Assembly: GCF_014274685.1 (NCBI RefSeq)
Contig: NZ_CP060393.1
Location: 4,089,501 to 4,153,500 of the forward strand
Source of the DNA: Edaphobacter sp. 4G125
Lineage (GTDB): Bacteria > Acidobacteriota > Terriglobia > Terriglobales > Acidobacteriaceae
Reading direction: 5' to 3'
Length of the DNA: 64,000 nucleotides
Of this stretch, positions 1 through 64,000 are shown one piece after another. The notes beneath the pieces are model-generated. The model saw only the letters and a program-made list of their open reading frames with translations, ran no database searches and was not told where the DNA came from. Positions within the stretch are counted from its first letter, which is position 1; each line of letters starts with the position of its first letter. Position numbers and translations under genes: made by a program.

Positions 1-605
1 ATCACCTGTTCATGCAGCTGACCATCGGCTGTAAGGGCGTAAATCCCGCGCAACCCGAAATAGCCTCCGCCAGCCGAGCCACCCAGTTTGCGTTCGGAAG
101 CTGGAACGGGTCCTGCCTGAGGAGGAGGCGCCGCAGGCGCAGCTCCCGGCTTGGCAGCAGGCCGCCTCGCACGGAAGTTGATCACCGGTGGAGCCTCAGC
201 GACAGCCGCCAGGCTCGTTGCACCACACGCTGGAGCAATATCATAGTGCTTCGTCCAAAGCATCGTGCCGAGCTCGGAATCGACAGCGTACAGGTCCTGC
301 GCTCCCGGCCAGATCACAAAATCCTTAAAGCCTTTGGCATTGATCAATCTCGCGGCGAGAAGCGGCTCGTTGTAGGACTGGCTGTCCTTCGCCGGTGGCG
401 TACCGAGCTGAATCTTCCAGAGAAACTTGAAATCCTTCGCAAGATTCTCCTTCGTCATCGCGGTCTCGACCTTCTGCCAACCGCTATGCGCCGCGTCGTT
501 TCGCGGAGAACTCCAGTTACCGGGCGCCTGTGCTGCTGCCCACGGAAGACAGCAAACCGCCGTCGCGAACGAAAAACCCATGGAAAGACCGAACCATTTC
601 TTCAT
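1..605 (-). CDS. PQQ-like beta-propeller protein, N-terminal part (runs off the left edge)
   Basis: Read from the reverse strand, an ATG at 605 opens a frame that stays open to base 1, so only the first 201 codons are present. The product starts with a typical signal peptide (MKKWFGLSMGFSFATAVCCL, then LPWAAAQA), so it is exported. After the signal comes WSSPRNDAAHSGWQ, which parallels the start of the neighbouring propeller (SSYNPQRDAWQRHE), then FLWKIQLG and LYAVDSELGTMLWTKHY, the usual blade pattern of quinoprotein-type (PF13360) propellers. A Pro/Ala-rich linker sits around residues 150-170. It begins 33 bases after the stop of the upstream propeller gene and is probably co-transcribed with it. 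Catalytic activity cannot be judged from this fragment, and a non-enzymatic propeller is possible. Confidence 0.8.
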   Translation of the reverse strand, partial: MKKWFGLSMGFSFATAVCCLPWAAAQAPGNWSSPRNDAAHSGWQKVETAMTKENLAKDFKFLWKIQLGTPPAKDSQSYNEPLLAARLINAKGFKDFVIWPGAQDLYAVDSELGTMLWTKHYDIAPACGATSLAAVAEAPPVINFRARRPAAKPGAAPAAPPPQAGPVPASERKLGGSAGGGYFGLRGIYALTADGQLHEQV

Positions 606-638
606 CTGCAGACTTCCTCGTAATTGCTCGATGCAGCG

Positions 639-2243
639 TTATTTAATGCCGAAGCAGTAGACCGTTCCATCAAACGTTCCGAACAGGATGCGCCCGCCTG
701 CAACCGACAGCCCCGCCTGGTGCAGGAAAGACACGATCTGGTCTCCGCTTGAATAGAGCTCCTTGCCCGTTTGTCCATCCAGTACATAAAGCTTCGCCGG
801 AATCGAGCGTTTGATTCTGTCCTCCGCCGAATAAAGTCCACCCTCTACCTCATTGGCCTGGCCCGTATATTCCCCACCGGCCAAAGCAAACACCAACCCA
901 TTCGCAACCACAGGCGGCTCCGCCGTCATCATGTCCTGCGACTGCCACGCATTCGTCAGCACCGTCTTCCCGTTCTTCTCTTCCACCTTGAAGGCCAGGA
1001 TGCCGCCGTTCGGTGTGTCTCCGTAATTGATCGGGAACTTGATCGTCGTCGGGCCTCCATTCGGAGCCAGTACCCACTGTGTTCCCTTCTTGTCCTTCCA
1101 GGCCGCAAAGCTACCCCACGTACCTTCTGTCTGGAAGTTCACATTCGCATTCGCAATCAGCTCCGATCGAAACAGCGGCGTCTGATGGTCTGCTCCTCCG
1201 AGCGACTTGCTATCCAGAAGGAAGAACCTTCCTTCTTTGCCTCCTCCCACAAGCACATCGCGTCCTTTGTAAGGAAACACCACTGGCGTGGTGTTCATGT
1301 CCAGGTCGCGCTGGGTAAGCCACTTATAGTTCGAGGGCGTGTAGTAATCCTTGAGCGTCAGCGTGTCATTGGCAAAGGTATATGCCTGAAAGCTCGTCGA
1401 GAGCTGCCCCGTCTTCGCGTCATAAGGATGATCCGCAGACTCAAAGTAGATCGTCCCGTCCGATCCGACTGACGGACCCGCTGTTCCCCACAATCCTCCC
1501 TGCGGAGGTGAGGAGACCGTCACCTTCTTCGTCACGGTGTTATATGCATACAGCGCATTCGCTACGCCGCCGCATCCCTGGCCTGTAATCGTATAGACAA
1601 CTCCATTCACCAGATTCAGACCATAGGGCTTGCCATAGATGTTCTTCAAGATCTGGACCGGGGCCTCTTTTTCGTCTCCCGTTCCAGGATCGATCATGTG
1701 CAGATAGCCATCTACGGTCAGCACATAAAGCACCCGCTCTGCAGCTCCCGCTGGAGTGATCACAGGATTTGCGCTCAGCGCATTCGTGCAGATAAAGCCG
1801 CGTCCCTCACCGGGCTCCTGCGGTTGGCTCGACGCCCACTTCAGCTTCTTCTGCCAGATCAGCGCACCCGTATCCGCATCGACCACATAAACGTCGTCCG
1901 CGCTACCCGCAAAGACCGCGATCGTCTTGACGCCCGTGTCCGTCTTAATCCCCGAGGCGACCATCGGCTCGCGGAAAGACTGCATTCCCATCGTCTTGTT
2001 ATCGGTCTTCAGTTTCCAGAGCAGTTGAATCTTACCTGCATTCTGGGCCGTAATCTTCGTCTCATGCCGCTGCCACGCATCGCGTTGCGGGTTGTAGCTG
2101 CTCGTCGTCCACTCCGGAGAATGGGCTGCGGCTTTCCCCTGGGCAAAACAGGTGCCAGAGGCCCCGACCCCCAAAGCGCCTGCAAGCGACAAAGCAACGG
2201 TACGCGTCAGCATTGACGCTCCAGATAGGCTGCGTACTTTCAT
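639..2243 (-). CDS. Exported PQQ-binding-like beta-propeller protein
   Basis: 534 residues from the ATG at 2243, chosen because ACGAGG lies at normal spacing before it and because the product then starts with a clean signal peptide (MKVRSLSGASM..., ending near FAQG). The open frame extends upstream to 2462, but that extension would cover the promoter and palindrome. The mature protein consists of propeller blades with patterns such as VYVVDADTGALIWQKKL, YLHMIDPGTGDE and LYVLDGQTGKELY, typical of quinoprotein-like repeats. A GQGCGG stretch and CTNALS add two cysteines, but no adjacent Cys-Cys pair as in PQQ alcohol dehydrogenases is evident, so dehydrogenase activity is uncertain. It heads a minus-strand pair with the next propeller gene and is divergent from the di-heme peroxidase gene. 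A strong promoter and a palindrome precede it. Confidence 0.85.
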   Translation of the reverse strand: MKVRSLSGASMLTRTVALSLAGALGVGASGTCFAQGKAAAHSPEWTTSSYNPQRDAWQRHETKITAQNAGKIQLLWKLKTDNKTMGMQSFREPMVASGIKTDTGVKTIAVFAGSADDVYVVDADTGALIWQKKLKWASSQPQEPGEGRGFICTNALSANPVITPAGAAERVLYVLTVDGYLHMIDPGTGDEKEAPVQILKNIYGKPYGLNLVNGVVYTITGQGCGGVANALYAYNTVTKKVTVSSPPQGGLWGTAGPSVGSDGTIYFESADHPYDAKTGQLSTSFQAYTFANDTLTLKDYYTPSNYKWLTQRDLDMNTTPVVFPYKGRDVLVGGGKEGRFFLLDSKSLGGADHQTPLFRSELIANANVNFQTEGTWGSFAAWKDKKGTQWVLAPNGGPTTIKFPINYGDTPNGGILAFKVEEKNGKTVLTNAWQSQDMMTAEPPVVANGLVFALAGGEYTGQANEVEGGLYSAEDRIKRSIPAKLYVLDGQTGKELYSSGDQIVSFLHQAGLSVAGGRILFGTFDGTVYCFGIK

Positions 2244-2336
2244 GAATGCCATCCTCGTGGAATCGATCACCATCATCTTGCGTGAGCCATTGCGACAAGA
2301 CCCGGAAAGCTCCCCGGGGTCATCCCGCTCGAAAAT

Positions 2337-2350
2337 ATGAGACGTCTCAT
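2337..2350. promoter_or_regulatory. Perfect 14-bp palindrome ATGAGACGTCTCAT, candidate operator (copy 1)
   Basis: Perfect dyad in the divergent region between the quinoprotein gene and the di-heme peroxidase gene. Its inner 12 bases, TGAGACGTCTCA, recur exactly at 6903-6914 in another divergent promoter region 4.6 kb away. It lies about 10 bases downstream of the -10 element of the minus-strand promoter. The binding protein is unknown. Confidence 0.6.
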
Positions 2351-2359
2351 TTCGAGAGC

Positions 2360-2389
2360 ATCCTACTGACGCGCATTCAGGCCTGTCAA
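2360..2389 (-). promoter_or_regulatory. Sigma70-type promoter of the quinoprotein pair
   Basis: On the minus strand, TTGACA (2389-2384) is followed after 18 bases by TAGGAT (2365-2360). The likely start site is a few bases further on, which places the palindrome at 2337-2350 just downstream of the start, a usual position for a repressor operator. Confidence 0.6.
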
Positions 2390-2527
2390 CATTAAATCTG
2401 ACCCCCTGCTTAAACTTTCCCATTGCTCCTGCGTCCTTCAAAAAGAGGAATGAATCGAGCACACCAATCCACCTCTCTCCGGTCCGGCCTGCAAATTCGC
2501 TCCATAACCATTAGGCTGGAGAAGGTT

Positions 2528-3631
2528 ATGACCTGCAACGAATCTCATCCATGCTTCCTCCGGTTCGTGCAGAGATACCTCTTTCTCTCTCTTTTTCTCG
2601 CCCTTCCCCTGAGTCTCGCGGGATGTAAATCGGCTGTCTCCGCAAAACCCATCGGCACGCCGATTCACATCCAGTCCCCCCTGGGACTCCCACCGGTTCC
2701 CATTCCCGCCGATAATCCCCCTACGGCAGAAACCATCGCACTTGGCCGTCGTCTCTTCTACGATCCTCAACTCTCCAAGGACAACACTCTCTCCTGTGCA
2801 AGCTGCCATAAACCGCAGTTCTACTTCACTGACGGCCTCCGGGTTTCGAAAGGAGTAGGTGGAGCCACAGGAGTCCGCAATGCCCCCACCCTTCTCAACG
2901 TCGCCTATCAACCCTTTCAATTCTGGGACGGGCGCGCCCTGACTCTAGAAACTCAGGCCGCCTCGCCCATGTCCGATCCCGTGGAGATGAATCAGCCTCA
3001 CAAAATTTCCGTTTCCAAGCTCACTCACGACCCCACCTATCCTCCGCTCTTCCGCGAAGCCTTCGGGACCAGCAACATTACTCTTGAGCGCATCGAAAAT
3101 GCGCTCGCCAGCTTCGAACGCACTCTTCTCAGCGGGAACTCCGCCTTCGATCATTATCAGTTCGGTGGCGATAGCCACGCCCTCACACCAGAACAGGTGC
3201 GCGGCCTGGCCGTCTTCCTCGACCCCAATCGAGGCAACTGCGCTTCCTGCCACACCATCAGTGCTCAATATGCCCTCTTTACCGATGGCAAATTCCACAA
3301 CACGGGAGAAGGTGTCACCGACGAAGGAACCTTCAAAGACGTCGGCCGCTTTCAGCAGACCCACGTCGAAACCGACCGTGGAGCCTTCAAAACTCCCACG
3401 CTTCGCAACGTCGCTAAAACCGCTCCTTATATGCACGATGGAAGCCTTCAGACGCTGCGCCAGGTCGTCGACTTCTACGCAGGAGGAGGAAATTCCAATC
3501 CCGATCTCGATAAAGAGATGAAAAGCATTCACCTCTCCGGTCAGGATCGCGCGGATCTCGTTGAGTTTCTACAATCTCTTACAGGCGATCTCCCGCCGAA
3601 CGTCGGACCTCCAGCAAAGGACAAAGAATAA
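2528..3631 (+). CDS. Di-heme cytochrome c peroxidase / MauG-family lipoprotein
   Basis: 367 residues from the ATG at 2528, which has GGAG six bases upstream; the frame is open from 2423 but without a better start. An N-terminal hydrophobic segment ends in a lipobox (LAGC, Cys33), so the protein is probably a lipoprotein. Two c-type heme sites are visible: CASCH at 90-94 and CASCH at 238-242, with the conserved PYMHDGS (Met302) near the second heme and the family motifs RNAPTLLN and FWDGRA. These features fit bacterial cytochrome c peroxidases or MauG-like enzymes, which handle peroxide or oxidise periplasmic partners. It is first in a tight three-gene run with a cupredoxin-like and a YVTN lipoprotein, which suggests one electron-transfer unit rather than simple peroxide defence. 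Confidence 0.92.
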   Translation: MTCNESHPCFLRFVQRYLFLSLFLALPLSLAGCKSAVSAKPIGTPIHIQSPLGLPPVPIPADNPPTAETIALGRRLFYDPQLSKDNTLSCASCHKPQFYFTDGLRVSKGVGGATGVRNAPTLLNVAYQPFQFWDGRALTLETQAASPMSDPVEMNQPHKISVSKLTHDPTYPPLFREAFGTSNITLERIENALASFERTLLSGNSAFDHYQFGGDSHALTPEQVRGLAVFLDPNRGNCASCHTISAQYALFTDGKFHNTGEGVTDEGTFKDVGRFQQTHVETDRGAFKTPTLRNVAKTAPYMHDGSLQTLRQVVDFYAGGGNSNPDLDKEMKSIHLSGQDRADLVEFLQSLTGDLPPNVGPPAKDKE

Positions 3632-3633
3632 AT

Positions 3634-4416
3634 ATGACCCGCAGCCTTCGCAGACTCATCCCTCTTTGCCTTGTCTCCGCTCTTCTGCCCATCGGATGCT
3701 CCCGCAAATCGGAGCAGACTGCGCCCGCCAAAACCGCTCAACCAGCAGTCACCTATTTCCACGTCGATCCTGCCACTGCTGGATCTATCACCGGGACCAT
3801 TCGCTACACCGGCAAACTACCTCCGCGTAAAGCGATCGACATGAGTGAAGACCCTGCCTGTGTCGCAGCGCATCATGGCAAAACCTATGATGAATCGCTC
3901 GCTGTAAGCACCCACCGTTCGCTGGCAAACGTCTTCGTCTACATCAAGAGCGGCCTCGAAGGAAAGAACTTCCCCACGCCCACCGAACCCGTCGTCATCG
4001 ACCAGAGCGGCTGCTGGTTCCATCCCCATGTCCTCGGAATCCAGGTAAACCAGCCCTTACAGATTGTTAACTCCGACCCGGTGACTCATAACATTCATCC
4101 CATGGCCGAAATCAATCGCGAGTGGAACCATAGTCAGGGCCCCGGCGATGCTCCGCTCAATCGCAAGTTCATCAAGCCCGAGATCATGATCCCGGTAAAG
4201 TGCAATATCCATAGCTGGATGCACGCCTACATCGGAGTCCTCGATCATCCATACTTCTCCGTCTCGAAAGACGACGGTTCTTTCACCATCAGCAACCTTC
4301 CGCCCGGAACCTACACTCTCGCCGTGTGGCAGGAAAAGCTGGGAACGCAGGAGCAGCAGATCACTATCGCTCCTCAGCAACACGCTACTGCCGACTTCAC
4401 CTACAAAGGAAAATAA
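3634..4416 (+). CDS. Cupredoxin-like lipoprotein with C-terminal carboxypeptidase-regulatory domain
   Basis: 260 residues. The lipobox LLPIGC puts the lipidated cysteine at 22. The middle of the protein looks like a type 1 copper site of the methylamine-utilisation/rusticyanin sort: THNIH (His152, His155), then KCNIHSWMH with Cys190, His193 and Met196. The C-terminal third (DGSFTISNLPPGTYTLAVWQ) is a carboxypeptidase-regulatory-like beta domain. It starts two bases after the peroxidase stop and ends three bases before the YVTN gene, so the three are one operon. The family relation and copper ligands are read from the motif; a role as electron carrier for the di-heme protein is inference. Confidence 0.82.
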   Translation: MTRSLRRLIPLCLVSALLPIGCSRKSEQTAPAKTAQPAVTYFHVDPATAGSITGTIRYTGKLPPRKAIDMSEDPACVAAHHGKTYDESLAVSTHRSLANVFVYIKSGLEGKNFPTPTEPVVIDQSGCWFHPHVLGIQVNQPLQIVNSDPVTHNIHPMAEINREWNHSQGPGDAPLNRKFIKPEIMIPVKCNIHSWMHAYIGVLDHPYFSVSKDDGSFTISNLPPGTYTLAVWQEKLGTQEQQITIAPQQHATADFTYKGK

Positions 4417-4419
4417 CGA

Positions 4420-5490
4420 ATGCCTAAGACTTTCAATCGAGCTCTCTTCTTCGCCTGTGCATTCTCTCTGCTGATTGGTTGCAAGTCGCAGAACACTGCC
4501 ACTACTCCTGCCTCCCCTGCACCTCCCGCAGAATCCGGTGCGCCAAAGATCTACGTCACCAACGAAGTCTCCGGCGATCTCTCCATCATCGACAGCGGAA
4601 ACTACAATGTTCTGGCCACTGTTCCTCTCGGCAAGCGTCCTCGTGGGATCCACGCCAGCCCCGATCAAAAGACAATCTATGTCGCGCTCAGCGGAACCCC
4701 CATCGCCGGCCCCGACGTCGACGAGAGCACGCTTCCCCCTGCCGATAAAAGCGCAGACGGAATCGGCATCTTCGATGTCGTGCAGCGAAAGATCGTCAAA
4801 ATCATCCCTGGAGGCTCCGATCCTGAAAATTTCGATATCAGCCCCGACGGAAAACAGCTCTACATCTCCAACGAGGACATCTCCAGCGTAAGCATCATCG
4901 ACATTGCTTCAGGCACCATCGTCAAAACCCTCAAGATGGGCGGCCAGCCTGAAGGAGTCAAAGTCACTCCGGATGGCAAACAAGTCTACGTCACCTCCGA
5001 AGAAAACAGCGAGATCTCTGTGCTCGATCCCGCAGCCGGAAAGATCGTCTCCACCTTCAAGGTTGGCCACCGCCCTCGTAATGTCGCCTTTACGCCAGAT
5101 GGCAAGCTCGCCTACATCAATGCGGAAAACGATGGCACCGTCGTCGTTGTCGATACAAAGCGGCACAAAGTCGTCAAGACTATCCAGATTGGGCAGCCTG
5201 GCATCATCAAGCCCATGTTTGTTCTTCTCTCACCCGATGCGAAAAAGCTCTACGTCAGCACCGGTCGAGGTCACAAGGTCTTCACCATCGACACCGCAAC
5301 CGACAAGGTTCTCGGTTCGGTCGAGGTCGGTCAGCGTCCCTGGGGAATCGCGCTCTCACCTGATGGAAACACGCTCTACTCTGCCAATGGTCCGTCGAAT
5401 GACGTCACCGCTGTGGATGTCGCTACAAACTCGGTCATCAAAAAGGTGCAGGCAGGCAAAGGCCCCTGGGGAATCATCGTCCTGAAATAA
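4420..5490 (+). CDS. YVTN-family beta-propeller lipoprotein
   Basis: 356 residues with lipobox LLIGC (Cys21). The rest is a run of about seven YVTN-type blades, for example IYVTNEVSGDLSIID, LYISNEDISSVSIID, VYVTSEENSEISVLD, AYINAENDGTVVVVD and TLYSANGPSNDVTAVD. Such propellers are common periplasmic partners of quinoprotein and cytochrome systems and have no known catalytic residues. It is the last gene of the peroxidase/cupredoxin operon and is followed by a strong hairpin. The function is not predictable beyond a binding or scaffold role in the envelope. Confidence 0.88.
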   Translation: MPKTFNRALFFACAFSLLIGCKSQNTATTPASPAPPAESGAPKIYVTNEVSGDLSIIDSGNYNVLATVPLGKRPRGIHASPDQKTIYVALSGTPIAGPDVDESTLPPADKSADGIGIFDVVQRKIVKIIPGGSDPENFDISPDGKQLYISNEDISSVSIIDIASGTIVKTLKMGGQPEGVKVTPDGKQVYVTSEENSEISVLDPAAGKIVSTFKVGHRPRNVAFTPDGKLAYINAENDGTVVVVDTKRHKVVKTIQIGQPGIIKPMFVLLSPDAKKLYVSTGRGHKVFTIDTATDKVLGSVEVGQRPWGIALSPDGNTLYSANGPSNDVTAVDVATNSVIKKVQAGKGPWGIIVLK

Positions 5491-5519
5491 ATACAACACC
5501 CAAAGCTCGTTATGCAGTG

Positions 5520-5552
5520 CAAAGAGCCCGCGACTTTATCGTGGGCTCTTTG
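5520..5552. terminator. Bidirectional hairpin between convergent operons
   Basis: CAAAGAGCCC (5520-5529) pairs with GGGCTCTTTG (5543-5552), and the inner bases extend the stem around a loop of about five bases. It sits between the YVTN gene and the convergent anti-sigma gene and can serve both. Confidence 0.75.
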
Positions 5553-5568
5553 CCGAACGCTCCTTCGC

Positions 5569-6339
5569 TTACACCGGTCTTCGCGTATGAAAGTACTTCT
5601 GATAGGCGGCAATCCAGTTGCTCGCGATCTCGCGCTGCGCTTGCGCGAGTGTGATCTTCCTCTCACAGACCATCCGTGAAAGATGACGCTCCAACGCATC
5701 TTTCGCGTGTGCGTTCCACGTCGTCTCCTTATAGGACTGTGGCCACAGATTCCGCACATCGTCCGTACCACCCAGTTGCGGACTGATCAGATAGTCCACC
5801 TGAAAGTCCTTCGCCGAATGCTCCATCGAGATCCCATATTCCCGAAAAACTGCCTTCTGCGTTTCTTGTGGAAGCTCAGGATCAAAATCGTTGTCGTCAT
5901 TCGCGGAGCACACGGCTGCGAGCTCGACCGGTCTCGTCATCCCTGGAGTCAGCCCGCGGTTCGGCAAAGAAAACGTAATCTCGCCATTCGATCTCTGCCA
6001 ACGCGGCAAACATACCAACACAGCGACCACACACGCCGCAGCTCCAGCCCAACGCAGCTTCTCCGCGCCCGAGATTCCCTTCATCCAACCACGAACGCCG
6101 GAACGCTTCACCGCCGCAAGCTCTGATCCCGGCTCACGATGCACATCCGATATCGTTCCACTCAAATCAGCATTCAAGGAACTGTTCAGCTCTTCTGCAA
6201 TCCCTCGCGTCTCTGCCAACGCAGCGCGACACTCACAGCACTCTTTGAGATGCGTCTCCGCGCGCGATACCTCCTCCAGCGACATCTCTCCATCGACAAA
6301 CTGAATCCGTTCTGTTTGAGATAAGTGGCCCAGTCTCAC
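5569..6339 (-). CDS. Membrane anti-sigma factor with HNH-like periplasmic domain
   Basis: 256 residues starting at GTG 6339, overlapping the sigma stop codon by GTGA and preceded by a near-perfect GGAGGTGA, so translation is coupled. Residues 30-37 (HLKECCEC) form the zinc-binding H-x3-C-x2-C of anti-sigma (ZAS/zf-HC2) domains. A single membrane helix lies near 96-113. The outer part, about 123-250, resembles small exported HNH-type proteins: TPGMTRP, a first VC (144), KAVFREYGI, VDYLISPQLGG, NLWPQ, MVC (225) and AIA-like helices ending YQKYF. In that family the core is usually VDHLI.LELGG; here the histidine position is Tyr183, so nuclease activity is doubtful and a sensor role is my inference. 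Confidence 0.85.
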   Translation of the reverse strand: MRLGHLSQTERIQFVDGEMSLEEVSRAETHLKECCECRAALAETRGIAEELNSSLNADLSGTISDVHREPGSELAAVKRSGVRGWMKGISGAEKLRWAGAAACVVAVLVCLPRWQRSNGEITFSLPNRGLTPGMTRPVELAAVCSANDDNDFDPELPQETQKAVFREYGISMEHSAKDFQVDYLISPQLGGTDDVRNLWPQSYKETTWNAHAKDALERHLSRMVCERKITLAQAQREIASNWIAAYQKYFHTRRPV

Positions 6340-6899
6340 GAGTCACCTCCTTCGCTTCGCCGCAACCGCTCCAATGACCGGCCTAGCGAATTCGCTACTC
6401 CTCCGAGAGAGATTCCTAACACCTCCGCAATCTCCCGATACTTTAAACCTTCAGCCCGCAGTTGCAGGCACAAACGGTCTATCTCTGGCAGCGCATCAAA
6501 AACTCTTCGGAGCCGCATCTGTCTCTCCGTAAAGAGAAAGTCTTCCTCAGGACTTGGAACATCGCTTAAAACTCCGTCCCATCCTTCACTCTTTCCAAAA
6601 TCTTCTCTGCGGTATCGGATTCTCCGTTTTAAGGCCATGTGATGGGTCACACGAAAGATCCATCCCGCCAGGTTGTCGCGTGGTTTTCCCAATTCAAGAT
6701 GATGGAACAGCGCCAGGAATACTTCGTGGATTACATCCTCTGCATCCTGCATCTTCAATCCCAGGGAGATCGAATATCGAAGCAGGCGCAGGCGAAACTC
6801 ACCGTAAAACTGAAGCAGTTCTTCTTCAAGCGCGAGGGTCTCCTCTCCAGAGGGAAGCCTCTCCAGCGTCGCCGATTTCAATTTAGAGATTTCAAGCAT
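6336..6899 (-). CDS. ECF-type RNA polymerase sigma factor
   Basis: 187 residues from ATG 6899. Region 2 is visible as DAEDVIHEVFLALFHHL followed by NLAGWIFRVTHHMA, and region 4 as LPEIDRLCLQLRAEGL then YREIAEVLGISLGGVANSL, the helix-turn-helix that reads the -35 element. It is translationally coupled to the membrane anti-sigma gene and divergent from a TonB-dependent receptor, the usual layout for a sigma factor responding to an envelope signal. No ribosome binding site precedes the ATG; the first base after it upstream is one away from a 16-bp palindrome, so the mRNA may be leaderless, or a later start may be used. Confidence 0.92.
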   Translation of the reverse strand: MLEISKLKSATLERLPSGEETLALEEELLQFYGEFRLRLLRYSISLGLKMQDAEDVIHEVFLALFHHLELGKPRDNLAGWIFRVTHHMALKRRIRYRREDFGKSEGWDGVLSDVPSPEEDFLFTERQMRLRRVFDALPEIDRLCLQLRAEGLKYREIAEVLGISLGGVANSLGRSLERLRRSEGGDS

Positions 6900-6900
6900 A

Positions 6901-6916
6901 TTTGAGACGTCTCAAA
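6901..6916. promoter_or_regulatory. Perfect 16-bp palindrome TTTGAGACGTCTCAAA, candidate operator (copy 2)
   Basis: Perfect dyad directly before the sigma-factor ATG (6899) and 144 bases upstream of the TonB receptor. It shares TGAGACGTCTCA with the site at 2337-2350. On the minus strand a TTGACT element at 6952-6947 lies about 30 bases upstream of it; in copy 1 the TTGACA is about 33 bases upstream, so the geometry is similar. Confidence 0.6.
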
Positions 6917-7059
6917 CCAAGCATTCGAACAATCCGCATGGACAGAAGTCAACCCGCTTATTTTCCGAAAAAATATCCTGAACAAAATCTCCCCTTCCGG
7001 AATATCTCATCGACACACTTCCTTCAGAATCCATCCGGCGACGTTCGCCTAAAGGTGAC

Positions 7060-9810
7060 ATGGCATCTCGTATCTCAGGCTCTCTGCTCTCTTGCTTTCT
7101 GCTCGCTTCCATCTTTACCCATGCTCAGAAGAATGAGCAACCCTCTTCAAATCGCAGCGAGATCAGCATCCACGTCACCGACCCCTCGGGAGCAGCTCTC
7201 CGAGCCCGCTGCGCAGTCGATGGGCTCTCCAATTCGGTCGCCATCTCCGTTCCAACGGATTCGCACGGGACCTGCACTGCACATGATCTCCCCTTCGGAG
7301 GGTATCGCATCGAGATCTCCCGCAACGGATTCGCCAGCCGCTCCCTCCAGCTCGACATCGATTCCACCGCACCGTTCCAACGAACAATCGCTCTGCAGGT
7401 TCAGGGAGTCGCTACGGCAATCACTGTTGTTTCCCCCACTCCTATCGGCAACGAGAGCCTTTCTATCGAACAAACCCCCGTTCCAGTCCAGAGCCTTACC
7501 GCGGACGACATCGGCCATACCAATGCCCTTGATCTCACCGATGTCCTGAATAAGCGCATCAACGGCATCTACATTAATGAGAACAACGGCAATCCCTTCC
7601 AGCCCGATGTTAACTATCGCGGCTACACCGCATCTCCTCTGCTTGGTACTCCTCAGGGACTCTCCGTCTACCTCGATGGCGTTCGTCAAAACCAGCCCTT
7701 CGGAGATGTTGTCTCCTGGGACCTCATCCCTAAAGTCGCCATCCAGGACACGGAATTGATCCCCGGTTCCAATCCGCTCTTCGGGCTCAACACCTTAGGC
7801 GGTGCCATCGCAGTCCGCACAAAAGACGGATCAAACAATCAGGGACTCACTGTACAGGCGATCGGCGGGACCTTCGGCCGCGCCTCCGTCGAGGGTGAGT
7901 ACGGCGGATCAAACGGACGAGATCTCGACTGGTATCTCGCCGGCAACTACTTCCGCGAAGACGGCTGGCGCAAGTTTTCACCCTCGCAGATCAGGCAGTC
8001 CTTCGCCAAGCTGCGCTGGAACCGCGAACGCACCAGCATCGCGCTCTCCGGTGCCTATGCCATCAATAACCTCACCGGCAATGGGCTGCAGGACTTCCGC
8101 TTCCTCAACAAGGACTACAGCAGCGTCTACACCATCCCCGATACCCTCTGGGACCACTCGCCCTCACTCACTCTCAACGCCGCCCACCAGATCAGCGATC
8201 ACTGGAGCCTCTCCGGTAATCTCTACTTCCGCCACGTTCGCACCGACACCACCAACGGCGATATCAACAACGATTCTTTTGACCAATCTCTCTACAACCT
8301 CAGCGCAAGCGATATCGCTGCACTCAAAGCTGCCGGATACAGCGGCTTTCCCACGACCGGAAACTCCACCACCGAACCCTTCCCCTACTGGAGATGTATC
8401 GCTCAGGCTCTGCAAGAAGACGAGCCTGCCGAAAAGTGCACCGGCTCCATTACCAACACTCGCACCCAACAGAACAACTATGGCTTCTCTGGACTCCTCT
8501 CTTGGCGCACCGCCCATAATCTCTTCTCCGCGGGGGCCGGCTGGGATCGTAGCTCAATGACTTATCAGCAGTTATCACAGTTCGGGTATCTCAATACCGA
8601 TGGTGTCTCCATCACACCGGTCGACGCCTACGCCGATGGTTCCACGAACCAGGACGGCTCGCCCGTCGATACTCGAGTTCAGCTTCACGGTACGGTCCAG
8701 ACCCCCAGCTTCTATCTCACCGATACCTTCACCATGAATCGTTGGTCCATCACAGCGTCCGGGCGATACAACCGCACCACTGTTGACAACATTGATCGAC
8801 TTCCAGCGAATACTCCAGGACGTGGCTCTCTCACCGGAAACCATGTCTTTCAGCGATTCAATCCTGCGGTTGGTGCTACCTATCAAGCCTCCTCTCTTTT
8901 CCATCTCTATGCCAATTACAGTGAAGCCAGCCGCGCACCAACCGCAATTGAGCTGGGCTGTGCCGACCCAAACTTCCCCTGTAACCTTCCCAATGCTCTC
9001 GTCTCCGATCCGCCGCTCAACCAGGTGGTCAGCCGGACTGTAGAAGCGGGAGTTCGCAGTCGCCTACAGAACAATCTCCAATGGAGCGCAGGATATTTCT
9101 GGGGACAAAACTCTAACGACATCCTCTTCGTCGCTTCCCAACAAACGGGTTTTGGATACTTCCTCAACTTCGGCAAGACTCGCCGCCAAGGGGTCGAGCT
9201 CAACCTAAGCGGTCAGTTGTCGCACCTTGCTCTCGGCGGAGGTTATACGTTCCTCAACGCCACCTATCAGTCTTCCCAAACCGTCAATGGAGGAAGTAAC
9301 AGCACCAACGATAACAGCCTCGCTGGCTTCCCTGGAATCGATGGCGATATCGAGATCACTCCCGGAGACCGTATTCCTCAGATCCCGCAGCACGTCCTCA
9401 AGGTCTTCGCAGACTATAAGCCCACACAAAAGTGGCTCATCGACTTCAACGTCATCGCGGCCTCCAGTACTTATGCACGCGGCAACGAGAACAACCAGCA
9501 TCAACCCGATGGAACCTACTATCTTGGCTCAGGGAGTTCTCCTGCCTATGGCGTCGCAAACGTCGGAGCCCGCTATCTCTTCAGCTCTCGTCTCGAAGCA
9601 TTCCTGCAACTCAATAACATCCTCGACACGCACTACTACACCGCCGCGCAGTTAGGAACCTCCCCTTACGACAACAACGGCAAATTCATTGCACGTCCAT
9701 TTCCCTCCAACAGCAACGGAGATTATCCCGTCCGAAACACAACCTTCCTTGCCCCCGGAGCTCCCTTTACTCTCTTCGGAGGGATTCGCATCACGCTTTC
9801 GAAGAAGTAG
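7060..9810 (+). CDS. TonB-dependent outer-membrane receptor
   Basis: 916 residues; ATG 7060 follows AAAGGTGAC. A signal peptide (MASRISGSLLSCFLLASIFTHAQ) is followed by a carboxypeptidase-regulatory-like domain (about 30-115), then the plug: PVPVQSLTADDIGHTNALDL, VNYRGYTASPLLGTPQGL, VYLDGVRQNQPFGD and NPLFGLNTLGGAIAVRTKDG. The remainder is alternating beta-strand sequence of a 22-stranded barrel. Plug and barrel look more like classical siderophore/metal receptors than the very large Oar-type receptors elsewhere in this window. It is divergent from the ECF sigma/anti-sigma pair, which suggests control by that pair or by the shared palindrome. The substrate cannot be named; a metal chelate or redox cofactor used by the adjacent redox genes is an inference. 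Confidence 0.9.
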   Translation: MASRISGSLLSCFLLASIFTHAQKNEQPSSNRSEISIHVTDPSGAALRARCAVDGLSNSVAISVPTDSHGTCTAHDLPFGGYRIEISRNGFASRSLQLDIDSTAPFQRTIALQVQGVATAITVVSPTPIGNESLSIEQTPVPVQSLTADDIGHTNALDLTDVLNKRINGIYINENNGNPFQPDVNYRGYTASPLLGTPQGLSVYLDGVRQNQPFGDVVSWDLIPKVAIQDTELIPGSNPLFGLNTLGGAIAVRTKDGSNNQGLTVQAIGGTFGRASVEGEYGGSNGRDLDWYLAGNYFREDGWRKFSPSQIRQSFAKLRWNRERTSIALSGAYAINNLTGNGLQDFRFLNKDYSSVYTIPDTLWDHSPSLTLNAAHQISDHWSLSGNLYFRHVRTDTTNGDINNDSFDQSLYNLSASDIAALKAAGYSGFPTTGNSTTEPFPYWRCIAQALQEDEPAEKCTGSITNTRTQQNNYGFSGLLSWRTAHNLFSAGAGWDRSSMTYQQLSQFGYLNTDGVSITPVDAYADGSTNQDGSPVDTRVQLHGTVQTPSFYLTDTFTMNRWSITASGRYNRTTVDNIDRLPANTPGRGSLTGNHVFQRFNPAVGATYQASSLFHLYANYSEASRAPTAIELGCADPNFPCNLPNALVSDPPLNQVVSRTVEAGVRSRLQNNLQWSAGYFWGQNSNDILFVASQQTGFGYFLNFGKTRRQGVELNLSGQLSHLALGGGYTFLNATYQSSQTVNGGSNSTNDNSLAGFPGIDGDIEITPGDRIPQIPQHVLKVFADYKPTQKWLIDFNVIAASSTYARGNENNQHQPDGTYYLGSGSSPAYGVANVGARYLFSSRLEAFLQLNNILDTHYYTAAQLGTSPYDNNGKFIARPFPSNSNGDYPVRNTTFLAPGAPFTLFGGIRITLSKK

Positions 9811-10035
9811 CGCTCCCTCATTCTTCTCAGGTCCTTCACCTCGTGAAAGACCATGAGAAGAGTTCCAGCATTCCTTATCAAAGGTTTCACCCCGGGCGAA
9901 GTCGAGGGATCTTTGTATTCTGTATTTCGTATCCTCCTCATCTCTCTCTAGATACCCTCTCAAAATTTCTTTGCTCTTCCGAATGACCTTCTAGCCTTTT
10001 TTTGCATCTCTTGTTCATGAAGTTCTCATGCGTCG

Positions 10036-10062
10036 CGATTGCATAGCTTTGTCGTGCAATCG
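10036..10062. repeat. Inverted repeat CGATTGCA-N11-TGCAATCG
   Basis: Perfect 8-bp arms at 10036-10043 and 10055-10062, about 200 bases upstream of the Oar-like receptor start. It could be a regulator site or a hairpin; there is no T-tract after it. Confidence 0.4.
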
Positions 10063-10168
10063 ATGACTTGTGTACGCCGTTTTCGCCACAGGCACTCGTT
10101 CTGATGGTGCTCCCAGGGAAGTGAGAGGATATCCGGTCGCAGGTTGCGGCAGGTTGACCTACACAGGT

Positions 10169-10201
10169 ATGCCAGCGAAGCGTTCCTACGCTCTCCGGCA
10201 T
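10169..10201 (+). promoter_or_regulatory. Imperfect hairpin in the leader of the Oar-like receptor
   Basis: ATGCC at 10169-10173 pairs with GGCAT at 10197-10201, and AGCGT at 10079-offset (10179-10183) pairs with ACGCT at 10188-10192, with mismatches and a bulge between. It lies about 64 bases before the start codon. Function unknown. Confidence 0.3.
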
Positions 10202-10264
10202 AAACCGGAACTCATCTGGAGCTTTGGTCACGCACGTTGTGCCGCTCCCATTTCAGGAGCCGTG

Positions 10265-13200
10265 ATGAAAACCCATTCTGTTACTCCCTTTTCGAACCGA
10301 CCCTACGCCATTCTGTTAATTGCTCTGGTCGCGTTCGTGTTTTCTCCGAGAACATCTTTCGCCCAATATCGTGCAGGACTACAAGGCACGGTCAGCGACC
10401 CCACCGGAGCCGTCGTACCCGGTGCAACCATTACCATCGTCGACAAAGAAACCAACCAGACCCAGAAGGGCACCACCGACGGAGGCGGAACCTATACCTT
10501 CAACCGACTCGCCCCGGCTCCCTACACCGTCACCGTGGAAGCCAAAGGCTTTTCCACCAAGACCGTCGACAACGTCAATATCGCCGGTGAGACGATGCAG
10601 GCCCTTGACATCTCCCTCGATGCCGCTGGCGCGCAACAGTCGGTCACCGTCACCGATACCGCACCTGCCATCAACACCGCTACAGCAACCATCGCCGGCA
10701 CCATCACTGCGCAGCAGCTCCAAACGCTGCCTTCTTCGAATCGCGATCCTTACCAATTGCTACGTCTCACGCCGGGCGCTCTCGGTGATGGCTCACAACA
10801 AGCAGGTGGCGGAAGCTATTCTCTTCCCGGCAATGGCGGTATCGGCGGAAGCGGAGCAAGTGGTGCCTCCGGCAGTATCTTCGCAGTAGAAAACCGTGCT
10901 CAGTCCCAGGCCAATGGTGTACGCGTCTCCGGCAACTCCTTCCAGATCGATGGCAGCCAGGTTAACTCTCTTGCATGGGGCGGAGGCGCTGTCATTACTC
11001 CCAATCAAGAGTCAGTAAAAGAGGTCCAGACCCAGACCAGTCCTTATGACGCGACCAATGGACGCAATAGCGGCGCACAGGTTTTGATCGTCTCTAAAAA
11101 TGGCACGAACGACTTTCACGGAAGCACATTCTTCAAATTTCATCGTCCCGGTCTGAACGCCTACCAGAGGTGGAATGGTCCCGACTCTACTGCTCCAGGC
11201 GCCGACCACACTAAAACTCTTATTCGCGACAATAATCAGTTCAATCAATTAGGCGGCAGTGTCGGAGGACCGATCTGGAAGAACCACATCTTCTTCTTCT
11301 TTTCGTATGAAGAGCTTCGTAGCAGTGGAGCTTTGCAGCAACCGCCAAAGTGGTATGAGACTCCAGAGTTCGATCAATTAGTTGCCCAGCGAAAACAAGG
11401 CGGCGTCTCCGCTGCTATCGTTGGCTATCCCGGTGAAAGTGTTACCGGCGCCACCGTCAATCCAAATTCCACCTGCGCCTTCGTCAATCTACCTGCTGCA
11501 TATTGCCGAACGGTTCCCTACAATGGCGGAACCGCACTCGACTTGGGCTCGCCGCTCGCGAGTCCGCTCGGCACCGCCGACCCCTCTTACGTCAGCAACA
11601 ATGCTCCCGGCATCGGTGGCGGCTTCGATGGCGTCCCAGACGTTTTTCTTGCCAACACAGTCAACCCAACGACCAGCACCGCCCAACAATTCAACGGTCG
11701 CCTGGACTGGCAACTCAATCCTCGCGACCTGATCGCCTACACCGTCTATTGGGTTCCTACTTCAACCACCTCGTATAACGGCCCCAACAGAGCAGCGAAT
11801 CTCTGGCATTCGGACCGCCTCGCCTACACGCACGCCGCACTCTGGAATCATATCTTCAATCCCACCCTGTTGAACGAATTCCGGCTCAACGGTGTGCGCT
11901 GGTACTTCAACGAAGTCACTTCCAATCCGCAAGAGCCCTTCGGGCTTCCCCGCGGCACTCTCGATACGATGGGAGGAATCAATACAGCCGATTTTCAAAC
12001 CTTTGGTGCACCCGGCCCTGGCAACTTTGCCCAAACGACATACAACGTTCGCGATACCCTCACCAAGACCTGGGGCTCACATAACATCCGCATGGGCTTC
12101 GATGGTTATCGCGAGCTCGATAACGACACGCAGACCGGCGCCGCAATTCCCAACTACACCTTCCGTAACCTGTGGGAGTTCGCCAACGACCGTCCACGTC
12201 TGCTCAATGGAAACTTCGATCCCCGCACTGGCGCTCCCACCTCGGCCACCAAGCACATTCGTTCCTACATCTACGCCGGTTATGTTCAGGACGACTGGCG
12301 TGTCAGCCCAAACCTCACGCTTAATCTTGGCATGCGCTGGGAGTACTTCACACCCACCACCGAGAAGAACAACAACATCAGCAATCCTGTGCTCGGCACC
12401 GGAGCTCAAACTCTAACCGGCACCACCATGAAAGTCGGCGGCGATCTCTACAAGACCAGCCCCAACAACTGGGGACCGCAGTTCGGCTTTGCCTATTCCA
12501 TCAATCCGTCTTCAAACCATCTAGCTGTCGTCCGTGGTGGATTCGGCATCGCCTACAACCGCATGCAACAAGCTGTTACTCTCAACGGCCGTTCCAATCC
12601 TCCACTGGTCACGCAGATCAATGCTGTCTGTACGAATACCACTCTCACCAACTGCCCGGGAGTCATCTACGCGGCATCTTCAAGCCCAACCAACATCAAC
12701 GGGTATCCTTCGAATCCCACCGCGATTGCCACCTTCGGCCCCAATGGCCTGCCCGTCGGAGGAGCACCGTTGCAGATTCAAGCCATTCAACAAAATCTGC
12801 CTACTCCGCTGACTTACAAAACGTCCCTGGGCGTGGAATATGCTCTTGCCTCACGCTGGGTTCTCAGCCTCGGATATCAGGGCAGCATCTCGCGCCATTA
12901 CACCCGCCAGACCAACCTCAACTGGATCTACTATCCCAACCTGAACCCATCCATCAGCTCGTTCAACTACTTCCTGAACGATGTGAGCGCCAGCTCCCAC
13001 GCCTTCCTTGCGGAGGTTCGGCACGACTTCGGTCGCAACTTCAGCATGACTGGCCAATACCGCTGGGGCAAGATCATGGATACAGCATCGCAGGACTACT
13101 ACATCGACTACTACCCCTATGACAATCGCTTCGCCTACGGCCGGGCCGACTACGATGTCACTCACAACGCGAAGCTCTTCGGAACCTATGCTCCGAAGTT

Positions 13201-13759
13201 CTTCCCCCACAATCGCCTGATGGAAGGCATCTTCGGCGGCATCCAACTCAGCGGCATCATCCAGTACCACACCGGCTTCCCTTGGACCCCCGTCTATACC
13301 AACACGGGCTGCAACGTCGTCTATGTCGGCAGCGGATATTGCACTCTTCGCCCCGGCGCTCAGATCGCACGTGGCACCGGCGATACCAGCAACGATACCT
13401 TCAAACGGACAGGCGGCCAGTTCCCCAACGGTGGCCTCGCTTATTTCACCGTACCCAGTTATCCCACAACAGGAGCTCCTCCACCTCCAGGTGTAGGACG
13501 CAACAGCCTCCACGGCCCAAACTACTTTGACACCGACATGGATGCGCAGAAGACCTTCGGGATTCCCAGCAACAGCATCCTTGGCGAAAACGCCGGACTC
13601 ACCATCCGCGCCATGTTCTTCAACATCTTCAACCAGACCAACATCACGCCCTTCAATACAGGAGACGACAATACCATCATCACTAACCCAACCTTCGGCC
13701 AGGGCAAAACGGCTCTTGGCTCACGCACCATCGAGTTCCAGGCCCGCTTCAGCTTCTAA
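10265..13759 (+). CDS. Oar-like TonB-dependent receptor with carboxypeptidase-regulatory domain
   Basis: 1164 residues from ATG 10265, chosen because AGGAG stands five bases upstream and the product then begins with a signal peptide ending at SFAQ. An N-terminal carboxypeptidase-regulatory domain follows (GLQGTVSDPTGAVVPGATIT, GTYTFNRLAPAPYTVTVEA). The plug has QVNSLAWGGGAVITPNQESVKEVQ and TNGRNSGAQVLIVSKNGTNDFHGS, typical of the large Oar/Acidobacterial receptors, and the chain ends in the aromatic outer-membrane signature RTIEFQARFSF. The next genes on the same strand are two GH39 enzymes and a glucanase-like protein, so it may import oligosaccharides released by them, in the manner of a SusC-like transporter. 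That link is inference; a terminator-like hairpin separates it from them. Confidence 0.9.
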   Translation: MKTHSVTPFSNRPYAILLIALVAFVFSPRTSFAQYRAGLQGTVSDPTGAVVPGATITIVDKETNQTQKGTTDGGGTYTFNRLAPAPYTVTVEAKGFSTKTVDNVNIAGETMQALDISLDAAGAQQSVTVTDTAPAINTATATIAGTITAQQLQTLPSSNRDPYQLLRLTPGALGDGSQQAGGGSYSLPGNGGIGGSGASGASGSIFAVENRAQSQANGVRVSGNSFQIDGSQVNSLAWGGGAVITPNQESVKEVQTQTSPYDATNGRNSGAQVLIVSKNGTNDFHGSTFFKFHRPGLNAYQRWNGPDSTAPGADHTKTLIRDNNQFNQLGGSVGGPIWKNHIFFFFSYEELRSSGALQQPPKWYETPEFDQLVAQRKQGGVSAAIVGYPGESVTGATVNPNSTCAFVNLPAAYCRTVPYNGGTALDLGSPLASPLGTADPSYVSNNAPGIGGGFDGVPDVFLANTVNPTTSTAQQFNGRLDWQLNPRDLIAYTVYWVPTSTTSYNGPNRAANLWHSDRLAYTHAALWNHIFNPTLLNEFRLNGVRWYFNEVTSNPQEPFGLPRGTLDTMGGINTADFQTFGAPGPGNFAQTTYNVRDTLTKTWGSHNIRMGFDGYRELDNDTQTGAAIPNYTFRNLWEFANDRPRLLNGNFDPRTGAPTSATKHIRSYIYAGYVQDDWRVSPNLTLNLGMRWEYFTPTTEKNNNISNPVLGTGAQTLTGTTMKVGGDLYKTSPNNWGPQFGFAYSINPSSNHLAVVRGGFGIAYNRMQQAVTLNGRSNPPLVTQINAVCTNTTLTNCPGVIYAASSSPTNINGYPSNPTAIATFGPNGLPVGGAPLQIQAIQQNLPTPLTYKTSLGVEYALASRWVLSLGYQGSISRHYTRQTNLNWIYYPNLNPSISSFNYFLNDVSASSHAFLAEVRHDFGRNFSMTGQYRWGKIMDTASQDYYIDYYPYDNRFAYGRADYDVTHNAKLFGTYAPKFFPHNRLMEGIFGGIQLSGIIQYHTGFPWTPVYTNTGCNVVYVGSGYCTLRPGAQIARGTGDTSNDTFKRTGGQFPNGGLAYFTVPSYPTTGAPPPPGVGRNSLHGPNYFDTDMDAQKTFGIPSNSILGENAGLTIRAMFFNIFNQTNITPFNTGDDNTIITNPTFGQGKTALGSRTIEFQARFSF

Positions 13760-13791
13760 AGCGTGCCAACAATGGAAAGTTCATCTTGATG

Positions 13792-13854
13792 TGTCATCCT
13801 GAGCGAAGTTTGGCACACAAGGTGGCAAACGAAGTCGCAGGACCTGCGTTTGTC
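13792..13854 (+). repeat. Dispersed intergenic repeat (tgtcatcctgagcgaag type)
   Basis: Begins TGTCATCCTGAGCGAAG and ends with GAAGTCGCAGGACCTGCGTTTG. Related copies in the window start at 15471, 15538, 42644, 45229 and 49467, with a degenerate one near 9894. All lie between genes. Confidence 0.6.
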
Positions 13855-13874
13855 AGGTTCTCTACACTTCAATC

Positions 13875-13907
13875 AAGAAAGGAGCGCCTACGAGGCGCTC
13901 CTTTCTT
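13875..13907 (+). terminator. Rho-independent terminator-like hairpin
   Basis: AAGAAAGGAGCGCC (13875-13888) pairs perfectly with GGCGCTCCTTTCTT (13894-13907) around the loop TACGA. It follows the Oar-like receptor and precedes the first GH39 gene. Confidence 0.75.
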
Positions 13908-13931
13908 CGTCCCTCCTCAGGAGCTTCCACA

Positions 13932-15452
13932 ATGAACTGCCTTCGACTCTCTTCTCTGAAAGCTCTCCTGCTCCTTCCTCTACTTGGTACTCTTTCCCTT
14001 TCCGCGCAAACCATCACCATCGATGCCAACGCCCCCACTACTCCCTTCCCTCACTTCTGGGAGGAGATGTTTGGCTCCGGTCGCGCCGCGCTCGTCCTTC
14101 GTCAGAGCTACCTCAATGACCTCAAAGCCGTAAAGCAGGTCACCGACTTCCGTTACGTCCGCTTCCACGCCATCCTGCACGATGAGCTCGGCGTCTACAA
14201 CGAGGACGAACATGGCAACCCCGTCTACAACTTCGCCTACGTCAACCAGGTCTACGACAATCTGCTTGCCAATGGTGTGCGGCCCGTCGTCGAGATCGGC
14301 TTCATGCCCAAAAAACTCGCCTTCAATCCCGATGCCCTGCATCCCTTCTGGTACAAGCAAAATGTCTCGCCGCCGAAGTCGATGGAAAAGTGGGATGGCC
14401 TCATCACCGCCTTCGCAAAAAATCTAGTGCAGCGATACGGTATCGATGAAGTCTCGCAGTGGTACTTCGAGGTCTGGAACGAACCCAACATCGACTTCTG
14501 GAACGGCATCCCTCGCCAGCGAAGCTACTTCGAGCTCTACGATCACACCGCGCGCGACCTCAAGGCTGTAAGCCCTCGTCTGCGTGTTGGAGGCCCTGCA
14601 ACCGCAGCCGCACAGTGGGTCTCGGCTTTCCTCAAACACACCGCTGAAAACAACGTCCCCGTCGACTTCGTCTCCAGTCACGGTTATGCCGACGATACCG
14701 TCGAAAACATGTTCCCCGACGATCCCAGCGTCCCCAAAGATCTCCCCATGGATCAGCGCGTCTGCCGCGCCATCGGCATGGTGCGCAATCAGATGAAGGC
14801 CGCAGGTAAACCAAAGCTGCCACTCTTCTGGACAGAGTGGAATGTCCCCGGGCATAACCAGTCGCGCGATACCACCTACGTCGGCGCGGCTCTCGCCAAC
14901 ACTGTTCGTCAGTGCGACGGCCTCGTCGACATGATGTCCTTCTGGACCTTCTCCGACGTCTTTGAAGAAGGTGGCCCTGGCCCTCGTCCCTTCATCGGCC
15001 AATTCGGTCTTCGCGCTGAGTTCGGAATTAACAAACCGAGCTACTATGGATTCGCATTGCTGCATCAACTCGGTGATCGCCGCATCGCCAACAACTCACC
15101 TGACATCATCGTCACGAAGTTATCCGATGGCAGCTTGAAGATCGCCGCATGGAACCTCGTCGATCCCGACCCTGACTCACTCAGCAAGGCTAAGCCCCGT
15201 ACTCTCACCCTGGTTCTTCGCGGAACCTCTGCCTCGGCTCGCGCCACCACCCAGCGCGTCGACAATGAACACGGAAATGTCCTTCCCGAATACGCAAAGA
15301 TCGGCAAACCGGACTACCCCACACCCCAGCAAGTCGAACAGTTGAATCGAGCTACCGCTCTCCCCACCCCAGAAGAGACTCATCTACAGGACCATCAACT
15401 CACCGTGACGCTCGAACCCAACGCACTGCTCCTCATCACCGTGACTCCATGA
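13932..15452 (+). CDS. GH39-family glycoside hydrolase (beta-xylosidase-like), exported
   Basis: 506 residues; ATG 13932 is preceded by CAGGAG. A signal peptide ends near LSAQ. The (beta/alpha)8 catalytic domain shows the GH39 hallmarks: WNEPN with the acid/base Glu184 and FWTEWN with the nucleophile Glu302, plus VRFHAILHDE, HPFWYKQNVSPP, RVGGPAT and a C-terminal beta domain. GH39 includes beta-xylosidases, alpha-L-iduronidases and exopolysaccharide hydrolases such as PslG, so the substrate is not settled. It is a clear paralogue of the GH39 gene that follows, with whole blocks conserved. Upstream is an Oar-like receptor and downstream a glucanase-like gene, which suggests a small polysaccharide-use locus. 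Confidence 0.9.
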   Translation: MNCLRLSSLKALLLLPLLGTLSLSAQTITIDANAPTTPFPHFWEEMFGSGRAALVLRQSYLNDLKAVKQVTDFRYVRFHAILHDELGVYNEDEHGNPVYNFAYVNQVYDNLLANGVRPVVEIGFMPKKLAFNPDALHPFWYKQNVSPPKSMEKWDGLITAFAKNLVQRYGIDEVSQWYFEVWNEPNIDFWNGIPRQRSYFELYDHTARDLKAVSPRLRVGGPATAAAQWVSAFLKHTAENNVPVDFVSSHGYADDTVENMFPDDPSVPKDLPMDQRVCRAIGMVRNQMKAAGKPKLPLFWTEWNVPGHNQSRDTTYVGAALANTVRQCDGLVDMMSFWTFSDVFEEGGPGPRPFIGQFGLRAEFGINKPSYYGFALLHQLGDRRIANNSPDIIVTKLSDGSLKIAAWNLVDPDPDSLSKAKPRTLTLVLRGTSASARATTQRVDNEHGNVLPEYAKIGKPDYPTPQQVEQLNRATALPTPEETHLQDHQLTVTLEPNALLLITVTP

Positions 15453-15470
15453 TCGGTGCATAATCTTGAC

Positions 15471-15650
15471 TGTCATTCTGAGCGGAGCAACGCAGAAAAG
15501 AATCCCCGTATTTCATCTCACCAACAACTCACTAGGGTGTCATTCCGAACGAGCTCACCACCAATCTCCTGCTCAAGCGGGTGCTCCATTCATGGAGCAG
15601 AGCAACATGAATGGGAACATTCCAGCGAAGTCGAGGAACCTGCTTTCGAC
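15471..15650 (+). repeat. Two degenerate tgtcat-type intergenic repeats
   Basis: TGTCATTCTGAGCGGAGCAA at 15471 and TGTCATTCCGAACGAG at 15538; the second extends to the AGCGAAGTCGAGGAACCTGC motif ending near 15643. Same family as the copies at 13792, 42644, 45229 and 49467. Confidence 0.5.
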
Positions 15651-15808
15651 CGCGTCCCACCAGTTTCGCGCCCTCAAACTCTGTCAAGCCAAAAATCCAT
15701 TCAAATCACACAAAACAAATGACATACGCATTGCGGATTACCCCTATTAGCTTTGTTAAACTAAAAATAGCGGCCAGAAAGGTCAGCTCTCTTTGGGGAA
15801 ATAATTGC

Positions 15809-15936
15809 CTCAATAAATCATTTATTTTGAATACTTTGACACTTTACTTCCTTATTTTTCTATATTTCGCGCAATTAGTCCGAAGCTAAGCTCCATGTTT
15901 TGAATACTTTGCGCAAAAAATGATAGGGGGGAGGGA
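15809..15936 (-). repeat. Dispersed AT-rich repeat with three internal units (copy 1)
   Basis: Read on the minus strand it starts with a C-run (CCCTCCCCCCTA), then GCAAAGTATTCAAAA, GCGAAATATAGAAAA and GTCAAAGTATTCAAAA, with unit starts 42 and 31 bases apart. The 14-mer TTTTGAATACTTTG occurs exactly at 15825-15838 and 15898-15911. The region 50594-50715 has the same architecture, with spacing 42 and 30. Confidence 0.55.
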
Positions 15937-15994
15937 TACACACGAACGACGCGCCGAGTCTGGCAGCATCCTTTATGCATCCTAGTCTCTGAGA

Positions 15995-17656
15995 ATGCGC
16001 AAATCTGAAAAGCGGAGATCTCTTCTTCTCATGGTGCTTCATCGGCAGCGGCGAGGCAGCCGCTTGTTTTTCTGCATCATCACTTTAACTCTGGGGATGA
16101 TGACGATCGTATCGGCAAAAGCGCAAACCGGCGAGATGCTTCGTATCGACGCGAAGGCCCAGACCACTCCCTTTCCTCATTTTTGGGAAAGAGACTTCGG
16201 CTCCGGCCGCGCCATCCTCTCCCTGCGTGAGAGTTATCGCAAAGACCTTCGCTCGGTTAAAGAGATCACCGACTTTCAGACCGTGCGTTTCCACGGCATC
16301 TTCATGGATGACGTCGGACTGTACGATCCGGATCGCAGGCCAGTTCAGTTCGCTCAGATGAAGAACACCACCGTCATCTCGCCGGAGATGATGGGCGACT
16401 ACAACTTCTCTTACATCGACCAGATCTATGATGGCCTGCTCGAGCAAGGAGTCCGGCCTTTCGTCGAGCTGAGCTTCATGCCCAAGAAGCTCGCCTCCGA
16501 TCCGGCTGCGCTCCACCCGTTCTGGTACAAGCAGAATGTCTCGCCCCCGAAGGACTACGCGCAATGGGACGCGATGATCACTGCCTTCGTACAACACTTA
16601 GTCAATCGGTACGGGCTGGATGAGGTATCGCACTGGAACTTCGAGGTCTGGAACGAACCTAACATCGACTTCTGGGCCGGAAAGCCAAAGCAGGAAACTT
16701 ACTTTGAGCTGTACGCCCACACCGCGCTGGCAATCAAGAAAGTAAGCCCGCGTCTCCGTGTCGGTGGACCCGCGACAGCACAAGCTGCATGGGTTGGAGA
16801 CTTCCTCCGACACTGCAAAGAGAAGAACATTCCAGTCGATTTCGCATCGAGCCACGTCTATGCCAACGACAGCGCGAAAGACGTCTTCCACACGGAAGAA
16901 AACATCCCGCGCGATCGCATGGTCTGCCGCTCCGTCCGCAAAGTGCATGATGAGATCACCACTTCACCGCTGCCCAAAACCCCGCTGATCTTCAGTGAGT
17001 ACAACGCCAGTTACGCCAACGAACCCAACGTCACCGACACCATCTACATGGGGCCGTGGCTGGCGACCACAATCAGCCAGTGCGACGGACTCGTCGAGTC
17101 GCTGAGCTATTGGACTTTCTCCGATGTCTTTGAAGAACAGGGTGTTGTCCGGACTCCGTTCTATGGAGGCTTTGGCTTGATCGCTGAAGACCACATCCAG
17201 AAGCCGGCCTTCCATGCCTTTGCCATGCTGCACCAGCTCGGCGATCAACGTATTGCGCTGAACTCAGACTCTGCTCTTGCGACACGCCGCTCCGATGGCT
17301 CGCTCGCCATCGCGCTCTGGAACTACGCTCCACCGGACGGCACGGGAGCCGCTTATACGAAGCCTCCTGCCAGCCGCGGCCCAGAACGAACGTTCACCTT
17401 ACAGCTGGCGGGAGTCGCATCCAACGCAGCAGCAACGATTCTGCGCGTCGACGAGACACATGGCAATGTAATCCCTGCCTATGACGCGATGGGCCGGCCG
17501 GCGTTTCCTTCACGGGAAGAGATCGTGAAGCTGCGCGATGCTGGAAAAGCAGCGCCTTCCGAACATGCCACCTTGAAAAACGGAACCCTGACGATTCAGG
17601 TTCCACCCCAGGGACTTGCTGTAGTCCTCATCAGCAACCGAAAGGCAACACGCTAA
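15995..17656 (+). CDS. GH39-family glycoside hydrolase, second paralogue, exported
   Basis: 553 residues if ATG 15995 is used; ATG 16031 (residue 13) would give a tidier signal peptide (MVLHRQRRGSRLFFCIITL..., cut near SAKA) and neither has a strong ribosome site. The catalytic glutamates are in WNEPN (Glu221) and FSEYN (Glu335); note FSEYN where the upstream paralogue has FWTEWN, so the nucleophile loop differs. HPFWYKQNVSPPKD and RVGGPAT match the paralogue closely. An insertion around 112-133 is absent from the paralogue. It is followed after a short gap by the PF10091-type protein and is probably co-transcribed with it. The substrate is not known; diverged specificity between the two copies is inference. 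Confidence 0.88.
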   Translation: MRKSEKRRSLLLMVLHRQRRGSRLFFCIITLTLGMMTIVSAKAQTGEMLRIDAKAQTTPFPHFWERDFGSGRAILSLRESYRKDLRSVKEITDFQTVRFHGIFMDDVGLYDPDRRPVQFAQMKNTTVISPEMMGDYNFSYIDQIYDGLLEQGVRPFVELSFMPKKLASDPAALHPFWYKQNVSPPKDYAQWDAMITAFVQHLVNRYGLDEVSHWNFEVWNEPNIDFWAGKPKQETYFELYAHTALAIKKVSPRLRVGGPATAQAAWVGDFLRHCKEKNIPVDFASSHVYANDSAKDVFHTEENIPRDRMVCRSVRKVHDEITTSPLPKTPLIFSEYNASYANEPNVTDTIYMGPWLATTISQCDGLVESLSYWTFSDVFEEQGVVRTPFYGGFGLIAEDHIQKPAFHAFAMLHQLGDQRIALNSDSALATRRSDGSLAIALWNYAPPDGTGAAYTKPPASRGPERTFTLQLAGVASNAAATILRVDETHGNVIPAYDAMGRPAFPSREEIVKLRDAGKAAPSEHATLKNGTLTIQVPPQGLAVVLISNRKATR

Positions 17657-17704
17657 ACTTCAAGGGTGCCGGCTACTCCGAATGTCGACCATGGCAGTTC
17701 CAGC

Positions 17705-19006
17705 ATGAAGGTTACGCGGCGAAGCGCTACCCGGCTGATCGCGGGCTCACTTCTCTCCGGTCTTGCTCTCCCGCAGCTGTCGGAGCAGTTTGCCTTTGCA
17801 GCTCCGCGTCCGGGTGCGCTCGACCCCGCCTCAACAGCCTTTCTCGATGAGATGGAGCGCCAGGCCTGCCTCTACTTCTACGAACAGGCCGACCCCTCAA
17901 CCGGCCAGGTGCTGGATCGAGCGAACAACCACACCACCACGGGTCAGATCGATCCGCGCTTCGCCTCAAGCATCGCAGCCACGGGATTTGGGCTAACGGC
18001 ACTCTGTATCGCCGACAGCCGGAAGTATCTTCCGGCAAACAAGATTCGCCAGCGCATCCTCGCAACGCTTCAGTTCCACTTGAAGCCGATGCCGACCGAG
18101 CATGGCTTTTACTATCACTTCAACGATGTGAAGACCGGTCTGCCGCTGTTGAACATCGAAGTCTCACCCATCGATACAGCCATCCTGCTATGCGGAATTC
18201 TGACCTGCCGGGCCTACTTCAAAGACCCTAAGATCACCGATCTTGCAACCCAGATCTTCAACCGCGTCGACTGGCCCTGGATGCTGAACGAAGGCAAGAC
18301 TTTCGCACTAGGCTGGCTGCCAGCAACGGGGTTTCTGACTCCGCGATGGGACCACTATGCCGAGATGATGATGATGTACCTCTTGGCCATCGGTTCGACA
18401 GCCCATCCGATCGATCCTTCGTATTGGAAGAACTTCTCTCGTCCACGCGTCCGGTTCGGAAACTTCAATTACATCAGCGGCCATGACCCGCTCTTTATTC
18501 ATCTCTACTCTCATGCGTGGTTCGACTTCTACCGCAAGCGCGATACATATGCGGATTACTTTGCCAATTCCGTAACGGCGGTTCGCGCACACAAGGCGTT
18601 CTGCCTAAGCCTGAACCGCGGATATAACGATGACTACTGGGGAGTGACCGCATCGGACTGGATGCACGGTTACGCGGCCTGGGGAGGCCCCCCGCTGATC
18701 GGACCAGTCGACGGCACTGTTGTTCCATGCGCCACGGCAGGATCGATGCCATTCCTTCCGCACGATTGCCTACGCGTCCTTCGTTCGCTCAAAGATAAAT
18801 ACGGCCAGTATGCCTGGGGGCGGTACGGTCCTTGCGATGCGTTCCATCCTTCGCTTGCTTGGTTCGACGCCGACGTACTCGGCATCGATCTCGGCATCAG
18901 TCTCCTCATGATCGAAAACTTTCGCTCCGGCTTTGTATGGAAGACCTTCATGCAGAACATGGAAGCCCAAAACGCCATGAAACTGGTTGGGTTCCGCAGT
19001 TATTAG
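17705..19006 (+). CDS. GH144/PF10091-type glucanase-like protein with Tat signal
   Basis: 433 residues from ATG 17705; a GTG at 17666 is in frame but would bury the signal sequence. The start MKVTRRSATRLIAGSLLSG is a twin-arginine signal. The body matches the 'glycoamylase' (PF10091) alpha/alpha barrel group: CLYFYEQADPSTGQVLDR, SSIAATGFGLTALCI, GFYYHFND, SPIDTAILLCGI, GWLPATGFLTPRWDHYAEMM, LFIHLYSHAWFDF, NDDYWGVTASD and FHPSLAWFDADVLGIDLG. Characterised members (GH144) are endo-beta-1,2-glucanases. It is convergent with an NdvB-like beta-1,2-glucan synthase whose C-terminal domain belongs to the same PF10091 family, which supports a link to beta-1,2-glucan. The activity is inferred from family and context. 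Confidence 0.85.
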   Translation: MKVTRRSATRLIAGSLLSGLALPQLSEQFAFAAPRPGALDPASTAFLDEMERQACLYFYEQADPSTGQVLDRANNHTTTGQIDPRFASSIAATGFGLTALCIADSRKYLPANKIRQRILATLQFHLKPMPTEHGFYYHFNDVKTGLPLLNIEVSPIDTAILLCGILTCRAYFKDPKITDLATQIFNRVDWPWMLNEGKTFALGWLPATGFLTPRWDHYAEMMMMYLLAIGSTAHPIDPSYWKNFSRPRVRFGNFNYISGHDPLFIHLYSHAWFDFYRKRDTYADYFANSVTAVRAHKAFCLSLNRGYNDDYWGVTASDWMHGYAAWGGPPLIGPVDGTVVPCATAGSMPFLPHDCLRVLRSLKDKYGQYAWGRYGPCDAFHPSLAWFDADVLGIDLGISLLMIENFRSGFVWKTFMQNMEAQNAMKLVGFRSY

Positions 19007-19016
19007 TTTCTGGCAG

Positions 19017-22000
19017 CTAGGCTACTTTTCGGGCCTCTTCATCTCCAGCAGGCTTCGAGGGAAGCGCCTCATCCAAGGCTTCTCGAGATTCCTTGCTGAG
19101 AGGCTTTTCGTGCAGCAGCAGTTCTGTAGCGCGGACAATCGGATTCGCATGGAACCACCGCTGGAACGCACCTTCACGAAGCAGATTAGTCACCGCAAGC
19201 AAACTCATCCCCTGATGGTGAGCCATCCATGATCGAACCATCCTGGGCTCATTACCTTCGGTGTAGTCCGCGGCCTCGTAGAAGCCATAATCACCCACCC
19301 ATTGCGTCGCTTCCATTCGCCGAAGATTTTCAATGGCTTCATCGCGCAGAAGCGGCAAAGCAAGGAACGTCGAATAAGGCGAGATCACTGGGCCATCTTC
19401 CGCTCCATACTTCAGGGCAACTTGCGGAATACCCCAGGCCTGATATCCATATCGACCAGAATCATCGGTCTTCGCAAATCCGGATTCCGAAATGCCCCAG
19501 GGGATATTACGGACATGGTCGCGTTGAATCCTCACGGCAGACTCCAGCGATCGCGTGATCAGCGTGTTGGGATAGAGCCGCATCCACAATGCAGGCATCA
19601 TGTACTCGAACATCGTGCCAGTCCACGACAACAGGCAGGCTCGCCCTTTGACGAGGACATGCGATCGATCGAGCCGGAACCACGATTCCTGCGCAATATC
19701 TCCCTTCGCGACAGCGAGAAAGAAAGCCATCCTCGCCTCAGAAGCCAGCAAATCGTAACAGGCACCGTACAATTCACCGGTTACACCGTCGTATCCAATG
19801 GAAAGAAGGTTCCGAGACTTCACGAGGAGGAAGCCATATTGCATTGCATCGGCATAACGATTCGACCGCTCCGTGATCTCCTGCAACTCGGAGCAGAGCT
19901 GTGATGCACGATTTTTTGCAGTGGAGAGCTTCTCGCATAACTCGAGGGTAAGCGGTTGCAACTGTGGCGATACAGGCATCGAAGCGAGTTTCGCTTCCAA
20001 CTCCGTTGCATAAGCCGTAGTCTTCAGAAGACTGACAGGCTCCGGAGCAACAGACGCAAAAAGAGGATCAAAGCGTTGGGACAGCCAGGGTGCATAAAGC
20101 TCAACAAACTCCGCCCATTCACTTCGACACCGCTTCCGTTCTTCGGTCACCCAATTACTAACCTGTTTGCCTGCTTCTTCAGAGTTTGAGAGCCAGCCTT
20201 CGCGGGTAATCGGCTTTTTCAGAAGCTCAATCGCTCCTGTATGCAGTGAATAAAAGGACGCAGCCAGGTTGCCGCTATCGACCGCCGAAACGATGCGCGG
20301 CGAGATTGGCTGCAAAGTCTCAATGTCGTACCAGTTGTAAATGTGGCCGCGCTGCTTTTCCAACCCATCATAGGTGTTGAGCGTTCCGAGAGTCGCTTCG
20401 GCAAACTGTGCAGGCGTAATGAAACCGAACTCACATGCAGCCTGCCGAGCATTCAACAACATCCCTAAATTTGTGGGAGAGAGTTTCCGCACCTGATGCA
20501 GATTGTTCTCTTCCACGTTGTCAGGAATGAGCCAGTGATTTTCCGGACCGCCAAACTCCAGGAAGTACCGCCAGATCAGCAGGGCATGACGCTCAAGAAA
20601 CTTATGTTCTGCAGCCTTGAGAGGTCCTTCGACTGCGCGCGGCGATGAGTTAACCCACGTTGCCACCGCCGGAGCGAGAGCCCATAGCACCAAGACAGGA
20701 AAGGCCGCAAATAACGATTGGGGATGCGCAAGTGCAAGTCCAATCGCAATTGTGAGCGCGATAACAGGCGAGAGCTTCAGGTAGGTATCGAGCTGACCTC
20801 GCCCAGTATTCGTTTCCGATTGTGCTGCCGTCTCCCAATCCAGCAGATTTTTCCCAGAAAGGAAGACACGAATCAGCGAACGAATAATCGCATCGAGCGA
20901 CAGCAACATGTGATGCGGAAGGAAGATGAGATTCAGCAGAGTAATCGAAAGCGACGAGATAAAGGTTTTAAATCCATCGCGAACGGCTGCGAAGCTTCTA
21001 CTGAATAACGCTCGACTCAGATTGAAGCCCAACTGCACCAACCCGGGAAGCAGGATCAGCAGTAAAACTGTAATGGTCCAGTAAAGCGCTCCTCCAGGCA
21101 GAAAGAACCAGCCGAAGACAAAGAGGAGAAATGCAACCGGCTCGATGAGACTGCGACGCAAATTGTCGATAATCTTCCACCGCGAGATGGTGCTGATCGG
21201 GTTCAGAACCAGACGTCCATATTCATCCGGCACGACATTGAACAACCAGCGAAGGATCTGCCAGTCTCCACGTACCCAGCGATGTTTCCGCTTCATGTGC
21301 GCAGAGTAGTGAGAGGGGTAGTCGTCGATGACCTCGATATCCGAAACCAATCCTGCACGTGCATATGCGCCTTCAATCAGGTCATGCGAAAGAAGAGCGT
21401 TCTTTGGAAAACGATGATTCAGGACCTCGTGGAAGGCGCTGACATCGTAGATCCCTTTCCCTGTGAAGATTCCTTCGCCGAAGAGGTCCTGGTAGGCATC
21501 GGATACTGCGCGGGCATAAACATCAAAACCGGTCTCTCCCGAGTACAGTTCGGCAAGCCGGGATCGTGAGGCAGACGAAACACTGACTCCTACGCGAGGC
21601 TGCAGAATTCCGTATCCCGCCGTAACGATGCGTAGCTTTGGATGGATGATGGCGCGATTGAGCGGATGCGCCATCGTACCCACCATGCGGGCTGCGGTAC
21701 CGTGAGGAAGCTGCGTATCAGAGTCCAGCGTAATGACGTAACGGATGTGCTCCAACACGCCGAGCGGGCCAGCCTTGCGCGGGAAGCTGTCATGCTCTCC
21801 TTCGAGAAAGCGATTCAGATCCAGCAGCTTACCTCTTTTACGCTCCCAACCCATCCACACGCCCTGGCGAGCGTTGAAGGCGCGATGCCGATGCAGCAAC
21901 AGGAACGATCCAGCCTGGCGACCCGCATATTTCCGATTCAACGCATCGATTGTACGAGCAGCAAGATCAACAAGAGGACCCTCATCGATCTGAGGAGGAC

Positions 22001-23378
22001 GGGCTGCCGTATCCGGCAAATCGGTGAGAAGAGCAAAGTGCAGATTGGGATCCTGATTGGAAAGAAAACGTGCTTCCAGTTCCTCGAGCAGTTCTTCCAC
22101 CTGCTTTTCGTTCATCAGGAGGGTCGGCACCACAACTAAAGTCGATACTTCCTGAGGGATGCCCTTGGAGAAGTCTAGCTTGGGCAGAGCTTCTGTCTTC
22201 ATCAATACATTAACGATGCCGTTCACAAGATCGACCGCCCCTTGCGTTGCTGGAAGCAGAGCAAGAAGCAGTGCTGCCATCACTGGCCAGAACTCGTGAT
22301 GCGGAATCAGCGGCAGGATCATGGCCGTAATGAGAAGTAACGCCAGGATGAAGGTGCCCAGAATATAAAACTCTTCGTTGTACGCGCGGATCAGCTCACG
22401 CAACCGCTCAAGTGGCGCAGGGCGAAATCCGATACGAAGCTTAAGTTCGCGCACACCATCCGCAAAGAGGTAGTAGCCGATGTGCGATTTTCTCTTCGAC
22501 ATCCGCGGATCGGAATAGTCCATGCGCTCTGCCGTCTGTGCTAGCTCCAAAGCAATCTGGGCGGTCTGGACTTCATTGGTATCTGCGTGTTGAGCGAATT
22601 CTGCGATCCGCAGCCGATACGCAGCGCGAGTCTCTTCCTCCATCCGGGCGAAAACACCTCCAGGATCGAGGCGAAGCACAGCGTCGAAGGCTACCAATGG
22701 CTCAAGGATATCTCGCCACTCGATCTGATTCATACGCCGCAGACTGTGAATCGGCGCGGAAAAAGGAGACTGCTCGATGGGAGGCAACTCTCCAGCGGCA
22801 AACGCGTTATCGGCACAATTGAGAATGAACTCAAGTTGCGAGAGCTTCAGGGCCTCTGGCAACAGTTCGATCTCCCGGAGACGGAGCGGATGATGACGCT
22901 GCATCTGCTCGATGTAAATCGAAAGCGAACCTGGAGACCAAATGCCATTGACCGCAGTCAGGTAGCTGCCCGCGATATGAATGATTTGGGGAAGAACGCC
23001 CGCAGGAGGCCGATCCGCAACGGGAACATTGTGATACAGGCTGGCTGCACTCTCTCCCCTCGGAATAATCGACTCAAACATCCTCGCACTCTCGACGAGT
23101 TCTAACCTGGGAGTCAGTTCCGTTGTTGAGGCTCCTTGTTTCCATACGGGTACGCGGGAGGCGAGCCAACGCCGAAGATGTTCAAGATGGCGCACGAGGT
23201 TTTCGTGATCTTTACCGGGAACCTGGGGACGAAGATGCTTTGCCAGCTCATCGGCGTGTCGACGCAACTCTGTCTCACTCACCGATGGTTCTTCCGGCAA
23301 GCCTGTCGACGCAGTCTCCTGAACAGGAGCGGTCAATGAAGTTGTGTGTGCCGGCGTGAGATCTTCAGAAAATGCCAT
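19017..23378 (-). CDS. NdvB-like cyclic beta-1,2-glucan synthase, short form without phosphorylase domain
   Basis: 1453 residues from ATG 23378 (AAGGTG upstream); a TTG at 23429 is in frame but has no ribosome site. Order of parts: a cytoplasmic N-terminal region, membrane helices near 340-400, a GT84-like transferase at about 410-720 (VITLDSDTQLP, GYGILQPRVGVSV, LFGEGIFTGKGIYDV, HRWVRGDWQ), more helices to about 880, and a PF10091 domain at about 1000-1420 (NWYDIETLQP, VDSGNLAASF, YDLLASEARMAFF, LSWTGTMFEYMMP, PWGISESGF, MAHHQGMSLLAVTN). Known NdvB/Cgs enzymes are about 2800 residues with a further C-terminal GH94-type phosphorylase domain that controls chain length; here the chain ends just after PF10091. 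It follows an ABC exporter gene. Confidence 0.88.
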   Translation of the reverse strand: MAFSEDLTPAHTTSLTAPVQETASTGLPEEPSVSETELRRHADELAKHLRPQVPGKDHENLVRHLEHLRRWLASRVPVWKQGASTTELTPRLELVESARMFESIIPRGESAASLYHNVPVADRPPAGVLPQIIHIAGSYLTAVNGIWSPGSLSIYIEQMQRHHPLRLREIELLPEALKLSQLEFILNCADNAFAAGELPPIEQSPFSAPIHSLRRMNQIEWRDILEPLVAFDAVLRLDPGGVFARMEEETRAAYRLRIAEFAQHADTNEVQTAQIALELAQTAERMDYSDPRMSKRKSHIGYYLFADGVRELKLRIGFRPAPLERLRELIRAYNEEFYILGTFILALLLITAMILPLIPHHEFWPVMAALLLALLPATQGAVDLVNGIVNVLMKTEALPKLDFSKGIPQEVSTLVVVPTLLMNEKQVEELLEELEARFLSNQDPNLHFALLTDLPDTAARPPQIDEGPLVDLAARTIDALNRKYAGRQAGSFLLLHRHRAFNARQGVWMGWERKRGKLLDLNRFLEGEHDSFPRKAGPLGVLEHIRYVITLDSDTQLPHGTAARMVGTMAHPLNRAIIHPKLRIVTAGYGILQPRVGVSVSSASRSRLAELYSGETGFDVYARAVSDAYQDLFGEGIFTGKGIYDVSAFHEVLNHRFPKNALLSHDLIEGAYARAGLVSDIEVIDDYPSHYSAHMKRKHRWVRGDWQILRWLFNVVPDEYGRLVLNPISTISRWKIIDNLRRSLIEPVAFLLFVFGWFFLPGGALYWTITVLLLILLPGLVQLGFNLSRALFSRSFAAVRDGFKTFISSLSITLLNLIFLPHHMLLSLDAIIRSLIRVFLSGKNLLDWETAAQSETNTGRGQLDTYLKLSPVIALTIAIGLALAHPQSLFAAFPVLVLWALAPAVATWVNSSPRAVEGPLKAAEHKFLERHALLIWRYFLEFGGPENHWLIPDNVEENNLHQVRKLSPTNLGMLLNARQAACEFGFITPAQFAEATLGTLNTYDGLEKQRGHIYNWYDIETLQPISPRIVSAVDSGNLAASFYSLHTGAIELLKKPITREGWLSNSEEAGKQVSNWVTEERKRCRSEWAEFVELYAPWLSQRFDPLFASVAPEPVSLLKTTAYATELEAKLASMPVSPQLQPLTLELCEKLSTAKNRASQLCSELQEITERSNRYADAMQYGFLLVKSRNLLSIGYDGVTGELYGACYDLLASEARMAFFLAVAKGDIAQESWFRLDRSHVLVKGRACLLSWTGTMFEYMMPALWMRLYPNTLITRSLESAVRIQRDHVRNIPWGISESGFAKTDDSGRYGYQAWGIPQVALKYGAEDGPVISPYSTFLALPLLRDEAIENLRRMEATQWVGDYGFYEAADYTEGNEPRMVRSWMAHHQGMSLLAVTNLLREGAFQRWFHANPIVRATELLLHEKPLSKESREALDEALPSKPAGDEEARKVA

Positions 23379-23444
23379 CGACTCTAATTCACCTTCTTCC
23401 TCGTAGGTCTTACAAAACAATCTGCGCAAAACGACAACTAGAAT

Positions 23445-25271
23445 TTACCGGTAACTTGCTGCCTGCATCTCGAACATTCCGGCGTAAACGCCGCCTGACG
23501 CCATCAATTGTTGATGATTTCCTTCTTCAATTAAGCGCCCACCCGAGAGGACCACGATCCGATCAGCCATTCGAACCGTGGAGAAACGGTGCGAGATCAG
23601 CAGAGCCATCTTACCTTCGGTCAACTCCGCAAATCGCTCGAAGACCTCAAGCTCACTTCGTGCATCCAGCGCCGCCGTCGGTTCATCGAGAATGAGCAGT
23701 TGAGCATCACGTAGATAGGCACGTGCCAGTGCGATCTTCTGCCACTCTCCTCCTGACAACTCTACACCGCCCTCAAATCTTCGGCCCAGCATCTGATCGT
23801 ATCCGCCAGCCAGTTTGGTGATTACAGTATCCGCGAGGCTCTTATGCGCGGCAGATTCCAGATCGGCTTGATTGCTTGCGCGTTCGATGCGTCCGATCCC
23901 AATGTTCTCTCGCGCAGTCATCTCGAAGCGCACAAAGTCCTGGAAGATGACCCCAATATGACGATGCAGATCTTCCAATGAGTACTCACGAAGATCGACA
24001 CCATCGAGAAGGATTTGCCCTTCGGTGGGGTCATACAAGCGAGTAATAAGTTTTACGATTGTCGTCTTGCCCTGTCCGTTTTCACCGATCAGCGCAATGC
24101 GCTCTCCGGGGCGAAGCTTCATATTGAAGTTTTTGAGTATTCTCCGCGAGGTACCCGGATAAGCAAAGGACACATCGCGGAACTCAAAACCCTGCTGGAT
24201 GCGCTCCGGAATATGACGGCCATTCGGATTCGCATCGACAATCGGCTTCATCTCGAAGAACGCAAGCAGGTCGGTAAGGAAGAGCGCCTGGTCTGCGATT
24301 CCTGATGCAGTGGAAAATACCTGCTGCAGGTTAGAGCTCGCCTGCTGAATGGCCGTAGTGAGGAAGTAAAACTGTCCGATATCGTAGTGCCTTCCCAATG
24401 TTCGCCAGATCACGTAGACATAGGCGCCGTAGTATCCCAGAGTTCCAACGACCCCCAGCAGACCACCGATAAAGAGCTTCTTTCTAGCAAGAGCAACATC
24501 TTCGCGGTAAATCTGATTCGCAAGCGTCTTGAAGCGATCGGTAAAGAAGCGATGCAGGCCGAAGAGCTTGACCTCTTTGGCTCCTTCGCGGCTGCCTGCC
24601 ACCTGACGCAAATATTCCATTTGTCGTTTTGCCGGAGTCTGGCGGAAGTTTTTCGCATATCCAAGAAAGGCGAAGTGCGTCTCTCCCAGGAAAGATGGAA
24701 GAACTCCGAGAGCAAGCAGCAGCACAAGCCAGGGAGAGGCCCATGCGAGCGCAGCGGAGAAGGCGATCGTCGTGATGACCTGCTGAACCAGACGACCCAT
24801 CTGCTGGATGAGCACGAGACGGTCCGTCGCCTGTACTCGAGCGCGCTCCAATCGGTCGTAGAAGACAGGATTCTCATAGGTCGTCAGATCGAGGCGTGCA
24901 GCCTGATCCATGACGCGGACGCTCACGTGTTCGGTATAGCGATTCGCGAGCAGGGCGTCTGTGTAGTCAATGACCCGCATCAGCAACCCCAGGCCGACAT
25001 TGAACCCCACCTCTGTCGCCACCAGAATCCAGAAATTTTCGGGGAGCCTTTGTCCGTTCAGAACATTGGCGATGCCATTAACGATGTACTGTGCGACCTT
25101 CGCAATCCCAAATGGCAGCACGGCCACAAAGACGCGCAGAATCAGTCCCCACGTCACTACCCAGGGGCCAGACTCCCACAAAATACGCAGTACAGGGGGA
25201 ACGTTGCGAAGCGCCCGCAGACGCTCCAGCCATGGGCTCTGAGCTTTTGCAGGGCGTAGAGAATCGTTCAT
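23445..25271 (-). CDS. ABC exporter, fused permease and ATPase
   Basis: 608 residues. The N-terminal two thirds hold about six membrane helices (for example 38-65, 165-195 and 270-290). The ATPase domain has Walker A GENGQGKT (396-403), Q-loop Gln444, signature LSGGE (505-509), Walker B LLILDEP and the H-loop in LLISHRFST. It ends 66 bases before the start of the NdvB-like synthase and lies on the same strand, so an exporter for that polysaccharide, as NdvA/ChvA does in rhizobia, is a natural guess. The sequence type is also used for peptides and lipids, so the substrate remains open. No clear ribosome site is seen before ATG 25271. Confidence 0.88.
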   Translation of the reverse strand: MNDSLRPAKAQSPWLERLRALRNVPPVLRILWESGPWVVTWGLILRVFVAVLPFGIAKVAQYIVNGIANVLNGQRLPENFWILVATEVGFNVGLGLLMRVIDYTDALLANRYTEHVSVRVMDQAARLDLTTYENPVFYDRLERARVQATDRLVLIQQMGRLVQQVITTIAFSAALAWASPWLVLLLALGVLPSFLGETHFAFLGYAKNFRQTPAKRQMEYLRQVAGSREGAKEVKLFGLHRFFTDRFKTLANQIYREDVALARKKLFIGGLLGVVGTLGYYGAYVYVIWRTLGRHYDIGQFYFLTTAIQQASSNLQQVFSTASGIADQALFLTDLLAFFEMKPIVDANPNGRHIPERIQQGFEFRDVSFAYPGTSRRILKNFNMKLRPGERIALIGENGQGKTTIVKLITRLYDPTEGQILLDGVDLREYSLEDLHRHIGVIFQDFVRFEMTARENIGIGRIERASNQADLESAAHKSLADTVITKLAGGYDQMLGRRFEGGVELSGGEWQKIALARAYLRDAQLLILDEPTAALDARSELEVFERFAELTEGKMALLISHRFSTVRMADRIVVLSGGRLIEEGNHQQLMASGGVYAGMFEMQAASYR

Positions 25272-25373
25272 AAGCAGATTTTCGTCGCGATACTGTGTCT
25301 CCGCAACCTCACTTCAATGGATGCGCAAATCTTTCAGAACGTTGGATATAAGCTCGTTCACCCATCATGGAAA

Positions 25374-25400
25374 AGCGAGCGGCAAAATCTTCCGCTCGCT
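25374..25400 (-). terminator. Hairpin terminator after the DUF937-OmpA gene
   Basis: AGCGAGCGG (25374-25382) pairs with CCGCTCGCT (25392-25400). On the minus strand the stem is followed by TTTTCC, fitting termination of the gene ending at 25424. Confidence 0.65.
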
Positions 25401-25423
25401 CAAAAAGAATTCCCAATAATATT

Positions 25424-26599
25424 TTACTTTTGCGTAACTCGCAAAGCGATCCTTCGGTTCTTTGCTCGCCCCTCTTCGGTCGAATTGTCACCGACAGGAT
25501 ATTGATCTCCATAACCTTCTGAAGTAAGGCGAGACGCATCAATCCCTTTACTGACAAAAGCATCCATCACGGTCTTCGCGCGCGCGTCGGAGAGAGCCTT
25601 GTTGGCAGCCGGGTCACCTGTGTTGTCGGTGTATCCTCCAATCTTCACCTGCACATTGGGATACGCCTTCAGAATCTCGGTGATGTTGTTCAGCTGTTCC
25701 TCGGATGAGGGCTGCAACGTCGCTTTACCTGTATCGAAGAGCAGACGATCGAAGTTAAACCAGGTGGTCGTATCCACCGGCTTCGACGAATCCTGAATAA
25801 ATGAAAGCAGCTGATTCTCAATTCCGTACTGAGGGATGTTCAGCTCCACTCCGTTCGGCAGCTTGGTTTTGAAGAAGTCGCCAAGCGCGGACATTGCGGA
25901 GCTTCCCGCATTCGAGGCTGTCTGCATAGCTTCGTTAGCCGGAGGCCTTGAGCGATTGAAGAACCACAACGCAGCCAGCAGAATAGCCGCGAGAATCACT
26001 ACCGGCCATAACCATCGGTTGGTGGTGGCCGCTGCACGGGTCGGGACTGCGGAAAGCGCCCCTGGAATCCCTGCAAATAATGTGGAAAGACCGGCAGGCA
26101 TCAGTCCTTGCAGATTCGGTACCTCTGTCTTCAGGCTATTTGCTAATCCTGAAGCACTTACATTGTTGTCGCGAACAAAATGTCCCAGCCCCCCGAGAAC
26201 AAGCGGGGCCGCCATGCTGAGGAGTGTGCCTGCCTTGTTTGCTCCAACTCCGGCAAATTGCCCGATCGCATCAGTCACGGCTCCTTGCCGCGAGCCAAAG
26301 ATCATTGGGAGCAGACGCCCTGCCATATCGGAAAGGGGAGATGTCCCCGCAAGTGCTGCCGAGGGATTGGCGGCCAAGGCAGAGACTGCACTCGGCGTAT
26401 TAGCAGGATTGGTGATGAGTCCAAAAATCTGCCCTAGAAAACCGGGCTCTTCTGCGCGCGCAGCTAGCCCTGTGAGCATCGCAGCAGCTCCGCCCTGAAG
26501 TCCTCGTTGCACGGTTTCAGTGGATTCGCCAAGCTGGCTGGCGAGAGGCCCGGTGATGGGACCAAGGAATCCCATGACGCTTTCAACGATTGAAGCCAT
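25424..26599 (-). CDS. DUF937 - membrane helix - OmpA domain protein
   Basis: 391 residues; GAGGAGGAAGAT precedes ATG 26599. The N-terminal half (about 1-165) is a Gly/Ala-rich DUF937-type domain (LASQLGESTETVQRGLQGG, MLTGLAARAEEPGFLGQIFG). One membrane helix sits near 198-216 (WPVVILAAILLAALWFF). The C-terminal region from about 275 is an OmpA peptidoglycan-binding domain: LLFDTGKATLQPSSEEQL, VQVKIGGYTDNTGD, LSDARAKTVMDAFV and AKNRRIALRV. This places a cytoplasmic DUF937 domain and a periplasmic cell-wall anchor on one chain. It stands alone between the ABC exporter and the EF-G paralogue. The function of the DUF937 part is unknown. Confidence 0.88.
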   Translation of the reverse strand: MASIVESVMGFLGPITGPLASQLGESTETVQRGLQGGAAAMLTGLAARAEEPGFLGQIFGLITNPANTPSAVSALAANPSAALAGTSPLSDMAGRLLPMIFGSRQGAVTDAIGQFAGVGANKAGTLLSMAAPLVLGGLGHFVRDNNVSASGLANSLKTEVPNLQGLMPAGLSTLFAGIPGALSAVPTRAAATTNRWLWPVVILAAILLAALWFFNRSRPPANEAMQTASNAGSSAMSALGDFFKTKLPNGVELNIPQYGIENQLLSFIQDSSKPVDTTTWFNFDRLLFDTGKATLQPSSEEQLNNITEILKAYPNVQVKIGGYTDNTGDPAANKALSDARAKTVMDAFVSKGIDASRLTSEGYGDQYPVGDNSTEEGRAKNRRIALRVTQK

Positions 26600-26702
26600 A
26601 TCTTCCTCCTCATGTTTTCGTTCGTTTGCGATGTTCCTGGGCCCGTACTTTTAATACCTCTGCGCTCAGATCCTCCTTACAGATAAAGAATTTATGAGCG
26701 CC

Positions 26703-28862
26703 TCACTCCTCCTCTTCTCCCATGGGTCGTTTCGCGGTGGAAAGAATCCGCTCCGACAGTTGCTGGGGAACAAGATCATAGTGATCCATATCCATGCGGA
26801 ACGTACCTCGCCCTTGCGTAATGGCGGTCAGGGTTGCTCCATAGGTCAGCATCTCGGCCATCGGCACCTCGGCGCGAATAGCAGTTCCGGAACCGGAACT
26901 CTCCATACCTTGGACCCTTCCCCGTCTTCCATTCAGGTCGGCCATCAGGGCCCCGGCAAATTCGTCAGGCGCTTCGATCTCGACGCGCATCACCGGTTCC
27001 AGCAGGGCAGGTTTGGCCTGTTCCATGCACTTCCGAAAGGCGAGCCGGGCTGCCAGCTTGAAGGACATCTCGCTGGAATCGACGTCATGATAGCTACCGT
27101 CAAAGAGGGTCACCTTGAAATCGAGCACCGGATATCCCGCTAAGAAACCCCGTGCAGCCGACTCCTGAATACCTTTTTCTACTGCCGGGATAAACTGCCT
27201 GGGAATCGCTCCGCCAAAGATATCGTTCTCGAAGACGATGCCACTTCCACGAGGAAGCGGCTCCATCCGGATACGGCAGTCGCCAAACTGGCCGTGTCCT
27301 CCAGTCTGCTTCTTGTGCCGACCTTGTGCTTCGGCCCGGCCACGGATCGTCTCCCGATACGGTACCTTGGGAGCCTTCAAGGTCACCTCTGTGTGATAGC
27401 GCTTCTTCAGCTTTGAGACAATGGCCTCGATGTGAGTCTGTCCTGATCCAGCCACCAGAAACTCATTCGTATGCGGATCGCGGAAGAACCGCACCATCAG
27501 GTCTTCTTCCATCAGGCGATGCAATGCAGGAGCCAATTTATCTTCGTCCGCACGCGACTTCGGCTCGATCGCATAAGTCATGACGGGCTCGGGAATAGAA
27601 ACCGGCTCAAGAAAAATTTCGTGTGCCTTGTCTCCCAAGGTGTCCCCACTCAAGGTGGCCCTCAGTTTGGGAACGGCCCCCAGGTCACCTGCATGAAGTT
27701 CCTGGATCTCCAACGCCTTTCGCCCCTGCATCACGGCTAGATGCGATAGACGTTCCTGCTCGTGTCGTGTGAAGTTCTGGATCGCCGTGTCATTTTTGGC
27801 AACCCCGCTGACCACTTTGAAGAAAGAGATTCTGCCGGCAAACGGATCGGACATCGTCTTATAGACGTAAAGAGCGAGAGGCTCCTTGTCATCGATGGGC
27901 CTCATCACCATCTCTTCGTGTACATATCCGTCGCCAGGCTTTGCTTCTCCATTTCCGTGACTTATCGGCATGGAACGAGCGGCGCGGGCTGCAATCGGCA
28001 CACGCTCCACAGCCGCAGGAGCATAGAACTTCAGAAAATCAAGAAGATGATCCGTACCTACATTTCTTAATCCGCTGGTATAGAGCACCGGAAAGATTCG
28101 GTCTTCGCGTATAGCCTCGTGAAGTGCACCGACCAAATGCTCCTCCGGAATCGTTCCTTCCTGGAAGAACTCCTCCATCAACTCGTCCTTGCCTTCAGCG
28201 ACCAGCTCGACCAAAGCCTCATGCGCCTGCTTCGCTTCAGCTTCCATGGATGAAGGGATCGCTCCCGCTTCCCCTCTCCCATTCCCCCCCGGCTCATAGA
28301 GATACGACTTCATCGTGACCAGATCAACAACTCCGTGAAATCCCTTCTCGTCGGTAATTGGCAACTCGACCGGAATCACCTGTCGGCCCCATTTCGACCG
28401 CATCACTTCAATCATCTGTTGCCGACCGGCGCGGCTATCCGCTTTCGGATGATCGACCTGATTGACTACAATCGCACGGGGAAGCGCAACTTCATTCGCG
28501 TATCGCCATACCCTGTCCGTCATCGTTTCAATACCCGAGCAGGCATTGACGACGATCAGCGCTGACTCTACCGGCATCATGGCCGCTCGCGCCTCGTGCA
28601 CAAACATATGAAAACCCGGTGTATCGATCAGATTGACCTTGACGCCATTCCACTCAGCGAAGGCAACCGCATTCGCCATCGTGGTTTGCCGGATAACCTC
28701 TTCTTCGTCATAGGCCGTAACTGCAGAGCCGTCCTCAACTCTGCCTAGCTCCGGTGTCATCTTCGCGGCGTGCAACATGGCCGCGATCAACGACGTCTTG
28801 CCACTATGCGCGTGTCCCACCACGGCTACATTGCGAATCTCATTTCCGGCATAAACCCTCAT
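26703..28862 (-). CDS. Elongation factor G paralogue with altered GTPase motif
   Basis: 719 residues from ATG 28862, with GGAGG eight bases upstream; the frame is open to 28898. Domain order matches EF-G: GTPase, then LALYVYKTMSDPFAGRISFF (domain II), and domains III-V ending in MAEMLTYGATLTAITQGRG. The P-loop is GHAHSGKTS (16-24), G3 is DTPGF with Phe84 where canonical EF-G has the catalytic His of DTPGH, and G4 is NQVD instead of NKVD. These are features of the EF-G-like (EF-G2) group, whose members are not the main translocase. No tufA, rpsL or rpsG lies nearby, so it is not the str-operon copy. The cellular role is unknown. Confidence 0.88.
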   Translation of the reverse strand: MRVYAGNEIRNVAVVGHAHSGKTSLIAAMLHAAKMTPELGRVEDGSAVTAYDEEEVIRQTTMANAVAFAEWNGVKVNLIDTPGFHMFVHEARAAMMPVESALIVVNACSGIETMTDRVWRYANEVALPRAIVVNQVDHPKADSRAGRQQMIEVMRSKWGRQVIPVELPITDEKGFHGVVDLVTMKSYLYEPGGNGRGEAGAIPSSMEAEAKQAHEALVELVAEGKDELMEEFFQEGTIPEEHLVGALHEAIREDRIFPVLYTSGLRNVGTDHLLDFLKFYAPAAVERVPIAARAARSMPISHGNGEAKPGDGYVHEEMVMRPIDDKEPLALYVYKTMSDPFAGRISFFKVVSGVAKNDTAIQNFTRHEQERLSHLAVMQGRKALEIQELHAGDLGAVPKLRATLSGDTLGDKAHEIFLEPVSIPEPVMTYAIEPKSRADEDKLAPALHRLMEEDLMVRFFRDPHTNEFLVAGSGQTHIEAIVSKLKKRYHTEVTLKAPKVPYRETIRGRAEAQGRHKKQTGGHGQFGDCRIRMEPLPRGSGIVFENDIFGGAIPRQFIPAVEKGIQESAARGFLAGYPVLDFKVTLFDGSYHDVDSSEMSFKLAARLAFRKCMEQAKPALLEPVMRVEIEAPDEFAGALMADLNGRRGRVQGMESSGSGTAIRAEVPMAEMLTYGATLTAITQGRGTFRMDMDHYDLVPQQLSERILSTAKRPMGEEEE

Positions 28863-29248
28863 AAAGGACTCCTCCATGCAAGTACATCGAGAATCCAACC
28901 AGGGAGAGCAGCAGCAACGACAATTCTTTGCCGTTACAGAACTGAGATCATCGGCCTGCCATCCGTCTCTGCCTGGGAGGCACCCCGTTTCCAGTTACAG
29001 ACCAACAGATTCTCTGGCCTGCAACGCATTCGCAATCTCCGGGAAAGAGCGCTCTTCGCAACCCGCTTTTCATTGCGACGGTCACTGCCCCACCCGCGAG
29101 ACACGGATGCTATCACACCCCTCAACCGTTCCGTCAACGGCTCTTTCGATACTTTTGAGGTCCTTTTAGCACTGGATGCCGCGTTCCACGACGTATCCTG
29201 AGAACCGGGCCAACCGCAGCTTCAGAACCTGTTAGAGAAGGGAAGTCG
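28863..29248. other. 386-bp divergent intergenic region (EF-G paralogue / LysR)
   Basis: It must hold the promoters of both divergent genes. I see no RNA gene, strong hairpin or recognisable operator in it. Open frames crossing it show no coding character. Confidence 0.5.
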
Positions 29249-30169
29249 ATGGAGAACTTTCGGCTAAAGGTATTTCGTGCCGTCGCAGAAGCCCTGAGTT
29301 TTCGCAAGGCCGCTGAAATGCTTCATTTAAGCCAGCCTGCCGTCAGCCAACAGATTCGCGCGCTTGAAGAAGAGGTTGGAACAAGGCTCTTTGATCGCGC
29401 AGGAGGCGATCGTCATAACAGCCAGATTGCGCTGACCGAGGCTGGTCGCGTGTTGCTGGATTACGCTCGACGTTCCGCCATAATGCTGCTTGAGGCCGAA
29501 CGCGCTCTCGCGGCCCTGAACCATGAAGTGACCGGGGAGCTGAAGTTAGGAGCATCCACCACCGTCGCCCAATACTTCCTGCCCAGGATCCTGGGGGCTT
29601 TCCTGAAGCAATATCCACAGGTCCACATCTCGATGATCAGTGGGAATACCGAGCACATCGCCGAGGCAGTTGCCAATGAAAAGGTCGATCTGGGGATCAT
29701 CGAGGGGCCCGCACTTCGGCGCGATCTCAAGACCGAGTCCATGACTCCAGATGAATTGGTACTCATCGTGAGCCCTTTGCATGAATGGGCGCAGCGCAAG
29801 ACAGTGCTTGCAGCTCAGGATCTTACAACCTCTCCCCTGCTGATGCGGGAGCGCGGGTCGGGCTCTCGAACAGTGGTCGAGAGGGCCCTCCGACAGGCTG
29901 GGTTGCGTCAGCGCGAATTGAAGATTGTGATGGAACTGGATTCTACTGAAGCGATCATCTCTGGCGTAGAGGCTGGGCTGGGAGCTGGATTTGTCTCGCG
30001 GTGGGCCATCAGCAAGGTCCTACGACTGGGGGCCGTAAAGGTCATCAAGGTTGCCGGACTGCGGATCGCGCGAGAGTTCCGGTTTGTATGGCCAGCAGGA
30101 GCGGAGCTGAGCGGGGCCGCCGAGAGCTTTTATCGATTTGCCCAGGCGGCAACCAGGCACGAAGGATAG
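29249..30169 (+). CDS. LysR-family transcriptional regulator
   Basis: 306 residues; AAGGGAAG precedes ATG 29249. The first 60 residues are the LysR winged helix-turn-helix (FRAVAEALSFRKAAEMLHLSQPAVSQQIRALEEEVG, split here only for description) and residues about 90-295 are the periplasmic-binding-like effector domain (LKLGASTTVAQYFLPRIL, VDLGIIEGP, LMRERGSGSRTVVERAL, GLGAGFVSRWAI). The effector domain resembles the CysB/CbbR/YeiE branch. It is divergent from the EF-G paralogue and convergent with a MerR gene three bases away. LysR proteins often control the divergent neighbour, so regulation of the EF-G paralogue is possible but not shown. Confidence 0.92.
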   Translation: MENFRLKVFRAVAEALSFRKAAEMLHLSQPAVSQQIRALEEEVGTRLFDRAGGDRHNSQIALTEAGRVLLDYARRSAIMLLEAERALAALNHEVTGELKLGASTTVAQYFLPRILGAFLKQYPQVHISMISGNTEHIAEAVANEKVDLGIIEGPALRRDLKTESMTPDELVLIVSPLHEWAQRKTVLAAQDLTTSPLLMRERGSGSRTVVERALRQAGLRQRELKIVMELDSTEAIISGVEAGLGAGFVSRWAISKVLRLGAVKVIKVAGLRIAREFRFVWPAGAELSGAAESFYRFAQAATRHEG

Positions 30170-30172
30170 CCC

Positions 30173-30664
30173 TCAATCTCCTGGATCGAAAAGCTTCGAG
30201 TTCTCCGGACGCGTCGACCGGGTTGACCGAATGCTTTGTACCGAGGAACGAGCCGGGGGGCGAGAGAGGTGAGCCAGGAGGTCGCGCATCTCTTTCTGGA
30301 GTTTTCGTAATGATGGAGCCTTGGTCGAAGAAGAAGTCGCGACGTCGATCCCTAAAGAAAGCTGGGGTGCCTTCTGGCGCTGTTCCGTCTTGATAACCTG
30401 GCGCGCGCCCGAAATGGTATACCCCTCGTCATAAAGCAGGGATTTGATGTGTAGAACCGCTTCCACATCACGGCGACGATACAGCCTCTGCCCCGTGCCT
30501 CCCTTATGCGGTTTCAGTTGAGGAAACTCGCTCTCCCAGAAGCGGAGCACATACGCAGGAATGTCGCACAGTCGGGAGACCTCACCGATGCGGAAGTAAA
30601 GTTTGTCCGGAATCTCCACGCCGGCAGGCGGTGAATTTCTACGAATTGGCTGGTGCTGCGCCAT
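30173..30664 (-). CDS. MerR-family transcriptional regulator
   Basis: 163 residues; GGAG stands seven bases before ATG 30664. Residues about 22-90 form a MerR-type helix-turn-helix and wing: YFRIGEVSRLCDIPAYVLRF, WESEFPQLKP, GQRLYRRRDVEAVLHIKSLL and GYTISGARQVI. The tail is short, basic and Ser/Arg-rich with no metal-binding cysteine cluster, so it is not a MerR/CueR metal sensor. Proteins of this shape are common in Acidobacteria and myxobacteria (CarA-like DNA-binding head without the B12 domain). Its targets are unknown. Confidence 0.9.
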   Translation of the reverse strand: MAQHQPIRRNSPPAGVEIPDKLYFRIGEVSRLCDIPAYVLRFWESEFPQLKPHKGGTGQRLYRRRDVEAVLHIKSLLYDEGYTISGARQVIKTEQRQKAPQLSLGIDVATSSSTKAPSLRKLQKEMRDLLAHLSRPPARSSVQSIRSTRSTRPENSKLFDPGD

Positions 30665-30711
30665 ACCATAGCTCCAGAGGGTGTTTATTCCCTAGACAAG
30701 TATAGGACAGC

Positions 30712-30732
30712 AAAACCCCGAAGATGGGTTTT
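30712..30732. other. Short hairpin upstream of the lipoprotein gene
   Basis: AAAACCC (30712-30718) pairs with GGGTTTT (30726-30732). It lies between the divergent MerR and lipoprotein genes, not after a gene, so it is more likely a leader structure than a terminator. Confidence 0.3.
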
Positions 30733-30922
30733 CCTGCCAGCAACGCAAAGGAAAATCTCTCCATCCTGGCTTGCCGGTTCTCGCCCTGCACGGCATCATA
30801 GGAGTGATAAAAATTCCAATCGCAATTGAGATCGTTTCAGTCCGGGGAGATTTTCATTTCACTGCGGACAAGGAACTACACGAGAAAAGAAACGTATCCA
30901 CTCTTACGAAAGGCGGAAGAGA

Positions 30923-31531
30923 ATGAGCGTAAAGCGAGCGATTCTTGCATCGACATGCCTGATCTTTGGAATGACCTGTGGTTGCCGCGTCACCACAGAC
31001 GATCACGGCGACAATAAGAACGTAAAGGTCGCGACTCCCTTTGGAGGAGTCCAGGTCAAGACCAACGATGAGGCTGCCGTCACCGGAATCGGGATTCCGG
31101 TCTATCCAGGTGCCGAGTTGGTCAAGAAAGATAAAAACAGCGGTTCCGCAGACGTGAACCTAAGTCTTGGGAAGTTTCAGCTCCGAGTAAAAGCTGCCAG
31201 CTACCGAACCCCGGATACTCCTGATAAGGTCACAGCGTTTTATCGCGACAGTTTGAAACGGTATGGAACCGTAATCCAGTGCAACCACGACCAGCCTGTC
31301 GGCTCTCCAACCCAGACTGAAGAAGGGTTAACCTGCTCCGACGGCGACCGCAAACACGTCGAAGCCTCTGCGGACACATCAGGAAAAGTGGAGCTGAAGA
31401 CTGGCTCAAAGCAGCACCAGCATATTGTGGCGATCGATCCCGATGGATCCGGAACCAAATTCGGCCTTGTCATGCTGGATCTCCCCGGGGGCATCTCCAT
31501 CGGGGACTCGACCCCGGATTCTCGGCAGTAA
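30923..31531 (+). CDS. Putative lipoprotein of unknown function
   Basis: 202 residues; GGAAGAGA precedes ATG 30923. The start MSVKRAILASTCLIFGMTCGC has a lipobox with Cys21. The rest is hydrophilic, with a conserved-looking stretch IPVYPGAELVKKDK, then VKAASYRTPDTPDKVTAFYR, a pattern seen in several exported Acidobacterial proteins of unknown role. Two cysteines (IQCNHD and LTCSDGD) could form a disulphide. It is followed by a zinc-ribbon membrane protein and the pyr operon but is separated from them by short gaps. I cannot name a function. Confidence 0.75.
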   Translation: MSVKRAILASTCLIFGMTCGCRVTTDDHGDNKNVKVATPFGGVQVKTNDEAAVTGIGIPVYPGAELVKKDKNSGSADVNLSLGKFQLRVKAASYRTPDTPDKVTAFYRDSLKRYGTVIQCNHDQPVGSPTQTEEGLTCSDGDRKHVEASADTSGKVELKTGSKQHQHIVAIDPDGSGTKFGLVMLDLPGGISIGDSTPDSRQ

Positions 31532-31575
31532 GCGGTTGGCTTGCTGCTCCGTCAGGGGTGGGATAGCTTTGATCT

Positions 31576-32238
31576 ATGCACGAGTTCTGTCACCGATGCG
31601 GAGGTGAACTAGCTGTTGAGAGCGGATCATCCTTCTGCCCTCATTGCGGCGCCCCACAAATTTATCTGCCTGAAGCGATTGAAGCGGATAACTCCGACAC
31701 CGAAAACTCGACAGGGGTTCTGCCCCCACCCTCTCCTCAACAGGTGGAGTGGAAGACCGCGATTCTCTGTGCTCTTCTCGTTGCATTTGTGGGCGCATTG
31801 TTCAGCGCCCTCTCCACGAAGGTCCCCGCCTTCTCGTTTGTGAACTGGCTATGGACGATCAGCGCTTCGGTCATCACGTTGGCGATCTATCAGTATCGAA
31901 AGCCACAGGCACGTATGGATGCCATCGTCGGGGCGAGGATCGGCATCGTCGTCGGGATAATCCTGATCACCACTATCGGAGTCACCATGGCAGGTGCAGG
32001 GCTTGTGGCCCGTTTCGGACTCCACGCCATGGGCTCCTTCGACTCCGAACTTCTGGCCCAGATCAACAAAGCTGCAACCGCCAACCCGCAACCACCGGAG
32101 ATCAAGCAATATATCTACTCCCCCGAGTTCAAAGCAGGCATTATGCTGGCCGGCTTTGCAATGCTGGGCGGGCTGGTCCTCTTCCTGACGACAATCGGTG
32201 GTGCCATCAGTGGGCTTCTCCGGACCCGACGAAGCTGA
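31576..32238 (+). CDS. Zinc-ribbon membrane protein of unknown function
   Basis: 220 residues. The N-terminus has two CxxC pairs (Cys5/Cys8 and Cys21/Cys24), a zinc-ribbon. An acidic linker follows, then four predicted membrane helices near 60-78, 86-107, 118-141 and 186-213. A soluble loop between helices 3 and 4 contains many charged and proline residues. Such zinc-ribbon/membrane proteins are widespread but uncharacterised. It lies 56 bases upstream of pyrR on the same strand; co-transcription is possible. Confidence 0.75.
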   Translation: MHEFCHRCGGELAVESGSSFCPHCGAPQIYLPEAIEADNSDTENSTGVLPPPSPQQVEWKTAILCALLVAFVGALFSALSTKVPAFSFVNWLWTISASVITLAIYQYRKPQARMDAIVGARIGIVVGIILITTIGVTMAGAGLVARFGLHAMGSFDSELLAQINKAATANPQPPEIKQYIYSPEFKAGIMLAGFAMLGGLVLFLTTIGGAISGLLRTRRS

Positions 32239-32294
32239 TCAGGCCGAAGATCGAACGCTCGTTCCACTGCTGATATCATCAGCAGCGGAAGCCT

Positions 32295-32870
32295 ATGAGC
32301 GAAGAAACCAAAGTAGAACAACCTAAGATTCGTGAGAAAGGTCGACTCATGTCGGCCTCGGAGATCGAGCGGACGCTGGTCCGACTGGCACACGAGATCG
32401 TGGAGAAAAACAACGGCGGTGCCAACCTGGGCTTGGTCGGGATCAAGCGGCGCGGCGTTCCTCTCGCCCAAAGACTCGCTGCCATGATCGAAAAGATAGA
32501 AAAGCATCCCGTCGATACCGGTGTGCTTGATATCAGCTTCTACCGAGACGACTTATCGACCAGTGGGCCTCGCCCCACTGTTGTTCCGGGAACACTCGGC
32601 TTCGACGTCAATGGCCGAAATGTCATCCTCATCGACGATGTTCTTTATACGGGCCGTACGATCCGCGCCGCTCTCGATGCCCTTTTTGACCATGGTCGGC
32701 CCAAAAGTGTGCAGCTGTTGGCCCTGATCGACCGAGGTCACCGCGAGCTGCCGATCGAAGCCACCTTCACCGGACGCTCCATTCCGACCTCGAACCGAGA
32801 GATCATCGAAGTGAAGCTGAACGAGATCGACGGACAGGAACAGGTCCTGCTTGTAGAGCGGGTGGACTGA
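32295..32870 (+). CDS. pyrR: PyrR bifunctional pyrimidine regulator / uracil phosphoribosyltransferase
   Basis: 191 residues. The PRPP-binding loop is clear at 110-123 (VILIDDVLYTGRTI), with the family motifs GIKRRGVPLAQR and DISFYRDDL upstream and IDRGHRELPIEA downstream. In many bacteria PyrR binds pyr mRNA to control the operon and has weak uracil phosphoribosyltransferase activity. It leads pyrB and pyrC, eight bases from pyrB. I do not see an obvious PyrR-binding attenuator in the 56-base gap upstream, so control may be at another level. Confidence 0.95.
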   Translation: MSEETKVEQPKIREKGRLMSASEIERTLVRLAHEIVEKNNGGANLGLVGIKRRGVPLAQRLAAMIEKIEKHPVDTGVLDISFYRDDLSTSGPRPTVVPGTLGFDVNGRNVILIDDVLYTGRTIRAALDALFDHGRPKSVQLLALIDRGHRELPIEATFTGRSIPTSNREIIEVKLNEIDGQEQVLLVERVD

Positions 32871-32878
32871 TCGAAGCA

Positions 32879-33883
32879 ATGCAGAGTGCAAGGAACGCTA
32901 CGGTAAATCGGCCTGAATATGCTCAAGGTTCTCTGTTAAGTGTGACTCACCTTTCGCTGGGCGACATCTCTGGAATCCTCTCTGAAACAGCGGAGATCCA
33001 GGACCTTCCCTCCTCCCAGCGTGCTCAGATTCTCAGGGGGCGCACAATCGCCCTATTATTTTATGAATCGAGTACGCGCACCAGGACCAGCTTCGAGCTG
33101 GCGGCAAAGTCCTTGGGCGCCACCACGACCCTGGTCAGCGATAAGTCCTCCTCCATCGAAAAGGGAGAGTCCCTGAAGGACACCGGCCTTACGTTGCGGG
33201 CTTTAGGGGCTGAGTGCATCATCCTTCGCCACTCCGCCTCGGGAGCTCCGTTTGTGCTCGCCCGCGAGACTGGCTTGCCTGTACTCAATGCAGGCGATGG
33301 GATGCACGAGCATCCCTCGCAAGCGCTTCTTGACCTACGCACAATCCTGACTCTTCTGTATGGCCCGGACCAGGCACGTTCCGCTACAGAACGTTCCCTC
33401 GATGGAGTTACCGTCACCATTACAGGCGACATCCTGCACAGCCGTGTCGCTCGCTCTAATGCGATGTTGTTGCCTCGGCTTGGAGCTCGCGTTCTTCTTT
33501 GCGGCCCTCAAGAGCTCCTTCCCGAAAATGCCCTCGGGCTCGGTCCTGGCGTCGAGATCGAGCGAGACTTCGACCGCGCTCTCCAAAAATCACAGGTCGC
33601 TATGATGCTTCGCATCCAGAAGGAACGCCTCGCCGGACTCGAACTTGATCTGAACAACTACATCTCCCGCTATCAACTGAACGGAGAGCGCCTGGCCTCT
33701 CACGCGCCTAAAGCGCTCGTGATGCATCCCGGACCAATGATTCGCGGCCTCGAGATCACCGATGAAGTCGCCGACGGGCCACAGTCCACCATTGAACAGC
33801 AGGTCACCCACGGTCTGGCGATCCGATCGGCCCTGCTCGCCCGAGCTCTTTGCGCCGGTGGCTTCCAGGAAAAAACAGCATGA
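32879..33883 (+). CDS. pyrB: Aspartate carbamoyltransferase catalytic subunit
   Basis: 334 residues. The carbamoyl-phosphate motif STRTRTSFE lies at 65-73, the loop with SSSIEKGES at about 89-98, and HPSQALLD at 145-152 (usually HPTQALLD). These identify an aspartate carbamoyltransferase, the committed step of pyrimidine synthesis. No pyrI regulatory subunit is present; in many bacteria this class works with a dihydroorotase, and the next gene encodes one, overlapping by ATGA at 33880-33883. Confidence 0.95.
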   Translation: MQSARNATVNRPEYAQGSLLSVTHLSLGDISGILSETAEIQDLPSSQRAQILRGRTIALLFYESSTRTRTSFELAAKSLGATTTLVSDKSSSIEKGESLKDTGLTLRALGAECIILRHSASGAPFVLARETGLPVLNAGDGMHEHPSQALLDLRTILTLLYGPDQARSATERSLDGVTVTITGDILHSRVARSNAMLLPRLGARVLLCGPQELLPENALGLGPGVEIERDFDRALQKSQVAMMLRIQKERLAGLELDLNNYISRYQLNGERLASHAPKALVMHPGPMIRGLEITDEVADGPQSTIEQQVTHGLAIRSALLARALCAGGFQEKTA

Positions 33884-35184
33884 ACGACATCCTGATCTTG
33901 AACGGCCATCTAGTCGATCCCGCCAACCATATCGATGCCCCACACGACCTTTTGCTGCGCGATGGCCGCATAGCCGCGATAGAAAATCCCGGTGCGTTCG
34001 CTGGCGTTCAAGCAGCACAGACCATCGATGCCACCGGCCTCGCTGTTGCTCCTGGATTCATTGATCTCCACGTACATCTGCGCGAACCCGGCCAGACCTA
34101 CAAAGAGACGATCGCCACCGGAACCGCAGCAGCCGCAGCAGGCGGATTTACTACCGTCGTGGCCATGCCCAACACCGTTCCCGTCAACGACACCGTAGAA
34201 AAGCTCGCATGGATGCTCGACGATGCGCGCGAAGCGGCCGTTAAGCTCTTTGCGATGCCTGCAGCAACCCTTGGAAGCATGGGCGCAAAGCTAACAGACT
34301 TCGATGCCCTTCGCGCCGCAGGAGCCGTAGGATTTACCGACGACGGCAAGCCTGTGCTGGAGGACCACATCATGCGCGCAGCACTCGTCGCCGCCGCCCG
34401 CGCCGATGTCCCAATATCGCAACATGCCGAAGATACGCGTCTTACCGGTGGATGCAGCATGAACGCTGGACCCACAGCTTTCCGCCTTGGTCTTCGCGGC
34501 ATGAGCGTCGAAGCTGAAGCCCGTATCGTGGAACGCGACATTCAGTTGTTACGCGAGATTGAGCGCGCCGAAGGCCTGCGACCACACCTGCACGTTCAAC
34601 ATGTCTCAACAACACGTGCCATCGAGGCCATCCGGCAGGCCAAACACGAAGGTCTGCATGTCACCTGCGAGATCGCTCCACACCACTTCGCTCTCACCGA
34701 AGAGGCCGTGGGCGACTATGACACACATGCCAAGATGAATCCGCCGCTACGCTCTGAATCTGATCGCCAGCAGATGATTGCGGCGCTCGTCGACGGAACT
34801 GCCGACTGCATCGCCACCGATCACGCTCCTCACGCAGCATTTGAAAAACGCCAGGAGTTTGAGCGCGCTCCCAATGGCATTACCGGGCTTGAAACGGCCC
34901 TGGGACTTGCTCTGCGCATCTTACATCGTGGTCATGGACTGCCACTGTCCCGCGTCGTTAATCTCATGAGTACTGCACCGGCCTCGATTGCTTCGCTTGC
35001 CGGACGCGGCGCTCTTGCTGCCGGCCATCTTGCCGATGTAGTGATCTTCGATCCCCGTTCCGAGTGGAACTTTGATGCAAATCGCTCACGCTCGAAGTCG
35101 CGCAATACGCCGTTCGATGGCGCTCCGATGCTTGGAAAAGTCCACTACACGATCTGCGAAGGCCGCGTCGCCTATAGCGTTTAG
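33880..35184 (+). CDS. pyrC: Dihydroorotase
   Basis: 434 residues from ATG 33880, overlapping the pyrB stop by four bases, with CAGGA upstream; the frame is open from 33850. The metal-binding motif DLHVHLREPG holds His64 and His66. GFTDDGKPVLED, HLHVQHVST, CEIAPHHF, MNPPLR and TDHAPH follow in the order of type I dihydroorotases (PyrC/allantoinase group). It makes dihydroorotate in the pyrimidine pathway and may pair structurally with the upstream transcarbamoylase. Confidence 0.95.
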   Translation: MNDILILNGHLVDPANHIDAPHDLLLRDGRIAAIENPGAFAGVQAAQTIDATGLAVAPGFIDLHVHLREPGQTYKETIATGTAAAAAGGFTTVVAMPNTVPVNDTVEKLAWMLDDAREAAVKLFAMPAATLGSMGAKLTDFDALRAAGAVGFTDDGKPVLEDHIMRAALVAAARADVPISQHAEDTRLTGGCSMNAGPTAFRLGLRGMSVEAEARIVERDIQLLREIERAEGLRPHLHVQHVSTTRAIEAIRQAKHEGLHVTCEIAPHHFALTEEAVGDYDTHAKMNPPLRSESDRQQMIAALVDGTADCIATDHAPHAAFEKRQEFERAPNGITGLETALGLALRILHRGHGLPLSRVVNLMSTAPASIASLAGRGALAAGHLADVVIFDPRSEWNFDANRSRSKSRNTPFDGAPMLGKVHYTICEGRVAYSV

Positions 35185-35197
35185 GTGCGCAGCCCCT

Positions 35198-35695
35198 TCA
35201 GACCCGCGTAATCATCACTTCGGTTGCCTTCATCAGGGCGGCAGCCGTCTGTCCTTTGCGCAACTGCATCTCGCGGACAGCATCGGCAGTGATAATCGAC
35301 GTGATCCTTTGCTCTCCGATCGAAAGAACCACTTTCGCCAATAATCCCTCGATCTTCAGCTCCACTATTTTTCCCACCAGCTGATTGCGTCCACTCACCT
35401 TCTGGAACCGCTCGCGGCTCTCCTTCTTTTCCGGAACCGCCTTCAAAAGCGGTGTCAGGGAGCTGCGGGGAATCAGATGATGCCCTCCAGGCGTCTTCAC
35501 CGTGGCCAGTTTGCCCGTAAGAATCCACTGCTTAATCGTGGGGTAGCTTAGGCCGAGCTCTGCGGCGGCTTCGCGGGGCTTCAAAAGTACGTCAGGGGAT
35601 GAAATAGTGCACCTCAAATCCTTATCGCAATTAAGACCCCTCGTAGTGTATCTCCATTTTTCTCGGATCGCAGCGACGATCTGAAACAGCGCCAC
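35198..35695 (-). CDS. HTH regulator with C-terminal molybdopterin/molybdate-binding (Mop/TOBE) domain
   Basis: 165 residues with a GTG start at 35695; no ribosome site is evident and an internal TTG cannot be excluded. Residues about 37-75 are an excisionase/MerR-like DNA-binding helix-turn-helix (KPREAAAELGLSYPTIKQWI, GGHHLIPRSSL). Residues about 102-165 are a Mop/TOBE domain (NQLVGKIVELKIEGLLAKVV, ITSIITADAVREMQLRKGQ, ALMKATEVMI), which binds molybdate or tungstate oxyanions in ModE, ModC and Mop proteins. The gene is divergent from a large TonB receptor, and a perfect inverted repeat lies between the two. No modABC genes are nearby. A metal-oxyanion-responsive regulator of the receptor is inference. 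Confidence 0.85.
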   Translation of the reverse strand: MALFQIVAAIREKWRYTTRGLNCDKDLRCTISSPDVLLKPREAAAELGLSYPTIKQWILTGKLATVKTPGGHHLIPRSSLTPLLKAVPEKKESRERFQKVSGRNQLVGKIVELKIEGLLAKVVLSIGEQRITSIITADAVREMQLRKGQTAAALMKATEVMITRV

Positions 35696-35720
35696 TGTCG
35701 GAATCGCGCCCTTCGGCCTC

Positions 35721-35750
35721 TTTTTATATCGGATATTTTCGATATAAAAA
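35721..35750. promoter_or_regulatory. Perfect inverted repeat TTTTTATATCG-N8-CGATATAAAAA, candidate operator
   Basis: Eleven-base arms at 35721-35731 and 35740-35750 with spacer GATATTTT. It lies in the 74-bp space between the Mop-domain regulator and the TonB receptor, 20 bases before the receptor ATG. The TATA-rich arms with a short spacer recall ModE-type operators, which fits the neighbouring regulator. Confidence 0.6.
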
Positions 35751-35769
35751 TATCGTGTATTTTCGTTAA

Positions 35770-38700
35770 ATGCCCCTTTCTCGCCTTTTTCTCCGTGCTG
35801 TCCTGTTCTCCTTCATCATGATCTCGAGCCTTCTGGCTCAGAGTGGCAGCGGGGATCTGGCTGGAACCATCACAGATCTCAACGGAGCGGTCATCAAACG
35901 GGCTAAGATCGTCGTCGCCTCAGAAGTGGCTATTGGCGTAAACCTCAATACTGAAACTACGGATTCTGGCGACTACGCCATCGTCTCTCTGCGACCCGGC
36001 ATCTACACCGTTCGAGTCAGCGCGCCCGGTTTTACCACCGTGGAACACTCCGGAATCACCATCCGCACCGGCCAGCGCACTCGCGTGGACATTGCACTTC
36101 GTGCGGGTGGTTCGGATCAGGTCATAAACGTCTCGGCAGATGCTTCGCTGCTGACCACAGAATCCGGCGCGCTCACCACGGTGATCGGCCGTGAATCTAT
36201 CGCCACGCTCCCCCTCAACGGGCGCAACATGATCTCCCTCACCACCCTTGCCCCCGGAGTTTCACTTCCACCTGGCACGCTGCTTCCCCGCATCAATGGA
36301 GGTCGCCCACGCACAAATGAGTATCTCTATGACGGCGTCTCGGCGTTGCAGCCCGAACCCGGCCAGGTCGTCTTCTTTCCCATCATCGACGACATCGACG
36401 AGTTCGCCATCATGTCCAACGGCGTCTCGGCAGAGTTTGGCCGCTTTAACGGTGGGATCATCAACGTGACCACCAAAGCGGGTACCAGCGCATTCCATGG
36501 CGAGCTCTACGAGTTTCTACGTAATGAAGCTCTGAATGCACGCAACTACTTCACTCCGACGAGTTCCGCCAAGCCGCTCTTCCGCCGCAACCAATACGGT
36601 GCCGCACTCGGCGGACCTGTGCTTCCGCGGCGTCTCTTCTTCTTCGCCGATTATCAGGGAACCAATCAGGCCGTTGGTGTCGTGCGCACCAGTACCGTTC
36701 CTACTTTGGCCCAGCGCGGACATCCTGACGCAAACGGAAATCCCACGACCGGCTTCAACTTCGGTTCAACGAATATCTATGATCCTGCCACCACCGTACA
36801 GAACGGATCGAGCTTCACCCGAACCCAGTTCTCAAACAACACTGTCCCACGAAATCGCGTTGATCCAGCGGCTCTGGCCCTGCTTGCGCGTTATCCACTT
36901 CCAACCAGCTCTGCAGCGGCCAACAACTACGTGCGTGTGGGCAACGACATCGATCATCAGAATCAGTTCGACATCCGGCTCGATGCACAGATCACGGATC
37001 GCGATCATGCCTTCGCCCGTTACACCTACTTCCACGATGTGGAGCAGCCGGTTTATCCGTTGCCCGATGGCAGCGGCGTAATCAGCGGCACGATCCTTTC
37101 CACCGGCAACGTTACGGGACTCTCCCGCACGTTGGGCCAACAATACGTTGCGAATGAGATCCACAACTTCAATCTGCGAACTGTCAATGAGGCCCGCTTC
37201 GGCTATACGCGGCGTGCGCTCGGCCGCAGTGGCGCTCTGCTGCCAACCACAGCATCTTCTGCTCTCGGGATTCCAGGAATTCCCACCAACGCCGCCTTCA
37301 ACAGCGCCCTACCTGTATTCGCCATTACAGGCCTTACACAGCTTGGATCTTCCTCCAGCACCTTCTCCAACTTCTCCACCAACGTTACTCAGATCTTCGA
37401 CATGGTCTCGCGGGTTCAAGGCAAACATGCTCTTAAGGCAGGCGCCGATCTTCGCTGGGAACATCTCGATGCCGTTCAGCCGCCAAATCCCACCGGCAAC
37501 TTCAACTTCTCCACTCTTTTCACAAACCAGAGTGGAATCACGAACTCGGGGAATGCTCTGGCCAGTTTCCTGCTCGGACAGGTCAACACCTTCTCCATCG
37601 ATCTTCAGAACAGCACCATCCGCCCTCGCGCGCATATTGCTGAGCTCTTCTTCCAGGACGACTGGAAAGCCACCTCGCGTCTGACCGTAAATGCAGGAAT
37701 ACGCTGGACCCTCAATTTCCCTTCGACTGAAGTCCACAATCAGGGAGCCGTCTTCAATCTCGCCACACAGCAATATCAATATCTCGGTAAAGACGGATTT
37801 TCTCGCTCTGCCCGGGAGCTGCACTACGGCAACTTCGGCCCTCGTCTCGGCTTCAGCTACATGGCTACTCCAAAGACAGTTATCCGCTCGAGCTACGGAC
37901 TCATCTTCATTGAGCAGACTGGCATTACTACTCCCTTCACGACGCCGCAGTTTCCCTTCCTGCAAACAGTGCAGCAAAGCACGCTCGATAGCATCCATCC
38001 GGCATTTGTGCTTTCAAACGGTCCCTCCGTCTCTCCTATTCCTCTCACTGCTGATGCAGGCCTTGGCCAGGGCGTCTTCACTGTAAATCGCAAGCTCGGC
38101 TCCGGCTACGTACAGCAGTGGAACCTTTCCGTTCAGCACGAGCTGATGCGTGACCTCTCGATCGAAATCGCATACACAGGCTCCGTCATTACTCGCGTCG
38201 GCATTCCCGACGTCAACATGAATCAACTCACCGTCTCACAGCTCGCACAAGGTTCATCTCTAACGGCGACCACTGCGAATCCCTACTACAACCAGATTCC
38301 CGCCTCGTCCTCGATCGGCGGAAAGACCGTTTCGGTTGCCCAGCTGATGAAACCTTATCCTCGCTTTCTCACGGTCTCGGCTTTTCGCAACAACACTGGC
38401 CGCACGAACTACAACACCGCCGAGTTGAAGATGGAAAAGCGCACCAGCTATGGCCTAACCGCGATGCTCAGCTATACGCACTCAAAGCTGATGGACGACG
38501 CATCCTCAGTCTTTGACTCCTCGATCCTCACCGGTCCCGTCGCGAACTATCCAGTAGCAGATAGCTATAACCCATCGTTGGAGCGTGACGCCTCTCTGGG
38601 GGATATGTCCAACATCACTGTGGGTTCCGTGGTCTATGCCATCCCGATGGGAAAAAACCACCGCATTGCATCCACAGGCGTTATGTCATGGTTGCTTGGG

Positions 38701-39144
38701 GGATGGAACGTCAATGGTCTGGTCACACTGCAAAGTGGAATGCCTTTCGCAATCACTCAGGCTACCAACTTCAATGCCTTCGCTGGCTTTGGAACCCAGC
38801 GGCCTACCATCAATGGCTCAGCCAACCTGCCTGCGGATAAACGGACGGTCCAACACTTTATCAACACCGCTGCCTTCTCGATCACGCCGCAGTTCAAGTT
38901 AGGGAATGCATCGCGCAACCCCGCACGTGGACCAGCGTATCGCGACCTCGATCTCGGCCTGGTCAAGAACACGCAATTGGGAGACCGGCTCACGCTCGAG
39001 CTGAGGGGAGAGGTCTTCAACGCAACGAACACGCCTGCTTTTGCTCAACCCAATGCTACCGTGGGGGTTGCAAACTTCGGCTCGATCACTGCAACAACAG
39101 CAGATCCTCGCGTCGTTCAGGTAGCAGGCAAACTCAGATTTTAG
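35770..39144 (+). CDS. Oar-like TonB-dependent receptor with carboxypeptidase-regulatory domain
   Basis: 1124 residues. A signal peptide ends near LLAQ. A carboxypeptidase-regulatory domain follows (GDLAGTITDLNGAVIKRAKI, SGDYAIVSLRPGIYTVRVSA), then the plug (LPLNGRNMISLTTLAPGV, GGRPRTNEYLYDGVSALQPE, SNGVSAEFGRFNGGIINVTT, GTSAFHGELYEFLRNE) and a long barrel ending KLRF. This is the standard large Acidobacterial receptor. No ribosome site is visible before ATG 35770, and the inverted repeat sits immediately upstream, so transcription may start very close to the ATG. It is divergent from the Mop-domain regulator; the next gene is convergent. The substrate is unknown. Confidence 0.9.
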   Translation: MPLSRLFLRAVLFSFIMISSLLAQSGSGDLAGTITDLNGAVIKRAKIVVASEVAIGVNLNTETTDSGDYAIVSLRPGIYTVRVSAPGFTTVEHSGITIRTGQRTRVDIALRAGGSDQVINVSADASLLTTESGALTTVIGRESIATLPLNGRNMISLTTLAPGVSLPPGTLLPRINGGRPRTNEYLYDGVSALQPEPGQVVFFPIIDDIDEFAIMSNGVSAEFGRFNGGIINVTTKAGTSAFHGELYEFLRNEALNARNYFTPTSSAKPLFRRNQYGAALGGPVLPRRLFFFADYQGTNQAVGVVRTSTVPTLAQRGHPDANGNPTTGFNFGSTNIYDPATTVQNGSSFTRTQFSNNTVPRNRVDPAALALLARYPLPTSSAAANNYVRVGNDIDHQNQFDIRLDAQITDRDHAFARYTYFHDVEQPVYPLPDGSGVISGTILSTGNVTGLSRTLGQQYVANEIHNFNLRTVNEARFGYTRRALGRSGALLPTTASSALGIPGIPTNAAFNSALPVFAITGLTQLGSSSSTFSNFSTNVTQIFDMVSRVQGKHALKAGADLRWEHLDAVQPPNPTGNFNFSTLFTNQSGITNSGNALASFLLGQVNTFSIDLQNSTIRPRAHIAELFFQDDWKATSRLTVNAGIRWTLNFPSTEVHNQGAVFNLATQQYQYLGKDGFSRSARELHYGNFGPRLGFSYMATPKTVIRSSYGLIFIEQTGITTPFTTPQFPFLQTVQQSTLDSIHPAFVLSNGPSVSPIPLTADAGLGQGVFTVNRKLGSGYVQQWNLSVQHELMRDLSIEIAYTGSVITRVGIPDVNMNQLTVSQLAQGSSLTATTANPYYNQIPASSSIGGKTVSVAQLMKPYPRFLTVSAFRNNTGRTNYNTAELKMEKRTSYGLTAMLSYTHSKLMDDASSVFDSSILTGPVANYPVADSYNPSLERDASLGDMSNITVGSVVYAIPMGKNHRIASTGVMSWLLGGWNVNGLVTLQSGMPFAITQATNFNAFAGFGTQRPTINGSANLPADKRTVQHFINTAAFSITPQFKLGNASRNPARGPAYRDLDLGLVKNTQLGDRLTLELRGEVFNATNTPAFAQPNATVGVANFGSITATTADPRVVQVAGKLRF

Positions 39145-39150
39145 GTTTTG

Positions 39151-39972
39151 TTACTTGGTGTGGAAAATCTTGTGATTGATGTCCGGCCAGAACTCTTTAA
39201 ACGCATAGCTCCCGGAATCGATCAGGCAGCTGGTCAGCCATTTCTGACCGACCTTGGTCCAGGTACGGTATTTCGTCGGGTAATAGAGGGATGAGATCCC
39301 TGCTGCCGATCCAGCTCCAATAATCTCTGAGGCATTGAAGGTATTGTTCCCTGCGTCAGTTCGTGTGATGAGCACGCGCGTCGCTCCATAAAATGCGCGC
39401 TTGCGAAAACCACCGTGACCCAATGTGTAATAACGATTGTCCTGATGAAAGATCGCAGGCCATACGCCGGCGACCATAAAGTTCTCGCTGCCTGTATCGG
39501 CCAGCGTGTGCCAGTAGTAGCGTCCGTAGCCTGCTGCTCCCTGGTGGAACTCCGGATAGGAATCTGTCGCCATCGAGAACCCGGATTGAACCGCCGTCAG
39601 CAGAAACGAGGAGTAATCGAAACTACTCTTGCCTGCCATAACAAATTTATCCTTCACACTCTGAGGAGGAAGTTTGGTATCGGCTGTAACCGCATTGAAG
39701 TTTGGCATGATCCCAAGAATGCGATCCGTCTGTTGTGGCTCACCGCCTGCTTTTCCCTGCGAATCTGCGGAAGAAGGATTCGGCTTCGAATCAGTGGGAG
39801 TCGGCTGTTGTGAATCAGCTGGCAAAGGTGCATCAGGTAACGCAGCGACCAGCACACCTGGATTGCTGTTGGTCGTCTGCTGCGCTTCCAGAAGGTCTCC
39901 AGAATTCACAAACAGAAGAAGACCAGTGACACAAGTTATGGACAGCGCGGAAGAAAGACGGATCAATGGCAT
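39151..39972 (-). CDS. Exported protein of unknown function
   Basis: 273 residues with a signal-like start (MPLIRLSSALSITCVTGLLL). Residues about 45-80 are low-complexity Pro/Ser/Gln. The rest has recognisable blocks, RILGIMPNFNAV, GRYYWHTLADTGSENFMV, FHQDNRYYTLGHGGF, RALI-like stretches and YPTKYRTW, that I associate with an uncharacterised exported family frequent in Terriglobia. No catalytic motif is visible. It is convergent with the TonB receptor. The role is unknown. Confidence 0.7.
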   Translation of the reverse strand: MPLIRLSSALSITCVTGLLLFVNSGDLLEAQQTTNSNPGVLVAALPDAPLPADSQQPTPTDSKPNPSSADSQGKAGGEPQQTDRILGIMPNFNAVTADTKLPPQSVKDKFVMAGKSSFDYSSFLLTAVQSGFSMATDSYPEFHQGAAGYGRYYWHTLADTGSENFMVAGVWPAIFHQDNRYYTLGHGGFRKRAFYGATRVLITRTDAGNNTFNASEIIGAGSAAGISSLYYPTKYRTWTKVGQKWLTSCLIDSGSYAFKEFWPDINHKIFHTK

Positions 39973-40025
39973 AGTCAGGTAAGACGCAACTCTATACGAA
40001 TAGACGCGGTACTGGGCAGAAATTT

Positions 40026-41258
40026 TTATGAATCTTGCTTAGGCAGCAAATCCATCTTCCTCGCAACTGTAACCAGGGTCTCCATCGCATGGTCAATTTG
40101 TTCCCGGGTATGCTCGCTCGTCATAATCGTTCGAATCCTCGCTTTGCCCTCTGGAACCGTCGGGAAGGCAATCCCCGTCGCCATCAACCCTGCATCGAAC
40201 AAAGCCCGAGAAAACTCCATCGTCTTCTTCCCATCGCCGACGATGATCGGCGTAATCGGCGTCTCGCTGGCTGGAGTGGTCCGGCCGCCCACATCGAATC
40301 CGGCTGCCGTCAGCTGTTCCTTGAAGTAGCGTGTATTCGACCACAGCCGTTCAATCCGCTCTGGTTCCTGTTCCAGTAGATCAAAGGCCGCAATGCAGGT
40401 CGCCGCGACTGAGGGAGGATGTGATGTAGAGAACAAAAATGGCCGCGCGCGATGGTAGAGATAGTCAATCAGGTCACGCGATCCACACACATATCCCCCC
40501 AAGGCACCGATGGCCTTCGACAACGTTCCTACCTGCACATCCACGCGTTGCGTGCAGTGGAAGTGATCTACCGAGCCACGCCCATTGCGCCCCAACACTC
40601 CCGAGGCATGCGCATCGTCAACCATCATGATCGCGCCATACTTCTCCGCCAGTTCACTCAGCTTATCGACCGGACCAATATCTCCATCCATTGAGAACAC
40701 ACCATCGGTGATGATCAGTTTGCGTCCAGGCTCGTTCTGAATCTCCTTCAGTAGATCCTCGCAATGCGCAACATCCTTATGTCGAAAAACCTTAATCTTC
40801 GCCCGTGAGAGCCGCGCTCCATCGATGATGCTGGCGTGGTTCAGTTCGTCCGAGAGAATGAAGTCTTCCTTACCCAGAATGCTCGAGACCGTACCTGCAT
40901 TCGCCGTAAAGCCAGATTGAAAAACCACACATGCCTCGACTCCTTTGAAGGCTGCGATCTTCTCTTCCAACTCCATGTGGATCTTCATCGTGCCGGCAAT
41001 CGTGCGAACTGCCCCTGAACCCACGCCATACTTCTTCGTCGCTTCAATCGCCGCCTCGCGCAGCTTCGGATGTTCGCAGAGCCCAAGATAGTTATTCGAA
41101 GCCAGGTTAATGACGTGTTTTCCGTCATACGTGCACACCGGACCCTGCTCGTCCTCCAGAATACGCAGTTTGAAGTAGGTCCCGCGCTGCTTGAGATCGT
41201 TCAGTTGTTCTGTCAAATGAGCAAGTTGCGGACGAGTCGCAGTAGTCATAGCAACCAT
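40026..41258 (-). CDS. kbl: Glycine C-acetyltransferase (2-amino-3-ketobutyrate CoA ligase)
   Basis: 410 residues from ATG 41258, which has GGAGG eight bases upstream; the frame is open to 41315. This is a PLP-dependent alpha-oxoamine synthase: ASNNYLGL, GSGAVRTIAGT, FQSGFTANAG, DELNHASIIDG, VDDAHASGVLG and the PLP lysine in GTLSKAIG (Lys248). Kbl cleaves 2-amino-3-ketobutyrate into glycine and acetyl-CoA in threonine breakdown. The usual partner, threonine 3-dehydrogenase (tdh), is not in the window, so a related family member (for example 8-amino-7-oxononanoate or serine-palmitoyl-type activity) cannot be excluded from sequence alone, but length and motifs favour Kbl. Confidence 0.9.
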   Translation of the reverse strand: MVAMTTATRPQLAHLTEQLNDLKQRGTYFKLRILEDEQGPVCTYDGKHVINLASNNYLGLCEHPKLREAAIEATKKYGVGSGAVRTIAGTMKIHMELEEKIAAFKGVEACVVFQSGFTANAGTVSSILGKEDFILSDELNHASIIDGARLSRAKIKVFRHKDVAHCEDLLKEIQNEPGRKLIITDGVFSMDGDIGPVDKLSELAEKYGAIMMVDDAHASGVLGRNGRGSVDHFHCTQRVDVQVGTLSKAIGALGGYVCGSRDLIDYLYHRARPFLFSTSHPPSVAATCIAAFDLLEQEPERIERLWSNTRYFKEQLTAAGFDVGGRTTPASETPITPIIVGDGKKTMEFSRALFDAGLMATGIAFPTVPEGKARIRTIMTSEHTREQIDHAMETLVTVARKMDLLPKQDS

Positions 41259-41405
41259 CCTAAACCCCTCCCAGACAGCATCCTGGCCGGTTTCCGCATC
41301 CAATCCGTTGGACATCTTGCAGCTTCCGAAATATCAGTAAGATGCGAAGCTAGAAGATGTTTGAATTAAAAAGGCTCAGAAAGAAACGAGGCCCCTAAGA
41401 ACGAT

Positions 41406-42326
41406 ATGAACGACCGTAAAATTTCCTCCCCAACACTCAAGTGGATCACAGCGGCAATCCTGTCCGCCGCGATCTTCACCGGATGTAGCAAATCCAAACA
41501 GGACCAGGCCATCGAACAGGCCAAGCAGCAGGCAACCGCTACCGGACAGCCGCAGCAGGTCATCTCAGTCGATAAGGACGGCAACACCGTAACTACTGTC
41601 GTACAGCCGCCGCAACCAGGACAGACCGGACAGCAAGTCACCACCACAGTCACTCCGAAGTCGAATCTTCCTACGAATGCACCTGCCGTTGCAGGAGGTC
41701 AGGCTGCTACAGCGCCTGCTCCTGGTTATGCTGGCGACAACTCCGCTCCAGTGGGTCAATCCACACCCACGACTACTCCGACTCCCGGCAATCCCGTCAT
41801 CGCTCCTGCCGATGTTCGCATTCCTGCAGGAACCACACTCGCTATTCGTATCAATCAGCATCTCAGCGTGAAGACCAACCGCGCAGGCGACCACTTTGAC
41901 GGAGAGATCGCCGAAACTGTCGTCGGCGATAATGGCCAGCTCATTGTGCCTCGTGGAACTCCTGTCGGTGGAGTCGTCGCAGCTTCACACAAGCGTGGCC
42001 ACTTTAAGGGAGCCTCCATTTTGCAGCTCCGCCTCACCTCCATGACACTGAATGGAACCAGCTACCCGATCCGAACCAGCAGCCTTACTCGCACCAAGAA
42101 GGGTAAGGGTAAACGCTCTGCCGCATTCATCGGTGGAGGCAGCGGCCTCGGTATGCTCATCGGCGGTCTTGCTACCGGTGGAACCGGACTTCTCATCGGC
42201 GGCCTCGCCGGAGCAGGCGCTGGAACCGCTGCTGCTGGACTCACCGGCAATGCCGATATCGACATTCCCTCCGAGTCCCTCATTCATTTCAAACTCGCTA
42301 ATACTCTGACGCTTCAACCTTCCTAA
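41406..42326 (+). CDS. Lipoprotein with glycine-zipper C-terminus, function unknown
   Basis: 306 residues. A membrane signal ends in a lipobox (IFTGC, Cys27). Residues about 28-135 are low-complexity Gln/Pro/Thr. A compact domain follows (RIPAGTTLAIRINQHLSVKT, HFDGEIAETVV, GQLIVPRGTPVGGVV), reminiscent of the VirB10/TrbI-like beta fold found in Acidobacterial exported proteins. The C-terminal 75 residues are glycine-zipper repeats (GGGSGLGMLIGGLATGGTG, GGLAGAGAGTAAAGL) typical of membrane-inserting segments. It is followed by a strong terminator. The function is unknown. Confidence 0.75.
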   Translation: MNDRKISSPTLKWITAAILSAAIFTGCSKSKQDQAIEQAKQQATATGQPQQVISVDKDGNTVTTVVQPPQPGQTGQQVTTTVTPKSNLPTNAPAVAGGQAATAPAPGYAGDNSAPVGQSTPTTTPTPGNPVIAPADVRIPAGTTLAIRINQHLSVKTNRAGDHFDGEIAETVVGDNGQLIVPRGTPVGGVVAASHKRGHFKGASILQLRLTSMTLNGTSYPIRTSSLTRTKKGKGKRSAAFIGGGSGLGMLIGGLATGGTGLLIGGLAGAGAGTAAAGLTGNADIDIPSESLIHFKLANTLTLQPS

Positions 42327-42349
42327 CTTTTTCAATAGCAATCAAAATC

Positions 42350-42379
42350 AAAGAACCCCGGCACTCGCCGGGGTTCTTT
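42350..42379. terminator. Bidirectional terminator hairpin
   Basis: AAAGAACCCCGGC (42350-42362) pairs perfectly with GCCGGGGTTCTTT (42367-42379) around ACTC, followed by T. It lies between the lipoprotein gene and the convergent iscX gene. Confidence 0.85.
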
Positions 42380-42393
42380 TAGCTTCGACAAAA

Positions 42394-42609
42394 CTACTTT
42401 GCGTCTTCGTACTCCTCATGCCATGCCGTCTGAATCGCTTCAAGGATTCCTTCGTTCGACTTCGCAGGATCGCCCACAAATCCAGGAAGTTCAGTCACAT
42501 ATTTGTGCAGGTCGGTAAAACGAACCGTGTACGGATCGATCTCCGGAAACTTCTCCTGCAACTGAATCCCAATCTCTTCCGAGTCGGTCCAGTTAATCTC
42601 ACGTGGCAT
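42394..42609 (-). CDS. iscX: IscX Fe-S assembly protein
   Basis: 71 residues; AAGGAG precedes ATG 42609 at normal spacing. The sequence fits the small acidic IscX/YfhJ family: INWTDSEEIGIQLQEKFPEI, DPYTVRFTDLHKYV, LPGFVGDPAKSNEGILEAIQ and AWHEEYED. IscX binds IscS and iron and tunes cluster assembly. It is the last gene of an hscA-fdx-iscX run on the minus strand, separated from fdx by a dispersed repeat. Confidence 0.93.
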   Translation of the reverse strand: MPREINWTDSEEIGIQLQEKFPEIDPYTVRFTDLHKYVTELPGFVGDPAKSNEGILEAIQTAWHEEYEDAK

Positions 42610-42643
42610 ATTCTCTTCTCCTTGTCTTCCGCACTTTTAGAAG

Positions 42644-42711
42644 TGTCATCTTGAGCGGAGCCCGAAGGGCGAAGTCGAAGGATCTGCGTTTCGCCCTCGC
42701 ACCTCAGGTTT
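42644..42711 (+). repeat. Dispersed intergenic repeat (tgtcatcttgagcg type) with hairpin
   Basis: Starts TGTCATCTTGAGCGGAG and runs through GGCGAAGTCGAAGGATCTGC. AGGGCGAA pairs with TTCGCCCT further on, so the transcript can fold. It lies between fdx and iscX, inside the presumed operon. Confidence 0.6.
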
Positions 42712-42726
42712 AAAGCAAATCGCAAT

Positions 42727-43161
42727 TCAGTCCTTCTTCACTACCGCAGCAGGCTTACCTTCCTGCACATAGTTCCGGTTCCAGCTTGGAATCTCCACCA
42801 CATACGTTCCTGGCTTCTCAATCACTGCCTGGCATCCCAAACGCGAGTTTAATTGCACATCGGCAGCCGTCTCCATGCGATCCAGTTCTTTATCCTCAGC
42901 CTCACTGATTCCGTTGGCGCCTTCTTTCACCCAGAGGTGACAGGTCGTACAGGCACAAACGCCACCGCACGCATGGTCTAGAAAGATGTCAAAGTTTTCC
43001 GCCACATCCAGAAACGACATCGGTTCGCCATGTCCGTCATACGGCAGCGAATCAAACGGAAACTCCACCGTCTTTCCTTCGGGCAAAAACGTTACCCGAA
43101 CCATTCCCTCGCCCGCGGGCTTCGACAAATCCACAACCTGGTCCTTATTTATCTCACTCAT
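42727..43161 (-). CDS. fdx: 2Fe-2S ferredoxin, Isc type
   Basis: 144 residues. The cluster ligands are spaced as in adrenodoxin/Isc ferredoxins: Cys65-x5-Cys71-x2-Cys74 and Cys110, in HACGGVCACTTCH and RLGCQAV; an additional Cys69 sits within the loop. It supplies electrons for Fe-S cluster assembly. ATG 43161 begins one base after the hscA stop, and the next gene is iscX, giving the normal end of an isc operon. The C-terminus (YVVEIPSWNRNYVQEGKPAA) is longer than in E. coli Fdx. Confidence 0.94.
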   Translation of the reverse strand: MSEINKDQVVDLSKPAGEGMVRVTFLPEGKTVEFPFDSLPYDGHGEPMSFLDVAENFDIFLDHACGGVCACTTCHLWVKEGANGISEAEDKELDRMETAADVQLNSRLGCQAVIEKPGTYVVEIPSWNRNYVQEGKPAAVVKKD

Positions 43162-43162
43162 A

Positions 43163-45160
43163 TCAATCTTCCGTTGACTCTCCAGCCGTAGCCTCTTTCT
43201 TTACAGAACCTTCTATCGCCTCTGCCTCTTTTTCAGCACTCAATACCTGAGCCTTGGCAAAGGGATGCGGTGCCGTCGGCCCCTCTCCTATGCTCTCACC
43301 TGCGGCTTCCATCGTCTTGCCGCCCAGTGCTCCGGTAACCGCCGAATCCATCATCAGCTCGGCAAATCTCCGCGTCGCCTCGTCCAATCGTTCGATTGCC
43401 GCGCGAATCACCTTGTAGTCTCCACCCACGACCGAGGCCTTCAGCTCACCTTCAGCCTGCTCGATCTTCGCGATCTCCTCTGAGCTCAACTGCTGCCACG
43501 CCTCGTTCTTCCTACCCTTCTCCGTCGCGGCAAGAATCGTATCGGCCTCATTCTTCGCCTCGATCACCTGTCTCGCGCGAATATCTTCCTCCGCGTTATC
43601 GAATGAGGACAGGATCATTTCTTCCACTTGCTCGTCCGTCAGACCATAGGTCGGCTTCACCTCGATCTCGGCCTCTTTGCCGCTTCTCTGCTCACGCGCA
43701 CTCACGTGCAGAATTCCATTGGCATCGATCAGGAACTTCACCTCGATGCGCGGCAGCCCCGCCATCATTGGAGGAATCCCCTTTAGATCGAACCTCGCCA
43801 GAGACCGGCAGTCCTTCGCCAATTCACGCTCTCCCTGAACCACGTGGATCGCCACATTCGCCTGCCCGTCCACACCCGTGGTGAAATGCTCTGTCGCACT
43901 CGCCGGAATCGTCGAATTGCGCTGAATGATTTTTGCGACCACTCCCCCCAACGCCTCAATCCCCAGAGACAGCGGGGTCACGTCCAGCAACAGCAGGTCC
44001 TCCGTTGCCTTCGATCCTCCTCCGCTCAGGATGTCGGCCTGCACCGCCGCGCCCAGCGCCACAACCTCGTCAGGATTCAATTCCGTATGCGGCTTTTTTC
44101 CTCGCGCACTCAGTTCGAAGATCTCTGCAACCAGGCTGCGCACCGCTGGAATCCTCGTCGATCCACCGACCAGCACCACCTCATCAATTGCTGACGGTTC
44201 AATCCCGGCATCCTTCAATGCCTGCTTGCACGGGCCTGCTGTCCGCGCAATGACACCGGCAATCAGTCCTTCGAACTGCTCACGAGTGATCTCCCTCAAA
44301 TACCCCTTTCCGCTGGGTAGCGTCACATCCAGCCTGGCGGTGTCGGCATCTGAAAGTCGAATCTTCGCCTCGATCACTGCCTTGCGGATTGCCTGCACGA
44401 TCTCGCCATTGCCCCGAACATCCTCGCCCAGGTCGCCCGCAATATCATCCAGCGCAATCGCAATCATCAGGTTGTCGATATCGTCGCCGCCAAGGTGCGT
44501 ATCGCCACCCGTGGCGATCACCTCGAAGATCCCCTCGTGCAGCTTCAGGATCGAGATATCGAATGTGCCGCCGCCAAAGTCATACACGGCGATCAGGCCA
44601 TCTTTGTTCTTCTGCAACCCATAAGCCAGCGCTGCCGCCGTCGGCTCGTTCACCAGTCGCAGAACTTCAAGCCCCGCAATTCTCCCCGCATCCTTCGTCG
44701 CTTGCCGCTGCGCATCGTTGAAATAGGCGGGCACAGTAATCACGGCCTTCGTCACAGGAGCGCTAAAGAACCGCTCCGCATTCTTCTTCAACTGCCCCAG
44801 CACATAGGCTGAGGCCTCCGGCGGAGTCAAGGTCTTCTCCCCCACCTTCAGCTTCAGCACCTCGCCAGCCTGCAGATTTTCCACCAGATGGAATGGGAAG
44901 AGCTTCAGCTCCTCCTGAACATCCTCGACGCCCCGTCCCATCAATCGCTTGGCCGAATACACCACCATGCTCGCGTCCCGCAGCAACGCACCACGCGCAG
45001 CATTTCCCACGACCACGCCGCTGCCGTCGATCGCCACCACCGAAGGAACCAGCCGATCACCGTCCTCCCCCGGAATCACCGTCGGCGTCTCGCCCTGCAT
45101 ATACGCCACCAGGGAGTTGGTCGTCCCCAAATCAATCCCTACTACGCGTTCCTCTGCCAT
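43163..45160 (-). CDS. hscA: Hsp70-family Fe-S chaperone HscA
   Basis: 665 residues. Hsp70 signatures are complete: [46 protein letters not shown] and [14 protein letters not shown], followed by the substrate domain ([14 protein letters not shown]). The length and the partner genes fdx and iscX indicate HscA, which transfers clusters from the scaffold IscU with HscB. Neither iscS, iscU nor hscB is in the window: upstream lie only a dispersed repeat and an AraC gene. A general DnaK is the alternative, but the context argues for HscA. The C-terminal tail is acidic and Gly/Ala-rich. Confidence 0.9.
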
Positions 45161-45228
45161 CCAAAATCCTTTTTCTTAGCAAACTTCAATATCCACCCAC
45201 TCATAAACCCTTTCCCGTCAAAGAGAAG

Positions 45229-45272
45229 TGTCATCCTGAGCAAGCGGAACGAGTCGAAGGATCTGCGCTCCC
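45229..45272 (+). repeat. Dispersed intergenic repeat (tgtcatcctgag type)
   Basis: TGTCATCCTGAGCAAGCGGA then GAGTCGAAGGATCTGCGC, the same family as the copies at 13792, 42644 and 49467. It lies between the divergent hscA and AraC genes. The rest of that 233-bp gap shows no further feature. Confidence 0.6.
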
Positions 45273-45393
45273 AGAGCCAGAAGTCACCTGCCCATCGCAA
45301 CCATACTTACGAACTCTCTCTATTGTCCTACAATCACTGCATTGCAGGCCCGCCGCCTGACAGATTGATGCCCAACCTCCAGAGGCCGATGCC

Positions 45394-46215
45394 ATGCTTT
45401 ACCTTGAGCGCGCCCCACATCCCGCTCTCGTTCCTTTTATCCACACCCTCTGGTATGCTCGCGATCCTCACGCCACCCACTCCCACCAGCGTGTCCTTCC
45501 TACTGGACATTCCCAGGTCGTCATCTCGCTTGCACAGAATTACCTCACCGACGCCAACCACCCCACCGATCCTCTCCAGCCCTCCCCTCCAGGACTCTTT
45601 CTCGGCCTCTATTCCGCCTATCAGCACATCGACACCATCGACCTCGCAGAGCTGATCGGCATCTCCTTCCATCCCGGGGGAACCTTGCCCTTCTTTCCTC
45701 ACACCGCCAGCTTCTTCAGCAACTGTGAAACCGACCTCGAAAGCCTCTGGGGAGCTCCCTTCCGTTCTCTTCGCGACCATCTTCGCGAACTCACTACACC
45801 AGCGCAGAAATTCGACCTCCTCGAAAAATTCCTGCTCGACCAACTCCAACATTCCCGCGTCAGCGCTCTCAACGGGATCGTTCACTACTCATTGCAAACC
45901 ATCCACGCCGCACCCCATATCGCCACCGTCGCCGAGCTCGCTCGCACCACCGGCCTTAGCTCGCGCCGCCTGTCGCAACTCTTCACAGAACACGTTGGCG
46001 TCTCGCCCAAACTCTACTGCCGGATTCAACGATTCCAACATGTGGTGCAACAACTACATCGAGCGACAGAAATCCCCTGGCCTGAACTCGCCCTCGCCTG
46101 CGGCTACTACGACCAGTCTCACTTCGCCAACGACTTCCGCGCTTTCTCCGGACTCAGCCCCACCAGCTACACCACTTCCACCCGTCCCTGGAGCAACCAC
46201 ATCAACATTGACTAA
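45394..46215 (+). CDS. AraC-family transcriptional regulator
   Basis: 273 residues; GAGG lies eight bases before ATG 45394. The N-terminal 155 residues resemble the DUF6597-type sensor part (LPTGHSQVVISLAQNY, LIGISFHPGGTLPFF). The C-terminal domain from about 175 has both AraC helix-turn-helix motifs: VAELARTTGLSSRRLSQLF, EHVGVSPKLYCRIQRFQHV, and WPELALACGYYDQSHFANDF followed by FRAFSGLSPTSY. It is convergent with the TetR gene that follows. The effector and targets are unknown. Confidence 0.93.
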   Translation: MLYLERAPHPALVPFIHTLWYARDPHATHSHQRVLPTGHSQVVISLAQNYLTDANHPTDPLQPSPPGLFLGLYSAYQHIDTIDLAELIGISFHPGGTLPFFPHTASFFSNCETDLESLWGAPFRSLRDHLRELTTPAQKFDLLEKFLLDQLQHSRVSALNGIVHYSLQTIHAAPHIATVAELARTTGLSSRRLSQLFTEHVGVSPKLYCRIQRFQHVVQQLHRATEIPWPELALACGYYDQSHFANDFRAFSGLSPTSYTTSTRPWSNHINID

Positions 46216-46225
46216 GGCCGTTGTC

Positions 46226-46876
46226 TCACCCTACCAGTTCTCTTCGCAGAGTCTCCCTCAACCATGCCTCGTATTCATCTCCCGTCCAGCCTCGCTCCCG
46301 CACCAGCATCCGGAAGACTTCACGGCTTGTCAGTGTCCATAGAACAGCCCGCGCGGCCTCACGGCTCAGTTCTGGTTTCAGCAGATTCGTCCGCTCCAGT
46401 GCATGGATCACCATAACCTGCGAATCGTATCGCTGACAGTTCCGTTCATCCTCGACCGCAGTTAGCTCTGGCGCCACCATCCCCGCACCACGCAACAGAT
46501 TCTCCACCGGAATCTCCGCTTCGTAGATCTTGCGCGCAAACCGAGGCGGAAACTCGATCAACTCCATCGGATCGGTCACCTTCCTCGCTGCGGTGATTAG
46601 CGCCTGGTACTCCTCTCCAAAACGCGCCTGATCCAGTAACTCCGACACAATCCCTTTCTTCGATCCGAAGACCGCATATACCGTCGGCACCGCCACTCCG
46701 GCGGCCTTTGCCACTGCGGGAATTGTCATTCCCGCATACCCGGTCTCCTCCAGAAGTCGTCTCGCTGCCTCTGCGATCCTCTTCCGAGTCTCACCAGCCT
46801 GTCGCTGCCGCACCGGCGATTCATAGACCCGCCGTTCCGGTATCTTCACTCCGCGACCCGACGCCGACAGCCTCAT
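46226..46876 (-). CDS. TetR-family transcriptional regulator
   Basis: 216 residues from ATG 46876; the frame is open to 46957, but that extension would cover the operator-like repeat, and an in-frame GTG near 46903 is another option. The helix-turn-helix is at about 28-65: TRKRIAEAARRLLEETG, MTIPAVAKAAGVAVPTVYAVF and GSKKGIVSELL. The remaining helices form the ligand-binding core. It is divergent from a SnoaL-like/NmrA-like pair and most likely represses it and itself through the inverted repeat at 46921-46948. The ligand is unknown. Confidence 0.9.
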   Translation of the reverse strand: MRLSASGRGVKIPERRVYESPVRQRQAGETRKRIAEAARRLLEETGYAGMTIPAVAKAAGVAVPTVYAVFGSKKGIVSELLDQARFGEEYQALITAARKVTDPMELIEFPPRFARKIYEAEIPVENLLRGAGMVAPELTAVEDERNCQRYDSQVMVIHALERTNLLKPELSREAARAVLWTLTSREVFRMLVRERGWTGDEYEAWLRETLRRELVG

Positions 46877-46920
46877 CGTTTTTTTTGATTTTGCTGCCAC
46901 CTTTCGATCATAACGACATC

Positions 46921-46948
46921 TATTCGATATGTATTCATATATTGAATA
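46921..46948. promoter_or_regulatory. Inverted repeat between TetR and SnoaL genes, candidate TetR operator
   Basis: TATTCGATAT (46921-46930) mirrors ATATTGAATA (46939-46948) with one mismatch across a short centre; 10 of 14 positions pair over the whole 28 bases. It ends 11 bases before the start codon of the downstream gene, so binding would block the promoter. Confidence 0.55.
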
Positions 46949-46959
46949 GGAGAGCATAC

Positions 46960-47493
46960 ATGTCGCTTCTTCGCTTCATGCTGGCCTTAACCCTCCTGTT
47001 TCCATCACCTGTCCACGCTCAAACCAAAGGAGACCCCATGTCAGTCGCCGCCGTCGCCGATCATGCCGCCACCATTCGCCGCTTCTACGAGGAATGTCTT
47101 AATCAGCATCAATCAGAAATCCTCCCCGAAATCTTCACGCCTGATGTAATCGTTCACGCCCCGAATGGGGATGGATCAAGTTTGGCCGCCATTCAGCAGA
47201 CCGTCGAACGCGTCCACGCCATGTTCCCTGATCATCACTTTGTCGTAGACGATGTTGTCGTCAATGGCGATAAAGCTGCGGCCCGTTGGACCATGACCGC
47301 CACAAATACCGCTCCTCTCGGCGGCATTCCACCTACAGGCAAGCCCATTACTCAACGCGCCGTCGTCTTCTATCGCTTTCAGGGAGACAAGATTGCCGAG
47401 TTCTGGCTGCAGCTCGATCAGATCGGAGTTTTGCGCCAGATCGGCGTCCAGATTCCCGGTGCTCCGTCCGCCTCTGCCCCACCAGCACGGTAA
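46960..47493 (+). CDS. Exported SnoaL-like / ester-cyclase-type protein
   Basis: 177 residues from ATG 46960, with AGGAG seven bases upstream; the open frame runs back to 46708 through the TetR gene. A signal peptide (MSLLRFMLALTLLFPSPVHAQ) is followed by a SnoaL-like NTF2 fold: AATIRRFYEECLNQHQSEIL, FTPDVIVHAPNG, VERVHAMFPDHHFVVDDVVV, AARWTMTATN and GKPITQRAVVFYRFQGDKI. Such proteins are annotated as ester cyclases, mostly without known substrates. It heads a two-gene unit with an NmrA-like oxidoreductase and is probably TetR-controlled. Confidence 0.85.
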   Translation: MSLLRFMLALTLLFPSPVHAQTKGDPMSVAAVADHAATIRRFYEECLNQHQSEILPEIFTPDVIVHAPNGDGSSLAAIQQTVERVHAMFPDHHFVVDDVVVNGDKAAARWTMTATNTAPLGGIPPTGKPITQRAVVFYRFQGDKIAEFWLQLDQIGVLRQIGVQIPGAPSASAPPAR

Positions 47494-47530
47494 CCATCAA
47501 AATGAATTTTTCCGGTTAAGGAGATCAGAC

Positions 47531-48145
47531 ATGCGACTCATCATTCTGGGAGCGACAGGCGGCATCGGACGCCTGCTCCTTCCACTAGCACTCGATCAGG
47601 GACATCAGGTTACCGCCTTCGTGCGTTCCCCGCAGAAGATCACTCAGACGAATCCCAACCTTCGAGTCATCGGAGGAGATCTCTTCGATTCGCAGCAGAT
47701 GGCAGAGGCGGTTCGTGGCAGTGATGTTGTCCTCTCTGCTTTTGGCCCGGTTGTTCTTCGGCCTACGCATCAGCGTCGCGATTTCGGACGTGGTCTGGTT
47801 GAAGCTCTTCGCGCGGCGAGGGTCCAACGATTTATCCATGTCAGCTCGGCGTTTGTTTTCAACGATGGCGGCCTGGTCGTGAAGCTGATTGCAAATACGC
47901 TCTTTCGCAATGTCACCGTCGATCACCGAGACAGCGAAAAAGAGATGGCGCAGTCTGATCTAGCCTGGACGATCCTTCGTCCACCTCGCCTAACTAACGA
48001 TCCTGCGACCAACCGCTTCCGAGTCGCTTCCGGACATCTGCCTAAAAATGGGTTCACCATTTCGCGAGCCGACGTTGCAACTTTCATGATCGAGGAGGCG
48101 ATTGCACCACGCTACGTACGGCAGGTGGTCGGGCTAAGCAATTAG
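47531..48145 (+). CDS. NAD(P)-binding NmrA/SDR-like oxidoreductase
   Basis: 204 residues from ATG 47531, with GGAG upstream. The Rossmann start IILGATGGIGRLLLPLAL holds GATGGIG, followed by VTAFVRSPQKI, VIGGDLFD, GSDVVLSAFGP and FIHVSSAFVF. This is the NmrA-like/atypical SDR group, which binds NAD(P) and often senses redox state or reduces quinones. It is 37 bases downstream of the SnoaL-like gene. Its last four bases overlap the convergent nhaA gene. Confidence 0.88.
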   Translation: MRLIILGATGGIGRLLLPLALDQGHQVTAFVRSPQKITQTNPNLRVIGGDLFDSQQMAEAVRGSDVVLSAFGPVVLRPTHQRRDFGRGLVEALRAARVQRFIHVSSAFVFNDGGLVVKLIANTLFRNVTVDHRDSEKEMAQSDLAWTILRPPRLTNDPATNRFRVASGHLPKNGFTISRADVATFMIEEAIAPRYVRQVVGLSN

Positions 48146-49395
48146 ATAGGAACCTGCTCCTCGAAGGACTCCGGAACGCGGGAGCGGCGGCTGAGGTTCG
48201 TTAGAAGGAAGATTCCCACCAAAGCCGCTGCAGTTGAAGCGATCAACACAGCAAAGCGGACGAGAGCAAACTGAGCTTCCGTCTCAAAAGCGAGACCTGC
48301 AATAAAGATCGAAACCGTGAATCCTATGCCTCCAAGCCACGCGACTGCATGGAGTTGCTTCCAGCTCACTCCATGGGGCAGTTCTGCAAGCTTCAGCTGC
48401 ACAGCGATCCAAGAGAAGAGGGTAATGCCAATGGCTTTACCGAAAACAAGTCCAAAAAAAATCCCCAGAAAGATGGGGTCCCACACGGCATCACTATTGA
48501 GATCCTTAAGGGCAACGCCTGCGTTGGCAAAGGCGAAGAGGGGCACAATGCCAAAGCTAACCCAGGGGTGTAGTGCCGCCTCCAGACGATGCAAAGGAGA
48601 CTCCTGTGCCTTGCTGCTCTCCTGAGATCCATGACCGGTGGTTGGAATCGCAAAGGCCAGCAGGACTCCCGCCAGTGTGGCGTGCACTCCTGAAGCATGA
48701 AAGGTCCACCACAACAAAACGCCCGCAGAAAGATAGATGCTCAACCGTGTTATGCCCGCACGGTTAAGCAAAAGACAGCCTGCAAACAGCAGGATCGCTG
48801 CGAAGAGATAACCATAGTTCAAATGGCGCGTATACACCGTTGCGATCACCAGCACCCCCACAATATCGTCGACGATTGCCAGGGTAACGAGAAAGACCTT
48901 CAGTCCCAGTGGAATACGCCGGCCAAAGAGAGAGAGGACAGCCAGAGAGAAGGCGATGTCGGTTGCGATCGGAATTCCCCAACCATGGGCACCCTCTTTA
49001 CCGCTGTTCAGGACCAGATAGATCAGTGCGGGAGTAATTACGCCTCCCAGTGCAGCCAGAATGGGCAGCAGCGCCCGACGCAGAGACGAGAGCTCTCCGG
49101 TCACAAGCTCGCGCTTGATCTCCAGCCCCATCACAAGAAAAAAGATCGCCATCAGACCGTCGTTTACAGCCTCGTGAAGGGTCCAATGGAAGCTGATCTT
49201 CCCCAATGCCACTGCGATCGGAGAGTGAAGCAGCACCCCATATAAGGGTGCGAGGGGAGAATTGGCAAGCATAACTGCTACGAGCGAAGCGATCAGCAAC
49301 AAGAGGCTGCCCGAATACTCCAGTTGGATAAATTGGAGAAAAGGTGCAATCAATCGGTGCATTGGTTTCTGCCCGGTCTGCGGCAATATCTTCAT
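48142..49395 (-). CDS. nhaA: Na+/H+ antiporter NhaA
   Basis: 417 residues with about 12 membrane helices. The NhaA signature regions are present: LHEAVNDGLMAIFFLVMGLEIKRE (residues described in parts), GWGIPIATDIAFSLAVLSLF with the two ion-binding aspartates' context (ATDIAF, and VTLAIVDDIVGVLV), and GIVPLFAFANAGV. It exchanges sodium for protons across the inner membrane. No ribosome site is obvious at ATG 49395; the methionine at residue 12 is an alternative start. Confidence 0.94.
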   Translation of the reverse strand: MKILPQTGQKPMHRLIAPFLQFIQLEYSGSLLLLIASLVAVMLANSPLAPLYGVLLHSPIAVALGKISFHWTLHEAVNDGLMAIFFLVMGLEIKRELVTGELSSLRRALLPILAALGGVITPALIYLVLNSGKEGAHGWGIPIATDIAFSLAVLSLFGRRIPLGLKVFLVTLAIVDDIVGVLVIATVYTRHLNYGYLFAAILLFAGCLLLNRAGITRLSIYLSAGVLLWWTFHASGVHATLAGVLLAFAIPTTGHGSQESSKAQESPLHRLEAALHPWVSFGIVPLFAFANAGVALKDLNSDAVWDPIFLGIFFGLVFGKAIGITLFSWIAVQLKLAELPHGVSWKQLHAVAWLGGIGFTVSIFIAGLAFETEAQFALVRFAVLIASTAAALVGIFLLTNLSRRSRVPESFEEQVPI

Positions 49396-49466
49396 TGAGA
49401 GATGCTACCGGGATTGGGAATCGCTTGCAGAGAATGGCTGCATGCAGCGCGAGCACCACAAGTAAG

Positions 49467-49530
49467 TGTCATCCCTGAGCGGAGCCGAAGGGCAAGACGA
49501 AGAGCCTGCCCTGAAAGGGACCTGCGATTG
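49467..49530 (+). repeat. Dispersed intergenic repeat (tgtcatccctgagcg type)
   Basis: TGTCATCCCTGAGCGGAGCC then GAAGGGCAAGACGAAGAGCC and GGGACCTGCGATTG, a variant with a small insertion. It lies between nhaA and the VOC gene. Confidence 0.55.
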
Positions 49531-49599
49531 TCTCCTCTGGTTTTTATATTTCCGATTTTTCCAAGACAGACTCTCCTTGAAAGGAGCACTCTTCCTGTT

Positions 49600-50031
49600 A
49601 TGACAACAACACCTCACTCCACTGCGATTCCCTGTTTGCGCTATCGAGATGCACATGCTGCCATCGAGTGGCTGATACGTGCTTTCGGATTCCAGAAGAA
49701 CGCTGTCTACGATGGCCCGGACAACACGGTCGTTCATGCTCAGCTCACCCATGGCGAAGGCGGGATGATTATGCTTGGCTCCGTCGACAACAAATCCGAG
49801 TACGGCAAATTGATGGTTCATCCCGACGAGATCGGATTACGCCAGACAAGCAGCACCTGTCTTATCGTTTCTGATGCGGATGCCGTTTATGCCACCGCTA
49901 AAGCTGCTGGAGCCAAGATGCTGCTCGACATTCGCGATATGGATTATGGCGGCCGAGGATTTACCTGTCGCGATCTCGAAGGCTATGTCTGGAGTATCGG
50001 AAGCTACAACCCCTGGCAAACCTTTGCATAG
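49600..50031 (+). CDS. VOC-family (glyoxalase/bleomycin-resistance-like) protein
   Basis: 143 residues from ATG 49600; the open frame extends to 49402 without a start. The two beta-alpha-beta-beta-beta units of the VOC fold are seen: AIPCLRYRDAHAAIEWLIRAF, HAQLTHGEGGMIMLG, then STCLIVSDADAVYATAKAAGA and GGRGFTCRDLEGYVWSIGSY, with the metal-position residues His and Glu near the strand ends (HAQL, DLEG). It may be a PhnB-like stress or antibiotic-modification protein; the substrate is unknown. It stands alone after nhaA and before a DinB-family gene. Confidence 0.85.
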   Translation: MTTTPHSTAIPCLRYRDAHAAIEWLIRAFGFQKNAVYDGPDNTVVHAQLTHGEGGMIMLGSVDNKSEYGKLMVHPDEIGLRQTSSTCLIVSDADAVYATAKAAGAKMLLDIRDMDYGGRGFTCRDLEGYVWSIGSYNPWQTFA

Positions 50032-50093
50032 TCCTCCATCGCGATGTGACATGAGGTAGCGACAGAGCTTTCGCGCCATGATACCGTCATGCA

Positions 50094-50576
50094 ATGGAGC
50101 TCAACCCCTACGCAAAATTTCTTGGCGATCAGGAGCCGATTCCAGTCATCACTGCGACGGTCGAGCGAATCCACGCCCTCGTGGATTCGCTCTCTCCTGC
50201 CCAGGTGGATCGCAGTCCTGAACCAGGCAAATGGAGCATTCGAGAGATCGTCGCGCATCTTGCAGATTGCGAGCTGGTCTTTTCTGTCCGTCTGCGCCAG
50301 ACGCTTGCAGAGGAGCACCATATCATTCAGCCCTTTGATCAGACGGTCTGGGGGGAGCGTTACGCTGCGTACGATCTGAACTCAGCCCTTGCCATGTTTA
50401 CCGCAGCGCGAAACTGGAATCTCAAGTTCCTGACCACAGTCACCGAAGATGATCGGCATCGTCCTGTTACGCATCCCGAGCGTGGCACGATGACACTGTG
50501 GACGATTGTCGAGACGATGGCCGGGCACGACATCAATCACCTTCAGCAGATTGAACGGGTCGCGAAAAGCGCTTAG
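50094..50576 (+). CDS. DinB-family metalloprotein
   Basis: 160 residues. The DinB/YfiT four-helix bundle metal triad can be read: His55 in REIVAHLADCE, and His145 and His149 in MAGHDINHLQQI. WSIREIVAHLADCE and ADC-E plus the C-terminal GHDINHLQQI are the family hallmarks. Members act as thiol (bacillithiol or other) transferases or stress proteins in several bacteria. It follows the VOC gene by 62 bases; the two may be co-transcribed. The function here is unknown. Confidence 0.88.
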   Translation: MELNPYAKFLGDQEPIPVITATVERIHALVDSLSPAQVDRSPEPGKWSIREIVAHLADCELVFSVRLRQTLAEEHHIIQPFDQTVWGERYAAYDLNSALAMFTAARNWNLKFLTTVTEDDRHRPVTHPERGTMTLWTIVETMAGHDINHLQQIERVAKSA

Positions 50577-50965
50577 CGGCCCATCGACGCCTGGCCCCCT
50601 CCCCTTGCTTTTATGCAAAGTATTCATTTAGCAGACCTTAGCCGGGGACTGTATGCGTAAAATATTCCAACGAAACGACTTAATAGTCAAAATATAGAAA
50701 ACAAAAGAGTTGATGGAAACCTCTATCCTGGCTGCTCTTTTCTCTTCCTCTTCCAGTATAGAAAAACGGGTAAGGTGAAACTGCACCTTTTCGAACAAGA
50801 AAAAAGTCTTATAAGTATTTTATTTTGTGCAGGATTACTTGATCGATTCGAGAACGCAGGGGTTGACAGAAATTTTGAATAGACCCGATTTGATTTGTGG
50901 CGAAGAGTCGATCTATTGTTCCGCCTCTTCGGCAAGCTCTTGGTGGTTCAAGCTTCGCTCGAATG
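50577..50965. other. 389-bp region between convergent genes (DinB and MoaD-like)
   Basis: No promoter is needed here, yet the space is large and AT-rich. It contains copy 2 of the three-unit dispersed repeat (50594-50715), a small hairpin AAGGTG/CACCTT (50772-50789) and a plus-strand TTGACA at 50863 without a clear -10. Short open frames show no coding character. Confidence 0.55.
50594..50715 (+). repeat. Dispersed AT-rich repeat with three internal units (copy 2)
   Basis: Starts with the C-run CCCCCTCCCC, then GCAAAGTATTCATTTA (50615), GTAAAATATTCCAACG (50657) and GTCAAAATATAGAAAA (50686). Unit spacing is about 42 then 30 bases, the same as in the inverted copy at 15809-15936, and CTTAGC..GGGGACT between units 1 and 2 also matches (CTTAGC..CGGACT). 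Confidence 0.55.
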
Positions 50966-51265
50966 TCACCCTCCCGCCACGGCCCCAATGACCAGGAACG
51001 GCTCTTTACCCTGAACCACCTCTTCAGGAAGAGGTGCATCCGGGGGCTCGTGCGAAAGGTCCTGCGCGCAAGCGAAGAACCTGAGGAAAGAACGACGTTG
51101 CTTTGTGGTGTGGTCGCGGATGGTGCCTTCCAGCATCGGGTATGCAGCCTCTACCGCATCCAGCACCGAGGACTGAGTTGGCGTCCCTTCCACTTCAACA
51201 GCAATCTCTCCCTTGACCCCCGCCAGAGTGCGGAGATGCGCAGGCAACTGCACCTGAATCTTCAT
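50966..51265 (-). CDS. MoaD/ThiS-like ubiquitin-fold protein with C-terminal Gly-Gly
   Basis: 99 residues. The beta-grasp pattern ([51 protein letters not shown]) and the terminal Gly-Gly are those of sulfur carriers MoaD and ThiS, which are adenylated and thiocarboxylated at that glycine. Here the central segment ([20 protein letters not shown]) differs, and no E1 enzyme (MoeB/ThiF), MoaE or ThiG is encoded nearby. The start overlaps the upstream propeller gene by ATGA at 51262-51265, so translation is coupled. The acceptor of the putative carrier is unknown. Confidence 0.85.
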
Positions 51266-52377
51266 GCGAGCGTCTGCACCTCAACCGAGAGTACGGGAGG
51301 AAGATCGCGCACAATCGGGGCCCAGCTATCCCCTGCATCCGACGAAGCATAGACCTGCCCACCTGTTGTGCCAAAGTAGACTCCGCATTTATCGAGCGTG
51401 TCCACCGCCATCGCATCGCGCAGCACGTTGACATAACAGTTGCTCTGCGGAAGTCCTTTGATCAATGGCTCCCACTCGTTGCCCCCTGAGCGGCTGCGAA
51501 AGACCTGCAGCTTGCCATCGAGTGGAAAGTGTTCGCTGTCGCTCTTGATAGGAACCACGTAGATGGTCTCCGGCTCATGTGCATGCACATCGATCACGAA
51601 GCCAAAGTCCGTGGGCAGATTCCCGCTTACCTCGGTCCATTGATCGCCGGCGTTATCGGAACGCATCACGTCCCAGTGCTTCTGCATGAACAATGTTCCG
51701 GGGCGGCTCGGGTGCATTGCGATGTGATGGACGCAGTGCCCAACCTCGGCCGTTGGATCGGGAATGAACTCCGAGCGCAGCCCTTGATTGATCGGCTTCC
51801 ATGTCTCGCCGCCGTCATCGGTACGGAAGGCTCCAGCAGCCGAGATGGCGATGTACATCCGCTTCTCATTGCTCGGATCGAGAATGATCGTATGCAGACA
51901 CATGCCGCCTGCGCCCGGTTGCCAATGCGGGCCGGAGCCATGCTTACGCAGTCCCGGCATCTCCTCCCAGTTCTCTCCACCATCGGTGGTGCGGAAGATC
52001 GCTGCATCCTCGACACCGGCATAAACCACATCAGGATTTTTAAGAGAAGGCTCCAGATGCCATGCGCGTTTAAACTCCCACGGATGCGGAGTGCCGTCGT
52101 ACCACTGGTGCGTCCCGGGAACACCCTCGTAAGCGAACTTGTTTCCGACCGGATTCCAGGTGACACCACCATCGTCGGAACGCTGGACAACCTGTCCAAA
52201 CCAGCCGCTAGTCTGCGAGACATAGATGCGGTTCGGATCCGCGGGAGAGCCCTTCATGTGGTAGATCTCCCACCCGGCGAAGTGCGGGCCACTGACCTCC
52301 CACTTCTCTCGCTTGCCATCCGAGGTGAGGATAAAAGCGCCTTTCCGTGTACCGACCAGAACCCGTACTTTGCTCAT
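51262..52377 (-). CDS. Asp-box (BNR/sortilin-like) beta-propeller protein
   Basis: 371 residues without a signal peptide, so probably cytoplasmic. Six Asp-box-like repeats are spread along it: [60 protein letters not shown] and [12 protein letters not shown]. This gives a six-bladed sialidase/sortilin-type propeller, but the sialidase arginine triad and RIP motif are not evident, so it is unlikely to be a sialidase. [32 protein letters not shown] and [11 protein letters not shown] are other conserved-looking blocks. It is translationally coupled to a MoaD/ThiS-like gene. Confidence 0.86.
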
Positions 52378-52543
52378 GGCGTGATGTCCTTCCGGAAGAA
52401 TTTCGTGCAGCAGTCTTTATATCGCAACGGATGGAAAGCGATCGACGGGTTTCGGCACAGTTTTTCGCGCTTTTTCCTTGTGTTGGAAAGACAACAGATG
52501 CAGGTTTTCAACTGCACATCTCAACCTCATGCAAACAACACGC

Positions 52544-53557
52544 TTAGTTTGATTGAGTCGATGCGCGAACGATCAGGGTTGGAGGTACAAGGATGCTCTT
52601 GGGGGGCTGCTCCGGAGTGCTGCTGAGGTCAAGGGCCAACTCACCGGCGATGCGGCCCAATTCGGTCGTACCGTGATCGATTGAGCTGAGGGGAATCCGG
52701 AGGTAGTCGTTATAGGGCATGTTGCCGCAGCCGATGATGGCGATATCTTCGGGAACACGAAGGCCAGCGGCAAGCGTCGCTGCGATGGCGCCGATGGCGG
52801 TCATGTCGTTATAGCAAAAGACAGCATCGGGTCTCTCAGGAAGCGCCAGCAATTGCTGCATCGCTTCATAACCGGTCTTATCGCCACGGTCTTCCATATG
52901 AGCATCGCAAACGACCACATACTCTTCCGGAACAGGAAGCTGGGCCTCGATCATCTTGTTGCGAAAGCCTCGCAGGCGCTCGTACGACGGGCTGGTGTTG
53001 CGGCCAGCAATATGCGCGATGCGTTTGCGCCCGATCTCGATGAGATGCGCCGTCGCCAACTCACCTACCTTCAGGTCATCGGAGCCAACAAAATGCGCCG
53101 CAAGATGAGGAAAGTTGCGGTCGAAGAGAAGGTAAGGCGTGCGTTCGTCGCCCAACTCATAGAAGTTGCGCAGGTTCGGCTGACAGGAGGCGATCAGCAG
53201 AACATCGATGCCGCGCCGAAGCAGCATGCGGATCTCCTGGCGCTCGATCTCGGGATCCTCTTCCGAGGAGGCAAGGATGAGTGCGCGGCTGCTCTGACGC
53301 AGAACACCGCTCAGCGATTTGGCAAACTCCGCAAAAAAGGGATGGACCAGGTCAGGGACGACCATTCCTACGGTGTAGGTCTTCCCGCTGGCCAGACCAC
53401 GCGCGAGCATGTTGGGCTGATAGTTCAGCTCCTTCATGCGCTTCAGTACGCGCTTGCGAGTCTCTTCGCCGATGTCGCTGTTTCCCCGCAGTACCTTGGA
53501 GACGGTGACAACAGACACACCGAGGTCCCGCGCGATGTCCTTGAGCCTTACTGCCAT
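52544..53557 (-). CDS. LacI-family transcriptional regulator
   Basis: 337 residues. The N-terminal LacI helix-turn-helix is typical (LKDIARDLGVSVVTVSKVLR, TRKRVLKRMKELNYQPN) with the hinge ARGLASGKT. The rest is a periplasmic-binding-like effector domain (VGMVVPDLVHPFFAEFAKSL, GIDVLLIASCQP, IAHIAGRNTSPSYERLRGF, DAVFCYNDMTAIGAIA, IAIIGCGNMPYNDYLRIPLS). It probably senses a sugar. Genes upstream on the same strand encode a small membrane protein and a sugar transporter of the GRP/RhaT type, which are possible targets. Confidence 0.93.
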   Translation of the reverse strand: MAVRLKDIARDLGVSVVTVSKVLRGNSDIGEETRKRVLKRMKELNYQPNMLARGLASGKTYTVGMVVPDLVHPFFAEFAKSLSGVLRQSSRALILASSEEDPEIERQEIRMLLRRGIDVLLIASCQPNLRNFYELGDERTPYLLFDRNFPHLAAHFVGSDDLKVGELATAHLIEIGRKRIAHIAGRNTSPSYERLRGFRNKMIEAQLPVPEEYVVVCDAHMEDRGDKTGYEAMQQLLALPERPDAVFCYNDMTAIGAIAATLAAGLRVPEDIAIIGCGNMPYNDYLRIPLSSIDHGTTELGRIAGELALDLSSTPEQPPKSILVPPTLIVRASTQSN

Positions 53558-53609
53558 AGCAGATTCATCCTACAGGTTCGACCATAGTTAGAGCTATCTT
53601 CTTATGCCG

Positions 53610-54077
53610 TTATGAGCCCGCGGGAGCCTTCTGCACGTTCATCCTGTTCAGAAGATCGAGCTTTTCCGCGGCCTTCACAGATATACGCATGGAAACCCGT
53701 TCTTGTTCACCGAGCGTGAGCACAACAAAGCGCATAAAGAACTGGGTGGTCTCGGAAAACGAGATCTCGTTCCACGGGATACAAAGAGGGGGATGCCCGA
53801 TTCGAAACGGGAGCAGAATCGAAAGATAAAGCGCATCGTGTGCTGCCCGTAATCGGACAATGCTTCCGTACTTTAGCCAGCTGCCTCGAAAATATACGGT
53901 CAAGAACCATGGGCCGACGCTGCGAAACTCGCCATAGGGCTCAGAGGTGGCCGTAAATCGCTTGGCCAGCGTATGCCATCCGCTGATTCGGCTCACCCCA
54001 AAGTTGGCAACGCACCAAAAGGCCACAAAGCAGAACAGAGCTAACAACGGAACGTAAAAAGGTGACGTATGCGCCAT
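53610..54077 (-). CDS. Small membrane protein of unknown function
   Basis: 155 residues with one strong N-terminal membrane helix (PFYVPLLALFCFVAFWCVANF). The rest is a soluble domain that looks beta-rich (GPWFLTVYFRGSWLKYGSIV, YLSILLPFRIGHPPLCIPW) and ends with a basic stretch. The IGHPPLCIPWNEISF pattern recalls PH-like membrane-associated domains of unknown role. It lies between the LacI gene (53 bases) and the sugar-transporter gene (22 bases) on the same strand. I do not recognise the family. Confidence 0.7.
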   Translation of the reverse strand: MAHTSPFYVPLLALFCFVAFWCVANFGVSRISGWHTLAKRFTATSEPYGEFRSVGPWFLTVYFRGSWLKYGSIVRLRAAHDALYLSILLPFRIGHPPLCIPWNEISFSETTQFFMRFVVLTLGEQERVSMRISVKAAEKLDLLNRMNVQKAPAGS

Positions 54078-54099
54078 AGGAATCTCGAGCCCAGTCTAA

Positions 54100-55398
54100 C
54101 TAACTAAACCGCGTCCTACGCCAAAGACTCCAGGCACCGGCAACCAGGCTGACTGCGAGCACGACACCGAGTCCTCCAATCCACCGGAGATCCATCTGTA
54201 GAGGAGGCACGACGGCTTTGACCCCCAGCCAGAGGAAGATTCCTGTTGCAGCCGCGACGATGGCATAGTCCCACCAGCGACGGCGCTCATCGCGGCCTCC
54301 GAATTCGTCGCCAGCCTGCGAGGCCAGAGTGCGATTGTAGTCGAGTCCATAGCGGTCGCACTCGCGCAACACAGCCTCTTCATTCGAGGTCTGTTCGCGG
54401 GACGAGGCGACTGCGGTTCCAATGGCGAGCGCGCCGAGGATCATGATGACCGAACCGGCAATGACGAGAAGGCGATGTTGAGAGTCAGCCCCTGCGAGTT
54501 CTCCAAAGACCAGCGCTCCCCAGGCCAACCCCCAGAGCTGGTTGGTATTCGAGAGAGGAATGCCGCGTCCGATACCGAGGTACTTCGCCGCAAATTGCTG
54601 AAAGAGATCGCCGATCACCCAAACGAATCCGCCCAGAAAGAGCCAGAAGACCAGACCGGGCTGGTGGAACAACTGGAAGGACGGCGAGTGCAGGCCGCCA
54701 TCGAGTGCGAGCGTGAGTCCGAAGACGGTTCCCAGTTCACCGACCGTAAAAGCTGTGACAAACGAGAGCGGGTTCATGCCGCTGATGTACGCCTTGCGAT
54801 AGGGAACATACATTGTTCCCCACATCAGGCTGGCTCCGGCAGCGGCAAGGATGCCGCGAAGAGCGTGTTGTCCCGCGGAAGCCTGCCCGTGCAGCGTGCT
54901 GAAGCCCAACATGATGGCGGCGACGACGATCCCCACAGTCCCCAGGACGACCTTGCTGATGTTCTTTGCGTTTGCTCCCTTTAGCTCTTTGAAGAGCACG
55001 CGCCCCCAGAAGAGGCCGATCAGGGAATTGGCATTCCACAGCGGAAACGCGACGGCCAGACCAACATCGCGGATGGCAAAGACCGTTAGGGTATTCGCGA
55101 CTGCCCAAAGTGCACCAGCCAGCAAAGCCCACACGATCAGGTGCTTCTTCTCCATCAGGTCCGTGAAGACATAGCCGGTCCCTTTGAGCAAAGTCGGGAA
55201 GGTCCAGCGCGCCGTAAAAACGCCCGCAACCATGCAGAGCGAGACGGCAAATGGCGACAACCCTGCGTTAACCAACTTCGTGGGAGCCTCAGCTGCACCC
55301 AACCATACCCCCGCAGTCAGGCCGCAGATGACTCCCAGCCCATGCAGCGACAAGCCATGTTGTTTTGTTTTCTCCACTACACTCGCCACCCGTCTCAC
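54100..55398 (-). CDS. GRP/RhaT-type sugar transporter of the DMT superfamily
   Basis: 432 residues with about ten membrane helices in two five-helix halves (LGVICGLTAGVWLGAAEAPT, LIVWALLAGALWAVANTLTV, ISKVVLGTVGIVVAAIMLGF, GILAAAGASLMWGTMYVPYR, LVFWLFLGGFVWVIGDLFQQ). Repeated NTNQLWGL/NANSLIGLFWG motifs and GMNPLSFVTAF fit the glucose/rhamnose (GRP, RhaT) sugar:proton symporters. A hydrophilic stretch near 350-375 precedes two further helices. The start is GTG 55398; a GTG at 55389 with AGGTGA five bases before it is the better-spaced alternative. Upstream of a LacI regulator on the same strand. Confidence 0.8.
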   Translation of the reverse strand: MRRVASVVEKTKQHGLSLHGLGVICGLTAGVWLGAAEAPTKLVNAGLSPFAVSLCMVAGVFTARWTFPTLLKGTGYVFTDLMEKKHLIVWALLAGALWAVANTLTVFAIRDVGLAVAFPLWNANSLIGLFWGRVLFKELKGANAKNISKVVLGTVGIVVAAIMLGFSTLHGQASAGQHALRGILAAAGASLMWGTMYVPYRKAYISGMNPLSFVTAFTVGELGTVFGLTLALDGGLHSPSFQLFHQPGLVFWLFLGGFVWVIGDLFQQFAAKYLGIGRGIPLSNTNQLWGLAWGALVFGELAGADSQHRLLVIAGSVIMILGALAIGTAVASSREQTSNEEAVLRECDRYGLDYNRTLASQAGDEFGGRDERRRWWDYAIVAAATGIFLWLGVKAVVPPLQMDLRWIGGLGVVLAVSLVAGAWSLWRRTRFS

Positions 55399-55411
55399 CT
55401 CGCCTTACCTC

Positions 55412-55470
55412 AGGGGCTCAAGCCCCTTTCCAATAAATAAGGTCCTCTGCGGCACGGCTGAAGCCGTGCC
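55412..55470. repeat. Paired hairpin repeat (aggggctcaagcccct / ggcacggctgaagccgtgcc)
   Basis: AGGGGCT (55412-55418) pairs with AGCCCCT (55421-55427), and GGCACGGCT (55451-55459) with AGCCGTGCC (55462-55470). Repeats of this type are common between genes in Acidobacteria. It lies just upstream of the sugar-transporter gene. Confidence 0.6.
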
Positions 55471-55548
55471 CTTAACAGAACTCTTTAGTGCAATATCACC
55501 AACAGAACTACACCCGCTAACAAAACAAAAAATGGCACTAAAAAGTGG

Positions 55549-55656
55549 CTATCGGTCAGGATGGTTTTGGTTGATCGGGCAAACCCCATGCTTCTCCTTC
55601 TCTCTTTCCGGCTTCTACGTTAGCGGTAACTTTCGCTCAACCCTATCGGTCAGGAT
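55549..55656 (+). repeat. 14-base direct repeat CTATCGGTCAGGAT, twice, upstream of the ECF sigma gene
   Basis: Exact copies at 55549-55562 and 55643-55656. The second copy is preceded by GGTAACTT with a spacing (about 15-17 bases to the GTC) that resembles an ECF promoter (GGAACTT-N15-17-GTC), so it may contain the -10 of an autoregulated promoter. Confidence 0.4.
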
Positions 55657-55780
55657 TCACCGCTGTCAACCGAAGAATAACGTCTCGTCGACCTCTTTTC
55701 TCAGGGAACAAAACGCAGCCTTCAGAATCCCACAAAAAATCTTCATAACCGCAACTGCATTTCCTTGTCTAATGCGCTGA

Positions 55781-56353
55781 ATGGAAGGAAACGACCACGC
55801 GATGATCCGGGCAGTACTGGCCGGAGACAAAAACGCCTATGGCACGCTCGTCGCTCGCCATAGCCAGAACGTCTTTCGCGTGGCCTTCCGGATCACCGGC
55901 AATGAGGCGGACGCCGACGAGGTTGTGCAGGAAGCTTTTCTGCGCGGCTATCAGAGGCTCCAGAGCTTCGAGTCGCGATCTGAATTTGGAACCTGGATCT
56001 ACCGCATCGCCGTGAACTGTGCACTCAACATGATCAACAAACGCAAAGTCGAAGCAACATACCAGATCGGAGAAGAGACCGATCCTGAGCAACATCAAGT
56101 GCAGGTCGCAGATGCCGCTCCCAGCCCAGAGCGCAGCCTGTTGAGCCGTGAGATTGAGGCGCTGCAAAAAACCGCCATGCGCACTCTGACCCCAACCGAG
56201 AAGACTGCCTTCCTGCTGCGGCATATGGAAGGGTGCAGCACCGGTGAGATCGCCGAAACGCTCCACATTGCTCCCAACGCTGCCAAACAAGCTGTCTTTC
56301 GCGCCGTGCAGAAGCTGCGCCGCAATCTGGCTCCTCTACGGGTGACCCCATGA
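55781..56353 (+). CDS. ECF sigma factor (RpoE/SigW type)
   Basis: 190 residues. Region 2: VARHSQNVFRVAFRITGNEA, DADEVVQEAFLRGYQRLQSF, FGTWIYRIAVNCALN. Region 4: LTPTEKTAFLLRHMEGCSTG, EIAETLHIAPNAAKQAVFRA and VQKLRR. It ends with an ATGA overlap with the anti-sigma gene (56350-56353), then continues into HEAT-repeat genes, so it heads an operon. The signal is probably envelope-linked because the partner spans the membrane. Confidence 0.94.
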   Translation: MEGNDHAMIRAVLAGDKNAYGTLVARHSQNVFRVAFRITGNEADADEVVQEAFLRGYQRLQSFESRSEFGTWIYRIAVNCALNMINKRKVEATYQIGEETDPEQHQVQVADAAPSPERSLLSREIEALQKTAMRTLTPTEKTAFLLRHMEGCSTGEIAETLHIAPNAAKQAVFRAVQKLRRNLAPLRVTP

Positions 56354-57135
56354 GACATCTGACTGAAGAAGAACTGATCGCTCACTATTACGGCGAGCCC
56401 GAATCACCCGCCGCTGTCAGCAAGCATCTGCTCGAGTGCCAGGAGTGCGCACAGAGTTATGCGGCACTCGATCGCGATCTTACGGAGATCAAGCCGATCC
56501 CCGTTCCTCTGCGCGATGCAGCTTATAGCGAGCAGGTGTGGCAGTCGATCCGCGGATCGTTGCCGATTTATTCGCCGCGGCCAAAGAAGTCGTTCCGGGG
56601 ATGGCTCACGCTGAATCCCTGGGCCTTAGCCGCCGCGACGGCTTGTCTCCTCATCGCGGCGGCCTTTTTCGCCGGCCGTCAGTGGGAGCACCGCAACGCG
56701 ACAACAGCTGCGAACCTCACCAACTCGGAAGGCGCAAAAGAGCGTGTGGTGCTGGTGGTGCTTGGCGATCATCTGGACCGCTCTGAGCGGCTTCTGGTGG
56801 AGCTGAAGCACGCCGATCCTTCTATCGAGGCGCCGCTTCAAGCTGAGGCACGCGACCTGCTCTCAGCAAATCGCTTGTACCGCGAGAGCGTAAAGCAGAC
56901 CGGCGATCCGACGATGGCGGCAGCGCTCGACCACCTGGAGCGCGTTCTGGTTGAGGTTGCCAATGAGCCTGCCGGCCTTTCCCAGGCCCGGCTCGACGAA
57001 CTGCAAAAAGAGATGAACACCGACGGCCTTCTCTTCCAGGTCCGTGTCCTCCGCTCTCGCGTTCGCGAAAACGCGCAGGGAGATGCGGAACGGAAGCAAA
57101 CTACGTCGGCAGTAACGAAAGGGGTATCCATCTAA
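56350..57135 (+). CDS. Membrane anti-sigma factor (zf-HC2)
   Basis: 261 residues. The N-terminal ZAS motif reads HLLECQECA (His26, Cys30, Cys33), preceded by the typical LTEEELIAHYYGE. A membrane helix lies near 91-108 (WALAAATACLLIAAAFFAGR). The outer domain is alpha-helical and probably coiled (SERLLVELKHADPSIEAPLQ, LDHLERVLVEVANEPAGLSQ). It overlaps the sigma gene by four bases and shares one base with the next gene (TAATG at 57132-57136), so the three are translationally coupled. Confidence 0.93.
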   Translation: MRHLTEEELIAHYYGEPESPAAVSKHLLECQECAQSYAALDRDLTEIKPIPVPLRDAAYSEQVWQSIRGSLPIYSPRPKKSFRGWLTLNPWALAAATACLLIAAAFFAGRQWEHRNATTAANLTNSEGAKERVVLVVLGDHLDRSERLLVELKHADPSIEAPLQAEARDLLSANRLYRESVKQTGDPTMAAALDHLERVLVEVANEPAGLSQARLDELQKEMNTDGLLFQVRVLRSRVRENAQGDAERKQTTSAVTKGVSI

Positions 57136-58385
57136 TGAAAACCAAATTTCTTCTTCCGGCAACACTGTTTGCTTCTCTGCTCTCTGTGCCCGTAACTCTC
57201 ACCGCTCTTGAGCCTGCAACGCTGGAACCGCTACCCCATGCAGGAGATATCTATGCTCCCGACGACCAGAACAGCCCTTACGCTGAGGGCACACGCGCCA
57301 TCAACGAGGGACGTTGGTCCGATGCGGGATCAATCTTCTCAAAGATTGCATCGCAACGTGGAGACCGTGCCGACGCAGCACTCTACTGGAAGGCCTACGC
57401 CGAAAATAAAGAAGGGCAATCCGCCCGTGCCCTAGAGACCTGCGCGGACCTTGGCCGAAGCTATTCCAAGAGCCGCTGGATTACAGAGTGCGATGCCCTT
57501 CGCATTGAGATTCGCGGCGCAAGCGGAAATCCGGTTCAGCCGCAGTCCACACCGGATGACGACCTGAAGATGCTGGCCCTGAATGCGCTGATGCAGCAGG
57601 ACGAAGGCCGGGCCATGCCGATTCTCCAGCAGATCCTCCAGAAGCCGGGTCCCGACAAACTCAAAGAGAAGGCCCTCTTCGTGCTGGCCAACAGCAATAC
57701 TCCGGAAGCACAAAACGCCATCGCCCAGATTGCGCGTGGCCAATCGAACCCTCAGCTTCAGGTTCGGGCGATTCGCATGTATGCAGCGATCAAGGGCAAA
57801 CAGTCAACCTCCATGCTCAGCGATGTGTACCAGCATTCGTCAGATGAAGCAGTGAAGCGCGCCATCTTGCAGTCGTATCTCGTCTCCGGCTCTCCGGACA
57901 AGCTGATGGAAGCTGCTCGCGGCGAGCAGAATCCCAACCTGGTCAAGGCTGCGATCCAGTCTCTGGGAGCGATGGGGGCCATCTCTGATCTTTCCACGCT
58001 CTATCGCGACAAGAAGGACACGCAGGCGCGGACGGCCATCCTCAATGCCCTGGTCGCCGCTGGACCAAAGGGCTCCGAGATGTTGAATACCATCGCCACC
58101 ACGGAACAAGACCCAGAATTGCGTCGCAGAGCGATCCGCAATCTCGGAGTCACGGGAGGGAAAGCCGCTGCTCCTTCTCTAGTCGCTGCCTATCAGAGCA
58201 GTTCTGATGTCGAGTCGAAGAGGGCTGCTCTCGATGGGCTGTTCATCTCCGGCGATGCGACCGATCTCGTTTCTCTTGCCCGCTCCGAAAAGAACCCCGA
58301 GCTGAAACAGGCCATCGTCTCCAAACTCAGCATCATGCACAGCAAAGAAGCTACCGACTACATGATGGAGATTCTCAACAAATAG
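57135..58385 (+). CDS. Exported HEAT-repeat protein 1
   Basis: 416 residues. A signal peptide (MKTKFLLPATLFASLLSVPV...) is followed by an N-terminal TPR-like section (AEGTRAINEGRWSDAGSIFS, RADAALYWKAYAENKEGQSA) and then about eight HEAT/Armadillo-like helical repeats of about 32 residues (EKALFVLANSNTPEAQNAIA, LVKAAIQSLGAMGAISDLST, LRRRAIRNLGVTGGKAAAPS, ESKRAALDGLFISGDATDLV). It is coupled to the anti-sigma gene by a shared base, which suggests the product acts in the same envelope response, perhaps as a periplasmic binding scaffold. No enzymatic motif is visible. The family is typical of Acidobacteria. Confidence 0.85.
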   Translation: MKTKFLLPATLFASLLSVPVTLTALEPATLEPLPHAGDIYAPDDQNSPYAEGTRAINEGRWSDAGSIFSKIASQRGDRADAALYWKAYAENKEGQSARALETCADLGRSYSKSRWITECDALRIEIRGASGNPVQPQSTPDDDLKMLALNALMQQDEGRAMPILQQILQKPGPDKLKEKALFVLANSNTPEAQNAIAQIARGQSNPQLQVRAIRMYAAIKGKQSTSMLSDVYQHSSDEAVKRAILQSYLVSGSPDKLMEAARGEQNPNLVKAAIQSLGAMGAISDLSTLYRDKKDTQARTAILNALVAAGPKGSEMLNTIATTEQDPELRRRAIRNLGVTGGKAAAPSLVAAYQSSSDVESKRAALDGLFISGDATDLVSLARSEKNPELKQAIVSKLSIMHSKEATDYMMEILNK

Positions 58386-58414
58386 CACTGCCCCGAACGA
58401 AGGAGTGTACTTCG

Positions 58415-59479
58415 ATGAACAGCCATCTTGCCATTGCCCTGCTCCTCAGCGCGTCTGCAGTCGCCTTCTCGGGACAGCAATCCGGTCAGCCGCGCGTCTC
58501 TGATACGCAGTTCAGCACCGAGGCCGTAGGCCCGGGACTGTCCGCGACGGTGACGCGATTTCAGCACTCCAACCAGCCTCTATGGATTGGATATGAAGTT
58601 CCATCTCTTGCACGAAGCCATTCATCTTCATGTAGCGATTCATATGGCTCCTCGTCTGACGATGGATGCTGCGGTGAATATCGACTCGAAGGCTCGCGAG
58701 ACAGTTTGATTGAAACGACACAGAAGTCCGAACCCGGCAGGATGTATGTACTGCTGCGGCTCGATCATGGAGCTATCGTCAAGGTTCGCCCCGTCAACGC
58801 AGGCTGCCGCCTCAATGCCGGCGGCGTTCCCTTTACCTGGATCACAGGAGTGCAACCTGAAGACAGCGTTCGCTATCTCGCGCAGCTTGCCAGCCAGCCG
58901 CAAGCCGAAAATCGTGTAACTGAAGGCTCACTCGCTTCTTTGGCGATGCATGCGACTCCAGCAGCTACTAATGAACTGTCCACGCTCGCTTCTCCGCCAA
59001 GCGCCACACGGCTACGCGAAAAGGCTGCCTTCTGGCTCGGAGCCGAGCGCGGACACGACGGCCGGCTTGTTCTCGAGAAGCTTGTGCGCACCGAGCAAGA
59101 CCCGAAGCTCCGTGAGAAGCTGACTTTCGATCTCTCTATCAACAAAGACCCAGCCTCGACCGATGATCTGCTTGCCCTCGCCAAGTCCGATACAAACCCC
59201 GGAGTTCGTGCCCAGGCAATGTTCTGGCTCGCCCAGAAGGCAGGCAAGAAGGCCACCGAGGCGCTAACCAATGCCATCGAGAACGATCCGGACCAGCAGG
59301 TCAAGAAGAAAGCCGTCTTCGCGCTAAGCCAGCTTCCGAAGGATGAAGGGATTCCACAACTGATTCATGTCGCCCAGACCAACTCCAACCCGGCAGTCCG
59401 TAAGGATGCCTTCTTCTGGTTGGGCCAATCCAAAGATCCCCGAGCGCTGGCTTATCTGGAATCCGTACTGAAACAGTAA
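58415..59479 (+). CDS. Exported HEAT-repeat protein 2 with cysteine-rich insert
   Basis: 354 residues; AAGGAG precedes ATG 58415. A signal peptide ends near AFSGQQ. An N-terminal beta-rich domain (residues about 35-160) carries an unusual Ser/Cys/Asp stretch at 68-88 (Cys73, Cys85, Cys86) and a further NAGCRL cysteine. The C-terminal half is HEAT-like repeats of about 30 residues (LREKAAFWLGAERGHDGRLV, LREKLTFDLSINKDPASTDD, VRAQAMFWLAQKAGKKATEA, VKKKAVFALSQLPKDEGIPQ, VRKDAFFWLGQSKDPRALAY). It follows HEAT protein 1 by 29 bases and belongs to the same operon. Confidence 0.85.
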   Translation: MNSHLAIALLLSASAVAFSGQQSGQPRVSDTQFSTEAVGPGLSATVTRFQHSNQPLWIGYEVPSLARSHSSSCSDSYGSSSDDGCCGEYRLEGSRDSLIETTQKSEPGRMYVLLRLDHGAIVKVRPVNAGCRLNAGGVPFTWITGVQPEDSVRYLAQLASQPQAENRVTEGSLASLAMHATPAATNELSTLASPPSATRLREKAAFWLGAERGHDGRLVLEKLVRTEQDPKLREKLTFDLSINKDPASTDDLLALAKSDTNPGVRAQAMFWLAQKAGKKATEALTNAIENDPDQQVKKKAVFALSQLPKDEGIPQLIHVAQTNSNPAVRKDAFFWLGQSKDPRALAYLESVLKQ

Positions 59480-59504
59480 GAGAATCAGAGACTTCGAGCA
59501 CTGC

Positions 59505-59538
59505 CAACTTGGCCCTCCGTTCGCGGAGGGCCAAGTTG
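59505..59538 (+). terminator. Perfect 15-bp hairpin with TTCG loop after the HEAT genes
   Basis: CAACTTGGCCCTCCG (59505-59519) pairs with CGGAGGGCCAAGTTG (59524-59538) around the tetraloop TTCG. No T-run follows, so it may stabilise the mRNA end or stop transcription with Rho. Confidence 0.6.
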
Positions 59539-59696
59539 CGTTAGACTCCCTCTGTCCAGCTTTACCGCTACCGTGACTCATCTAAAAAGAGAGAGCGGAG
59601 ACAAAAGCTCGTATCACCCTTTTCCGAGAACTGGCCCACGATCCCATCCCAAGAACTGCCACGCATTGAAACAGCCTCAATCAGGAGCTGTATACG

Positions 59697-62600
59697 ATGA
59701 CCGTTTCGACCTGCCTCTCGGCATTGCGCATTCCGTTCAAAGCACTTCTCGTTTCCCTCTTCGCGATTCCTCTTCTTCATGCTCAATCTGCGAAGGAGGT
59801 CTCCGACATTCTCCATACACTCTCACCTCAGTCGCAGAAGATCGTAGAGCGCATGGCCTCCTTTGGCGATCTTCCCGGAAATGAATGGCGCTATCACGTT
59901 GGCGATCTGCAACATGGAGAAGACCCGACGCTCGACGACTCCGGATGGCCGACGGCGAAACCGCGCAGCAAGGCTTCGAACGAAGCGATCTGGTATCGCC
60001 GCCTGATTGAAGTTCCCAAGACTCTCAATGGATACGACTTGACCGGCGCGCGCATTTGGTTCCAATTCCGCGCCAACGCGAATGGACCTGTCCCAGAGAT
60101 CGTCTACTTCAATGGGCGTCGCGTGGCGATGGGGGATGATCTCGAACCGATCATTCTCTTCGATCAGGCCAGACCTGGCGATAAAGTCCTGGTCGCGGTC
60201 AAACTGCCCCAGACCGTCGGCGCTAAAACCTTCGTGTCTGTCTCGACACACATCGACTTCGCAAAAGGTCGTCCGAACCCCTCTGACCTAAGGCTAGAGT
60301 TCCTCTCCACCGCGGCGCTTCTACCCTCACTCTCGAAACAACCTGCGCAGGACATGGCCACGTTGGAACAGTCGATTGCGACCGTCGATCTCGCGGCTCT
60401 GGATGCGAACAACCAGCAAAAATTTGATTCTTCGATGGATGCGGCCCGGCAAAAACTCGAGACCTTGAAGCCGCTGCTGCAGCAAGCGACCTTTCACTTA
60501 ACCGGGAATTCACACATCGATGCCGCCTGGCTCTGGCCCGCCTCAGAAACCGTCGACGTGGTGAAGCGAACCTTCTCGACGGCGCTACAGCTAATGAACG
60601 AGTATCCCGATTACACCTACACGCAATCGGCTGCAGCCTACAACCAGTGGATGGCAACGAAGTATCCTGCGATCAATGACGAAATCAAGAAACGCATCAA
60701 GGAAGGCCGGTGGGAGATCGTCGGCGGCATGTGGGTCGAACCCGACCTCAACATGCCAGATGGAGAATCGCAGGTTCGCTCACTGCTGGTAGGAAAACGC
60801 TGGCTCAAGAAAGAGTATGGCGTTGATGTGCGTATTGGCTGGAATCCCGACTCATTCGGATATAACTGGCAGCTTCCCCAAATCTACAAGCGTTCGGGCA
60901 TGGACTACTTCGTCACCCAGAAGATGACCTGGAACGATACCAATCAACTTCCCTTCAAGCTCTTCTGGTGGCAGTCTCCGGATGGGTCAAAGGTGCTGAC
61001 CTACTTTCCGCAGGGCTATGGGAATAACAACCTGAATCCTGTACGACTCTCGGCTGACCTTGCCAAGGCTCGCGAGCGAGCGCCCGGCATGGAAGAGATG
61101 ATGGACCTCTATGGCGTGGGTGATCACGGTGGCGGTCCGACCCGCGCCGTCCTCGACGAGGGGAACCACTGGGCAAAGGACGGCATGATCGTGCCGAAGA
61201 TGGAATTCGGTACCGCGCAGAATTATTTCAGCTCTGTCGAGAAAGAACTTTCGTCGAATTCGCCGGTGTGGAACTATGCCTCGATCGCGAAGGGCTACAA
61301 GCCTCCCGCCGCAGAGGCTGGAAAGATCAGTATTCCGACATGGGACTCGGAGATGTACCTCGAGTTCCATCGCGGAGTATTTACAACGCAGGCTCAGCAC
61401 AAGCGCAATATGCGCGAGAGCGAGGAAGAGACTCTCAACGCTGAAAAGTACGCCTCGCTCGCCTGGTTGCGCGGCAAGGCTTATCCTGACGACCAACTCA
61501 CAGATGCCTGGAAGACGATTACCTTTAATGACTTCCACGATCTTGCTGCCGGTTCGGGTATCGGCGTCATCTACAAGGAAGCGCAAGCCGAGTTCGACAA
61601 GGTCCGTCTGGAGACAGATGCAATCTCGTCAAATTCACTTCACGCGCTTGCCTCGAACATCAACACGAAGGCCGCAGGCGACGTTCCTGTGCTGATCTTC
61701 AATCCGCTGGCATGGTCACGCTCAGGGCTCGTAACCGTCAACGTACAACTGCCCAGTGCATCCAGTAACGGAATCTCGCTGCTGGATGAACACAACAAGG
61801 TTGTTCCAACTAAGGTTCTCTCCAGCGATGAGAAGACTGGTGCATACAAATTGCTGGTCCAGGCAGACGATGTGCCTTCTCTCGGATACAAGGTTCTTCA
61901 CGCCGTTGCTGGAGAAAAACCCTTCAAGAGCGATCTGAAGGTCAGCGGGACCACAATGGAAAACGATTTGCTGCGTGTAGAGGTCGATCCCAAGACCGGC
62001 TGCATCACCAGCCTTTATGACAAGCAAGCGAGGTTTGAATCGTTGGCCAAAGGAGCCTGTGGCAACCAGCTTCAGACCTTCCATGATCTTCCGGCACGAT
62101 ATGACGCCTGGAACATCGATCCTGGCACGCTCGACCACATGATCCCCATCGACAAAGTCGACTCCGTCGATGTGATTGAGAAGGGACCGATGCGCGCCGC
62201 AATCCGCGTCACCCGCACCTGGCAGAGCTCGAAGTTTGTGCAAGAGATCGAACTCTCTGCTCACAGCGACATGGTCGATGTCGTCAACGATATCGATTGG
62301 CACGAGACGCATGTTCTGCTCAAGGCAGCATTTCCACTGGCGGCCTCCGGCCCCATGGCAACCTATGAGATTCCCTATGGGACCATCGAGCGGCCCACGA
62401 CGAGAAACAACTCCTGGGAGAAAGCACAGTTTGAAGTCCCTGCCCTTCGTTGGGCCGATCTTGGCGATAGCCAGCGCGGCTTCAGCTTAATCAACGAGGC
62501 GAAGTACGGCTACGACGCCGAGGGTAATACTCTGCGGCTTACGCTGCTGCGTTCGCCTACCTCGCCCGATCCCGACGCAGACCGCGGCCATCAGCACTTC

Positions 62601-63005
62601 AGCTATGCTCTTTATCCACATGCTGGAAATTGGAAGCAGGCCCTTAGCGAGCGTCACGGTTACGAATATAACTACAAACTGCGGGCCCAGCAGGTAGTGC
62701 CTCACACTGGCTCACTTCCGTTGGAGCACTCCTACATCGCGGTTGCGCCAGAAAACGTCGTTCTAACCGCAGTCAAAAAGGCTGAGGACAAGAATGGTCT
62801 GATCTTCCGCGTCTACGAGTGGGCAGGAAAGCAAAGCGACGTCACCTTCACAGTTCCGCCGGGAGCAACTTCAGCCACCGAGACCAACCTAATGGAGAAG
62901 GCGACAGGTTCGCCGCTCGCAATATCGGGAGACAAGGTTACTGCACACATCAATCCATACGAAATCCTCACGGTGCGGATCGATTACCCGAATCCATCGA
63001 AGTAA
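59697..63005 (+). CDS. Exported GH38-family alpha-mannosidase
   Basis: 1102 residues; AGGAG precedes ATG 59697. A signal peptide ends near LLHAQ. An N-terminal jelly-roll-like domain (about 60-210) precedes the catalytic part, where GNSHIDAAWLWP holds the zinc ligands His273 and Asp275, and GWNPDSFGYNWQLPQI holds the nucleophile Asp385 and a third ligand region; a later VGDHGGGPTR is also family-typical. The C-terminal beta domains (GSLPLEHSYIAV and others) complete a bacterial class II alpha-mannosidase. It probably trims mannose from glycans in the periplasm. It follows the HEAT operon and precedes a multicopper oxidase. Confidence 0.92.
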   Translation: MTVSTCLSALRIPFKALLVSLFAIPLLHAQSAKEVSDILHTLSPQSQKIVERMASFGDLPGNEWRYHVGDLQHGEDPTLDDSGWPTAKPRSKASNEAIWYRRLIEVPKTLNGYDLTGARIWFQFRANANGPVPEIVYFNGRRVAMGDDLEPIILFDQARPGDKVLVAVKLPQTVGAKTFVSVSTHIDFAKGRPNPSDLRLEFLSTAALLPSLSKQPAQDMATLEQSIATVDLAALDANNQQKFDSSMDAARQKLETLKPLLQQATFHLTGNSHIDAAWLWPASETVDVVKRTFSTALQLMNEYPDYTYTQSAAAYNQWMATKYPAINDEIKKRIKEGRWEIVGGMWVEPDLNMPDGESQVRSLLVGKRWLKKEYGVDVRIGWNPDSFGYNWQLPQIYKRSGMDYFVTQKMTWNDTNQLPFKLFWWQSPDGSKVLTYFPQGYGNNNLNPVRLSADLAKARERAPGMEEMMDLYGVGDHGGGPTRAVLDEGNHWAKDGMIVPKMEFGTAQNYFSSVEKELSSNSPVWNYASIAKGYKPPAAEAGKISIPTWDSEMYLEFHRGVFTTQAQHKRNMRESEEETLNAEKYASLAWLRGKAYPDDQLTDAWKTITFNDFHDLAAGSGIGVIYKEAQAEFDKVRLETDAISSNSLHALASNINTKAAGDVPVLIFNPLAWSRSGLVTVNVQLPSASSNGISLLDEHNKVVPTKVLSSDEKTGAYKLLVQADDVPSLGYKVLHAVAGEKPFKSDLKVSGTTMENDLLRVEVDPKTGCITSLYDKQARFESLAKGACGNQLQTFHDLPARYDAWNIDPGTLDHMIPIDKVDSVDVIEKGPMRAAIRVTRTWQSSKFVQEIELSAHSDMVDVVNDIDWHETHVLLKAAFPLAASGPMATYEIPYGTIERPTTRNNSWEKAQFEVPALRWADLGDSQRGFSLINEAKYGYDAEGNTLRLTLLRSPTSPDPDADRGHQHFSYALYPHAGNWKQALSERHGYEYNYKLRAQQVVPHTGSLPLEHSYIAVAPENVVLTAVKKAEDKNGLIFRVYEWAGKQSDVTFTVPPGATSATETNLMEKATGSPLAISGDKVTAHINPYEILTVRIDYPNPSK

Positions 63006-63053
63006 TCGAACGGAGTGGAGAAAATGACGAGCAACCATTGATAGGATCGATGT

Positions 63054-64000
63054 GTGATCGACCGTCGTCATTTTCTGAAACTCTCTGGCATGGCGACAGC
63101 AGAATTGCTGAGCCGACAAGCAACTGCCCTTGCTTCGCCGGACTACTCCCTAACGATTGGCTCCGCTTCGATTGAGATCGCTCCTCGTCGATTCATCAAG
63201 ACCACCGCCTATAACAGGCAAGCCCCCGGCCCTTTGCTGCGAATGAAAGAGGGCGTCCCGGTCACAATCGACGTTTCGAATCAAAGCAGCGACGACGAGA
63301 TCGTGCACTGGCATGGTCTCTTTCTACCGCCCGAGATCGATGGGGCCATGGAAGAAGGAACGCCGCATATTCCTGCGGGAAAGAGTGCGCGCTACACCTT
63401 CACGCCGGAGCCTGGGGGATTTCGCTGGTACCACACCCACACCTCGGCAAAAAACAATCTGAAGAAGGCCCTATACAGCGGACAGTATGGATTTCTATGG
63501 ATTGAGCCGCGCGAGAATCCTGGCCGCTACGATCAGGAGTTCTTCCTCGCCCTACACGATTGGGATGGCTCTCTTGTGGGCAGCGATGACGGCTCGATGA
63601 ATCCGGTCTACAACTACTCGACCATCAATGGAAAGACGTTGGGCTTCGGTGAGCCGCTACGAGTGCGACAGGGACAACGCGTCGTACTGCATATCGTCAA
63701 CACCAGCGCGACCGAACCGCATTGGCTGGCGCTGGCAGGTCATCAGTTCAAGGTAATGGCACTCGACGGCAATCCCGTGCCCTCACCCCGCACAGTATCC
63801 ATGTTGCATCTGTCTCCTGCGGAGCGCGTTTCCGTTGAAGTCGAGATGAACAACCCCGGCGTGTGGGTTCTGGGTGAGGTTCGCAAACACGTGCAGGCAA
63901 TCGGCATGGGGATTGTCGTCGAGTACGCAGACCGTTCTGGAAAACCGGCCTGGCAGCAGCCTCAGATGCTCAGGTGGGATTATCTTGTGTTCGGAGCAAC
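63054..64000 (+). CDS. Tat-exported multicopper oxidase, N-terminal part (runs off the right edge)
   Basis: The frame from GTG 63054 (AGGA seven bases upstream) stays open to base 64000, giving 315 codons. It starts MIDRRHFLKLSGMATAELLS, a twin-arginine signal. The first cupredoxin domain has HWHG (His85, His87) and WYHTHT (His127, His129), the type 2/type 3 copper ligands of laccase-like multicopper oxidases. PHWLALAGHQFKVMALDGNP in the second domain is also typical. The C-terminal copper cluster (HCHxxxH) lies outside the window, so the class (laccase, CueO-type or nitrite-reductase-like) cannot be decided. It follows the mannosidase by 48 bases and may be co-transcribed. Confidence 0.85.
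   Translation, partial: MIDRRHFLKLSGMATAELLSRQATALASPDYSLTIGSASIEIAPRRFIKTTAYNRQAPGPLLRMKEGVPVTIDVSNQSSDDEIVHWHGLFLPPEIDGAMEEGTPHIPAGKSARYTFTPEPGGFRWYHTHTSAKNNLKKALYSGQYGFLWIEPRENPGRYDQEFFLALHDWDGSLVGSDDGSMNPVYNYSTINGKTLGFGEPLRVRQGQRVVLHIVNTSATEPHWLALAGHQFKVMALDGNPVPSPRTVSMLHLSPAERVSVEVEMNNPGVWVLGEVRKHVQAIGMGIVVEYADRSGKPAWQQPQMLRWDYLVFGA

Follow-up and report, generated by a model that had tools for sequence, protein, structure and literature searches.

In Edaphobacter sp. 4G125 (G000 below), the 12-bp palindrome TGAGACGTCTCA is in all likelihood the operator of P0001, a LacI-family repressor; this judgement draws on sequence comparison and concerns the pairing of operator and regulator, the ligand being a separate matter. 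Five promoters serving sugar uptake and oxidation would very probably form one small LacI regulon around it. The original prediction of a rare, promoter-linked element, positioned as for a repressor and common to a small regulon, is thereby supported.

Within the window (the whole 64,000-nt stretch of DNA analysed), an exact search found the 12-mer at the two sites in Table 1 and at no third place, against 0.0064 copies expected from a first-order Markov model, and confirmed that it forms the core of two perfect dyads, of 14 bp (2337-2350) and 16 bp (6901-6916), as had been proposed. The window contains 15 distinct perfect 12-bp palindromes, among which TGAGACGTCTCA alone is present twice. Its commonness in the whole genome (4,254,614 bp) was determined as a refutation test, and common it is not: five exact copies were found versus 0.43 expected and none of the reversed 12-mer used as control, and four of the five fall inside about 20 kb. 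The flanks are weakly T-rich, or biased to T/A, around a strict core of 12 bp.

Table 1. Positions of the palindrome, predicted promoters and associated genes (window coordinates unless stated otherwise)
Feature	Position	Strand	Remarks
Exact 12-mer copies	genome 3317071, 4076375, 4077668, 4091838, 4096403		
quino2, second operon gene	1..605 (whole gene, genome 4088543-4090105)	-	leaves window
quino1, first gene of site-1 operon	639..2243	-	start codon is our choice; PQQ-dehydrogenase-like beta-propeller
Predicted operator, site 1 (TGAGACGTCTCA)	2338..2349	none	centre at about +10/+11 of predicted leftward start
Predicted sigma-70 promoter, quinoprotein operon	2360..2389	-	TTGACA 2384-2389, 18-base spacer, -10-like TAGGAT 2360-2365
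Probable anti-sigma factor	5569..6339	-	overlaps ECF gene; role suggested by position
ECF sigma factor	6336..6899	-	TIGR02937, 79.2 bits (cut-off 42.9)
Predicted operator, site 2 (core of 16-bp dyad)	6903..6914	none	about +3 to +14 of predicted ECF sigma start
Predicted promoter, ECF sigma gene	6923..6952	-	TTGACT 6947-6952, 18-base spacer, -10-like TCGAAT 6923-6928

The dyads had been placed 30-33 bases past minus-strand TTGACA/TTGACT elements, and the gaps are indeed 33 (site 1) and 30 (site 2) bases. Both window promoters lie on the minus strand and face leftward only, so what the evidence reaches is the quinoprotein operon together with the ECF sigma and anti-sigma genes, and it does not extend to the plus-strand MauG and TonB genes; the divergent control of both sides envisaged originally is thus supported for the former but not for the latter, no operator-linked promoter facing either MauG or TonB being seen. 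Across the genomes with a P0001 orthologue, TTGAC occurs 28-45 bases upstream on one strand at 61 of 76 sites (a range chosen after the first 58 sites, which spanned 28-44, and then extended by one base; the count leaves out sites 75 bases or less from a locus end and duplicates sharing the same 52 bases), versus 0/16 control sites, which are all free of TTGAC out to 70 bases (16 of the 17 control sites were examined, that of G319 being left out). Seven of the 15 sites lacking this geometry belong to G231, which has ten copies of the 12-mer, several of them apparently intragenic. A pattern combining the promoter with a degenerate operator, searched for in 15 of the 28 orthologue genomes, matched, in G000, the five known places and no others, with no matches to its reversed control in the 15 genomes; the pattern is absent from the one-mismatch places of G000 (L009, L010).

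The gene for P0001 (357 aa; genome 4076569-4077642) lies 12 kb to the left of the window and is flanked by exact copies of the 12-mer on both sides (those at 4076375 and 4077668). For the single regulator that had been postulated with no gene in the block, a LacI candidate can therefore now be named, situated outside the window between two further copies. P0001 has an N-terminal LacI HTH (PF00356, 53.8 bits, cut-off 27) and a sugar-binding core (PF00532, 103.7 bits, and PF13377, 97.0 bits, both above their cut-offs); it could not be equated with the ribose repressor RbsR, scoring 220.1 against a cut-off of 531 for the equivalog NF007743. The recognition helix VS[S/A]GTVSNV is common to the 27 orthologue rows printed, in which several genomes appear twice, as is NLIARSL in the hinge helix, with its inserting Leu (ARSL). 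A TVSN helix also occurs in paralogues (39-47% identity) from genomes that lack the 12-mer, two of them with VGTVSN, so P0001 cannot be recognised by its helix alone; co-occurrence and position place a CG-centred even palindrome next to its gene. No operator-linked promoter was found to drive the LacI gene itself.

The palindrome is co-inherited with this gene. In a first draw of 250 family genomes, 14 have a P0001 orthologue (at least 62% identity; next match 47%), and the 12-mer is present in 14/14 of these versus 12/236 others, each with a single copy (Fisher 3e-16 with kinship ignored; since the genomes are related, such values overstate independence). The association holds within genera, where genomes with and without the orthologue have the 12-mer in 5/5 versus 0/7 cases and in 7/7 versus 0/5. 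A second draw of 109 further genomes gave 12/14 versus 5/95, at least 6 of these 14 orthologue genomes being already among the named LacI loci, and both draws together give 26/28 relatives with the orthologue versus 17/331 without. In one second-draw exception, G340, the LacI gene is bracketed by one-mismatch operators; another orthologue-bearing genome, G305, has no exact 12-mer genome-wide and no two-mismatch copy in the 10.7 kb read. Each of 13 named LacI loci has one to three exact copies, and none of the reversed control; in that of Edaphobacter modestus, a culturable relative, the encoded protein is 88% identical and two sites flank its gene. Conservation at orthologous positions, a further refutation test, was found for site 1, though not generally for site 2 (2/11; see below): 13 of the 14 first-draw orthologue genomes have a catabolic module headed by the exact 12-mer, which precedes quino1 in six and the gene for a 405-aa cupin-like protein in seven, while in the fourteenth (G084) the latter gene lies at a contig edge.

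These distributions bear on other explanations of the 12-mer. That a different regulator binds it, such as the second LacI-family protein P0002, with only an indirect link to P0001, is improbable in a comparison that took in these two regulators of the genome. The P0002 gene lies ~3.8 kb from the fifth site, and G276 has a 12-mer where a LacI gene with 45% identity to P0002 begins. Yet P0002 orthologues (~60% or more) exist in 9/250 genomes, where the 12-mer is confined to the four that also bear P0001; G130, G196 and G233 have 12-mer sites without P0002 at E<=1e-90; and its helix is SATVSR, not SGTVSN. We rejected P0002 as the binder on its genome distribution. A fixed part of the enzyme promoters (a DNA-structure or ECF-promoter element) needing no dedicated regulator is more improbable still: the 12-mer does occur mostly at promoters belonging to the one module or to genes adjoining it, but it is found in 0/15 genomes with the cupin405 module marker and no LacI orthologue (seven with a distant marker of 55-58%, and some incomplete, namely G037 at 53%, G020 at 76% and G137 at 77%), which led us to reject this explanation, and most sites are downstream of a sigma-70-like -10 rather than in its place. 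Chance repetition of a palindrome is the least credible of all, for although single copies do arise by chance (seen in 17 of the 331 orthologue-free relatives, never as a pair), the excess and clustering of copies in the genome and their retention at orthologous positions contradict it for site 1 and for the copies flanking the LacI gene.

With P0001 as the regulator, the five promoters would head (1) quino1-quino2-cupin405-TIM-Gfo/Idh-3-keto-hydrolase-DUF4432, (2) the ECF sigma and anti-sigma genes, (3) an HHH-cytochrome, cytochrome c, SMP-30 and a PQQ-type dehydrogenase, (4) a ribose/rhamnose-type ABC transporter and (5) a TonB (Oar-like) receptor adjoining rhamnose genes. Of the eight-gene regulon first suggested, the sharing survives and the size does not, the regulon now comprising ~17 genes at five promoters if the operons extend as predicted. 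The putative operon at site 1 continues beyond the window with the 405-aa protein, a xylose-isomerase-like TIM barrel, a Gfo/Idh oxidoreductase, a 3-keto-disaccharide hydrolase and DUF4432. Its first product, quino1, has a weak Pfam PQQ match (PF01011, 29.3 bits, cut-off 26.7) and a fold model (pLDDT 73) whose best PDB matches are PQQ alcohol dehydrogenases at 12-15% identity, BamB-type propellers matching too, which suggests likeness to a PQQ propeller only. No Pfam family matched quino2 at E<=0.001, and none was found for the 405-aa protein, for which 'cupin-like' is our own label and the fold model (mean pLDDT 46.7) was not used. A LacI dimer would occupy DNA just past the sigma-70 transcription start, with its centre near +10, and lacO1 is likewise centred near +10. 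Bound LacI would block RNA polymerase, and a sugar-derived ligand would free the operator.

As to that ligand, the chances seem even that the inducer is related to L-rhamnose or to rhamnosides degraded via C3 oxidation. In G031, G095, G180 and G231 the LacI gene adjoins rhamnulokinase-like and rhamnulose-1-phosphate aldolase genes, and an operator precedes the aldolase (RhaD) gene, exact in G231 and with two mismatches in the other three. The fifth-site cluster of G000 contains RhaD (above cut-off), RhaI-like and RhaK-like proteins (below cut-off) and a GH106 rhamnosidase, with the TonB receptor gene as the only one bearing an operator. The binding domain of the ABC transporter matches RhaS best, but at 220.8 bits against the TIGR02637 equivalog cut-off of 342.25, and identity with this rhamnose-binding protein was not accepted. 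Outside G000 and the g32 genomes, the rhamnose genes near the sites read amount to one RhaK-like gene (L081), which leaves the ligand uncertain. A 3-keto- or anhydrosugar (levoglucosan-like) acting through the same regulator is a tentative alternative, which rivals the rhamnose assignment and leaves the operator-LacI pairing untouched. The module includes the 3-keto-disaccharide hydrolase, and levoglucosan dehydrogenase is the best-scoring match of the Gfo/Idh gene, though the 329.1 bits fall short of the NF052479 equivalog cut-off of 650 and that identity was rejected. In the available text on the Bacillus smithii levoglucosan cluster (PMC7676230), LacI, a sugar ABC transporter, a Gfo/Idh-type dehydrogenase (levoglucosan dehydrogenase) and isomerase/epimerase-annotated enzymes are likewise together, but, unlike here, genes for a quinoprotein, a 3-keto hydrolase and a TonB receptor are missing from those listed. 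Against this alternative, the rhamnose aldolase gene of genus g32 bears the operator.

The proposed regulon resembles the local LacI sugar regulons described in the main text of Ravcheev et al. (2014; PMC4052901), where operators are mostly CG-centred even palindromes, in its LacI-type HTH and sugar-binding domain, its CG-centred even palindrome, the operator near uptake and catabolic promoters and the regulator gene within the cluster. It differs in its strict 12-bp core with weakly T-rich flanks, the even motifs there being 16-22 nt; that main text does not mention Acidobacteria. RhaR, RhmR and RhiR, in the available text of Rodionova et al. (2013; PMC3870299), are also LacI-family proteins with rhamnose/rhamnoside uptake and catabolic targets, but are from Actinomycetales, Chloroflexus and Rhizobiales/Erwinia and have 20-bp motifs (a comparison with P0001 by description); 'Acidobacteria' occurs 0 times in that text. 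The TVSR recognition code, as given in the available text of Camas et al. (2010; PMC2978694), shares with this system the recognition helix, the hinge Leu and the CG at the centre; the P0001 group, however, combines TVSN with T, not the Arg-linked G, at half-site position 6, and so falls outside the published code. Among the literature matches listed, we found no description of sugar regulation in Acidobacteriaceae.

Site 2 is lineage-specific. Of 11 ECF-bearing genomes, two have the exact 12-mer ahead of the ECF gene, G000 itself and G277, the site in the latter being without TTGAC; it is missing upstream of the ECF homologues of G034, G148, G207 and G128 (4/4) and of G302, G282, G274, G283 and G276 (5/6), and no ECF homologue was found in seven further stretches (L133-L136, L198, L205, L206). 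The probable anti-sigma factor has no Pfam match at E<=0.001, and a homologue of it adjoins the ECF gene in four relatives. Taken alone, site 2 could be a recent gain without function. It is conceivable, if doubtful, that a TVSN LacI with a compact 12-bp operator runs a sugar-oxidation regulon of Acidobacteriaceae and that this lineage has captured the ECF sigma/anti-sigma pair into it.

If such capture is real, one sugar signal would open both the LacI regulon and a second, sigma-factor layer. With the P0001 system, a soil bacterial family would gain an operator, a regulator and a set of targets that are all defined, and LacI proteins a recognition helix that the published TVSR code does not cover. 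Unassigned quinoproteins, 3-keto-sugar enzymes and the cupin-like protein of 405 aa would also come under one signal, so that their substrate could be tested.

The 12-mer TGAGACGTCTCA, our candidate operator, occurs in the window exactly twice, as originally predicted (sites 1 and 2), against 0.0064 copies expected per 64 kb, and is the only one of the 15 distinct perfect 12-bp palindromes there to be repeated. It proved rare in the whole genome as well (G000, a single contig of 4,254,614 bp, in which the window spans 4089501-4153500), with five exact copies versus 0.43 expected and none of the reversed control, four of the five lying within ~20 kb. One-mismatch forms were found at two places only, forms with up to two mismatches numbered 89, fewer than the control's 161, and the exact 12-mer had no occurrence in the literature searched. 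The only gene between two of the copies encodes a 357-aa LacI-family protein (P0001) with HTH and periplasmic-binding domains, both above cut-off; since it lies 12 kb outside the window, no regulator was visible in the initial reading. No operator-linked promoter was found to drive this gene.

Exact copies of the 12-mer in genome G000, the genes behind them (operon membership from strand and spacing) and other features
Feature	Position	Genes or description
Site 1	window 2338-2349; genome 4091838	quino1, quino2 (quinoprotein-like), cupin405 (405-aa cupin-like), xylose-isomerase-like TIM barrel, Gfo/Idh oxidoreductase, 3-keto-disaccharide hydrolase (PF06439), DUF4432; all leftward
Site 2	window 6903-6914; genome 4096403	ECF sigma, probable anti-sigma; leftward
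Third copy	genome 4076375	HHH-cytochrome, cytochrome c, SMP-30, PQQ-type dehydrogenase
Fourth copy	genome 4077668	ABC ATPase, permease, permease fused to binding protein
Fifth copy	genome 3317071	TonB (Oar-like) receptor, within rhamnose gene cluster
P0001 gene	genome 4076569-4077642	between third and fourth copies
PQQ-type dehydrogenase	genome 4071802-4073508 (L006:5802-7508)	best family TIGR04528 'acido-empty-quinoprotein group A', 544 bits, below cut-off 650; carries a DYD motif resembling the one in lanthanide enzymes
Small protein	L006:9632-10195	CxxCH haem motif and helix-hairpin-helix domain
ABC fusion	L006:14137-16131	single 664-aa gene joining the permease to its periplasmic binding protein; fusion also in several relatives
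Rhamnose-cluster regulator	L129:6372-7454	seemingly an IclR-type HTH joined to a C-terminal region resembling a sugar-binding protein (NCBIfam matches weak for each)
MauG gene	window 2528-3631	
TonB gene	window 7060-9810	
Another LacI gene, relative G276	L201:3141	12-mer at gene start; 45% identical to P0002; no TTGAC upstream

We then compared relatives, taking as P0001 orthologues proteins of 62–100% identity (the next match drops to 47%) among 250 genomes of the family. All 14 genomes with an orthologue contained the 12-mer, versus 12 of the 236 without, each with a single copy (Fisher 3e-16, kinship ignored); in the first draw the split was 5/5 versus 0/7 in the window's genus and 7/7 versus 0/5 in a related genus, g32. 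A second draw of 109 further genomes at order level (orthologue threshold E ≤ 1e-100) gave 12/14 versus 5/95, the latter with one copy each and three of them in the window's genus; it is only partly new, because at least six of its 14 orthologue genomes were already among the named LacI loci. These 13 loci (14.5–21 kb each), from Edaphobacter, Granulicella, other Acidobacteriaceae and MAGs, with one labelled Rhodanobacteraceae, and mostly from genomes also surveyed here, hold one to three exact 12-mers apiece and none of the reversed control. As to the two exceptions, TGAGACGACTCA flanks the LacI gene of G340 on both sides, with TTGACA upstream, and G305 has no exact 12-mer genome-wide and no two-mismatch form in the 10.7 kb read. 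Pooled, the 12-mer occurs in 26 of 28 genomes with an orthologue versus 17 of 331 without, none of which has two or more copies, although these tests are not independent because the genomes are kin.

P0002, a second LacI protein encoded in this genome, fails to account for the 12-mers: its orthologue occurs in nine genomes, and the 12-mer only in the four that also carry P0001. As for the enzymes, the catabolic-module marker cupin405 is present in 29 of the 250 genomes, and the 12-mer in all 14 of these with the LacI orthologue and in none of the 15 without (eight with a close marker, 75–81%, and seven with a distant one, 55–58%, some assemblies being incomplete). The 12-mer therefore follows the LacI repressor rather than the module enzymes.

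Promoter geometry was shared by most sites. TTGAC lay 28–45 bases upstream, on one strand, at 61 of the 76 distinct 12-mer sites in orthologue-bearing genomes; none of the 16 control sites, taken from genomes lacking the orthologue, had it within 70 bases on either strand. The usual layout is TTGACA, 18 bases, TAGNAT, 7–14 bases and the operator, whose centre falls near +10 if transcription is assumed to begin 7 bases past the −10 element; at ABC-transporter promoters the operator directly abuts the −10. In G000, a combined promoter and degenerate-operator pattern matched only at the five sites already known, and its reversed control had no match in the 15 genomes scanned. Seven of the 15 sites lacking this geometry are in G231, a g32 genome with ten 12-mers (L111–L117), several apparently intragenic.

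Conservation differed between the window sites. The exact 12-mer heads the catabolic module in 13 of the 14 first-draw orthologue genomes, before quino1 in six (G000, G034, G130, G196, G233, G102) and before cupin405 in seven (G148, G207, G128, G095, G180, G031, G231); in the other, G084, the cupin405 gene is at a contig edge. Site 2, by comparison, is exact in only 2 of 11 ECF-bearing genomes, G000 and G277, the latter with no TTGAC upstream, and is absent at the ECF homologues of G034, G148, G207, G128, G302, G282, G274, G283 and G276. The proposal of one regulator joining a quinoprotein/peroxidase side to an ECF sigma/TonB side was mostly right, the shared palindrome being real, but its extension to the MauG and TonB genes found no support, as no operator-linked promoter was seen facing either.

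Our best guess for the ligand, with about an even chance of being correct, is a rhamnose-related compound. In four g32 genomes (G095, G180, G031, G231) the LacI gene adjoins rhamnulokinase-like and rhamnulose-1-phosphate aldolase genes, with an operator at the aldolase gene (exact in G231, with two mismatches in the others); the fifth copy has rhamnose neighbours, comprising a GH106 rhamnosidase and a rhamnulose-1-phosphate aldolase/dehydrogenase, both above cut-off (Pfam 226 versus 29 and 999 bits versus 634, respectively), and, below cut-off, L-rhamnose isomerase-like (484 versus 531) and rhamnulokinase-like (315 versus 528) genes; and the transporter's binding domain is RhaS-like, below cut-off. 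Against this, the stretches read around receptor sites elsewhere in the genus showed no RhaI, RhaD or RhaK homologue. A RhaK-like gene lies near LacI in one locus, L081. Two of the module's genes, those for the 3-keto hydrolase and the Gfo/Idh oxidoreductase (the latter with levoglucosan dehydrogenase as best family, below cut-off), suggest that a glycoside is oxidised at C3. According to PMC9007349, a 3-ketotrehalose hydrolase is among the proteins with DUF1080 (PF06439).

LacI-family operators are described in PMC4052901 as, for the most part, even, CG-centred palindromes. The code presented in PMC2978694 covers TVSR helices, whose Arg pairs with G six bases from the centre, whereas the P0001 group has TVSN and a T at that position, a putative pairing that fits the code's logic but falls outside the data presented there. 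The TVSN helix is no proof, because paralogues of 39–47% identity in genomes without the 12-mer also have it. The published LacI rhamnose regulators in PMC3870299 come from other phyla. Judged from sequence, P0001 and its sites form a predicted new LacI-type regulon, ordinary in kind, whose one unusual feature is the lineage-specific candidate operator at the ECF sigma gene.
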